Assembly: GCA_027618655.1 (NCBI GenBank)
Contig: JAQCEL010000010.1
Coordinates: 1-40,775, forward strand
Reading direction: 5' to 3'
Source: Pseudomonadota bacterium
GTDB lineage: Bacteria > Pseudomonadota > Gammaproteobacteria > Ga0077536
DNA length: 40,775 bases
Shown here: piece after piece, positions 1 through 40,775 of the stretch
Numbering within the stretch: position 1 is the stretch's first letter
How the letters are laid out: every line of letters begins with the position of its first letter
Made by a program: the position numbers and the translations under genes
The notes under the pieces: model-generated
What the model was told of the DNA's origin: nothing
Database searches by the model: none
What the model saw: the letters and a program-made list of their open reading frames with translations, nothing else

Positions 1-383
1 AGAGGATGAATAATCAAACGGGTAGCGAGCTTTCGATCGCTAACCATCATGCGAATCGAATCAACGAGAAACGGCATATCGTCAGTGACGATTTCAATTA
101 CAGTTCGCTTTGAATTCCAGCCATGTTGTTCAACTATTGGATTATAGACACGCACATTCGGCGTTCCTTGGCGCCGAATTTCTGCGAACTCGAGGTGCGC
201 CACCGCCGCGCCAAAAAGGTCAAGCGGATCGCGTTGGTCTAAGTCTTCAGCCAGCATATCGGCGTAGTAACGAAGAATGAAACGACCGACTAACGATGCT
301 CGCGCGCCAAAGCGACCCTCGTTCGCCAGCGCAATTGCCGCATCGAGTTGTGGGTTTCTGCGGTGAATGGAATTAGCTGTCAT
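1..383 (-). CDS. gdhB: NAD-specific glutamate dehydrogenase, large (180 kDa) type, N-terminal part
   Basis: Only the first 127 codons lie in the window; the gene runs leftward off its edge. The family oxidatively deaminates glutamate to 2-oxoglutarate with NAD+ and is cytosolic, usually about 1600 residues. The visible part is the regulatory N-terminus, not the catalytic domain. Recognisable family blocks are a tyrosine-rich YYADM segment followed by a DP-DLFGAAVAH block, then VRVYNP and the EIVTDDMPFLVDSIRMM block. The ATG at 383-381 is chosen because an in-frame TAA lies six codons upstream. No strong Shine-Dalgarno is seen. It is transcribed divergently from the response regulator at 843. 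Family assignment is confident; nothing can be said about the intactness of the rest. Confidence 0.85.
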   Translation of the reverse strand, partial: MTANSIHRRNPQLDAAIALANEGRFGARASLVGRFILRYYADMLAEDLDQRDPLDLFGAAVAHLEFAEIRRQGTPNVRVYNPIVEQHGWNSKRTVIEIVTDDMPFLVDSIRMMVSDRKLATRLIIHP

Positions 384-432
384 CGACTGGCCTAAATTTA
401 ATTGCAATCGGATCGATAATCATGAGTTCTCC

Positions 433-480
433 AAACTTGAATGCCCATTAGAAAATTTTGAAATAGCAGTATTCAAGTTT
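433..480. repeat. 10-bp perfect inverted repeat upstream of gdhB
   Basis: AAACTTGAAT at 433-442 is matched by ATTCAAGTTT at 471-480, with a 28-base AT-rich spacer. Two further bases pair if one bulge is allowed. It lies about 50-100 bases upstream of the gdhB start, so it may be an operator or a leader stem. The function is inferred only from position and symmetry. Confidence 0.45.
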
Positions 481-706
481 TGGGTTTTCCTTGCGTGATC
501 AATTGTTACACAATCTGTTTCCGGTGAATTCAATAATTATGCAGTCGTGCCGAGTTGGAAGCGCCCGCCGCAATGTCGGTGGTAAGCATAGCCGGTAATG
601 TTCGCGCTTTGAATGTGGTGCTCCCTAACGAGTACGAAGGCAACGCTTAACCAAACGCCGCACACGATAAACCCGGCACGGCGCGCGATTAGGGATCAAT
701 AACCAT

Positions 707-722
707 TCGACAAGCTTGTCGA
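707..722. repeat. 16-bp perfect palindrome
   Basis: TCGACAAGCTTGTCGA reads the same on both strands. It lies 121 bases upstream of the response regulator start. A dimeric regulator site is possible, but no known consensus is recognised. It could also be a remnant of a dispersed short repeat. Confidence 0.45.
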
Positions 723-842
723 GCAGCACCTATCCTAGAAGCCTACTCGACTTTGGAATTCGTCACGCAGCGCCTGGGCGAGCGAGCCCGAACCACGGCG
801 ATCCGTCAGCAAGGGCATTCGTAGATTGGACCACAAACGCAT

Positions 843-1550
843 ATGCGACTTTTAATTATCGAAGATGACAAAAACGTCGCTTCATTTGTCAGCAAAGGCC
901 TGCAACAAGCCGGGTACATGGTCGATATCGCAGACAACGGTAAGGATGGATTATTCCTGGCCACGACAGAAACCTACGACGTAATCATCGCTGACCGCAT
1001 GTTACCAGGGGTCGACGGATTGACAATAATTCGTACGCTGCGCGCTTCCGACATCACAATACCGGTGATTATTCTGAGCGCCCTTGGCGAAGTCGATGAT
1101 CGAGTCGATGGCCTCAAATCCGGGGGCGACGATTATTTAGCGAAGCCATTTGCATTTTCTGAGCTTCATGCCCGAGTTGAAGCGCTGACCCGACGACAAC
1201 GCGACAGTCGCGGCGCGGAAAGTTCTGTGCTTGAGATTGGCGATCTTAGAATGGATTTACTGCGCCGACAGGTGGAGCGTGCCGGTCGCAAGATCGAGCT
1301 ACAGCCAAAGGAGTTCGAATTGCTGGAATTTCTCATGCGTCACGGTGGTCAGGTCGTGACCCGTACGATGCTGCTCGAGGGCGTCTGGCGCTATCATTTC
1401 GATCCGCAGACGAATGTTATTGATGTCCACATCAGCCGATTACGCGCGAAAATTGACAAGGGGTTTGAGCAACCACTGTTACACACCGTACGCGGTGCCG
1501 GTTATCGATTGGAAACGGGAGACGTGAACTTGAGTTCGGATCCAGCGTGA
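843..1550 (+). CDS. OmpR/QseB-family two-component response regulator
   Basis: Cytosolic DNA-binding regulator of 235 residues, the usual length for OmpR-type proteins. The N-terminal receiver domain (about 1-115) has the acidic pocket E7-D8-D9, the phospho-acceptor D51, the switch residue S79 and the conserved K101-P102. The C-terminal winged helix (about 130-225) has the FELLEFLMRHGG segment and the recognition-helix region NVIDVHISRLRAKID, followed by VRGAGYRL. The closest familiar relatives are QseB/PmrA-type regulators. The partner kinase follows 79 bases downstream on the same strand, so the two are very probably one operon. Phosphorylation by that kinase is inferred from the pairing. 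The target genes cannot be read from the sequence. Confidence 0.92.
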   Translation: MRLLIIEDDKNVASFVSKGLQQAGYMVDIADNGKDGLFLATTETYDVIIADRMLPGVDGLTIIRTLRASDITIPVIILSALGEVDDRVDGLKSGGDDYLAKPFAFSELHARVEALTRRQRDSRGAESSVLEIGDLRMDLLRRQVERAGRKIELQPKEFELLEFLMRHGGQVVTRTMLLEGVWRYHFDPQTNVIDVHISRLRAKIDKGFEQPLLHTVRGAGYRLETGDVNLSSDPA

Positions 1551-1629
1551 ACGCTACGCGCGATCGACTGTTGGTTTTATGTGCTGATTTGCGCGGCCGA
1601 AGCAACGCAGCATGAGGAACTAACCGCTG

Positions 1630-3024
1630 ATGGCGCTGGATACTGTCAACGTTCGCTTGCTGCTTCGAACCAGCACGTTCCAATTGTCCGTGCGCTACAT
1701 GCTCTTGTTCACAATTTCTGTACTGGTGTTGTTTGGCATTCTGTATTGGTCGACCGTCGGTAGCCTCTATCGCGAGATTAACGCGACGATAGAAGCGGAA
1801 ATTTCCGGCCTCGCCGAACAATACGAACGTCAGGGTTTGAGCGGTTTAATCGATGTCGTCGCCAAGCGCGTCCAGCGCAAACAGGACGAGCGGTCAATCT
1901 ACCTGTTCGCGGATTCAAGTCTGCGACTGTTGGCGGGCAACATGGACCACTGGCCGCAGGATCTGTTGGCGACCGGACGTTGGTTCGAATTCAACAAAGC
2001 AACAGCTAACGGAGGTACCGTTCCCGTGCGCGCCAAGGTGCTGAGCGTTGGACGCAATTTGCGATTACTGGTCGGGCGGGAGATTCATGAACTGGCAGAA
2101 TTGAAGCGGGTATTTAAGCGCGCAGCGATTTTGGGCATTGGCGCCGTTCTGTTAGTCGCATTTACGGGTGGCCTTTTTATTAGTATTGCAGCAGAGCGCC
2201 GTGTCTCGATGATCAATCGGACTGCGCGGCAAATTATTGAGGGTGATTTAAGTCAACGCATACCGCTTATTGGTAGCCGCGATGAATACGATAGCTTGGC
2301 AATCAATATCAACGCGATGCTCGACCAGATTGAAGCCTTGTTGAGTGGTATCCGCCATGTTGGGGATAGCATCGCGCACGATCTCAAGACGCCATTAACT
2401 CGACTACGCAACAAGCTCGAGGAACTTAGCGTCGACGGCTCACGCGATGGCACGCAACAAATCGGTCTGAACAAATGCATCGAGGAATCAGACCGACTGT
2501 TAGCGACGTTTAATGCGCTGCTGCGGATCGCGCAGATCGAGTCGGGCGCTTATCGCAGCGCTTTTCGCACTATCGATCTGGCAGAGATTGCGCGCGATGC
2601 GTTTGATTTATATCAGCCGACGGCGGAGGAAAAGCAGATCACGCTTGCTTGCCACTGTGATTACACGGAACGCCTATTTGGCGATCGTGAATTACTGGCC
2701 CAAGCGATTATGAATCTGTTGGATAATTCGATTAAGTACGTGCCGGTCGGTGGGCACGTCGAACTCGCCATTCAAAGCGAAAGCGATCGAGTTAAGTTGA
2801 CGGTTGCCGATTCCGGGCCCGGCATTCCCGAGGATGAAATTACTAATGTAGAACGACGTTTCGTCAGACTCGATCAAGCGCGGAGCGAATCGGGAAACGG
2901 GTTGGGCCTCACGCTAGTTCGAGCCGTGGTCGAGCAACACCGCGGTCGAATGATTGTTGAAAATACGGATCCGGGACTGCGCGTAAGCTTGGAATTACCG
3001 CGCTCGACGCTGGGCGCACAGTGA
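1630..3024 (+). CDS. Membrane sensor histidine kinase (QseC-like)
   Basis: Inner-membrane kinase of 464 residues that should phosphorylate the regulator encoded just upstream. There are two transmembrane segments, about residues 22-44 and 165-188, flanking a periplasmic sensor loop of roughly 120 residues. A HAMP linker follows (about 190-240, including EGDLSQRIPLIGSRDEYDSL). The dimerisation helix carries the phospho-accepting H250 in the H-box IAHDLKTPLTRLR. The ATPase domain has the N-box (MNLLDNSIKY), G1 (DSGPGIPEDE), an F-box-like segment (RRFVRLDQARS) and G2 (GNGLGLTLVRAVVEQH). All catalytic motifs are present, so the kinase looks active. The signal sensed by the loop is unknown. Confidence 0.92.
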   Translation: MALDTVNVRLLLRTSTFQLSVRYMLLFTISVLVLFGILYWSTVGSLYREINATIEAEISGLAEQYERQGLSGLIDVVAKRVQRKQDERSIYLFADSSLRLLAGNMDHWPQDLLATGRWFEFNKATANGGTVPVRAKVLSVGRNLRLLVGREIHELAELKRVFKRAAILGIGAVLLVAFTGGLFISIAAERRVSMINRTARQIIEGDLSQRIPLIGSRDEYDSLAININAMLDQIEALLSGIRHVGDSIAHDLKTPLTRLRNKLEELSVDGSRDGTQQIGLNKCIEESDRLLATFNALLRIAQIESGAYRSAFRTIDLAEIARDAFDLYQPTAEEKQITLACHCDYTERLFGDRELLAQAIMNLLDNSIKYVPVGGHVELAIQSESDRVKLTVADSGPGIPEDEITNVERRFVRLDQARSESGNGLGLTLVRAVVEQHRGRMIVENTDPGLRVSLELPRSTLGAQ

Positions 3025-3253
3025 TCCTGCTTGAGTGCATGAGCAGCTGTGGCGAGCGCGTCACACGGGCGCTTTCCCGCCAACGCGATCCTTACGAAAA
3101 ATTAATGTGCACAGCCACGCTGCCGCAAGATCGAAATTCCCATACTACGTACAGCTGAATTTCCTACCATCCCCGCTTGCCGAACTCACAGAGCTCGTGG
3201 AGCTTGATCTTTCGGACAATCGGATCACCGATGTCAGCGCACTTGCTCGACTA

Positions 3254-3270
3254 AATAGCCGTTCCAAAAT
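3254..3270. repeat. Left terminal inverted repeat of the IS630 element
   Basis: Starts directly after target dinucleotide TA (3252-3253). Matches the right end at 14 of 17 positions. Confidence 0.8.
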
Positions 3271-3357
3271 ATCGATCAATTAAATTGAACTCAGGTGACA
3301 TTCGGAGATCAGAGGTTGTATGTAGCAATCACCAATACCGAAAGAGGCCACCTGAGT

Positions 3358-4401
3358 ATGAGTAGTTTAGTGAGATTGACCCGTCCACAGAAGCGTCGGT
3401 TAAAACGGATCGTCCAACGGTGCCGTGAGGCGCGGCCGGTACGGCGTGCACAGGTTGTGTTGCAATTAGCATCAGGGGTCGGCGTGACGGCGGTGTCCGA
3501 AGCCTTATCCGTTGCCCGTTCAACGGTTTACCGTTGGGCAGCACAATTCATGATCACGGGGGAAGCTTGCCTGACCACGTGTGATTCAGGTCGTCCTGCT
3601 TATACAGTCGATGAGACGCTACGCGAAACGTTAGTGGAATTGATCAGCCAACCGCCCAGTGATTATGACTATCTCCGCAGCACCTGGACCAGTGAGATGC
3701 TGGCTCAAACACTTGCCGAGCTACTCGAACGTCCCGTCCATGCCTCGACCGTGCGCCGAGAACTACCGAAATTGGGTCTACGTTGGCGCCGTGCTCGCCC
3801 AACGCTGTGTATCGCTCATCCGTACTCTGGCGAACGCAAGCGGGCGATCAATGAGCGCCTCGCCCAGCCAGAGCCAGGCGTCGAGGTTTTCTACGTCGAT
3901 GAAGCTGACATCGACCTCAATCCCAAAATCGGCTTCCTCTGGTCGCCGGTCGGGAAGCAGCAAACTATTCCGACGCCCGGGAAAAATCAGAACCGCTATC
4001 TCGCCGGCGCCCTACATGCACGAACAGGACGCGTCGATTATGTCGAAGGCTTGCGTAAAAATACGGATCTGTTTTTGTGCTTGTTAGAGCACCTGAAACG
4101 AACCTACCGAAGTGCCCGAAAAATCGTCCTCATCGCCGATAACTACATCATCCATAAATCCAACCTGGCGCTAGCCTGGATGAAACATAATCCGAAGTTC
4201 GAAATACTGTTCCAGCCGGCTTATCAGCCCTGGGTAAACGACATCGAGAAACTTTGGAAACAGCTTCACGACAACATCACACGCAATCACCGGTATTCCA
4301 CTATCGATAAATTGATGCGCGCTGTGCGAGCCTTTCTACATGCAGCTAGCCCCTTTCCAGGCAACTCCCCAAGTGTCGCAAAATTTGGATCAGCTATTTA
4401 G
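3358..4401 (+). CDS. IS630-family DDE transposase
   Basis: Transposase of 347 residues from the ATG at 3358; the frame is open upstream to a GTG at 3295. AGAGG ten bases before 3358 supports the later start. The N-terminal part has a helix-turn-helix (VTAVSEALSVARSTVYRWAAQF) that should bind the terminal repeats. The catalytic domain has the three acidic residues in FYVDEADI, LIADNYIIH and WVNDIEKLW, so it looks active. The stop codon TAG (4399-4401) is built from the target TA plus the flanking G, which means the element itself carries no stop codon in this frame. The reading direction is the same as the interrupted LRR gene. Confidence 0.9.
   Translation: MSSLVRLTRPQKRRLKRIVQRCREARPVRRAQVVLQLASGVGVTAVSEALSVARSTVYRWAAQFMITGEACLTTCDSGRPAYTVDETLRETLVELISQPPSDYDYLRSTWTSEMLAQTLAELLERPVHASTVRRELPKLGLRWRRARPTLCIAHPYSGERKRAINERLAQPEPGVEVFYVDEADIDLNPKIGFLWSPVGKQQTIPTPGKNQNRYLAGALHARTGRVDYVEGLRKNTDLFLCLLEHLKRTYRSARKIVLIADNYIIHKSNLALAWMKHNPKFEILFQPAYQPWVNDIEKLWKQLHDNITRNHRYSTIDKLMRAVRAFLHAASPFPGNSPSVAKFGSAI
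4382..4398. repeat. Right terminal inverted repeat of the IS630 element
   Basis: Ends directly before the second TA (4399-4400). This repeat is also coding, as it holds the last codons of the transposase. Confidence 0.8.
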
Positions 4402-4790
4402 ACAGTCTGCAACGAATTAATTTGGATAATAGTGCGCTTAAGGACCTATCTCCGTTGGAGAATCTTAGTTCGGTTGAATCCCTCAGCCTTCGCGGCAACG
4501 ATGATTCGACTTGTTCTGCGTTGATGGACCTTAGAAAGGCGTTAGGAAAGAATCTCGTCATTAGCGACCAGGACTGCGATAATTTCTGAAACGCCATCAC
4601 TGATCGTGAAACCTGTTTCGCACAATCGTCCGCGCGCCGCCTGCAAGCGTTTCTTCGAACATTAGTTTATGCGCGCTGGCTGATGGGTATTGCGAGTGAG
4701 TTTTTCCGGCATCATTGCGAGGACGCTGACCCTAGTACGGGTTTCCTAGAGAACTTTGCATCGACACTATTCGGGAATCAACGAAGAAAA

Positions 4791-6191
4791 ATGTCGCCAT
4801 ATCTATTGCTATTGATTCATATTGGATCGGCCGTGTGGAGTGTGTACCACGTCCTCTTATTCAAACGCGATACGCGGGCTGCAACTGCGTGGATCACTGT
4901 TTGCCTCTTTGTGCCGATCGCCGGATCGATCGCTTACTATTTTTTTGGGATTAACCGAGTTCGGAAACGAGCAATTGGATTGCGGCGACGGTTTTTCGTA
5001 CCGGACTACGAATCGGGACAACGAAAAATCGGTTACACCGCTGGCGAGGGAACCGATCTTATGGAGGCCGGCGGACGTATCACTGGCCGCGCGGCGACCC
5101 CCGGAAATGATGTCACTGCGCTTTATAACGGCGATTCGACTTATCCCGCAATGCTCGATTCGATCGGGCAAGCGAAAAGACGCGTACTGTTAGCAACTTA
5201 CATCCTGAAGTTTGGCGAGACCGGCACGGCGTTCGCGAACGCACTGGCAAGCGCTGCCGCGCGCGGCGTTGAAGTCATGGTACTCGTTGACGGTATTGGC
5301 GATCTGTATTCTCTGCGTAATCCTTTAGCACGATTACGCAAGCAGCAAGTACAAGTCGCTCGATTCTTACCGCCGAAAATCTTCCCACCGAGTATCTACA
5401 TCAATCTGCGCAATCATCGAAAACTGCTTGTCGTCGACGACACGGTCGCGTTCGCTGGCGGCATAAATATTAGCGACGAAAACACGACTCGTCGGGGATC
5501 GCCACGATCGATTACTGATGTACATTTTAGACTTCGCGGCCCGGTGGTCGACGAACTCGCGGCGCTATTTTTTCACGACTGGCAGTTCGCAACCGGCGCG
5601 CCGGCGGTGAAATCCATTTCCGGATCCGATCGGCAACAAGGAGACATGAGTTGTCGAGTCGTGGCTGATGGCCCTGATTCGGAGTTGGACACGTTGGCGC
5701 TTACGATCGAAACGGCGATCAGTGCTGCCACAAGCTCGGTGGATATTATGACGCCGTATTTTCTGCCCAGTCGGGAAATAACCGCCTCATTGCAATCCGC
5801 GGCCATGCGCGGCGTAAAGGTGAGGATCGTACTGCCTTCGAAATGCAATCTGTTCTTCATCAAATGGGCGCACCGGAACTCGCTCGGCGAATTACTGATG
5901 TGGGACATCGAAGCTTACTACCAGAGCGCACCGTTTTGTCATTCAAAATTGCTTTGCGTGGACGATAGTTATTGCCTAATCGGATCGGCAAACCTAGATC
6001 CACGTAGTTTGCGCTTGAATTTCGAATTGGGGATCGAAGTGTTTTCCACTGAGCTTAGTAATGAGCTGCGTAGCCACATTGCACGGGTTATCGCTGCAAG
6101 CGTACCAGTCACTTCCGCGGATCTTACGAATCGATCGGTGGGCGAAAGATTGCGCGACTCTGCAGCGGCGCTGTTCTCGCCGTACTTATAA
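4791..6191 (+). CDS. cls: Cardiolipin synthase, phospholipase D superfamily
   Basis: Inner-membrane enzyme that joins two phosphatidylglycerols (or PG with another phospholipid) to make cardiolipin. From the ATG at 4791 it has 466 residues, close to the usual 470-480. The frame is open upstream to an ATG at 4683, but the later start gives the standard N-terminus. Two transmembrane helices occupy about residues 3-20 and 31-51, with the PLDc_N signature. Two HKD motifs are intact: NHRKLLVVDD (H209) and CHSKLLCVDD (H384), each followed by the expected Gly/Ser-rich block. It follows the broken LRR gene by about 200 bases and precedes the Lon-like gene by 116 bases on the same strand. ClsA versus ClsB subtype is not certain. 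Confidence 0.9.
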   Translation: MSPYLLLLIHIGSAVWSVYHVLLFKRDTRAATAWITVCLFVPIAGSIAYYFFGINRVRKRAIGLRRRFFVPDYESGQRKIGYTAGEGTDLMEAGGRITGRAATPGNDVTALYNGDSTYPAMLDSIGQAKRRVLLATYILKFGETGTAFANALASAAARGVEVMVLVDGIGDLYSLRNPLARLRKQQVQVARFLPPKIFPPSIYINLRNHRKLLVVDDTVAFAGGINISDENTTRRGSPRSITDVHFRLRGPVVDELAALFFHDWQFATGAPAVKSISGSDRQQGDMSCRVVADGPDSELDTLALTIETAISAATSSVDIMTPYFLPSREITASLQSAAMRGVKVRIVLPSKCNLFFIKWAHRNSLGELLMWDIEAYYQSAPFCHSKLLCVDDSYCLIGSANLDPRSLRLNFELGIEVFSTELSNELRSHIARVIAASVPVTSADLTNRSVGERLRDSAAALFSPYL

Positions 6192-6307
6192 ATCCTAGAA
6201 AACGTCTGCGAACGTCGCGCGTAAGATACCCGACGTTTGCCGCGGCGCCGCGTGCTTGTTACCGTATCGGTTCGCCCTTGAGCTAGATCGAAGGACTAAC
6301 CAGTAAT

Positions 6308-8650
6308 ATGACAACTGTTGAATTACCTGCCGCCGCGCTGCGGCTACCAAGCTTCGACTTCGATGACGTACCCGTTACATCCGTGTTCGAACTCGGCAGC
6401 CACGAACGCGCGCGCGAAGCGATCGATCTAGGGCTCTCGACGCCTAGCGATCACTACAACATCTGCGTGTTGGGACCGGATCAAGCGGGCCGGATGACGG
6501 CGACGCGCGCCTACGTCGAACAGTGGTCCCAAGGACAGCCAGCGTAGCCGGACTGGATTTACTTGCAGGATTTTAGCGTGCCCGGTTCACCGCGACCGCT
6601 GGCCCTACCTGCCGGAACGGGCTGTCGGTTTCAACGCGCGATGCATGCGCTGATCCCAGTGATCGGCCGCGAACTTGCCGCCGTATTGGCGAGCGAAGAA
6701 TACTTGCAACAAGTGCGACAACTACGAACCCGCGACGAGGCTGATATTCGCGCACGTTCCGAACAGCTGGAGGCGCGTGCGCGCGAGATGGGTCTAGCAT
6801 TAGTACCAACACCGCAAGGTCCCGTAGTCGCGGCACGCGATGAGGCGGGTGAAGTGGTGACATTAGAGTCGCTGTCGCCCGAGGCGCGCGATCGCTTGAG
6901 CACAAGCAGTAGCGAAATCCGCGATTCCCTCGGGGAGATCCAGCGCAGTGCGCTGCGTTTTCAGGCGCAATTTGTCGAGTCCGTACAGGCGTTGGAGAAA
7001 ACTGTCGCGGCTCAATTGACCGGCGTCCTCATCGATACCGTTATTGCTGATTTTAGCGACCAGGGCGAGCTGGTGACCTGGCTCCAGGCAATGAAAGCGG
7101 ACGTCGTTGAGCATTTTTCACTGTTCGTGCGACTGTCCGAGGACGTCCCTGCTGCAGAAACTGGCGGTGCGATGAGCCGTTATTCGGTGAATCTACTGGT
7201 CGACCGTAGTCGCGATTCCGGACGGCCTGTCCTGATTGAGCAGAATCCTAGTTATGAGAATTTGTTCGGCAAAATCGAGTATCGCCAAACGCAGGGCGGC
7301 GGAATAGAAACTGATGTTTCGCTGATTCAAGCCGGGTCCTTGCATTTGTCGAACGGCGGCGTGCTGATCCTGCGGGCCGCCGATATTGCCGAGCAGCCAT
7401 TGCTATGGAGCTTTATCAAGGCCGCGTTACGCGACAGTGAGATCCGCATTGAAGAGTTCTACCGTGCGGGCAGCCCGCCGCTCGCGGGTGCGCCGAAACC
7501 GGTGCCGGTGCCTCTTAACCTCAAAGTTATTCTGATCGGACCACCGCGGGTGTACTACGCATTCTTCGCCCATGACGCGGAATTTTCGGCCGATTTTAAA
7601 ATTCGTGCACATATAGATCCTACTGTGGCAGCGACACCAGAAAACCTATCTCGTTATGCGTCAATTCTCACCGCGCACGCGCGCACGCTAAAGCGAGTGC
7701 TCAGTCCTGATGCGATGCGTCGATTGTTAAGTATGGCGGCACGCTGGGCGGAACACCGCGACCGACTCACGTCGTCATACGAGTTGTTGTGCAACCTCAT
7801 CGATGAAGCACAAACCGACGAAAGCGGCCAGGTAACGCACGACGCGATAGACGACGCCGTGCATGCGCGCCGGCGTCGCAATTCACAAATGGAGGACAAC
7901 GTGCACCGCGCGATCCGCGATAAGCTGACGATTATAGAAGTGCAAGGCACGACCATCGGCCAGATCAACGGACTCACGGTTCAACAACTGGGTGACTATT
8001 CGTTCGGTACGCCGGCGCGGATCACCGCGCGATCTTCTGTCGGTCGGCCTGGTGTGATCAGCATCGAGCGGCTCGTGGCGATGAGCGGCCCGATCCAACA
8101 AAAAGGTTCCATGGTGTTACAGGGGATCCTGGCACGCCGTTTTGCCCGCAACGCGCCGATGTCGTTTGATTGCAGCGTCACATTCGAGCAATTATATGGT
8201 GGTGTCGAAGGTGACAGCGCGTCCATGGCGGAGTACATCGCGATCGTTTCTGATCTCGCCGATACCCCAATACGCCAGGACATCGCGATCACGGGCTCGG
8301 TGAACCAACTCGGCGAGGCACAAGTGATTGGTGGTGTGCACCATAAAATCGAAGGGTTTTATCGCACGTGTCGCGAACAAGGTGAACTCACTGGCACACA
8401 AGGGGTGGTCATTCCTGCCCGGAACCGGGGACATCTTGTACTGCGCGATGAGATCGCGGACGCCGTCGAGGCGGGAACCTTCCATGTCTTCACGGTCGAC
8501 ACCGTCGATGAGGCGGTCGCCTTGTTCACTGGTATGGAGGTAGGTCTGGCCGCGAATGGCGACGTGCTTGCCCAAGGGGACACCGTCTATGGACGGGTCC
8601 TAACGACACTCCGGAAGTTTGACGAATTGCTCGCAGTGCGTCACTTGTAA
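6308..8650 (+). pseudogene. Lon-like AAA_32 protease gene with one in-frame TAG
   Basis: The frame is continuous from 6308 to 8650 except for TAG at 6545-6547. Before it are 79 codons resembling the family N-terminus (CVLGPDQAGRMTATRAYVEQW, a degenerate P-loop with Arg in place of Lys). After it the next codons read PDWIYLQDF, matching the PDWCYVHNF block of LonB/YcbZ-like proteins. So the stop replaces a single residue. The C-terminal Lon protease domain is intact: S637 in GDSASMAEY and K680 in GGVHHKIEGF. Their spacing of 43 equals that of the Lon Ser-Lys dyad. If read through, the product is about 780 residues, the family norm. A separate start such as TTG 6563 would give a protein lacking the P-loop. 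Nonsense mutation, sequence error and read-through are all possible. Confidence 0.82.
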
Positions 8651-8734
8651 GGCGCCAACACGCTTGTTGACCAGAAACCTAGCGGCGACAATCCTCGATC
8701 CGTGGCGCTAATAGCGCACCCGGGAGATTTTCTG

Positions 8735-8753
8735 GAGCACGACTTAGGTGCTC
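8735..8753 (+). terminator. Probable rho-independent terminator after the Lon-like gene
   Basis: GAGCAC and GTGCTC form a 6-bp stem with a 7-base loop, followed by TATTTTCTAG. It lies about 85 bases after the stop at 8650 and fits termination of the rightward transcript. The short stem makes this moderate evidence. Confidence 0.45.
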
Positions 8754-8759
8754 TATTTT

Positions 8760-9342
8760 CTAGGTTTTGTTTGCGAACGATGCTGACCCATTCGATTTGA
8801 TGTAGCAAAGCGAGAATAAGTCACTAACGCTCGGCCGTAGTAAGTGGCCGCCAAGCTGGCTCGCAGTCAGGGTCGCGTAGCCGATTTGACTGGCTAGAGC
8901 GCACCACCAAGGCAAGGCGATCAGTACATAGATCGCGAGGCCCGCGACTGGCCGCAACAAACCTACGAAATCCTTACGCGTTTGGTTGTTCACGCTCACG
9001 TACAGGATTTGCGCGGCCACCAGCAGCGGTATGTGCGGCCCCTTCGACAAGGTCGCGAGGCCAAGGCAGGTCCACATTAAGACTGGGCGGCCATGGCCGG
9101 GCGGCGGATTTCATATAGTGAGCACGCAATGTCGCGACGAAAGCGGCAAACGCCGCAAGTATCCAGAAGGAATACTGCATGTCGACACGTGCGTCGTGGG
9201 TGTGGGAAAAGTACCCCGAACTCGTAATGAATAAGGCCATCGCAACCATCCCAACGCGGGGGCAGTAAATGCGCATGCCCAGATAGAATCGGCGCGCGAC
9301 AATACGGCGTCGCCGCGGGTCAACGCGTCGATCAGTGTAGCC
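8760..9342 (-). pseudogene. Remnant of an ArnT/PMT-type (GT39/GT83) membrane glycosyltransferase
   Basis: Two leftward frames each encode a recognisable family piece. The upstream piece has GMVAMALFITSSGYF then HDARVDMQYSFWIL, the family's ARVDM active-site neighbourhood. The downstream piece has LGLATLSKGPHIPLLVA and a hydrophobic LLRPVAGLAIYVLIALPWW, the family's KGP and ALPW blocks. They join if one frameshift is placed near 9080-9110. The 5' end beyond 9342 is lost at an in-frame TAA, and the C-terminal soluble half is absent after 8760. Intact relatives have 450-600 residues and transfer sugars from polyprenyl-phosphate carriers at the inner membrane. This copy is a truncated, frameshifted relic. 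Confidence 0.65.
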
Positions 9343-9478
9343 TTAGTGTTATTCGCCTGTGCGGCAATGCCTGGCGAGAACTCTAGGCGCAAGCGTCGCT
9401 CGATTTGTCGTCCACGCTGTAAACCGACAAAGGCTCGTGGAGCGGTACAATACACCGACCTTATTGCGAGAACCTGCT

Positions 9479-10603
9479 ATGCAAAGCGACCAAAAAGCGA
9501 ATTTAAGAACCGCGTTTTACCACGACGAAAAGTGCTTATGGCATAGCACAGCTGGACTTTATTCGTTGATTTTGCCGGTTGGCGGTTGGGTACAGCCTCC
9601 GGGTGGCGCAGGTCTTGCGGAGTCTCCGGAATCGAAACGTAGAGTGGTGTCACTATTGCAAGTTTCGAGCTTGGCGAAACAGCTTGAGTTCGTGACGGCA
9701 CCGATGGCGTCGGAATCTGATCTGCTGAGAGTGCATCCGCAGTCGTATCTGGATAAATTCAAAGCCCTGTCTGATGCGGGTGGCGGCGAGCTGGGCATGT
9801 ACGCGCCGTTTGGGCCAGGTAGCTACGAAATTGCCAAGCTGTCAGCAGGTCTCGCTATCGATGCAGTGGATAGCGTATTCACGCGAAAGTTTAATAATGC
9901 CTATGTGATGTCGCGGCCACCGGGTCACCATTGCTTGCCTGATCAAGGTCTCGGGTTTTGTTTGCTAGCCAATATTGCGATTGCCGTTGAAGCCGCGAAA
10001 GCGAAACACGGCATCGAAAAAATAGCGGTGCTGGATTGGGATGTGCACCATGGCAATGGGACGCAAACGATTTTTTACGAACGTGACGACGTTCTGACAA
10101 TTTCTTTGCATCAGGAGGGTTGCTTCCCGCCGGGTTACAGCGGTGCCTCTGATCGCGGCGCCGGCAAAGGCGACGGGTACAACATCAATGTTCCGCTCCT
10201 ACCGGGCGGTGGACACGACGCGTATATGTACGCGATGCAGCGAATCGTCACGCCAGCAATCGAACGCTTCAAACCTGACTTAATTGTTGTCGCTTGTGGA
10301 CTAGACGCAAACTGTGTCGATCCGCTTGCGCGAATGTTGGCGCATTCCGGTACGTTTCATGAACTCGCGAAGCAGACGATGGCGCTCGCGGAGCGCTTCG
10401 CCGAAAGTCGCATCGTCATGGTGCACGAGGGGGGCTACGCGGAATCGGCCGTGCCATTTTGCGCGCACGGCGTACTTGAAGCGCTGTCTGGCGAAAAAAG
10501 CAATGTTGAAGATCCGACCCGCGAAATTTGCGAACTGTGGCAACCCAACGAACGCATGAGGGCATTTCAACGCCAGCTAATCGATGAGATGGCTGAAGCT
10601 TAA
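9479..10603 (+). CDS. Histone-deacetylase-like amidohydrolase (class II HDAC family)
   Basis: Zinc hydrolase of 374 residues from the ATG at 9479, near the 369 of the characterised bacterial HDAH. The active-site set is complete: H150-H151 in RPPGHH, zinc ligands D188 and H190 in DWDVHHGNGT, D276 in CGLDANCVDP, and the catalytic Y320 in EGGY. The family removes acyl groups from lysine side chains or polyamines. The natural substrate of most bacterial members is unknown, so deacetylation of polyamines or of protein lysines cannot be separated here. It stands alone on the + strand, between a glycosyltransferase relic and a convergent peroxiredoxin gene. The open frame extends upstream to 9359 but the extra part shows no family similarity. 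Confidence 0.88.
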   Translation: MQSDQKANLRTAFYHDEKCLWHSTAGLYSLILPVGGWVQPPGGAGLAESPESKRRVVSLLQVSSLAKQLEFVTAPMASESDLLRVHPQSYLDKFKALSDAGGGELGMYAPFGPGSYEIAKLSAGLAIDAVDSVFTRKFNNAYVMSRPPGHHCLPDQGLGFCLLANIAIAVEAAKAKHGIEKIAVLDWDVHHGNGTQTIFYERDDVLTISLHQEGCFPPGYSGASDRGAGKGDGYNINVPLLPGGGHDAYMYAMQRIVTPAIERFKPDLIVVACGLDANCVDPLARMLAHSGTFHELAKQTMALAERFAESRIVMVHEGGYAESAVPFCAHGVLEALSGEKSNVEDPTREICELWQPNERMRAFQRQLIDEMAEA

Positions 10604-10634
10604 CGCCACGACGAATTTTGCGTCACTAAGGTTC

Positions 10635-10649
10635 TTACAGAATCTGTAA
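10635..10649. repeat. 15-bp palindrome between convergent genes
   Basis: TTACAGA and TCTGTAA flank a single A, with perfect symmetry. It lies 31 bases after the HDAC-like stop, in the gap before the convergent peroxiredoxin gene. No U-run follows on either strand, so a terminator is not supported. It may be a protein-binding site. Confidence 0.3.
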
Positions 10650-10822
10650 ATTATTGTTCGTTCGGGCAGGCGTGTGATCTGGGACGCGAGTGATTCACGT
10701 GCAACCGTAAGCGGATCTCAAGATACTTCGCTAAATCCCGACACGATGCGCGATAGGTGATTCCCTCAGCGGCATGCTCCGCCAGCGGCCCGCCCAGGTG
10801 GACAGGCCGCACTTGGATGATC

Positions 10823-11473
10823 TCAGCTTGCCAGTTTCTTCAGTTCGGCAAGCGTGTCGCTAGGCTCTGGACGCGCTGTGTAATCAGGGTCGACGTCAGT
10901 CGCATGGACAATGCCGTCGCTACTAACTACGATCCGACCTGGCATCGGCAATGTCCAACTGTCATCTCCGTTATTGTTCGGCAAATCGATGCCAAATCCG
11001 CGGTAGATGTCGCCTAGTTGACCTTCCACTTTAAAGCGCAAGCCGAGTTTGTGCGCGTAGTTATTACCGGGGTCGCTGAGAATATCGAACCCTAGCTCGT
11101 GCGACTTGACCATCTTCGCATTGAACTCGGCGACTTGCGGGCTTAGCGCAACCAAAGTTGCGCTTTGCGCTTCGATGTCTGACAGAATTTCTTGCAAAGC
11201 GTACAGCTCTGCATTGCAGTAGGGTCACCAATGTCCGCGAAAAATCGTTAATACCACCGCCCCGCGCGACAATAATATTTTGGAACTAATCGCTACGCCG
11301 TTCTGATTATTCAGGGTAAAAGGCGGCAATTTGTCGCCAACTTTGATCACACCATCCATGATGCCAGATTTGCGCAACGCATCCGTCGCGGCAAGCATCA
11401 CCTTCAAGGAGTCTGGCGGGATTTTTTTTGCTGCACCTTCTTTGATCGCGTTCAACTTAGTCTGCAAGGACAT
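10823..11473 (-). CDS. Peroxiredoxin-like (AhpC/TSA fold) candidate selenoprotein, in-frame TGA as Sec83
   Basis: One continuous leftward frame of 216 residues is interrupted only by TGA at 11227-11225. The flanking residues read LTIFRGHW-(TGA)-PYCNAELYALQ. In relatives this block is RGGWCPYCN, so the TGA sits exactly at the first Cys of the CxxC redox motif and C86 is the second. Downstream the family blocks are intact: LSDPGNNYAHKLGL, GIDLPNNNGDDSWTLPMP and the DVDPDYTARPEP tail. An 8-bp stem-loop begins 11 bases after the TGA (listed separately), as expected for a bacterial SECIS. The start ATG at 11473 has GGAGG eight bases upstream. Known family role: thiol peroxidase or thiol-disulfide oxidoreductase. 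The alternative is a nonsense mutation or sequence error; selenocysteine is an inference until the genome's sel genes are checked. Confidence 0.72.
11193..11213 (-). promoter_or_regulatory. Candidate bacterial SECIS stem-loop
   Basis: Eleven bases after the in-frame TGA the transcript can fold UGCAGAGC with GCUUUGCA (8 bp, one G-U pair) around the 5-base loop UGUAC. The loop starts 19 bases after the TGA and has G at its second position. Known bacterial SECIS elements have a short stem within the coding region just downstream of UGA, a small loop with an early G, and a stop-to-loop distance in this range. The folding is seen in the sequence; the SelB-binding role is inferred. Confidence 0.55.
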
Positions 11474-11641
11474 ACTTAAAACCTCCGTTATTTAGCTGTC
11501 GTATTCTGTGCCATTACGAGCAACGTCCGCCGGTCGGTTATTTAACCTTTGTAATCAACAGTAATGCACCGGCGATCGGCCCATTCAGTTGAATTAAATT
11601 ATACAAAACGGACATTGCCCCTGTCGTTGCCTAATAACGCC

Positions 11642-12616
11642 TCACGCAGCGAGCTCGCGTAGTCGACCAGAGATCAAGGTGCGTGCTTCAGACATGATGC
11701 GGTCGATGAGTTCCTTGACCGTTGGGATGTCGTGGATCAGCCCGGCGACCATGCCGCAAGACCACGCCCCGGCATCCATATCACCATCGAGCATGACCTT
11801 AGGATAAACACCCGCGACTTCTTTGACGATGTCCTCGAATGAGATGTGGGCACCTTGCGCACGTTCAATCTCAAGGACGCGTTCAACCGCGGCATTGGTG
11901 AGAACGCGCTCCGTGTTGCGGAGCGGACGCATGATAAGACGCGTGTCTAACTCGCTCGCGGCGAGAATTGCTTGCTTCACATTGCCGTGAACAGGAGCCT
12001 CTTGGGTCGCGATGAAGCGCGTTCCCATGTTCATGCCATCTGCTCCCATCGCCAGCGCTGCGACGAGTGATCGTGCGTCCGCCATACCACCGGATGCGAC
12101 GAATGGCACTTTCAGTTCATCAGCTGCGCGCGGCAGCAAGATCATGTTCGGGATGTCGTCCTCCCCGGGATGACCGCCGCATTCGAAGCCGTCGATAGAC
12201 AAGGCATCGCACCCGACGGATTCGGCCTTGAGCGCGTGACGCACGGTCGTGCATTTGTGGATCACCGTAATACCGTGTTCTTTAAGCATGGGCATCCATT
12301 TGGCGGGATTGTTACCTGCCGTCTCAACGATACGGATCCCACCGTCGACAATAGCCTTCACATAGCCTGGATAATCGGGAGACTCAATAACGGGCAGAAA
12401 AGTTAGATTGACGCCGATCGGCTTGTCAGTCATTTCGCGGCAACGGGCGATTTCTCGCGCCAGCAGCGCGGGTGTTTTTTGCGTGAGGCCGGTAATGATG
12501 CCGAGCCCACCCGCGTTCGAGACCGCCGCAGCGAGTTCCGCAAAACCGACGTAGTGCATGCCGCCTTGAATAATGGGATGTTCGATGCCGAGTAGTTCTG
12601 TGATTCGTGTTTTCAA
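11642..12616 (-). CDS. Nitronate monooxygenase (2-nitropropane dioxygenase family)
   Basis: FMN-dependent TIM-barrel enzyme that oxidises alkyl nitronates to carbonyl compounds and nitrite, or a related flavoprotein. The chosen start is TTG at 12616, because GGAG lies nine bases upstream and the product then begins MKTRITELLGIEHPIIQGG, the common family N-terminus. The frame is open five codons further to another TTG at 12631, preceded directly by TAA. Family motifs are IIQGGM (FMN contact), ALSIDGFECGGHPGEDD near the middle and the glycine-rich ASGGMADARSLVAALAMGADG. Length is 324 residues, usual for the family. In degradation clusters of this kind, paralogues can also act as enoyl-reductase-like flavoproteins, so the substrate is uncertain. 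It is isolated, about 170 bases upstream of the peroxiredoxin gene. Confidence 0.85.
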   Translation of the reverse strand: MKTRITELLGIEHPIIQGGMHYVGFAELAAAVSNAGGLGIITGLTQKTPALLAREIARCREMTDKPIGVNLTFLPVIESPDYPGYVKAIVDGGIRIVETAGNNPAKWMPMLKEHGITVIHKCTTVRHALKAESVGCDALSIDGFECGGHPGEDDIPNMILLPRAADELKVPFVASGGMADARSLVAALAMGADGMNMGTRFIATQEAPVHGNVKQAILAASELDTRLIMRPLRNTERVLTNAAVERVLEIERAQGAHISFEDIVKEVAGVYPKVMLDGDMDAGAWSCGMVAGLIHDIPTVKELIDRIMSEARTLISGRLRELAA

Positions 12617-13292
12617 GACTGTGGTCTCCAATTAGTTTCTAAATTCGTCAGGCCTCCGGCCCAACAAGGACCAGCGCACGCTCGCGCGTGTAACATTACT
12701 TTCAAACCATCGACCGCGCCAAGTGGTATCGTGGCCAGCCTGCAAACAAATGCGCTGCGGGGAAGCATCGCCACGGCAAAGCGAATGTCCAATACCGAAA
12801 CGTTTCGTGATTTATGTTTTCGTAATCGTTCGATTTAGTTCGCTGATTCATTCGAAGTGAATACCCTGCAGCTTCGAATTGAGAAATAACTGTCCGTCCT
12901 AGAATCAAGCGAGGAGCACGGTCGCGAATGTAGTGCTGTTTAATGATTCATCCCTTGGCCGAAAATACTTCTTACCGCCGGCCATACTAGCTTCGTTGAT
13001 GGACGTGCGCAGAGCTGATGTTCGTCACTTGCTAGTTGATTGCGACTACAGAAGGGGATCGCGAAACGACCGCAAAACTTTGTTACCCCGATCATTACAT
13101 TTCATAGGGTAATCACTTGGTGAACCATTCGAACGCACGGATATCGATCAACAGCCGATGGCACTGGACAAAAACGGTGCGAGCAGAGCGCTAGCAGACT
13201 CACTAAGTGATTGAATATTCGAAAGCGATCCTGTGGCACGATAGTTGCTCAGCTACTAGTACGGGCCATGCTTAGTTTGGACCGAGATTACT

Positions 13293-13314
13293 GAACCTTC
13301 GTTAAAAAAGGTTC
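13293..13314. repeat. Hairpin with 7-bp stem
   Basis: GAACCTT pairs with AAGGTTC around an 8-base loop. It lies downstream of the flavin oxidoreductase gene that ends at 13447. No T-run follows directly, so its role is open. Confidence 0.35.
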
Positions 13315-13366
13315 ATTTGGTGGGAGTCCTTCCCCAGGGGATTCCCTTGATGTTTTGCCTCTACTT

Positions 13367-13396
13367 GGTGGCAGAGGATTACTTTCCCCTGCCACC
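13367..13396 (-). terminator. Hairpin 50 bases after the flavin oxidoreductase stop, weak terminator candidate
   Basis: GGTGGCAG and CTGCCACC form a perfect 8-bp GC-rich stem with a 14-base loop. In the leftward direction no T-tract follows; in the rightward direction CTTTT follows. Position favours the leftward gene at 13447-14433, sequence favours the other strand, so confidence is low. Confidence 0.25.
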
Positions 13397-13446
13397 CTTT
13401 TAGGCCTTCGTTCGATTGCAAAGCCTGCCGTCTCGCGATTTGATGC

Positions 13447-14433
13447 TCAGCCAATTTTCGGCAGAATGTCTTCCTTCAGCTCGCGCATGTCGTCAATCGT
13501 CTTCTGCGTCGGGGTGCCGCTGAACGGTGGCCATAGCATCGGCATCGTCATGCCGGCTTCTTTATATCGTGCGAGATTGTCGGTAATTTGTTCGGCGGTA
13601 CCGACCATCGTCGGGGTCAATTTCCCGTTCGGTGTTTGATCAGTTTTTTCCTTCGTGATTTCGAACGGCATCATGCTTGAAATTTCCAGCGTGTCGATAG
13701 ATTGCGCGCTGCCGATCTTCTCGAGTTCTTCTTTGATAGAGCGGCGCCACATCGCGATTGCTTCGGGGGTGTCCATGATCCCAATCCAGCCGTCTAAAGC
13801 GTACTTGGCGATCCGCTTGGCGGACGTTTCAGGATTAACGAGCCCCGAAAAATACATCGGTGGCCGCGGTTTTTGCACTGGTTTCGCGCCGAATCCGCAT
13901 TTTTGAAATGACGCGAACTCACCTTCGTAGGCGAACAATTCATTACCCCAGATCCCTTGCATCACCTCAATGGTCTCGCGCACATGCTTGTTGCGTTTCT
14001 TGAAAATGTGCGCGGCGCCAGCTGCTTGGAACTCTTCCGGCATCCAACCGGTGCCGACTCCGACGTTGATCCGGCCGCGTGAAAGATGATCCCAAGTTGC
14101 GACCTCGGCCGCCATAATCGCGGGCGCACGAAACGGGGTGACCATAATACTGACACCTAGGCGTACTTTTTTGGTTATCGCGGCCAAATACGGAATGAGT
14201 GGTGGGCCTTGCAAATACTCGCCGCGCGCGCTGACCGGGAGCTGCTTCGGGAACTCCGCCATCGCACCGAAAGATTTTTCGAGTTGCCCTTTGTCCGACA
14301 CCTCGGGAACGACAATTCGGTCTAGGGTCCAAATCGAATCGAAATCGAGCTCTTCCGCTGCGGCAGCTAGCGAGTCGATCTCGTCGACGGTAATTTTGTC
14401 TCTAAAGTTCGGCATGTATAGTGCGAGTTTCAT
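13447..14433 (-). CDS. LLM-class (luciferase-like) F420- or FMN-dependent oxidoreductase
   Basis: TIM-barrel flavin enzyme of 328 residues from the ATG at 14433, which has AGAGGA nine bases upstream. The frame is open to 14472 but lacks a better start. Family signatures are the N-terminal MKLALYMPNF strand, the block ATWDHLSRGRINVGVGTGWMPEEFQAAG that forms the cofactor pocket, and the C-terminal GTAEQITDNLARYKEAGMT block. It resembles the F420-dependent TIGR03619-type subgroup. Whether F420 or FMN is used cannot be settled by reading. Such enzymes hydroxylate, reduce or oxidise small organic substrates. The AraC-family regulator gene lies directly upstream on the same strand, about 200 bases away, and a second LLM gene follows beyond it. 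Confidence 0.85.
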   Translation of the reverse strand: MKLALYMPNFRDKITVDEIDSLAAAAEELDFDSIWTLDRIVVPEVSDKGQLEKSFGAMAEFPKQLPVSARGEYLQGPPLIPYLAAITKKVRLGVSIMVTPFRAPAIMAAEVATWDHLSRGRINVGVGTGWMPEEFQAAGAAHIFKKRNKHVRETIEVMQGIWGNELFAYEGEFASFQKCGFGAKPVQKPRPPMYFSGLVNPETSAKRIAKYALDGWIGIMDTPEAIAMWRRSIKEELEKIGSAQSIDTLEISSMMPFEITKEKTDQTPNGKLTPTMVGTAEQITDNLARYKEAGMTMPMLWPPFSGTPTQKTIDDMRELKEDILPKIG

Positions 14434-14629
14434 GAAAGACGTCCTCTTTAAATTTCTATTCAGGGCAGACACAACCCTGCTATTTATTGGTTACTTAATC
14501 GCCGTGCGATGTCGCGACCTCACTCGACCGCGGCACCGATAGCGTAGCACGCGAATTCGGCTCTCCAGCGCGGCATGTGTTCATCGCAAAATCAAATTTT
14601 ACGACGGCCACGAATTAATTGTGCGCGCT

Positions 14630-15619
14630 TCAGCACAGTGATTTTCGATACTTACCTGGCGATGTACCAAACCATCGCTTAAACATCTTGCCAAAATTCG
14701 CCGGGTTGTCGAATCCCAAACTGGCTGCAATTTCTCGAACGGTAATGCCGTCGTTTGTAAGCAGTTCGCGAACCCTTGCGCGTAGAAAATCATCTGTGAC
14801 GTCTTGATAACTCGTTCCCAAATGTCGCAGTCGCCGGATCAGCGTTCGTTGTGACAAGTGCAGCGCGCCGGCGACTTCACGTAGAACGGGTAATGGACGT
14901 CGTTCGTCGTCGCGTTCGAACGCGCGGCTCAAATATTCACGGACCTGGCCCAGCGTTTCTCTTTCGCGCGATGAAGCCATGGTCGCCGCGCATTGCGCTA
15001 CTGCATGCGCCCAGGTTGATTCGATGTAACCGATGTTCTTCAAACTGCGCCATTCGGTCGGAATCGAGAAGGCGTTGCAATGCGCATTGAAGCTCACGGA
15101 ACATTTGAAGTACTCGAGGTAGCGCGCCGCGTATACGGTCGGCGGATAGCTGAGCGAGAGCGCTGCCTTGCCGAGATCGACGCCGTAAACCGTATCGAGG
15201 TGCTGTTGTAGGATGATCATCGGCGTTTCGACGAGTAGCGGTGTGGCTGCGCCGAGATCGATCAGAGGAAATAGCTCAGCGCGAAAACGATCGTGATCGC
15301 GGCGACCTTGCATATCCATATAGGGAATGCGACTCGGAAAGTAGCGAACAAACGCATCCAGCCCGTCACCTAAGGTCGGTGCGCTCAACAGCGCGATACT
15401 TGTCGACCCATGGAAATGATCCGTCAAGGTCCCCGCCCACTTAAGATACCACGCAGGGTCGTCAGCGAGATTGAGCGTGTTGTGAATGTATTGCAGCGCC
15501 TGACGGACCATGATCCGGCAGTCCGGATCGTCGAGCATAGGCGCATCCAACCCCGTCCCACAGAGCAACGATTCCGCTTCGAACAGGCGCAGTAAATGTC
15601 GGCCATAGGTGGCGGGCAT
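14630..15619 (-). CDS. AraC-family transcriptional regulator (OruR-like, Arabinose_bd type)
   Basis: Regulator of 329 residues. The N-terminal two thirds correspond to the Arabinose_bd-like effector domain of OruR/ArgR-type AraC proteins, including a predicted hydrophobic core near ETPMIILQQHLDTVYGVDLG. The C-terminal about 100 residues hold two helix-turn-helix motifs: LREVAGALHLSQRTLIRRLRHLG and VREIAASLGFDNPANFGKMFKRW, ending with the family GTSPGKYRKS. The start ATG at 15619 has no clear Shine-Dalgarno. It sits between the two LLM oxidoreductase genes, all leftward, so a role as their local activator is a reasonable inference. The inducer is unknown; relatives often respond to steroid-, fatty-acid- or amino-acid-like ligands. 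Confidence 0.88.
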   Translation of the reverse strand: MPATYGRHLLRLFEAESLLCGTGLDAPMLDDPDCRIMVRQALQYIHNTLNLADDPAWYLKWAGTLTDHFHGSTSIALLSAPTLGDGLDAFVRYFPSRIPYMDMQGRRDHDRFRAELFPLIDLGAATPLLVETPMIILQQHLDTVYGVDLGKAALSLSYPPTVYAARYLEYFKCSVSFNAHCNAFSIPTEWRSLKNIGYIESTWAHAVAQCAATMASSRERETLGQVREYLSRAFERDDERRPLPVLREVAGALHLSQRTLIRRLRHLGTSYQDVTDDFLRARVRELLTNDGITVREIAASLGFDNPANFGKMFKRWFGTSPGKYRKSLC

Positions 15620-15759
15620 TTGCAGTTGTTCAATCGTCTATGACCGCATCGCTCATCGGGCGCTGGTGAAACTGGCACTAAAGTAACTGATATTGGCATA
15701 AGCGTCTCTAGGTCAAGGCCCGACGGGCTCTTAGCAGCTAGGACAGAACCCGAATTCCT

Positions 15760-15915
15760 TCAGTGCAAGGAAAACGCTCGAGAATCCTCTGCAGATGTCG
15801 CGCCAAAAACATTATTTGCGAGACGCCCATCGTCTGCGGTCGCTAAGGGATCATTCGATGCTGCGACGAGTAGCCCGCAGCCAAATATGAGCAATCGTAT
15901 CGTTAGCTGCATCAT
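15760..15915 (-). CDS. Possible small secreted protein (51 residues), doubtful
   Basis: The frame begins MMQLTIRLLIFGCGLLVAAS, which looks like a short signal peptide, and ends in TGA. Its ATG overlaps the TGA of the preceding small frame by four bases, a coupling-like arrangement. No family is recognised. It may equally be a chance frame in the 490-base gap between the AraC gene and the LLM gene. Confidence 0.2.
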   Translation of the reverse strand: MMQLTIRLLIFGCGLLVAASNDPLATADDGRLANNVFGATSAEDSRAFSLH

Positions 15916-16073
15916 TTCAATTCAGCTTCGGCAGCGAGCGGCTGTGTGAATGCCGGCTCAGCAAAAATAACATTATTGTCTGCGCGTAATATTGATATCG
16001 ACGCAACCAAGTTACGCAAACTCGTATTCATGTAGCGCTGGGCACGCGGCAAAAACAAGCGGATCGCAGCCAT
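15912..16073 (-). CDS. Possible small protein (53 residues), doubtful
   Basis: Leftward frame starting 39 bases after the LLM stop at 16113, in the same direction. It has no recognised domain and no clear ribosome site. It is listed because it overlaps the next small frame by ATGA, and because it fills a stretch otherwise without genes. Confidence 0.18.
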   Translation of the reverse strand: MAAIRLFLPRAQRYMNTSLRNLVASISILRADNNVIFAEPAFTQPLAAEAELK

Positions 16074-16112
16074 AGTTGATAATTTGAACGTGCATTCGTC
16101 GCCTTAAGCGCG

Positions 16113-17348
16113 CTAACGTCCCGGTACCGCGGCTGCGGCTTTAGCTTGTAACTCCGCCTGAGTCGCACGGTGCATTCCCGATCCGGTCGCGATGCTTGCG
16201 ACTGCGGTTTTTGCGTGCGCTGATAAATCGAATTGGTCGAGTTTGATCTCTCCAGCCATTACTGCTTGTTTCCACTGCTGATGGGCCGGTTCACGCGCGT
16301 GAAATTCTGGCATGACTTCCTTCGAGAATAATTCCAAGGATTCGCAAATATCACGATGGGAAGTTTTGCCGGACTGATTTAGCAGAATAATTTGATCGAC
16401 ATTTACTGCTTCAAACTCACGCAGTTTCTGCCGGATCGTGTCTGGCGACCCGATCAAACCAGATTCAAATGCCGATTTGGCCTTATCTCCCGATCGCCAC
16501 TGCTGGTATTCATTCCAGAGATCGACGGTCCCGGGCTCGTAGGTGTGCGTACCGTTGTAATCAAGACAAAATATAAAAAACGTCCATCCTTCGGCTTTCT
16601 CGCGCGCCAGTTCATCAGTCTCGGCGCACATAAAGCCAGATACCACTGCAAGGTTCGGGTTTAATTGATATTCGCAAAGCTTCTCCACTTGGTCACTGGA
16701 GATAATGCTGTAATAACGGTTAACCCAAGCCTGTGCGCCTTCAGGGCTCGCGAATTGAAAACCCAATGCGCCGATGCCGCGTCGCGCCGCATATTCAATC
16801 GTATTGAGATTTGAGCACGCAACCCATAATGGCGGATGAGGCTTTTGCAACGGTTTAGGGATCACATTGCGACGGGGAAAGTCCCAATATTGTCCGTGAA
16901 ATTCCCAATCCGTACTTGTGAAGCACGGGATCATCGCACGGAACCCTTCCTCGTAGATGTCTCGTTTGACGCGGACCTTCGCGCCGAACGGATGGAGTTC
17001 AGTTGGCCCAACGCCTTCGCCGGTTCCGAGTTCGACTCGTCCACCGCTTAATAAATCAAGATTGGCGACCTGTTCGGCGACTCTGATCGGATGATTCGTC
17101 GTCAGTTGAAAAACGCCGTGGCCAAGCCGAATGTTCTTCGTTCGCTGGCTTGCTGCTGCCAAAAAGGCCGTTGGTGACGACCCATGCGAGTATTCTTCGA
17201 GAAAATGATGCTCGACTTGCCAAGCGTAGTCATAGCCGCATTGGTCAGCAATTTCGACCTGCCGCAGCGCATTTTGGAAATGTTCGTATTCGCTGGTCTC
17301 GGTCCACGGCCGCGGGATCTGATGTTCGTAGAAGACGCCAAATTTCAT
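16113..17348 (-). CDS. LLM-class flavin-dependent oxidoreductase (bacterial luciferase-like monooxygenase)
   Basis: Flavin enzyme of 411 residues. The ATG at 17348 has AGAGGAG nine bases upstream. The first residues MKFGVFYEHQIPRPW and the block DYAWQVEHHFLEEYSHGSSPTAFL are typical of long-chain-type LLM monooxygenases. Later come VANLDLLSGGRVELGTGEG and the substrate-side PLQKPHPPLWVACSN. The C-terminal GSPDTIRQKLREFEAVNVDQIILLNQSG block is also present. It uses reduced FMN or F420H2 with oxygen, and its substrate is unknown. It stands divergent to the P450 at 17767 across a 418-base promoter region. With the AraC gene downstream, it fits an inducible oxidative catabolism cluster. A light-producing role is not expected, as there are no lux partner genes. 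Confidence 0.87.
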   Translation of the reverse strand: MKFGVFYEHQIPRPWTETSEYEHFQNALRQVEIADQCGYDYAWQVEHHFLEEYSHGSSPTAFLAAASQRTKNIRLGHGVFQLTTNHPIRVAEQVANLDLLSGGRVELGTGEGVGPTELHPFGAKVRVKRDIYEEGFRAMIPCFTSTDWEFHGQYWDFPRRNVIPKPLQKPHPPLWVACSNLNTIEYAARRGIGALGFQFASPEGAQAWVNRYYSIISSDQVEKLCEYQLNPNLAVVSGFMCAETDELAREKAEGWTFFIFCLDYNGTHTYEPGTVDLWNEYQQWRSGDKAKSAFESGLIGSPDTIRQKLREFEAVNVDQIILLNQSGKTSHRDICESLELFSKEVMPEFHAREPAHQQWKQAVMAGEIKLDQFDLSAHAKTAVASIATGSGMHRATQAELQAKAAAAVPGR

Positions 17349-17766
17349 CGCTCGTACTCCTCTAAATTAGCTCAATCAGTAGAAAGGAGTGCCACTCGGG
17401 ATCCTAATTTTTCTACAGTAGGTACAAGTTAAATTCCAATGTTCGTGCATAACGCACTGATTTGGTGAAACGCGGAGTCACACAGATCTCCCTCGTCAGA
17501 TCTCGACATCCTTTAGCCACCATAAGGGAATTCTAACCCTATTCCGAGATCGTAGACGCCGTTTAGCCTGTCCGGATTTTCCCAACAACGCGGTTTACGC
17601 GGGACAACGCGAGCGGCGTCATTCATCTCCTTCACATGTCAATCTACCAGTAGGTCTGACCGAGACCTGAAGGGTTCTTGCAATTCCACAATTTCATATC
17701 CACGGCGGACGCGTTCTAGTACATTCTGACCCCACGCAATTGTGGTTCAATTGAAGGATCCCGCGC
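17349..17766. other. Divergent promoter region between LLM oxidoreductase and P450
   Basis: No coding frame of note. It must hold both promoters. A 6-bp inverted repeat lies at 17652-17668. Near the P450 start, CCACAATT (17686-17693) and AATTGTGG (17738-17745) form a second, widely spaced inverted pair. These are candidate operators for a local regulator such as the AraC protein; no consensus is recognised. Confidence 0.4.
17652..17668. repeat. Short inverted repeat upstream of the P450 gene
   Basis: AGGTCT and AGACCT flank a 5-base centre, about 100 bases before the P450 start. Candidate operator only. Confidence 0.3.
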
Positions 17767-18978
17767 ATGACTATGCCATACGTCGACATATCCGACGGTA
17801 GAAGTTTCACCCAAGGCTTCCCGCACGAATTCTTTACGTGGTTGCGTGAACACGATCCGCTTTACTGGCATGAACCCACTGATGTTACTCCAGACGGTGA
17901 AGGATTTTGGGTCGTGAGCCGCCATGCTGACGTGGACACCATCATCATGGATCCTAAAACATATTCTTCTGACAAAGCGGGCGGACGAACCGCCGGCGGC
18001 ACGACTATTAAGGACGAAATATCGGCCGGTAATGCCATGAATCAAACCGACGATCCGTTGCACCGCCGCTTACGCGCAACCGTGAACGAAGGCTTCACCG
18101 TCAAAGCGATCGGCGAACTAGAGGAAGAACTACGCTCGCGGACGCGCAAGCTACTCGGCGAAATTTCTAGCGGCGATCACGTCGATTTCGCAATGCGTAT
18201 CGCGCGCGAGATACCGACCCAAGCAATCTGCATCGTGCTTGGCGTGCCAGAAGAAGATCGGCTGATGCTTGCAGACTGGATTGATCGCGGAATCGAGACC
18301 CAATCGGACGCCGTGATCGCAGTGGAGTATTCGCGAAAAATTCGCCGTTACGGTCAAGGCTTAATCGAGCGCAAACGTGCACAACCCGTGGATGACATTT
18401 TTTCGACGATCGTACACGCGCGATTTGAAACCGATGGTTCTACGCTGTCCAACAATGAACTACGGTCATTTTTCGGCTTGCTCTTTCCAGCTGGCGCTGA
18501 AACAACGACCCGCGCGATCAGTGGCGGCATGCTCGCATTAATGGAAAATCCGAACGCCTGGCAGCGGTTAAAATCAGATCCGTCGCTAATGAAAACCGCG
18601 GTCGAAGAAATTCTCCGCTGGACCACGCCATCATGCTACAAACGCCGCACCGCCACTCGAGATGTCAAACATTCTGGCAAGACCATCCGCGAAGGCGACA
18701 AAGTCACGTTCTGGGAAATGTCCGCCAATCGCGATGACCGAGTTTTCAATGATCCCTTCTCGTTCGATGTCGCACGATCGCCAAACAAACATCTTGCGCT
18801 CGGCGCCGGGATCCATTTCTGCCTGGGTTCGGCGCTGGCCCGCTTGGAATTGAAAGTCGTGTTCGAAGAGTTGCTTAAATGCGGGCTCAATTTCACGCTT
18901 GACGGCGATCTCGTGTGGACACCAAATAATCGACTCGTCGGACTCATGTCGCTACCAGTGAAGGCTAAGGCCGCCTAA
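17767..18978 (+). CDS. Cytochrome P450
   Basis: Soluble bacterial P450 of 403 residues, normal length, using heme and an external ferredoxin for O2-dependent hydroxylation. The oxygen-binding helix has FPAGAETTTRAI, the ExxR motif is in EEILRWTTP, and the heme-ligand C352 lies in LGAGIHFCLGSALAR. The start at 17767 has AAGGA eight bases upstream; a second ATG two codons on is equally possible. Its style resembles actinobacterial CYP125/CYP124-type enzymes that hydroxylate steroid or isoprenoid side chains, but this is only a general resemblance. No ferredoxin or reductase gene lies alongside. It converges on the MFS gene, with stop codons overlapping by four bases. Confidence 0.93.
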   Translation: MTMPYVDISDGRSFTQGFPHEFFTWLREHDPLYWHEPTDVTPDGEGFWVVSRHADVDTIIMDPKTYSSDKAGGRTAGGTTIKDEISAGNAMNQTDDPLHRRLRATVNEGFTVKAIGELEEELRSRTRKLLGEISSGDHVDFAMRIAREIPTQAICIVLGVPEEDRLMLADWIDRGIETQSDAVIAVEYSRKIRRYGQGLIERKRAQPVDDIFSTIVHARFETDGSTLSNNELRSFFGLLFPAGAETTTRAISGGMLALMENPNAWQRLKSDPSLMKTAVEEILRWTTPSCYKRRTATRDVKHSGKTIREGDKVTFWEMSANRDDRVFNDPFSFDVARSPNKHLALGAGIHFCLGSALARLELKVVFEELLKCGLNFTLDGDLVWTPNNRLVGLMSLPVKAKAA

Positions 18979-20171
18979 TGCGATTCTTGCGGGGTTAATT
19001 TGGGCGCGCCAAGCAGTAGGATAAATGCCGCGAAACACGTTGCTCCGGCGACGCCAAATATCGTTGGATAGCCAGTCGCTATCGCGAGCATCCCTAAGAA
19101 ATAACTGCCGGCCGCAAAGCCAATATTGAACGCGCCGTGGACGGCGCCCATTGCTTTGCCACGCTGGCTTTCGGGGGCGTAGTCGACAGCCACAGCGTTG
19201 AGTGCTGGATAGAACATTCCGTGGGCTAAACCGAGCAAAGCGCCGGTTAAGAATAAGCCAAGCGGCTCAAGCCATATGAGTGCGAATGGCGCGCATACGT
19301 AGAGCAGTAAGGCGGCCTTGGCGACTCTTAATCTTCCTAATCGATCAGCGAGTCCACCGAGGCCGACGCGAACCGACATCGCGGCCACTGCATAGGCCAG
19401 AAGGAACGTCGACACCTGCGAGAAACCAAGCGTCAGAGCCCAAGGTTGGTAAAACGTAAAGACACCGCCGAATGTCACACCCACCATCACGAGCACGATC
19501 AAGACGCGTTGCAAACCGGGCCGGCGAATAACTTGCAACATACTCGTTGGGTTGTCGCGCGTGCGAATTTTACGCGGTTCCGGAATGAGGAGTACCAGGA
19601 GCGCGCCGATACCCGCGGCAATGACGGTCATACCGAATACAAGCGCCCAACCGAATTGTTGCGCGATCCATTCTGCCAGCGCAGGACCAATGGCATTAGT
19701 CGAGATCATAACGGCGCCGAATAAACCAATCGCTTGCCCAAGGCGCGCAGGCGGCGCGATATCTGTGGCTAGTGTCGATAAAGACACATAAAAAAACGTG
19801 AAAGCGAACCCTTGCAAAATTCGCAGAATCCACAGTAGCGGCCCGACACTATCGACGATCAGAAACCCGGCACAGGCCACCGCGAATAACACGGCACCCA
19901 AGGATGCAAATCGTTTGCGCCCATGTCGATCGATTAAACCGCCAACGAGCGGAACGGAAATTACCGAAGCAAGCCAAGAGATAGCACTCACGCTACCAAT
20001 CGTGGATGCGTCGGCGGCCAACTGAACGGCGAGAAATTTTGGCAGTAGAAAGTAGGCCGAAAAAGACAGGCCGAATATCGCTGCGCTGACTAATAGCAGC
20101 CCGAATTCGCGCGTGAGTAATGGTGCTCGAGGGCCCGCGGGGCGACCTGGAAGCGTCGTATCGGTCGTCAT
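18975..20171 (-). CDS. MFS transporter
   Basis: Inner-membrane secondary transporter of 398 residues with about 12 hydrophobic segments, the usual MFS layout. The loop after helix 2 carries the MFS signature GGLIDRHGRKRFASLGA, and the matching second-half loop has LGGLADRLGRLRVAK. This places it among drug-efflux-like or small-solute MFS proteins, but the substrate cannot be told. It converges on the P450 gene with overlapping stops, so the two may be antagonistic at the transcript level. Its 5' end lies only 47 bases from the ISAzo13-family element, so its native promoter has probably been separated or replaced. Transcription from the IS, which points the same way, could now drive it. Confidence 0.9.
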   Translation of the reverse strand: MTTDTTLPGRPAGPRAPLLTREFGLLLVSAAIFGLSFSAYFLLPKFLAVQLAADASTIGSVSAISWLASVISVPLVGGLIDRHGRKRFASLGAVLFAVACAGFLIVDSVGPLLWILRILQGFAFTFFYVSLSTLATDIAPPARLGQAIGLFGAVMISTNAIGPALAEWIAQQFGWALVFGMTVIAAGIGALLVLLIPEPRKIRTRDNPTSMLQVIRRPGLQRVLIVLVMVGVTFGGVFTFYQPWALTLGFSQVSTFLLAYAVAAMSVRVGLGGLADRLGRLRVAKAALLLYVCAPFALIWLEPLGLFLTGALLGLAHGMFYPALNAVAVDYAPESQRGKAMGAVHGAFNIGFAAGSYFLGMLAIATGYPTIFGVAGATCFAAFILLLGAPKLTPQESH

Positions 20172-20181
20172 AATTTACTCG

Positions 20182-21477
20182 TTATCTTAGTTTCGCCGCT
20201 AAGCATCTGTCGCACTTAGGGTCCGTGACAAAACTAGTCGATCGGTTTCGGCATGCGCTGTACAACGAGCGAGGCTCTATCGTGTAGTTCCACTCGCCAT
20301 GAAATCGATGGGGTCTTATCTTGACCGTTGCCATGTCGGCGTCGGATACCTTGCGCCCTTTGTCGTAGCCGTGTGAGTCGAGTTCACATTGCACTTCAAG
20401 TCCCGTTGCTGTCGTTGTCGCTGCGATCAAATTCACCACTGTTTGATAGGTATGCAACGGCTTGCCGCGCCAGTTCATCGTGATAAATGAAAATAGGCGA
20501 TGCTCGATCTTGTTCCACTTGCTCGTCCCAGGCGGAAAGTGACACACCGTGATCGGCAGTTTGAGTTCGTCAGCAAGCCGCTGTAACTCAAGTTTCCACA
20601 GCCGCGTTCGGTATCCGTTGCTGCCACCACAATCCGCCGTAATGAATAACCCGTCCGCCTCAGGGTATCGTTCCTCGCCCATCGTGTACCACCAGCGACG
20701 GATTGTTTCTACGGCAAACTCCGAGGTATCCGCGCTGATCCCAACGCTCACCCAGCCGGAGTTGTCCTGCAGATCGTATACACCATACGGACTCACTCGA
20801 CCCAACTCACCCTTGAAATCATGAACATCTACCGGCTCGGGTTCGCCCTTCGGTCGATATTCCCGACCACCGTTCTTATAGGCGCCAACCAGCTCTTTCT
20901 TCTTCGTATCAACCGAGATCGCCGGATTGTCTGTTTCGAAATGCCGCTTGGTTTGTGCGTTGATGTACTCAAACTGCGCATCCCGATCGGCATGCTGCGC
21001 GCCTTCCAGTGTCTTGCGGTTCGCTTGAAGCCGGTAGTCTAAGTACTTCAGTAAGCGACCTACCGTTCGATAACTCACCGCGTGCCCCATGCACACCAAT
21101 TCTTCCGCCAAAACCCGAAGGCTTTTGCACGTCCAGCGCAACGCCGACTCTGGATCGCCTCGCGTACTCGGCTCGACCAGCGCCTCCAATGCGACCAATA
21201 ACTGCGGATCTTCTTCTATCTTGCGCCGCCGTCCCCCACCGGGGCGACGCACTCGACGCTTCTCTTCTGCCCGCACTTCAGCTTCGTTGCGGCGACGCAG
21301 TTCGTTGATCCCTTTGCCGATCGTTGACGGCACGATGCCCGTCCCGCGATGCACCAACGCGATGCCCCCACGACCCAGCGTCATCGCTTCCGACGCCGCC
21401 CACTCGCGCCGACCGCGCTCATCCAGCGAACCGCGGATTAAACGATACTGCTCTCTGATTTGCTCTTCGGTTTTCAT
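20182..21477 (-). CDS. ISAzo13-family DDE transposase
   Basis: Transposase of up to 431 residues. The N-terminal part has a helix-turn-helix-like region and an Arg-rich RRPGGGRRRKIEEDPQ linker that is typical of the family. The catalytic core has VDTKKKELVGAYKNGG, LFITADCGGSNGYR and CHFPPGTSKWNKIEHRLFSF, supplying the acidic triad. The frame does not stop inside the element. It reads through the left terminal repeat and ends outside it, adding a short Cys-rich tail (KCDRCLAAKLR). A shift of one frame near codon 400 would instead end at TAG 20236-20234, at the inner edge of that repeat. So either the tail is normal for this copy or a small frameshift has altered the C-terminus. The catalytic part looks intact. 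Confidence 0.88.
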   Translation of the reverse strand: MKTEEQIREQYRLIRGSLDERGRREWAASEAMTLGRGGIALVHRGTGIVPSTIGKGINELRRRNEAEVRAEEKRRVRRPGGGRRRKIEEDPQLLVALEALVEPSTRGDPESALRWTCKSLRVLAEELVCMGHAVSYRTVGRLLKYLDYRLQANRKTLEGAQHADRDAQFEYINAQTKRHFETDNPAISVDTKKKELVGAYKNGGREYRPKGEPEPVDVHDFKGELGRVSPYGVYDLQDNSGWVSVGISADTSEFAVETIRRWWYTMGEERYPEADGLFITADCGGSNGYRTRLWKLELQRLADELKLPITVCHFPPGTSKWNKIEHRLFSFITMNWRGKPLHTYQTVVNLIAATTTATGLEVQCELDSHGYDKGRKVSDADMATVKIRPHRFHGEWNYTIEPRSLYSACRNRSTSFVTDPKCDRCLAAKLR

Positions 21478-21533
21478 GACCCGAGAGCCTGATCTCGTTT
21501 AGACTATCCGTCAAGTTATTTTGGCACGGGCCC
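20219..21533 (-). mobile_element. ISAzo13-family insertion sequence, 1315 bp
   Basis: Imperfect terminal inverted repeats are seen: GGGTCCGTGACAAAA at the left end and GGGCCCGTGCCAAAA read inward from the right (13 of 15 identical). Both ends are flanked by TA (20217-20218 and 21534-21535), consistent with a TA target duplication. It holds one transposase gene reading leftward. It lies between the MFS gene and the cyclase gene, 47 bases from the MFS start. Confidence 0.82.
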
Positions 21534-21614
21534 TAAAGGCCGTTCGTTACTTACAATTTAGAGAAACCACTGCGAGCCCATCGTGCGGGGCGTGCTCTTT
21601 ATCGCATTGATTGT

Positions 21615-23396
21615 TCAGTCAACAACGCAATCCTGTTCATGCCCAAGTCCCGCCTTAACAAGACCGTCTCGGTAATGCATCAGATCTTCTGCTCGTCGAA
21701 AAGGCATACGCGAAAGATGCACTTCTAAGTCAAAATCCGGATATGCATCCAGATAGATTTGCGCCATCGCTCGTGCCTCATCAAGTCGACCAGCATTAGC
21801 GAAAGTCGCAGCGATCCAACGATGGAAATAACTTGTTGGATTGTCTAGTTTTCCCCACTCGGCGATTGCATCGTCGTAACGCCGTGCGTTGAAATACGCG
21901 ACGACGTAAATGGACCGCTGCCATTGTGCGAGATTCTGGGTCAAACCAAAAGCCTGATCGAGCCGTTGGAGTGCTTCCTTCGGCGCGCCATTGTGGCTTA
22001 GCACTGTGGCTAGGAATACGTAGCCATCTGGATCATTTGGATTTAGCGCAATGCCTTTTTCAAGCGATTCGAGCGCCTTGTCCAGGTTTTTGCTGTAAAA
22101 GTAAACTTGTCCAAGAGCGAGTCGGTTGGAATGGGACGCCGGATTTACAGCGACACCTTGCAGCGCGATCTCTAGCGCCTTGGCCAGTGTGCCCTGCGGA
22201 TCATCGGTCCAATATTCGTTATAGGCACTCAGGTAACTCCACGCCAAGCTAGCGTAGGCACGCCCGTACTCCGGATCCACCGCGATGGCTTGCTCGTACA
22301 ATTTTCGCGCCGCGCAATTGTCTTGTTCGTTCAAACGAAACCACAGCTCTCGGCCGCGTAACACGAGTTCGTAGGCTTGGAGGTTTTCCGTTCGCTCGTC
22401 GCTGCGTGAACGTCGGCGCTCGCTGTCGAGTAATTTTCCGATCAGGGTCGCGACGATCTTTCCGGTTAATTCATCTTGCACTGCAAAGACGTCTTCGAGC
22501 CGGCGATCGTATCGCTCAGCCCAAAGGTGGTGACCGGTGACGGCTTCGACCAACTGGGCGGACACGCGAACTCGGTCTCCGCCTTTGCGCACACTTCCTT
22601 CGAGGATGTAGCGAACTTTCAATTCTTCGCCGACGGTTTTCACATTGACCGCTTTGCCCTTGTAAGTGAATGTCGAATTTCGCGCCATGACCACCAATTC
22701 TTGGAAGCGTGATAATTCGGTAATGATGTCTTCGCTGATACCGTCGGCGAAATAAATCTCGTCGGCATCGTCGCTCATGTTTGTAAAGGGTAGGACTGCG
22801 ATAGACGGCCGGTCAGGTAGTTGATTATCGGACTGCTTAGCACGGCTGGCCGGGTCTGAGTTCGCGCCGCGTGTGGCGTGTCCAATTTGGTAGACCCGGA
22901 TCGGACGCACGATATTCTTCACTTCGTGCTCACCTATAAATTCAATCGCCGGTTGAATTTTACCTTCGATAAAATCGTGTACTTGGCCCGAGACCGTTAT
23001 ACCGCCGGGTTGAGCAAGACTCTCTAGCCGTGCCGCGATATTGACCCCGTCGCCATAAATCGTTCCGTCTTCTTGCTCAATGACATCGCCGAGATTGACG
23101 CCGATGCGAAACTGCATCTGACGCTCGCTCGCCAACGGGGCGTTAAGTATTGCAATCGACTGTTGGATTTCAAGCGCACACTGAACTGCGTCGACGACAC
23201 TACTGAAGACCGCTAGCACGCTGTCACCGGAGGTATCGACGACCCGTCCATCGTGGGCCGAAACGTGCTTACGGAATACGGCTCGAGATGAATTAAGTGC
23301 GCTTAATGTCGCGTGTTCGTCCACGCCCATTAATCTCGAGTAGCTCACGACATCCGCACTTAGGATCGCGGCAATTCTGCGCTTCGCGTCTGTCAT
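21615..23396 (-). CDS. Class III adenylate/guanylate cyclase with TolB-like and TPR C-terminal part
   Basis: Protein of 593 residues from the ATG at 23396; the frame extends to 23456. The N-terminal cyclase domain (about 5-170) has the metal ligands D15 (ILSADVVSYSR) and D58 (DTSGDSVLAVF), and the N-x-x-x-R pair in GDGVNIAARLES, so it looks catalytic. A linker leads to a TolB-like segment (IAVLPFTNMSDDADEIYFADGISEDI). Six or so tetratricopeptide-like repeats (NPASHSNRLALGQVYFYSKN and NPNDPDGYVFLATVLSHNGA among them) complete the protein. This architecture is common in alphaproteobacteria and some gammaproteobacteria. Product cAMP is likely, but cGMP is not excluded. It is the last gene of a leftward block with a transporter bearing a cyclic-nucleotide domain. 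Confidence 0.88.
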   Translation of the reverse strand: MTDAKRRIAAILSADVVSYSRLMGVDEHATLSALNSSRAVFRKHVSAHDGRVVDTSGDSVLAVFSSVVDAVQCALEIQQSIAILNAPLASERQMQFRIGVNLGDVIEQEDGTIYGDGVNIAARLESLAQPGGITVSGQVHDFIEGKIQPAIEFIGEHEVKNIVRPIRVYQIGHATRGANSDPASRAKQSDNQLPDRPSIAVLPFTNMSDDADEIYFADGISEDIITELSRFQELVVMARNSTFTYKGKAVNVKTVGEELKVRYILEGSVRKGGDRVRVSAQLVEAVTGHHLWAERYDRRLEDVFAVQDELTGKIVATLIGKLLDSERRRSRSDERTENLQAYELVLRGRELWFRLNEQDNCAARKLYEQAIAVDPEYGRAYASLAWSYLSAYNEYWTDDPQGTLAKALEIALQGVAVNPASHSNRLALGQVYFYSKNLDKALESLEKGIALNPNDPDGYVFLATVLSHNGAPKEALQRLDQAFGLTQNLAQWQRSIYVVAYFNARRYDDAIAEWGKLDNPTSYFHRWIAATFANAGRLDEARAMAQIYLDAYPDFDLEVHLSRMPFRRAEDLMHYRDGLVKAGLGHEQDCVVD

Positions 23397-23621
23397 GTTG
23401 GCAAGATATCCATTAACAGTAAAGTTACTTTCGCGGCCGACATGGGTGTCAGCCATGAGCTCTCGTCGACGTGTTTCAAGTCCATTGTACGCCGATACCC
23501 ACGGCCTCCCGAACCGGGTGCGCCGGATCTAGATGGGGCGCGTTGTCCAAATTACAAGGGAGCGGCTTCTTCAAACCTGGTGAGGCTCCTAGTTTATTGG
23601 TCGAATCGCCAATATCGCTGT

Positions 23622-24410
23622 TCAAATTGCGCTTAGGAAATCGCCGAGCGCGCGATTAAATTCTTGGGGGCGTTCGATATTCGAGACATGCGCAGCATCA
23701 AGCTCTACATAGACCGATCCGGCCACCCGTTTTTGCATCTCTCGCATTGCGGCGACTGGCGCACCTTGATCGTGCATTCCGGAAATAAACAGGGTCGGCA
23801 ATTCGATTTGCCCGAGGCGTTCCAGATAATTTAGTTGCTTTAACGCGCCGCAGCACCCTAAATAACCTTTTACTGGAGTCGCCGCGATCATCGATCTCAC
23901 TGCAGCCATTTCTTCTGGACGTGTTTTGATCGTGGGTTCCGTGAACCAACGTTGCAGGGTTCCGTCAAGAATCGGCTCGAGTCCTCCGGCAGTAATTGCG
24001 GCAATACGCTCGTCCCATATTTTTAAGCCTTCGGCAGGAATCGTGGCAACGCAATTCGCTGAGCAGATGCTCAGGAGGCGGTCGGGATGATCAAGTGCCA
24101 GACCGAGTGCTGTCATGCCGCCCATTGAGAGGCCCACAAAATGCGCTCTCTCGATATTAAGCGCGTCCATGAGTGCCACCGCATCGTTGCACAATTGCTC
24201 GAAGCTGTAGGGTCCCGGGGTAACTTCAGATTTGCCGTGTCCTCGGTGATCGTAGCGAATGACTCGAAAATCTGCCTTGAAATGGTCGACCTGTGGTTGC
24301 CACATCGTGATGTTCGCACCGAGCGAGTTTGAAAACACGATCGGCGGGCCGTCGGCTCGCCCTTCGTCCGAATAATGCGTCTCCATGCTTGCAGTTTTGA
24401 TCATCTTCAT
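23622..24410 (-). CDS. Alpha/beta hydrolase, 3-oxoadipate enol-lactonase-like
   Basis: Cytosolic hydrolase of 262 residues. The catalytic triad is visible: S95 in the nucleophile elbow GLSMGG, D214 in SGMHDQGAP and H241 in DAAHVSNIE. The oxyanion block FSNSLGANITMW and RYDHRGHGKS are typical of PcaD-like enzymes, which open 3-oxoadipate enol-lactone in the beta-ketoadipate pathway. The family also contains many esterases and lactonases with other substrates. No other pca genes are seen here, so the pathway link is weak. The ATG at 24410 has AGAGGA about ten bases upstream. It lies between the transporter and the cyclase, all leftward, probably co-transcribed. Confidence 0.85.
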   Translation of the reverse strand: MKMIKTASMETHYSDEGRADGPPIVFSNSLGANITMWQPQVDHFKADFRVIRYDHRGHGKSEVTPGPYSFEQLCNDAVALMDALNIERAHFVGLSMGGMTALGLALDHPDRLLSICSANCVATIPAEGLKIWDERIAAITAGGLEPILDGTLQRWFTEPTIKTRPEEMAAVRSMIAATPVKGYLGCCGALKQLNYLERLGQIELPTLFISGMHDQGAPVAAMREMQKRVAGSVYVELDAAHVSNIERPQEFNRALGDFLSAI

Positions 24411-24523
24411 GAGTTCGAGATCCTCTATGTTGGTGGTCGTGGCAGGGTGCCACGAAATACGTAGTTGTCGCGTCCGCGTGCACGTTGCAATGCGGTGTGC
24501 TGTCCGTGTCGACTGTCGATTTC

Positions 24524-27280
24524 TCAGCCAACATGCAACTTAACGACGTCTGCCAGGCGTTCGTGGGATTCGACTAGTCGCCGACCAAGAATATTGCTTA
24601 TGTTTTGATGCAAGCGTGCGGCGATCCGCGGATAGAACCGCAGTCCTTTGCGCGCGCTCGCGGCATCAATTCTAACGACGGTCATTGGTTTCGCCGCAAT
24701 GACAGTGGCTGTTCTCTCCACATCCTCACCTGAAAATCCGATCTCGCCGAACACATTCCCGGCTTTTAAGTTGTCGATATCCAGTTGCAATTCACCTCTT
24801 TTGAACTGCACCTGGGCTTCTCCTTTGAGGACTACATACATACCACTGCTGCGCGTGCCTTTCTCGATCACAACTTCGCCTTGTTCGAAATCTTGCATTG
24901 CTGATAACAGTACAACTTTTTTCGTTTCATAGGGTGACATTCCGGCGAACAGAGGACAGCGAATTAATACTTCGCGATCTATCTGCAGCGCAACGATGTC
25001 CCACACGGTCGCTAAGCGCAAATGCTTCAATAAAATCGGCATTACCAACAGGTCAGACACTAACGCATAAAGCATGGTCGCGGCGGCGAGGAGGCCAAAT
25101 TCCGCGACAATGCTAAAGTCCGAGAAACCGAGCACGCTGAATCCGAGCGCCAGCGCGATAGAAGTTGACACAATAGGCGTGGCTTCGCCGCGGATTGTTG
25201 CGCGAACCGCGTCGGACTCATGTAGGTGCTTTCTACTTTCCGCGCCGAATCGAGTCATTAAGTGAATGGTGTCGTCCACTGCTACGCCAATGGCGATAGC
25301 AGCAACCATTGCAGTGCCCGGATTTAACGGAACCCCAAGAAATCCCATTAGCCCGAAGTTCATTATTACTGGAATTACATTTGGGACGAGCGACAATAAT
25401 CCGGCCAGTATCGAGGTGTATAGAAAACTGAATAGGATCAAAATAACCGCGAGAATCAGAAATAGTGAAGATATTTGGCCTGAAATGAGCGAATCTGCGG
25501 AGGCATTGATCATCAGGTTCTTTCCGGTCAACGCATAGCTAACGTCTGGTCCAAGGACGATAGGCACGACTTCGCGGAAATCTTCGAGCACCCGATTAAG
25601 GACAATAGAATTCGACAGATTGTGCCGGATCATAATTCGGGCTCGAGCGTAGTCCTCGGTGACAAACGCCTTGAGATCGTTGCGAGTGAGACTCGACAGA
25701 TACAAATCGATGTCTTCTTCGGAAGAAGGAACTCGATAGTAATTAGAATCGCCAGCGTGAAACTCCTGGTGCATTAACGCGATGATATCGGCGAGCGATT
25801 GCGTCTTGTCAAATAATTCCGTTTTATCGAGCAAGGCTTGAACCGCGGCGATTTTTGCGATCCCGGACGGTGTTCTAAACAATTCTTTTTCGTCACTAGA
25901 CAATGTAACGCTGAAAGTCTTTAATCCGGCGACTTCATGACTAAGCGTATTCGCATCGAGCACGAAAGGGTGGTCGGGTTGGAAGTACGACAAGGGGTCG
26001 TTATTTATTTTGACTGCATAGATCTTTGATCCAAACACCGCGAGTAATCCGATCGTGCCCGCAATAATTACGATTGGGTAACGCAGACTCAGAAATTCGA
26101 TGACCTCAACGATAAGCCCAATGACACCTTTTGGCGCAGCTTCGTCTTGCGCAAGTGGATTCGTGCGTGGACCAATTAAATGCAACAGTAACGGCATTGC
26201 CAGTACCGTGACGACGAGATTTGCGACCATGCTAAAGCCGCTCGTAATTGCAAACTCACGGATCAATGGGATCGGCGTGAATGCGTTAGCGAAAAACCCC
26301 AATGCGGTAGTCAGCGAGGTAATCAGCACGGGAAGTCCGACCTTGTGCGCCATGAGTTGTATCGCAATCGCACGCGTGGCTTTGCCGTCGCCCTTTAAAT
26401 TACTCATATACGCCGCGATTAGATGGACGTCTTCTGTCGATCCAATAACCATGACTAATGCTGGGACCATCGCAGTAAGTAATGTTAATGGAATACCCAC
26501 CATAGCCATGAAGCCAAAGGTCCAAACTAAGGTAATCGCGGCTGTAATCAGTGGAATTGGCAGTACGCGAAATGAACGGAGAAAGACCGTAATCGTTAGT
26601 AACAAAACCAACACTGCCAGCGGCACAAGTACTCGCAAGTCGCGAAACAATCCCGCGTCAATTTCGTTGTTTAAGCGAGGCGTGCCAACCTGAAAGACCG
26701 TCTCGAAGTTTTTTCGCAGCGGAATAATCTGTTGTTCAATTTGCCGGTAGATGTGTAATGGCAGGTCTGGATCATCGAGATCGCCTTCATAACTGAGCGA
26801 AATCACGGTTGATAATCCGTCTGCCGAAATAACGTTGCGTCGCATCAGCGGGCTGTAGAATGCGTCGTCACGCAATTCCGCGATCTTTTCGTCAGATCGC
26901 GGTACCAGATCCATTAACGGGCCTGCTGCAACGTAATCGCCTTTGTCGCGAATGTTCGTCGCCGTGAACAGGCTACTGACGGACGTAATGCTCGGTAGAT
27001 CTTCCAGATCGAACGTGACCTGCTGCAATTCGAGCAGTCGTTCGCGAGTCCATAGATCTCGCGACTTCACATAGATCAATGCCGTTTGTTCCTTGCCGAA
27101 ATCACTTTGCATCTGATGCAGCGCAGTCCAACCTTCGTCTGCATGACTGATAAGCTTTTCGTCACTTCTGTCTACTTGCAGGCGTGAAACTTGAGACCCG
27201 GTTACGGCAGTAATGATCGCCAATGCAAAGAATGCGAATAAACGACCTTTGGCTCCGGCAGATAATAGTTTTTCGATCAT
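24524..27280 (-). CDS. RND/MMPL-type (HAE3-like) transporter fused to a cyclic-nucleotide-binding domain
   Basis: Inner-membrane protein of 918 residues from the ATG at 27280, which has AGGAG ten bases upstream; the longer frame to 27385 is not needed. Two transporter repeats follow the MMPL/HAE3 plan: a first helix, a periplasmic domain, then five or six helices. These include TLLTAMVPALVMVIGSTEDVHL and the matching NPGTAMVAAIAIGVAVDDTIHL. Such proteins export or relocate lipids and hydrophobic molecules. The last about 140 residues are a cNMP domain (FAGMSPYETKKV, GTRSSGMYVVLKGEAQVQ, then GNVFGEIGFSGEDVERTATV). It keeps the Glu and Arg that contact the nucleotide. The domain is unusual on an RND protein and suggests direct control by cAMP or cGMP. 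The partner cyclase is two genes downstream. Confidence 0.88.
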   Translation of the reverse strand: MIEKLLSAGAKGRLFAFFALAIITAVTGSQVSRLQVDRSDEKLISHADEGWTALHQMQSDFGKEQTALIYVKSRDLWTRERLLELQQVTFDLEDLPSITSVSSLFTATNIRDKGDYVAAGPLMDLVPRSDEKIAELRDDAFYSPLMRRNVISADGLSTVISLSYEGDLDDPDLPLHIYRQIEQQIIPLRKNFETVFQVGTPRLNNEIDAGLFRDLRVLVPLAVLVLLLTITVFLRSFRVLPIPLITAAITLVWTFGFMAMVGIPLTLLTAMVPALVMVIGSTEDVHLIAAYMSNLKGDGKATRAIAIQLMAHKVGLPVLITSLTTALGFFANAFTPIPLIREFAITSGFSMVANLVVTVLAMPLLLHLIGPRTNPLAQDEAAPKGVIGLIVEVIEFLSLRYPIVIIAGTIGLLAVFGSKIYAVKINNDPLSYFQPDHPFVLDANTLSHEVAGLKTFSVTLSSDEKELFRTPSGIAKIAAVQALLDKTELFDKTQSLADIIALMHQEFHAGDSNYYRVPSSEEDIDLYLSSLTRNDLKAFVTEDYARARIMIRHNLSNSIVLNRVLEDFREVVPIVLGPDVSYALTGKNLMINASADSLISGQISSLFLILAVILILFSFLYTSILAGLLSLVPNVIPVIMNFGLMGFLGVPLNPGTAMVAAIAIGVAVDDTIHLMTRFGAESRKHLHESDAVRATIRGEATPIVSTSIALALGFSVLGFSDFSIVAEFGLLAAATMLYALVSDLLVMPILLKHLRLATVWDIVALQIDREVLIRCPLFAGMSPYETKKVVLLSAMQDFEQGEVVIEKGTRSSGMYVVLKGEAQVQFKRGELQLDIDNLKAGNVFGEIGFSGEDVERTATVIAAKPMTVVRIDAASARKGLRFYPRIAARLHQNISNILGRRLVESHERLADVVKLHVG

Positions 27281-27560
27281 TCTTGGCGTTCTCCTACTGC
27301 GCGCATTGTAGCGCGTACTTGAGCTGGGGGCCGCGTAAATGACGGTCGTCGCGGATGCGGCCGTGTGCTTGCGATGCTGAAACATAGGGAGATTTTTGCT
27401 GCCTGAAAAGTCAAGGCGGCAGAAAATAGGGATGACATCGAGGACGCGGTGTTAATTGTTCGGAACCTGAAAGATCAAAGCGCAAAGAGGCGCGCGAGGT
27501 AAACAGTGAGCAAGCTTTCGCGATTCTGGCGAACCTCCGAGATAGCGGGGTCAGGAGCAG

Positions 27561-28778
27561 CTACGTTTGACGCACTGGCATTGTCCACACCCCACGCATG
27601 ACCATGGTATCCATATAGTCGTATTGATCGGCGGCCAAGCTTAGATCCGGAAGCCGCTGTAATACCTCACCAATGGCTATCTCGCCTTCGAGTCGAGCCA
27701 ACGGCGCACCAAGGCAGAAATGGATACCGTAGTTAAACGTGAGGTGCGGATTCGGGCTCCGGGAAATATCGAATACGTTGGGATTGTCGAATATTCGTTG
27801 GTCGTGGTTCGCGCCGTGAATCATGACAAACACCCGATCGCCGCACTTTAAGGTGCGCCCGTGGCGCTCGTGTTCCGTTCCAACGAGGCGCACGGAAGCC
27901 AATGTTGGTCCATCGAATCTTAGGATCTCTTCGACTGCGGCTTTGGTATGTTCGGGTTTGGCGCGCAGTTCGGATCCTTGATTTGGATGTTGAAGCAGCG
28001 CGCGGACACCGTTACCGATTAAATTAGTCGTTGTCTCGTGACCGCCGAATAAAAATAAAATCGCAGAACCAATCACTTCGTCCTCAGTGAGGGCATCGTC
28101 ATTTTCACGGCAGGCAACAAGCTTCGTTAGCATATCGTCGCGAGGCCGCGATGTGCGCTCGCGGATTGCCGCGCGAAAATATTCCGCCATCGCAATCGCA
28201 CCAGCCTCAGCGCGCGCGTACTTGTCTGTTGAGGTCGTCGCGCCGCCGATGAATGGTTGCATTTCTGCGGACCATTCATGGAGTCGTTCGATGTCTTCAA
28301 GCGGCAAACCCAACATTGTAAGAATCACCGTGGCCGGCAGCGGATAGGCGAATTCCTTGACGAAATCGAACGCTTCGACATTGCGTAGCGGGTCGAGCAG
28401 CTGAGCTACGGCGTCGGTGATTGATGGCCGCAAGTTTCGGATCGCACCAGGGGTAAAAACTTTGTTCAGCAATGATCGGATCCGCGTGTGGTCGGGGGGA
28501 TCCTTAAATGCAACCCAGGTATTCAAATATTTAATTACTTCCATGACGCCGCGGCGCTGATCGCTCGGAAGACTGGCAAAATACGGCGTTAACCGGTCGG
28601 CCGAAATTTGCTCATCGAGTAACACGTCGCGTACGTCGGCATAACGGGTAAAGACCCAGCTTTTTAGCGGCGCGCACCAATGGCAAGGATCCTCGTCTTG
28701 TAGTTGACGAAAAATCGGTAGGGGATCGTTAATCGTGCCCCGATCGCGCGGGTTATAGATGGCGTCATGGACGGCCAT
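27561..28778 (-). CDS. Cytochrome P450
   Basis: Soluble P450 of 405 residues from the ATG at 28778, with GGAG six bases upstream; the open frame continues to 28940 but that part has no P450 similarity. The ILFLFGGHETTTNLIGN helix binds oxygen. The ExxR motif is in EEILRFDGP, and the heme-ligand C355 lies in FNYGIHFCLGAPLARLE. Overall it resembles CYP107/CYP109-like bacterial monooxygenases, more than the other P450 in the window. It is the first gene of the leftward block that includes the cNMP-domain transporter, with about 280 bases before the next gene. It is divergent to the thiolase at 28940. The substrate is unknown; partner genes suggest a lipid-like compound. Confidence 0.92.
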   Translation of the reverse strand: MAVHDAIYNPRDRGTINDPLPIFRQLQDEDPCHWCAPLKSWVFTRYADVRDVLLDEQISADRLTPYFASLPSDQRRGVMEVIKYLNTWVAFKDPPDHTRIRSLLNKVFTPGAIRNLRPSITDAVAQLLDPLRNVEAFDFVKEFAYPLPATVILTMLGLPLEDIERLHEWSAEMQPFIGGATTSTDKYARAEAGAIAMAEYFRAAIRERTSRPRDDMLTKLVACRENDDALTEDEVIGSAILFLFGGHETTTNLIGNGVRALLQHPNQGSELRAKPEHTKAAVEEILRFDGPTLASVRLVGTEHERHGRTLKCGDRVFVMIHGANHDQRIFDNPNVFDISRSPNPHLTFNYGIHFCLGAPLARLEGEIAIGEVLQRLPDLSLAADQYDYMDTMVMRGVWTMPVRQT

Positions 28779-28939
28779 TTGCTGCTCCAAGGATTTAACA
28801 TCGGGATTCCAGGCATAAGAGTAATCGAGCCGTGATTTTCTTGATAGACTTCGCCAAGCATTTAGGAAACCGTGTATCGCTTGGATCCGACGAGCTGCAG
28901 AGTAGATTTCGACTAAAGTCCAAAACGTAGGTAATAGCA

Positions 28940-30193
28940 ATGAGCGACGTATATATTATCGGTAGCTACAGCACGGCGTTCGGCCGTCGTCCCCAAGATA
29001 CCACCAAGGACCTCGCGCGTGAGGCTTACGAAAACGTCTTGAAGGATGCGGGTTTTGCCGACGGCGACCGGATTGAATCGAGCTGGTTTGGTAACTGTGG
29101 CATGTGGACCGATCAGCAGGGGAGCATCCGCGGACAAGTCTGCTTCACGCCGTTGGTGCGCGAAGGTTTGTTCCCCGCGCGAGTGCCAATGACGAACGTT
29201 GAGGGCGGTTGTGCAACCGCATCTCTGGCCTTGAACGGCGCATGGAAGGACATATTGTCTGGACAGTCAGAAATCAGTATCGCCATGGGCTTGGAAAAAA
29301 CGTTTTACCCGGAGACGCCAGAGAAAACCTCGAGAATTTATTTCGGCGGAATTGATCAATACGATCCACACGAGTGGGAGTCGTATTATCGAGCAGCAGG
29401 TGAGGAGGCAGGTAAGGCGTTTGAGCCCGGACCCGATCGCACGATTTTTATGGATACCTACGCGATGCAGGCTTGTCATCATATGAAACGTTACGGCACG
29501 ACTCAACGCCAGATTGCGGCTGGCGCGGCCAAAAATCACAACCATGGTTCGATGAATCCGAACGCCCAATATCGGTTCCGCATGACCGCCGAAGAGGTCC
29601 TCGCCGATCGTGCCGTTAGCTATCCTCTGACTCGATCCATGTGTGCACCGGTCGGTGATGGCGCGGCTGCGGCTATCGTTTGTTCGGAACGAGCCCTGAA
29701 GACATTACCTGCAGCAGTTCAGGAACGCGCGGTGCGCATTGCCGGACAAGGACTGAGCGGCGGCAAGTACCGTTCTCTTGATGAAGACGGTCTGAGCCGG
29801 TTCGCTGCTGATCGCGCCTATCAGATGGCAGGCATTGGACCCGCGCAGATTGACGTGGCGGAAGTTCATGATGCGACTTCTTTTTGCGAAATCTATCAGG
29901 TCGAAATGATGGGCTTTTGCGAGCGTGGCGCTGGGGGTGCGTTCGTCGAAAGCGGCGCAACAACACTAGGCGGTAGGATCCCGGTGAACACTTCAGGCGG
30001 ATTAGTGTCGAAGGGGCACCCGGTCGGTGCCACCGGACTATCAATGACCGCAGAACTCGTTGCCCAATTGCGCGGAGAGTCAGGCGATCGCCAGGTTGAG
30101 AAGGCCTCCTGGGCACTGGCCGAAAACGGAGGTGGCGTTATTGGATTCGACGAAGCGGCCTGTTCGGTGTTGATTTTGCACCGAGAAAATTAG
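28940..30193 (+). CDS. Thiolase / SCP-x-like lipid-transfer acyltransferase
   Basis: Protein of 417 residues with the thiolase fold in the SCP-x/lipid-transfer branch. The acyl-binding C91 is in NVEGGCATAS. The conserved HDATSFCEIY block and the VSKGHPVGATG histidine block are present, and ENGGGVIGFDEAACSVLIL closes the fold. Thiolases cleave 3-ketoacyl-CoA or condense acyl-CoAs; this branch is often found in degradation of sterol side chains and branched fatty acids. The start ATG at 28940 has a weak TAGGT. It is divergent to the P450, sharing a 160-base promoter region. A role in shortening side chains oxidised by the neighbouring P450s is an inference. Confidence 0.88.
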   Translation: MSDVYIIGSYSTAFGRRPQDTTKDLAREAYENVLKDAGFADGDRIESSWFGNCGMWTDQQGSIRGQVCFTPLVREGLFPARVPMTNVEGGCATASLALNGAWKDILSGQSEISIAMGLEKTFYPETPEKTSRIYFGGIDQYDPHEWESYYRAAGEEAGKAFEPGPDRTIFMDTYAMQACHHMKRYGTTQRQIAAGAAKNHNHGSMNPNAQYRFRMTAEEVLADRAVSYPLTRSMCAPVGDGAAAAIVCSERALKTLPAAVQERAVRIAGQGLSGGKYRSLDEDGLSRFAADRAYQMAGIGPAQIDVAEVHDATSFCEIYQVEMMGFCERGAGGAFVESGATTLGGRIPVNTSGGLVSKGHPVGATGLSMTAELVAQLRGESGDRQVEKASWALAENGGGVIGFDEAACSVLILHREN

Positions 30194-30286
30194 GCGACAA
30201 TTGCGCACCAGGCTTAAATTTTTACGATCCGCAGCTGTAGAGAATTTTACGGGTAGGCAGGTCCTCAACGTTCGAGAATTGATGTA

Positions 30287-31156
30287 ATGGACGATGCAAT
30301 GATTTGGAATTTTTTCACGCTGACAGTGCAAAGACGGTCCACAACGATCGTGCAAGCGACTGCAATATTATTACTGAGCATCATTGTGTCATCGGTACAG
30401 GCCGATTTTGCCTCAGGTAAAGCAGCCTATGACAAGGGCGACTACGAGGCGGCTTACAAAGAATTTCTTTACCTTGCGGAAACTGGGGATCCGAGTGCCC
30501 AAACGATTCTCGGTGTCTTATTCGAAAACGGCGCGGGCGTAAAAGAAGATAAGGTCGCAGCGGTGAAATGGTACCGCCTCGCTGCCGAGCAAGGCAGCAT
30601 GGCCGCGCAAACCAATCTTGGCTTTATGTTTGACACGGGGTCTGGCGTGCCCGAAGACAACGAAAAAGCGGCATCGTGGTTCCGCGCTGCTGCGGAACAA
30701 GGCAGCGAGCTGGCCCAGTTCAATCTCGGTAGCTTTTATTTGCGAGGCGAAGGTGTGGAGCAAGACGCTGCGCAAGCCGTCGAATGGTTCCAAAAGTCCG
30801 CAGGCAGCGGCTTTGTGGGCGCCTACGTAAAACTTGCGGAACTCTACGGCAAAGGTGAGCAAGGAATAGAAAAAGATTCAGTAACGGCAGCCAAATACTT
30901 AGTTCAAGCGGCTGAAAAAGGGGACGGCAGAGCGCAATATTTGCTCGGCAATATGTTTGCCGACGGCGAAGGCGTGGCACAGGATTATGTTAAAGCGTAC
31001 GCCTGGTGCGGAACAGCCGCCGGTAACGGTATAAGAGTTGCGGCGGAATGCTTTGAACAAATGGGGACTTTGTTGAGCGATCCGCAACGTGAAGAGGCGC
31101 GCAAGCTAGCGCGGGAATATCGAAAGAAATACCGGAATACTAGTCCTGAGTCTTAA
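30287..31156 (+). CDS. Secreted Sel1-like repeat protein
   Basis: Exported protein of 289 residues with an N-terminal signal peptide. The hydrophobic core is about residues 21-36 and cleavage is probable near VQA-DFASG. The mature part is built of about five Sel1-like repeats of 36 residues, such as AQTNLGFMFDTGSGVPEDNEKAASWFRAAAEQG. Such proteins act as protein-binding scaffolds in the periplasm or envelope. A second possible start is ATG 30299, which gives a shorter signal peptide. No catalytic motif is seen. It precedes a ModE-like regulator by 116 bases; a hairpin at 31159-31180 suggests that its transcript may end there. Confidence 0.88.
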   Translation: MDDAMIWNFFTLTVQRRSTTIVQATAILLLSIIVSSVQADFASGKAAYDKGDYEAAYKEFLYLAETGDPSAQTILGVLFENGAGVKEDKVAAVKWYRLAAEQGSMAAQTNLGFMFDTGSGVPEDNEKAASWFRAAAEQGSELAQFNLGSFYLRGEGVEQDAAQAVEWFQKSAGSGFVGAYVKLAELYGKGEQGIEKDSVTAAKYLVQAAEKGDGRAQYLLGNMFADGEGVAQDYVKAYAWCGTAAGNGIRVAAECFEQMGTLLSDPQREEARKLAREYRKKYRNTSPES

Positions 31157-31158
31157 GC

Positions 31159-31180
31159 ATCCGATTCCGCTGAATCGGAT
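31159..31180 (+). terminator. Hairpin directly after the Sel1 gene, possible terminator
   Basis: ATCCGATT pairs perfectly with AATCGGAT around a 6-base loop, starting two bases after the stop codon. There is no following T-tract, so it may instead protect the 3' end or work with Rho. Confidence 0.4.
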
Positions 31181-31272
31181 TGAGCGCCACAAATCGCTCG
31201 GCTCGACGTCGGTTCCTGATCTTTTGGCTTGAATTAGCAGGTTTTAGCCCACGCAGACTGTGATCCCATGTA

Positions 31273-32340
31273 ATGGAAATTGACTTAGCGTTGCGATGGA
31301 GCATCCACGTCGATGGCCAGCCAGTATTGATTGATGATTTGCTATTCGACCTGTTAGAGGCCGTTCGTTCTGGTGGACATCTTAATTTTGCGGTGAAATC
31401 GACCGGCGTGTCGTATCGCCATGCATGGGGCTTAATTCGTTCATCGGAGACGCAATTCGGTGCCCAACTACTCGTTTCACGTCGCGGACGCGGTGCAACT
31501 TTGACGAAATTCGCTGCCGCGTTATTGCAGGCGCGCTCGGAAACTGGACGAAGCTTGCAGCCGACCCTGTCTCAACACGCCCTTCGAGCCGCCGCGACAA
31601 TCGAATCTGCTATTGAGAATGACCGAAAACAACTTCGCATCGCGTCGAGCCACGACGATAAGGTCTTGCAATTGAGGGAAAAAATTGCATCCGATCGGAG
31701 GCACGTTACGATTGAAGTTGTTGGAAGTGAAGCCGCGTTGCGCCAATACCGCCGTGGTGACGCTGATATCGCGGGCTTTCATATACCCCTGGGCGATCTG
31801 GGTCGCACGGTCGGGGCAAAATTAATCGCATGTTTGAACGATTCACTGGATGAAATATTCTTGCTCGAAAAAAGAATGCTTGGCCTGATGTCGCGCCCGG
31901 ACAATCCTTGTCGGGATTTTGAAACTTTGATCGCAACGCACAAGCGCTTTGTGAACCGTCAAGTCGGGTCTGCGACCCGACTCACGCTCGACGGTTTACT
32001 CACAAGCAAAGGATTGGCACCACGAGATGTTGCCGGTTACGGTGATGAGGAGCACACCCACACTGCGGTCGCCGCCTTAGTCGTTAGTAAGGATGCTGAC
32101 GCAGCATTCGGCGACCAAAAGGTTGCGCAGCATTTTAATTTGCTTTTCGAACCGATGGTTGAAGAGCGATTTTATCTGGTCATGAGCCGAGAATTTGATA
32201 GTAGCGTGCGCCAATTCATTGGCGATTATTGTCGGGATCTAACGTTCAGCACTACCAGTAAGATGAAAGCAGACGAATATGTACCGACCGTCGCCGTAAT
32301 GAAGCGAGTCCATAACGCAGGATTTTGGAAATCCAGCTGA
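31273..32340 (+). CDS. ModE-like regulator with periplasmic-binding-protein-like sensor domain
   Basis: Cytosolic one-component regulator of 355 residues. The first about 90 residues are a ModE/LysR-type winged helix (LLEAVRSGGHLNFAVKSTGVSYRHAWGLI with LLVSRRGRGATLTKFAAALL). The remainder matches the PBP-like domain of regulators sensing molybdate, tungstate or related ligands (DADIAGFHIPLGDLG, LMSRPDNP, VNRQVGSATRLTLDGLL, AAFGDQKVAQHFNLLFEPMVEERFYLVMS). Known relatives control molybdenum or tungsten uptake or molybdoenzyme genes. No transporter or molybdoenzyme lies next to it here, so its regulon is not visible. The FHA-cyclase gene follows 124 bases downstream. Confidence 0.87.
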   Translation: MEIDLALRWSIHVDGQPVLIDDLLFDLLEAVRSGGHLNFAVKSTGVSYRHAWGLIRSSETQFGAQLLVSRRGRGATLTKFAAALLQARSETGRSLQPTLSQHALRAAATIESAIENDRKQLRIASSHDDKVLQLREKIASDRRHVTIEVVGSEAALRQYRRGDADIAGFHIPLGDLGRTVGAKLIACLNDSLDEIFLLEKRMLGLMSRPDNPCRDFETLIATHKRFVNRQVGSATRLTLDGLLTSKGLAPRDVAGYGDEEHTHTAVAALVVSKDADAAFGDQKVAQHFNLLFEPMVEERFYLVMSREFDSSVRQFIGDYCRDLTFSTTSKMKADEYVPTVAVMKRVHNAGFWKSS

Positions 32341-32464
32341 TCGATCAATTGCGTGACGAACTCGTTTAAACGTACGCGGGAAAACCGGCTCGCCGATACC
32401 AACACGTTCAGATGTTCTCGAAACCCGCTAGGATCCGGTATCATGGCGACCAAGTGCCTGAGGA

Positions 32465-33466
32465 ATGTGCAAGATCCTAATGATCTGGAAGCTCCGAATA
32501 AAAGACCACAAAACCAACATCACATCGAATGTAGAGCTCGATTCGGCATTGTTGCAAATCGGCCGCGATCCGAATTGCGATGTGGTGCTCCCCCATGATC
32601 GGGTCTCTCGACGCCATGTGGAATTACGCGCGAATGCAACCGACGACGCGACGGTCCTCGACCTGAGTAGTAATGGAACTTTTGTGCGGCGGCGGGAGGA
32701 ATGGATCCGCATCGACGATTCTCTAGAGATATGCCCCCCGTGCACGCTAAGAATCGCACATTTCACGATAAAAATAGAGGAAGTTGTGCTCGGAAAGAGT
32801 GTCCAAGAAGTGGCTGAGCAGACTTGGGACCAATCCGTGATGATTCCGGTCGCGAGTCTCGGTCAACGCACGGAAGCGATTTTAGTGTTTGACCTATGCG
32901 AATCATCATTTATCGCTAACAAAGACGATCATATGGCGTACCACATGAAACAGCGCTTAACCCAAATTGCCGAACCCATTCTTGAAGAATACGGCCGCCG
33001 CTTTTTCAAGAGTACAGGTGACGGATTTCTCGCAACCTTTGAGCAGCCTGACAAGGCCCTACAAGCGGCGATCAAAGTAGAGCATCACATACAGATGCGC
33101 AACCAGCGGACGACGAATGAGCCCATTCACTATCGCATTGCGTTGCACTACGGTGATGTCTGGGCGATCTCGGTAGGCGGCGAGGACGTCCACGGAAACG
33201 ACATCAATGTTACGTTTCGAATAGAAGGCCTTCAAGCGAGCTCGTTTGCCGAAACAAAGGTACTTTTTCCGAAGCAAGACCGCATTCTGTGTTCCAAGCG
33301 GTTTTATGACTGCATAGAAAACCATCCTGTCAGTACTCAAGTAGAAAACGTCCACTGCGGGGCCGCCGCGCTAAAAGGAATCGTCGACGTCGTGGATATT
33401 GACTGGTTAAAAACTAAGTACTCGCCAGAAGACCTGGACTCGACGCTTGCCATGCGGGCCGAATAG
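32465..33466 (+). CDS. FHA domain fused to a class III nucleotide cyclase domain
   Basis: Protein of 333 residues. The N-terminal FHA domain (about 10-100) has the phosphothreonine-binding set G33-R34, S48-R49-R50-H51 and the SSNGTFV block. The C-terminal cyclase domain (about 135-320) has metal-ligand Asp residues in LVFDLCESS and KSTGDGFLATF, a Lys at the adenine-specifying position, and N-x-x-x-R in DINVTFRIEG. This suggests an adenylate cyclase switched by binding to a phosphorylated partner. A Ser/Thr kinase is expected elsewhere in the genome but is not in the window. The ATG at 32465 has AGGA too close to it; the ATG at 32480 is an alternative. It follows the ModE-like gene on the same strand. 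Confidence 0.85.
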   Translation: MCKILMIWKLRIKDHKTNITSNVELDSALLQIGRDPNCDVVLPHDRVSRRHVELRANATDDATVLDLSSNGTFVRRREEWIRIDDSLEICPPCTLRIAHFTIKIEEVVLGKSVQEVAEQTWDQSVMIPVASLGQRTEAILVFDLCESSFIANKDDHMAYHMKQRLTQIAEPILEEYGRRFFKSTGDGFLATFEQPDKALQAAIKVEHHIQMRNQRTTNEPIHYRIALHYGDVWAISVGGEDVHGNDINVTFRIEGLQASSFAETKVLFPKQDRILCSKRFYDCIENHPVSTQVENVHCGAAALKGIVDVVDIDWLKTKYSPEDLDSTLAMRAE

Positions 33467-33735
33467 TGGGAAGTTTGCCGTTAAATTTGCCCGTCCTTTG
33501 TGGGCGCGTGCGGAATTTATTTCATCGCGGCGCGAATACCCGTTCGACCCGTCGATTGTGGTTTTTTCCGATAGCTCTACGGCAGGTGTTGCTGCAGTTT
33601 CGTTACGCAAAATCGGTCGTAAGCACTGGGTCTAAGGTGGCCGATAATCAACGAATGACGCTACATTTCACTACCGGATAAAACGGAGAATCCCTGCTGT
33701 ATCAATAGCTTTACGTCGGAATCCGGAAAAACAAG

Positions 33736-34977
33736 ATGAGCACTAGGGGACTAACTATGTTGCGGCCGACAGCACTCGCGCTATCAATTCTCGTCACGGC
33801 GCCCGTAACGATGGCCGCTGACCTGGAAAATTTCGTCACCGATCTCTATGGCGGTGACGGCATCCGGCTGTTCGTCGCGCCGGCTTTGTCCCACGACGCC
33901 CATTTTACCGATGAATCGCTGGTAGCCCTATCGAATCTAAACAGCGCAATCACCAGTGCTGTCGGATTCTCCGCATTTAATTCACCTGTTTCTGGGGTCA
34001 CGTTCGATCTCTCAAGCGGGATACCAGTAGCGACCCAAGAGAGTCTTGGACCCCTGCTGACCGAACGTGCAACGACGATTGGGAAGAACCGTCTCAACAT
34101 TTCGGTTGCCTACACGCGGGTCGATTTCAAGCGCTTTTAAGGCACGGACATTGATTCTTTCGAACTCACCTTCCCGCACGTTGACTGCTGTGGTGGTCCG
34201 ACAGGCCCTGACGGAAAGCTTGGTCCTCCCCCCGGATTTGCTGCATTCGAACTAGATACCGTTAGGGTTAACCTCGACGTTACGCTCGAGCAGGATATTT
34301 ATGCGCTGTTTGGCAACTACGGCGTAACGGATTATTGGGATGTCGGGGTTGTCATCCCAATTATCCGAGTCGAAGCCCGCGCAAACGCGTTTGCCAGTGT
34401 CGTTACGGACCTCACGGGCGGTGGACCGCACTCCTTCGTCGGCGCGATAGATGACCCATTGTCTAGCACTGGGGGCTCTAAAACGGGGATCGGCGACGTC
34501 ATTTTCCGCACGAAATACAACTTCCTGAAAGGACACGTATCCCTGCCAAATATGGCGATTACCGCGCAGGTCACGGTACCGACTGGCGACGAGAAGAATC
34601 TGCTCGGCACCGGTGAAACCCGCTTTCGCGGGCTGTTCGTGGCGTCCAAGAAGTTCGGCGAAGTCACACCTCACGTGAATGTCGGCTACGAGGAAGTAAC
34701 AGACTCTGATGAACTCGACAACATGACTTATGCGGTGGGTTTCGATTGGCGAGTGGCTATGCCTCTTACCGTTGCAGCCGATGTACTCGGCCGTTACAAC
34801 CCCGACCTCGACACCATCAGCAACCATCTCGTGGACGTCGCGCTGGCCGCAAAATGGAACCCCTTTAAAGATCACGAGGCGCCACTCAACGCCTATGTGA
34901 TCCTCCCAGTGAACAAAGACCACGGATTGCGGGCGGATGTTATCTGGGGATCGGGCGTCGAGTACACGTTCCAGTAG
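33736..34977 (+). pseudogene. Outer-membrane beta-barrel protein (phenol-degradation MetA family) with one in-frame TAA
   Basis: One continuous frame of 413 codons is broken only by TAA at 34138-34140. The likely start is ATG 33757, with GGGGA eight bases upstream and a signal peptide ending VTMA-ADLENF. Beta-strand pattern is clear throughout. The C-terminal part has VTVPTGDEKNLLGTGETRFR and HVNVGYEEV, ending in GVEYTFQ, a typical outer-membrane C-terminus. Across the stop the text reads RVDFKRF-(TAA)-GTDIDSFEL, so only one residue is affected, and CAA to TAA is the simplest origin. The family forms outer-membrane channels for aromatic or hydrophobic compounds. Nonsense mutation or sequence error is most likely; read-through is possible. 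It lies upstream of the hydantoinase genes. Confidence 0.8.
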
Positions 34978-35468
34978 CTTAACCTTCGCGGGCCTATCCG
35001 GTAATCGCGATGGTGGTGTGATCATCGTGGTACGACAGCAGCCCGTGCCTCACTTCGTCACAACACAGTAGAACCGGATCAGTTGCGGACAATGAAGGCT
35101 AGCCTGAAAAACTTGCCCTATATCCCGGTTTTTTTCTGGTACCAGCTCTGGTAGTACGTATAAAGTTGAAGTTGCCTTGTAGGAACTTCAACAGCTAATC
35201 GATAACATCCCAAATTATTTCCGGCTTACGTCATACGCTCTCTGGTGTCACGAACTAACCGATAAATCTCCATGCGCATGAAACGCGCTTTAGCTCGTAG
35301 CCCCCTGTAAGTTCTCGGCAGTGATTTTATCTGAATCGCGCGTCGTGTATTCATAACGCGGTAGTCCTACGCCGGCGGCTTCGCTATTCTTAGGACAACC
35401 CTGATCGTTTTCAAGCCACTGGCGAGATTGCGGCTGGTTGGCATCGGTTTTTATGTGGTGTTTGCGTC
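34978..35468. other. 491-base leader region before the hydantoinase genes
   Basis: No rightward coding frame is seen; a long leftward frame at 34252-35025 is the shadow of the barrel gene. The region holds a 9-bp inverted repeat (35165-35192, listed separately) and CTGGTACCAG at 35136-35145. Both may be regulator sites for the hyuAB operon. Confidence 0.45.
35165..35192. repeat. 9-bp perfect inverted repeat upstream of hyuA
   Basis: GTTGAAGTT and AACTTCAAC flank a 10-base spacer, about 280 bases before the hyuA start. Candidate operator or leader hairpin. No T-tract follows. Confidence 0.4.
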
Positions 35469-37505
35469 ATGAGTGATTATTTATTAGGGATCGATGTCGG
35501 CGGTACATTCACGGATTTTGTCGCCTATGATAAAACGTCTAAGGCTATCGACGTTTGGAAGAACCTCACTGTCCCGGATGACCCAACATCCGGAATCTTG
35601 CAGGGTATTAGCCGTCTGGAAGACGCGGCCGCGATCCGCAATTTGCGCTTGGGTACGACGGTAGCAACGAATGCGATACTCGAGCGCAAGGGCGCGCGGA
35701 TCGCCTACATCACTACTGCCGGCTTTAAGGACATTCCGTTTCTCCAACGTGGCCATCGAGAATTTCACTACGATCGAACGTGGTCGCGCGCCGTACCGTT
35801 GGTTTTGCGTCGTCATTGCTTCGAAATTGAAGAACGCATTTTAAGCTCAGGTGAGATTCTCAAACCCGTTTCGGAGTCCAGCGTGCGGGACGTCGCGCAA
35901 CGTATTAAGGAACTCGGCGACATTGAAGCGATCGCTGTCGTATTGCTTTTCTCCTATGTCAATCCCGTGCACGAATTTCGGGTACGCGATCTATTACACG
36001 AACTTTTGCCGGAGATCCCGATCTCGATTTCTTTTGAAGTTTTGCCGAAATGGAAGGAATATGAGCGTGCCTCAACCACCATTGCGGACGCGTACATCAA
36101 ACCTATCCTGCATCGCTATTTAGGCGACATGGAAACGCGCTTTCACGCGGCTGGGGTGCTCGGCAAAGTCGCACTGATCAAATCCAATGGCGGCGAGATG
36201 ACCCCAGAAGCGGCACGCCAACAACCGATAAATTTAACGATTTCGGGGCCGACCGGTGGGGTTATTGCGGGCCGCGCGGTGGCGCGCGAGCTTGCCTCGG
36301 ATCACGTTGTAACGCTCGATATGGGCGGCACCTCGACGGATTGTTCGACGATTATAAATCGAGAGATCAGCTTCACGACCGATTTTGAAATCAGTTTTGG
36401 TTTGCCGATCCAAATCCCGATGTTGGATATTCGCACGATTGGCGCGGGCGGTGGTTCGATCGCCTGGATTGATAAAGGTGGAATGTTGCGCGTGGGGCCC
36501 GCGAGCGCCGGTGCGCTACCGGGGCCAGCCTGCTACGGCCGAGGTGGAGACCAAGCAACGGTTACGGATGCGAATCTGATTCTCGGTCGTATCGACCCCA
36601 GTAACTTCTTAGGCGGTGCGATGCCGCTAAATCCTGCAGCTGCCGAGGCCGCATTGGCGAAACTTGCCGAACCGCTCTCGATGAGCATTGCGCAAGCCGC
36701 CATGGCGATCGTGCGCATCGTGAATACCAATATGGTCGGCGCTCTGCGTACGGTGTTGGTTGAGCGCGGACTCGATCCACGCGACTTCGCACTCATGGCC
36801 TTCGGTGGCGCCGGACCGTTACATGCGGCAGAGTTGATCACGGAGGCGGGGATCCCGCGCGCGATTGTGCCGATTCACCCAGGGCAGTTTTCGGCACTCG
36901 GTTTTACCTTAGCCGACGCGCGGGTCGATCTGGAAAGGACTGTCGATATGACGTCGAACCGCTTCGATGAAAGCCGCGCGACGGAAATATTGCAAGATCT
37001 CGTGCAGCGTGGGCGTGCAGAGCTTGAGGCGCAAAACTATCATGACGATATCGTCGTTCAATCGACACTAGAGTTGCGCTACCTCGGACAAAACTACGAA
37101 CTGGAAGTGCCGATCGACTTTGAGGAATTTAACGCCGAGAACCGCGCACGATTATGGCAGGCCTTTCATCAGCTGCACGAGACGCGCTTTGGTTTCAAAA
37201 TCGATAAAGAGGTGATTGAAATGACCACGATCAAAAGCGCGGTCATTGCAATCACCGAAAAGCCAGAGTTCATGCCGCTAGCTGCAAACCTTAGGCGCAC
37301 GCAAAAGCAGAATCGTAAGGTGTACTTCGCCGATGGCGCGCACGACACCCCAGTGTACGCACGCGCGGACTTGCGGAGCGGTGAAACACTGCGCGGACCG
37401 GCGTTAATTGAAGAAGCGGCATCCGTAACGGTCGTGGCACCCGGGCAACGCGTAGCGGTTGCGAATAGCGGGCATTTATTGATCACCCAGGAGGGTTCGT
37501 CATGA
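35469..37505 (+). CDS. hyuA: Hydantoinase/oxoprolinase family protein, A subunit
   Basis: ATP-dependent amidohydrolase subunit of 678 residues, the usual size. The N-terminal actin-like fold has GIDVGGTFTDFVAYD and the second nucleotide-binding block VTLDMGGTSTDCST; a central IRTIGAGGGSIAWID and the later MAFGGAGPLHAAEL are also family blocks. With HyuB it hydrolyses cyclic amides such as hydantoins, 5-oxoproline or N-methylhydantoin; related pairs act as acetone or acetophenone carboxylases. The start ATG at 35469 has no good Shine-Dalgarno. HyuB follows with an ATGA overlap, so the two are translationally coupled. The substrate is not readable. A dedicated transporter is not seen beside it. 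Confidence 0.93.
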   Translation: MSDYLLGIDVGGTFTDFVAYDKTSKAIDVWKNLTVPDDPTSGILQGISRLEDAAAIRNLRLGTTVATNAILERKGARIAYITTAGFKDIPFLQRGHREFHYDRTWSRAVPLVLRRHCFEIEERILSSGEILKPVSESSVRDVAQRIKELGDIEAIAVVLLFSYVNPVHEFRVRDLLHELLPEIPISISFEVLPKWKEYERASTTIADAYIKPILHRYLGDMETRFHAAGVLGKVALIKSNGGEMTPEAARQQPINLTISGPTGGVIAGRAVARELASDHVVTLDMGGTSTDCSTIINREISFTTDFEISFGLPIQIPMLDIRTIGAGGGSIAWIDKGGMLRVGPASAGALPGPACYGRGGDQATVTDANLILGRIDPSNFLGGAMPLNPAAAEAALAKLAEPLSMSIAQAAMAIVRIVNTNMVGALRTVLVERGLDPRDFALMAFGGAGPLHAAELITEAGIPRAIVPIHPGQFSALGFTLADARVDLERTVDMTSNRFDESRATEILQDLVQRGRAELEAQNYHDDIVVQSTLELRYLGQNYELEVPIDFEEFNAENRARLWQAFHQLHETRFGFKIDKEVIEMTTIKSAVIAITEKPEFMPLAANLRRTQKQNRKVYFADGAHDTPVYARADLRSGETLRGPALIEEAASVTVVAPGQRVAVANSGHLLITQEGSS

Positions 37506-39223
37506 GATCAACAAAAGACATGGATCTCGTCACGATGAATATCATCGAGAGCACCATGCTGTCGACATGCCGGGAAATGGGCATTACTTTGATGAAAACT
37601 TCGTACTCCACGATCTTCAACGAAGCGCTCGATTTCACTTGCGGGATCGCCTCACCACAAGGCGAGATGCTGGCGGCCGCCGAGTTTTGTCCGGCGCAAA
37701 TTGGCGGCATGCCGCTACTGATCAAATCTTGTCTGGAAGAAATCCCGCTAAGTGAGATCGAACCCGGCGATGTCATAGTGCACAACGATCCGTATCGCGG
37801 TGGATTGCACACGCCTGAACACACTTTGTTTTGTCCGGTTTATGTGTGCGATGAGTTAGTCGCGTTTACGGTCGCCATCGGTCACGTCGCCGAGGTCGGC
37901 GGCATGGTTCCGGGTGGGTTTCCGTCCGAAGCCACGGAGATCTTTCACGAAGGCATACGCGTGCCGCCGGTGAAGATTAAGAAGCGCGGCGCAGACGTCC
38001 CAGAAGTGTGGAAGTTATGGCTCGCGAACGTCCGCACCCCGCGCTACAACTATGGCGACATGCGCGCCATGATCGCGGGGGTTGAGCAAGGGGCGATCAG
38101 ACTGGCTGAGATCATCGAAAAATACTCGCTCGCGACCTTCAAGCAAACCTGCGCGGACCTGCTTGATTATTCCGAAGCGCGCATGCGCGCAGAGATCGAC
38201 GAGATACCCGACGGTCGCTACGACTTCGTCGATTACATGGACAACGATGGGGTATCGGATTCTGAAATCCGCATCGAGGCGCATTGTTACGTCGATGGCG
38301 AACGAATTGTTGTCGACTTCACCGGATCCTCACCTCAGGTCGCTGGACCGATTAACGCAACCTTAGGCGTTGCTTGGTCAGCAACCTACAATGCGATCCT
38401 GCATTTAACCGATCCTTCGATCCCCAAAAACTCAGGTTGTTTTCGGCCGATAAAAGTTATCGCGCCGCGTGGCACAGTCGTCAACGTCGATTTTCCGGCA
38501 CCCGAAGTCGGCGGTAATACGGAAACGCATCCGCGCATCGCCGGCGCGGTGATCGGCGCTTTGGCGCAAGCTGATCCGAGCCGCGGCATGGCGGCGGAAG
38601 GGGGGACGCATTTGAATTTCGTGTTCGGCGGTCAAGATCAAAAGAATAACGAATACTTCGCATGCTATGACATCGAAGTCGTCGGCTGGGGTGCGCGTCC
38701 GTTTGCGGACGGCAACAACGCGACTGATTCGATTAACGGCAACTGCCGCGTGATCCCAGTCGAAGTGTTCGAAACGCGGTATCCGTGGTTAACCGAGGAA
38801 TACAGCCTGCGCCAGGACTCCGGTGGCATTGGCCAATACCGCGGCGGTTTGGGTACGAGTAAAACTTGGCGCTGCCTCGACGCAGAAATCACCTGCACGC
38901 AGTTGACGGATCGCCACGCTCACCAAGCCTGGGGATTAGAAGGTGGCGGTCCGGGCGCACCGGGGCAGACTTTGTATCAGCACGACGATGACGCGCCGTG
39001 GCAAACGATGGTGGAAGCGTTTAATAAACGCTCGACGAGCAAGTGGTCGAACGTAAAGATAACTCAGGGCGAACGCATTCGGCTTTTAACTCCCGGTGGC
39101 GGCGGCTGGGGAGATACTGGCGCGCGCGATCCAGCGCAAATCACCAGCGATGTCGCCGACGGTTTTATTAGCAAGGGAAGTGCGATCGACGACTTCGGTC
39201 GTCAAGTGGGTGACAAGTCGTGA
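37502..39223 (+). CDS. hyuB: Hydantoinase/oxoprolinase family protein, B subunit
   Basis: Partner of HyuA, 573 residues, the usual size. The family blocks include MGITLMKTSYSTIFNEALDF, then GDVIVHNDPYRGGLHTPEHT with probable metal-binding His and Asp, AEVGGMVPGGFP, and GGNTETHPRIAGAVIGALAQ. The ATG at 37502 overlaps the hyuA stop by four bases (ATGA). Its own stop overlaps the start of the small Cys4 gene in the same manner, so three genes appear coupled. HyuA and HyuB form a cytosolic complex that opens cyclic imide or lactam rings, or carboxylates ketones in close relatives. ATP hydrolysis is by HyuA. Confidence 0.93.
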   Translation: MRSTKDMDLVTMNIIESTMLSTCREMGITLMKTSYSTIFNEALDFTCGIASPQGEMLAAAEFCPAQIGGMPLLIKSCLEEIPLSEIEPGDVIVHNDPYRGGLHTPEHTLFCPVYVCDELVAFTVAIGHVAEVGGMVPGGFPSEATEIFHEGIRVPPVKIKKRGADVPEVWKLWLANVRTPRYNYGDMRAMIAGVEQGAIRLAEIIEKYSLATFKQTCADLLDYSEARMRAEIDEIPDGRYDFVDYMDNDGVSDSEIRIEAHCYVDGERIVVDFTGSSPQVAGPINATLGVAWSATYNAILHLTDPSIPKNSGCFRPIKVIAPRGTVVNVDFPAPEVGGNTETHPRIAGAVIGALAQADPSRGMAAEGGTHLNFVFGGQDQKNNEYFACYDIEVVGWGARPFADGNNATDSINGNCRVIPVEVFETRYPWLTEEYSLRQDSGGIGQYRGGLGTSKTWRCLDAEITCTQLTDRHAHQAWGLEGGGPGAPGQTLYQHDDDAPWQTMVEAFNKRSTSKWSNVKITQGERIRLLTPGGGGWGDTGARDPAQITSDVADGFISKGSAIDDFGRQVGDKS

Positions 39224-39420
39224 GGTTTGCGCCGTGCGGTTACTACATTGAAAGTTATATTAAGTGCGATAACTGCGGTGTTTTGATCTACGACGATGGG
39301 CTACGCGCGCTACAGCCGGAATTCAATGAGAAATTATTTTGTTCAGAGTGGTGTATTGCGTGGTTTACGGAAAAGGCGGCGGGAGTTGAGCAGCCGAAGA
39401 TTGATTTACCATTTGATTGA
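39220..39420 (+). CDS. Small Cys4 (zinc-ribbon-like) protein coupled to hyuB
   Basis: Protein of 66 residues with two cysteine pairs, C16-x2-C19 and C41-x3-C45, spaced like a treble-clef or zinc-ribbon. The GTG start at 39220 overlaps the hyuB stop by four bases, so translation is probably coupled. The amino acid content is not that of a shadow frame, and the Cys pattern (KCDNCGVLI and LFCSEWC) argues for a real zinc-binding protein. Acetone carboxylase systems have a small zinc-containing gamma subunit, much larger than this. A role as a small accessory subunit of the HyuAB complex is therefore an inference from position only. Confidence 0.65.
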   Translation: MRFAPCGYYIESYIKCDNCGVLIYDDGLRALQPEFNEKLFCSEWCIAWFTEKAAGVEQPKIDLPFD

Positions 39421-39605
39421 ATTTGCTGAATAAAACTCATCTTACTAAGCGTTCGGCAGGAACGAGGGGACGAGCCACCCATCGCCGTTGGAGGGTAAGA
39501 TAAATTTTCCGCTTCCATACCATTGTCACCAAGGATTCGCAGAGCTTTTTCGACGGAAACGAGGGTGCTGCTTGTTCCTGTAATCTAACGGGACCTGTTT
39601 TAATT

Positions 39606-39679
39606 TGGCTGGGGGAGAGGGATTTGAACCCCCGCTGGCGGAGTCAGAGTCCGCAGTCCTACCACTAGACGATCCCCCA
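39606..39679 (-). tRNA. tRNA-Gln (anticodon CUG)
   Basis: Complete cloverleaf on the minus strand, with encoded CCA at 39608-39606. The 7-bp acceptor is TGGGGGA/TCCCCCA. The anticodon stem is GCGGA/TCCGC with the 7-base loop CTCTGAC, giving anticodon CUG for Gln codon CAG. The T-arm has TTCAAAT with a 5-bp stem containing one G-U pair. The D-arm holds AGTGGTAGG. A perfect TATAAT lies 18 bases upstream. Confidence 0.9.
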
Positions 39680-39703
39680 TCTGGATCGCGGATCCGCATT
39701 ATA
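39626..39703. repeat. Direct repeat copy 1 (tRNA-Gln 5' part plus promoter)
   Basis: This 78-base stretch, containing the tRNA 5' portion up to TATAAT, recurs as 79 bases at 39827-39905 with only a few differences. Confidence 0.75.
39698..39703 (-). promoter_or_regulatory. -10 element of the tRNA-Gln promoter
   Basis: TATAAT on the minus strand, 18 bases before the mature tRNA 5' end. No good -35 hexamer is seen at the usual spacing. The palindrome GCGGATCCGC lies between it and the tRNA. The same unit recurs at 39900-39905 before the degenerate copy. Confidence 0.6.
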
Positions 39704-39754
39704 TGCGCGTTGGGCGCGGTAGTGGACATCAAGCGCAAGTCGAGGGATAGATTC

Positions 39755-39823
39755 GCAAACAAAGGCTTGTTTGCTCACCCCTACGGGGCGACCTTTGGTC
39801 GTCCCAGCTTCCTGCGGAAGCTG
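39755..39823. repeat. Cluster of three back-to-back perfect or near-perfect hairpins
   Basis: Hairpin 1: GCAAACAA/TTGTTTGC with a 4-base loop (39755-39774). Hairpin 2: GGGGCGACC/GGTCGTCCC with a 3-base loop and one G-T wobble (39785-39805). Hairpin 3: CAGCTTCC/GGAAGCTG with a 3-base loop (39805-39823). They lie between the tRNA-Gln gene and its degenerate copy. The arrangement resembles REP/BIME-type repetitive elements. Confidence 0.65.
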
Positions 39824-39826
39824 GTC

Positions 39827-39881
39827 GAACCCCCGCTGGCGGAGTCTTAAGTCCGCAGTCCTACCACTAGACGATCCCCTA
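39827..39881 (-). pseudogene. Truncated tRNA-Gln-like copy
   Basis: About 55 bases match the 5' part of the tRNA-Gln at 39606-39679, including D-arm and anticodon stem. The anticodon loop has eight bases (CTTAAGAC) instead of seven. The T-arm and 3' acceptor strand are replaced by the hairpin cluster, so no tRNA can form. It is therefore a relic of a partial duplication. Confidence 0.7.
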
Positions 39882-39905
39882 TGTGGATCGCGGATCCGCA
39901 TTATA
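39827..39905. repeat. Direct repeat copy 2 (degenerate tRNA-Gln part plus promoter)
   Basis: Second copy of the unit at 39626-39703. It keeps the TATAAT and the GCGGATCCGC palindrome, with a few substitutions and one extra base in the anticodon loop. Confidence 0.75.
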
Positions 39906-39954
39906 GCGACTGTCGGAAGAGCACTCAGTCCTCGTCGCGCTTATTTTCCTCGTA

Positions 39955-40287
39955 CTAGGCAATTAGGCCGCGCAATAACGCGGAAACCTCCAACGAATCT
40001 TTGATCAACCCGACGGAGTGGTCGCCATCGATGAAGCCGAGTTCTTTGGCAATGTGTAATTGCGTTCGTAATTCGGCGCAGTTCCCGTTCGCCACGACAA
40101 GCAGTCGGCGGTACGAATCCGGCGAGTCGCTTTCGTATCCGGCAGCGATTTTAGCCGGAATAGTAAGGGCCGAACGACAGGTCTGCTCGTAGAACCGATG
40201 GTCGCGGCAGGAAGCAAATAATTTCAGGGTGCCTATCGCGAGATCGCAGGCGCGACTCCACACATGGATGTCATTGAGCGAGCGCAT
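39955..40287 (-). CDS. Four-helix-bundle protein, S23/IVP-like family
   Basis: Protein of 110 residues belonging to the family first found in intervening sequences of 23S rRNA genes. It begins with the family's aromatic strand-like HVWSRACDLAIGTLKLF and continues FYEQTCRSALTIPAKIAAGYESDSPDSYRRLLVVANGNCAELRTQL, followed by a C-terminal helix. Members form pentameric four-helix bundles and may bind nucleic acid; the function is unknown. The start ATG at 40287 has a strong AAGGAGG six bases upstream, placed in the loop of a small hairpin. It is here a free-standing gene, between tRNA-Gln and rpsI, not inside rRNA. Confidence 0.85.
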   Translation of the reverse strand: MRSLNDIHVWSRACDLAIGTLKLFASCRDHRFYEQTCRSALTIPAKIAAGYESDSPDSYRRLLVVANGNCAELRTQLHIAKELGFIDGDHSVGLIKDSLEVSALLRGLIA

Positions 40288-40288
40288 A

Positions 40289-40306
40289 AAGTACCTCCTT
40301 GTACTT
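40289..40306 (-). promoter_or_regulatory. Shine-Dalgarno displayed in a hairpin loop
   Basis: Upstream of the four-helix-bundle start, AAGTAC pairs with GTACTT around the loop AAGGAG. This places almost the entire AAGGAGG ribosome site in the loop, two bases before the ATG. Such a fold could regulate translation, for instance by autogenous binding; this is inferred from the fold only. Confidence 0.4.
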
Positions 40307-40325
40307 CGTGAGTCACTAGTTGAGG

Positions 40326-40347
40326 GCTGAGCTATTTGCAGCTCAGC
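40326..40347 (-). terminator. Hairpin after rpsI, possible terminator
   Basis: GCTGAGCT pairs with AGCTCAGC around a 6-base loop, 36 bases after the rpsI stop. It fits the 3' end of the ribosomal-protein transcript, but no T-tract follows on the minus strand. Confidence 0.4.
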
Positions 40348-40383
40348 TGGCGAGAACCTTCGCAGACTCCCGTCGGCTTCTGT

Positions 40384-40775
40384 TTAGCGTTTACTAAATT
40401 GCGGTCGTTTTCTCGCTTTGTGAAGACCGACTTTCTTGCGTTCAACTTCGCGCGAATCGCGTGTCACGAACCCTGCGATCCTCAGTGGACGGCGTAGCGT
40501 TTCGTCGTAACTAATAAGGGCGCGTGTAATTCCGTGTCGAATCGCACCAGCTTGCCCGGAAATCCCGCCGCCTTTCACGGTTGCCATAATATCGAAGTCA
40601 GTATCCATATTGACCTTGACAAGTGGCTGACGAACGACCATCCGTGCAGTCTCACGTCCGAAATATACGTCGAGCGGTCGGCCGTTGATTACGATGTTGC
40701 CGGTGCCGCGTTTTATGAATACGCGTGCTGCCGAACTCTTGCGCCGACCAATACAATTATATGTTTCTGTTGCCA
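40384..40775 (-). CDS. rpsI: 30S ribosomal protein S9
   Basis: Nearly complete gene of about 130 codons. The window edge cuts off only the A of the start codon, which would lie at 40776; the first coded residues are [19 protein letters not shown]. The S9 blocks are clear: [44 protein letters not shown] and the C-terminal [13 protein letters not shown], whose basic tail reaches the decoding centre of the 30S subunit. It is normally downstream of rplM, which would lie beyond the window. A typical essential gene, normal length, no oddity. Confidence 0.95.

Follow-up and report, generated by a model that had tools for sequence, protein, structure and literature searches.

Selenocysteine (Sec) is delivered to the ribosome at UGA as Sec-tRNA-Sec by SelB with GTP, bound to a hairpin adjacent to the codon. 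Proteins that carry Sec in a UxxC motif within a peroxiredoxin-like fold were described as 'Prx-like' selenoproteins from the Sargasso Sea (22 sequences; PMC1088965) and as 'Prx-like 1', pfam00578, in the GOS survey (225 sequences; PMC2398784), and they recur in reviews (PMC9312934, PMC13188914). Elsewhere the UxxC family of pfam00578 is named thiol:disulfide oxidoreductase (PMC1794560, PMC13188914). Figure 2 of PMC13188914 gives the constraints on a bacterial SECIS element as a loop of 3-9 nt with G within its first two positions, an upper stem of 4-16 bp, a distance of 16-37 nt from the UGA and a minimum free energy (MFE) of -7.5 or below.

Here we analyse a stretch of 40,775 nucleotides (hereafter the window; contig JAQCEL010000010.1, assembly GCA_027618655.1) from a member of the Pseudomonadota, whose draft genome comprises 4.36 Mb in 327 contigs and is 94.5% complete, and in which a selenocysteine-containing peroxiredoxin had been predicted. 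The reading frame with its TGA site, the hairpin and how it is conserved, the genes for Sec insertion, and the linkage of the selenoprotein gene to them in relatives are all directly observed. We conclude that the TGA at 11227-11225 is almost certainly read as Sec, which would give a full-length, 216-residue selenoprotein of the AhpC/TSA fold, its UxxC motif most likely cycling through a selenenylsulfide.

Reading frame and conservation of the internal TGA

The coding frame lies on the minus strand at 10823-11473, beginning with an ATG at 11473, 8 nt 5' of which is a probable ribosome-binding site (GGAGG, 11482-11486, minus strand, judged from the sequence), and closing with a terminal TGA at 10825-10823. 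Its translation (MSLQTK...IFRGHW*PYCNAEL...KKLAS*) meets one internal stop, the TGA at 11227-11225 within RGHW*PYC, and all the coordinates originally given for a single frame running across this codon hold. With the TGA read as Sec, the product comprises 216 aa, with which homologues align over residues 1-215. The predicted Sec (U83, codon 83) takes the first position of a UxxC motif, of which the second redox residue, Cys86 (TGC, 11218-11216), is the sole Cys of the protein and its only thiol residue besides Sec83.

Pfam assigns the protein to AhpC-TSA (PF00578, 1.5e-20, 73.8 bits against a cut-off of 26) and Redoxin (PF08534, 2e-15) and to no other family, and no NCBIfam model scored above its cut-off; relatives by sequence in the PDB are BCP/PrxQ thiol peroxidases and ResA-type oxidoreductases. 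In an AlphaFold2 model built from 29 aligned relatives (mean pLDDT 96.3, pTM 0.92), residue 83 ends a loop immediately ahead of helix 84-95, where the active site of this fold usually lies, and the N-terminus forms a helical extension of about 40 residues. The best Foldseek matches are BcpB, Bcp1, Bcp4 and PrxQ, with AhpE slightly lower. The protein is probably cytosolic.

Of 36 genomes examined for the window's order, 23 (the window genome included) contain a homologue at E < 1e-55, representing 25 copies, all of which have one internal TGA, at the same codon where this was read; leaving aside the window protein itself, they are 54-72% identical to it. The same TGA occurs in the named MAG contigs L012, L013 and L014, the last being the same DNA as order genome G379 and so not independent. 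L014 (CAMAXW010000016.1) is titled a Klebsiella pneumoniae MAG, a species label that is almost certainly wrong given its identity with G379, a relative of the window genome within the order. One genome, G314, holds a second copy (L087, G314:C87:90900-93500) that keeps the TGA and the hairpin but whose frame runs for just 66 codons beyond the TGA, perhaps a duplicate in decay.

In the distant homologues whose motif was read, at about 34-44% identity, the codon corresponding to the TGA is TGC or TGT. The original prediction placed the stop where relatives have the first Cys of the motif, which is true of these distant homologues, all below about 45% identity, but not of the closest relatives, which share the TGA (RGHW*PYC). 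A tree that also includes Cys homologues groups the 24 TGA genes in one clade (support 100/100), which fits a single exchange of Cys and Sec at the origin of the clade, in a direction that we infer; the protein alignment omits the row for L070, a locus with shorter flanks.

The predicted SECIS element

Folding, conservation across 24 genes and the published constraints together identify a predicted bacterial SECIS element at 11213-11193 on the minus strand. The 5' arm (UGCAGAGC, 11213-11206) and the 3' arm (GCUUUGCA, 11200-11193) pair in an 8-bp stem that encloses the apical loop UGUAC (11205-11201), with G at its second position; the spacer from the UGA to the stem is 11 nt and from the UGA to the loop 19 nt, so that every coordinate and spacing first reported for this hairpin is confirmed. 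Folded alone, it has an MFE of -11.0 kcal/mol, and its 5-nt loop, 8 bp, G at position 2, 19-nt distance and energy all lie within the constraints cited above. Fold energy by itself was rejected as proof of a SECIS element, the z-score against shuffles shifting from -2.37 in a 45-nt stretch to 0.10 in a 71-nt stretch. The judgement that this arrangement is hard to explain by chance is upheld by the comparative evidence, but not by the fold alone, which is only modestly unusual and whose z-score depends on the stretch chosen.

Within the hairpin, the codons GAG (11209-11207), CTG (11206-11204) and GCT (11200-11198) show no synonymous change in the codon alignment, being invariant in 24/24 TGA genes, whereas the same three columns in 31 Cys homologues contain mixed synonymous codons. 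No other column among the 107 testable shows full synonymous identity across the TGA genes, which serves as a control for their relatedness. Each of the seven inner positions of the stem forms a standard pair in every one of the 24 sequences (alignment A1), where slid controls have 26-58% of cells paired; the outermost position is unpaired in 10 of the 24 genes. Changes that preserve pairing are found among the TGA genes (C-G to U-G to U-A, G-U to A-U, and G-C to G-U), and covariation of the stem is not significant beyond chance, with 252 of 500 shuffles reaching the observed percentage of pairs. The signal of the hairpin is conservation rather than covariation, and it is the conservation of synonymous codons that carries the argument. 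An Rfam scan of the hairpin gave no match, as expected because the SECIS element differs between genes; among viral contigs the hairpin DNA pattern matched none, and a protein search found one remote relative.

Selenocysteine machinery and alternative readings of the TGA

The search for sel genes that the original prediction called for located selA, selB, selC and selD in the window genome. Three of them stand side by side on contig C161, namely selA (L010:9525-10952; TIGR00474, 588.8 bits), selB (L010:7600-9594; TIGR00475, 434.8 bits) and the tRNA-Sec gene selC with anticodon UCA (L010:7440-7535), while selD is on contig C324 (300.5 bits against a cut-off of 125). A second Rfam match resembling tRNA-Sec (C105, 48.3 bits) is a tRNA-Ser according to ARAGORN. 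No 16S rRNA gene turned up in this assembly. Across the 23 gene-bearing genomes, selB exceeds the cut-off in 20 and is in pieces in G377 and G395; G376, which is 86% complete in 550 contigs, gave no selB match above cut-off. Upstream of selA, two genomes encode a conserved protein of 354-356 aa with conserved Cys residues (L010:11769-12839 and L091:8720-9784, both on the minus strand), which adjoins selA in L091 and is separated from it by one methyltransferase-like gene in L010; the L010 copy had no match in Pfam or NCBIfam.

Sequencing error, pseudogene formation and general reassignment of TGA are excluded or very unlikely as explanations of the internal stop. One-base errors do occur in fragmented drafts such as this one, and the TGA might on that account be a miscalled TGC or TGT, or else a nonsense mutation in a pseudogene. 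Against this, homologues in a further 22 genomes of the order carry a TGA, which falls on the same codon in every case that was read, and so do contigs named independently. Conservation extends through the downstream half as far as its last residues, and the synonymous sites of the hairpin are frozen; because TGA and hairpin codons alike are conserved across the order, we regard this explanation as already refuted and extremely improbable. The original prediction had named two findings that would overturn it, a genome without selB or selC and reads with TGC or TGT. As far as these can be judged, neither holds: both genes were found, and an assembly error would not account for the same TGA in more than 20 other genomes. 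A code in which UGA specifies another amino acid genome-wide, such as Trp or Cys, can likewise leave the frame open, yet its probability here is negligible; TGA terminates 11 among the window's 25 long open frames, the normal code leaves selA, selB and selD open, and the TGA stands at a Cys column. Reassignment is already refuted by the use of TGA as an ordinary stop in the window together with the presence of a tRNA-Sec(UCA).

Real termination at the UGA would produce an N-terminal protein of 82 aa and a C-terminal half started separately, for example at TTG 11197, and mechanical ORF listing does break the frame into 82 and 124 aa; some termination at Sec codons is, moreover, normal. However, neither half would possess a complete active site, since one ends at W82 and the other loses P84-Y85-C86, the Cys homologues are one continuous protein, and the hairpin codons are conserved only together with the TGA, all of which makes separate products very unlikely.

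The selenoprotein reading, in contrast, is supported by the sel genes, by the TGA in homologues across the order and by hairpin codons that are frozen in TGA genes only. Sec insertion and redox chemistry, as deduced from sequence, would proceed as follows. The ribosome would pause at UGA 11227-11225, where SelB carrying Sec-tRNA-Sec would bind the adjacent hairpin (11213-11193) and put selenocysteine at position 83, giving a product of 216 residues with the active site U83-P-Y-C86 at the N-terminus of the active-site helix. A cycle through a U83-C86 selenenylsulfide is most likely, in which peroxides or protein disulfides would be reduced at the expense of cellular thiols; since there is no Cys besides Cys86, reduction would have to come from an external thiol (thioredoxin, glutathione or other).

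Two chemistries are compatible with Sec insertion: the protein may be a peroxidase, with Cys86 as peroxidatic and Sec83 as resolving residue, or a thioredoxin-like thiol:disulfide oxidoreductase with Sec as the first residue of its motif. The HMMER alignment to BCP/PrxQ, which puts residue 83 on the Ser/Thr of (T/S)xxC and Cys86 on the peroxidatic Cys, argues for the former, as do the best fold matches (BcpB, Bcp1/4, PrxQ and AhpE). Thioredoxin-like enzymes with CxxC or UxxC motifs use the N-terminal residue as nucleophile, and this precedent, the naming in the literature and the additional ResA-type matches argue for the latter. We consider the peroxidase a substantial, if not the favoured, possibility. 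The label 'peroxiredoxin' in the original prediction is apt as a statement of family resemblance rather than of activity; aligned with PrxQ/BCP, Sec83 occupies the Ser/Thr position and Cys86 the peroxidatic one.

Genomic context, related candidates and described families

In the closest relative, G400 (L091), the order of genes is selA, selB, a beta-lactamase-like gene, tRNA-Sec and the Prx-like selenoprotein gene, which is adjoined by a large frame on the opposite strand that reads as an Ndh-SelD-type fusion (a name taken from reading its sequence). Likewise, tRNA-Sec is directly upstream of the selenoprotein gene on the same strand in G382 (L092), G373 (L093) and G383 (L094). The selenoprotein gene thus lies directly 3' of tRNA-Sec in the selA-selB-selC cluster at L091:3173-4055, L092:6502-7364, L093:2841-3646 and L094:3334-4195; it is located away from the tRNA-Sec cluster in the window's own genome and in the majority of the other relatives inspected. 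A frame of similar length occurs in L093 and L094 where L091 has the putative fusion. In the window itself, a histone-deacetylase-family protein (9359-10603, plus strand; PF00850, 2.4e-81) is encoded convergently with the selenoprotein gene, and a LonB-like ATP-dependent protease at 6563-8650 (plus strand; AAA_32, 1.1e-36).

Position beside tRNA-Sec in relatives is the sole unusual point of the gene, and the accessible text of the literature on UxxC Prx-like selenoproteins contains no mention that we found of adjacency to selC. Because several relatives have the gene directly 3' of tRNA-Sec, and one of them also has a selD-like frame as its neighbour, the selenoprotein might conceivably belong to the core selenium handling of the lineage, for instance by sensing how much Sec is available or as a Sec-dependent reductase that provides SelD with reduced selenium, instead of acting as a general antioxidant; we think this unlikely. 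The linkage to the Sec machinery does make the role of the gene testable.

A scan of the genome for W-TGA-P-(Y/F)-C codons returned five matches, while the reversed pattern gave one; three of the five, besides the window gene, encode AhpC/TSA proteins (PF00578, 4e-19 to 5e-23). The three candidate Prx-like selenoproteins are a membrane-anchored protein on contig C26 of the window genome, G000 (L030/L095; FFRGYWUPYC), and a protein on C248 (L088; FYRGHWUPFC), both with a clear hairpin and a G-containing loop, and a likely exported protein on C297 (L031/L099; RSADWUPFC), which has a signal-like N-terminus and a weaker hairpin. The remaining match, W-TGA-P-Y-C on C78, is probably due to chance, with no more than 18 codons ahead of it and no frame that resembles AhpC/TSA. 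With four candidates in the window genome, the lineage appears to be rich in peroxiredoxin-like selenoproteins. Standard gene callers split or truncate the window gene, and in this way a conserved enzyme whose catalytic residue is UGA-encoded can vanish from annotation across an order known mostly from drafts.

A search of literature text for 'WUPYC' gave no match. PrxQ/BCP thiol peroxidases (PDB 5epf, 2cx3/4gqf) share the fold with a weak sequence match (5epf, Foldseek E 2e-12, TM-score 0.88 by target length), but have (T/S)xxC with Cys only, whereas UxxC and a helical extension at the N-terminus mark the window protein. The selenocysteine peroxiredoxin of the Eubacterium acidaminophilum type (TxxU) resembles it in combining the AhpC/TSA fold with Sec in the active-site motif; there, however, Sec is at the peroxidatic position, whereas Sec of the window protein aligns with T/S and is followed by Cys (UxxC), which sets it outside the TxxU type. 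An AhpC/TSA selenoprotein of an Olavius algarvensis symbiont (cd02970 / AhpC-TSA_2) reportedly has the motif UxxS, with Sec first and Ser second. That type is also a peroxiredoxin-like family with Sec at the first position, but its second motif residue is Ser where the window protein has Cys, and the latter matches PF00578 and PF08534 only in Pfam, so that it falls outside the UxxS type too.

The family whose definitions the window gene fits is the Prx-like thiol:disulfide oxidoreductase selenoprotein ('Prx-like' of Zhang et al. 2005; GOS 'Prx-like 1'; representative WP_010940744.1), which shares with the window protein pfam00578 and Sec as the first residue of UxxC. This family also has a SECIS element directly after the UGA and many Cys homologues (PMC1088965, PMC2398784, PMC13188914), as does the window gene. 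Assignment by the published definitions (PF00578 together with UxxC) is well supported on present sequence grounds, and we see no difference that would define a new family. The kind is already known, UxxC Prx-like selenoproteins having been on lists since at least 2005, and the window gene adds a solid member to a selenoprotein family known from DNA surveys.
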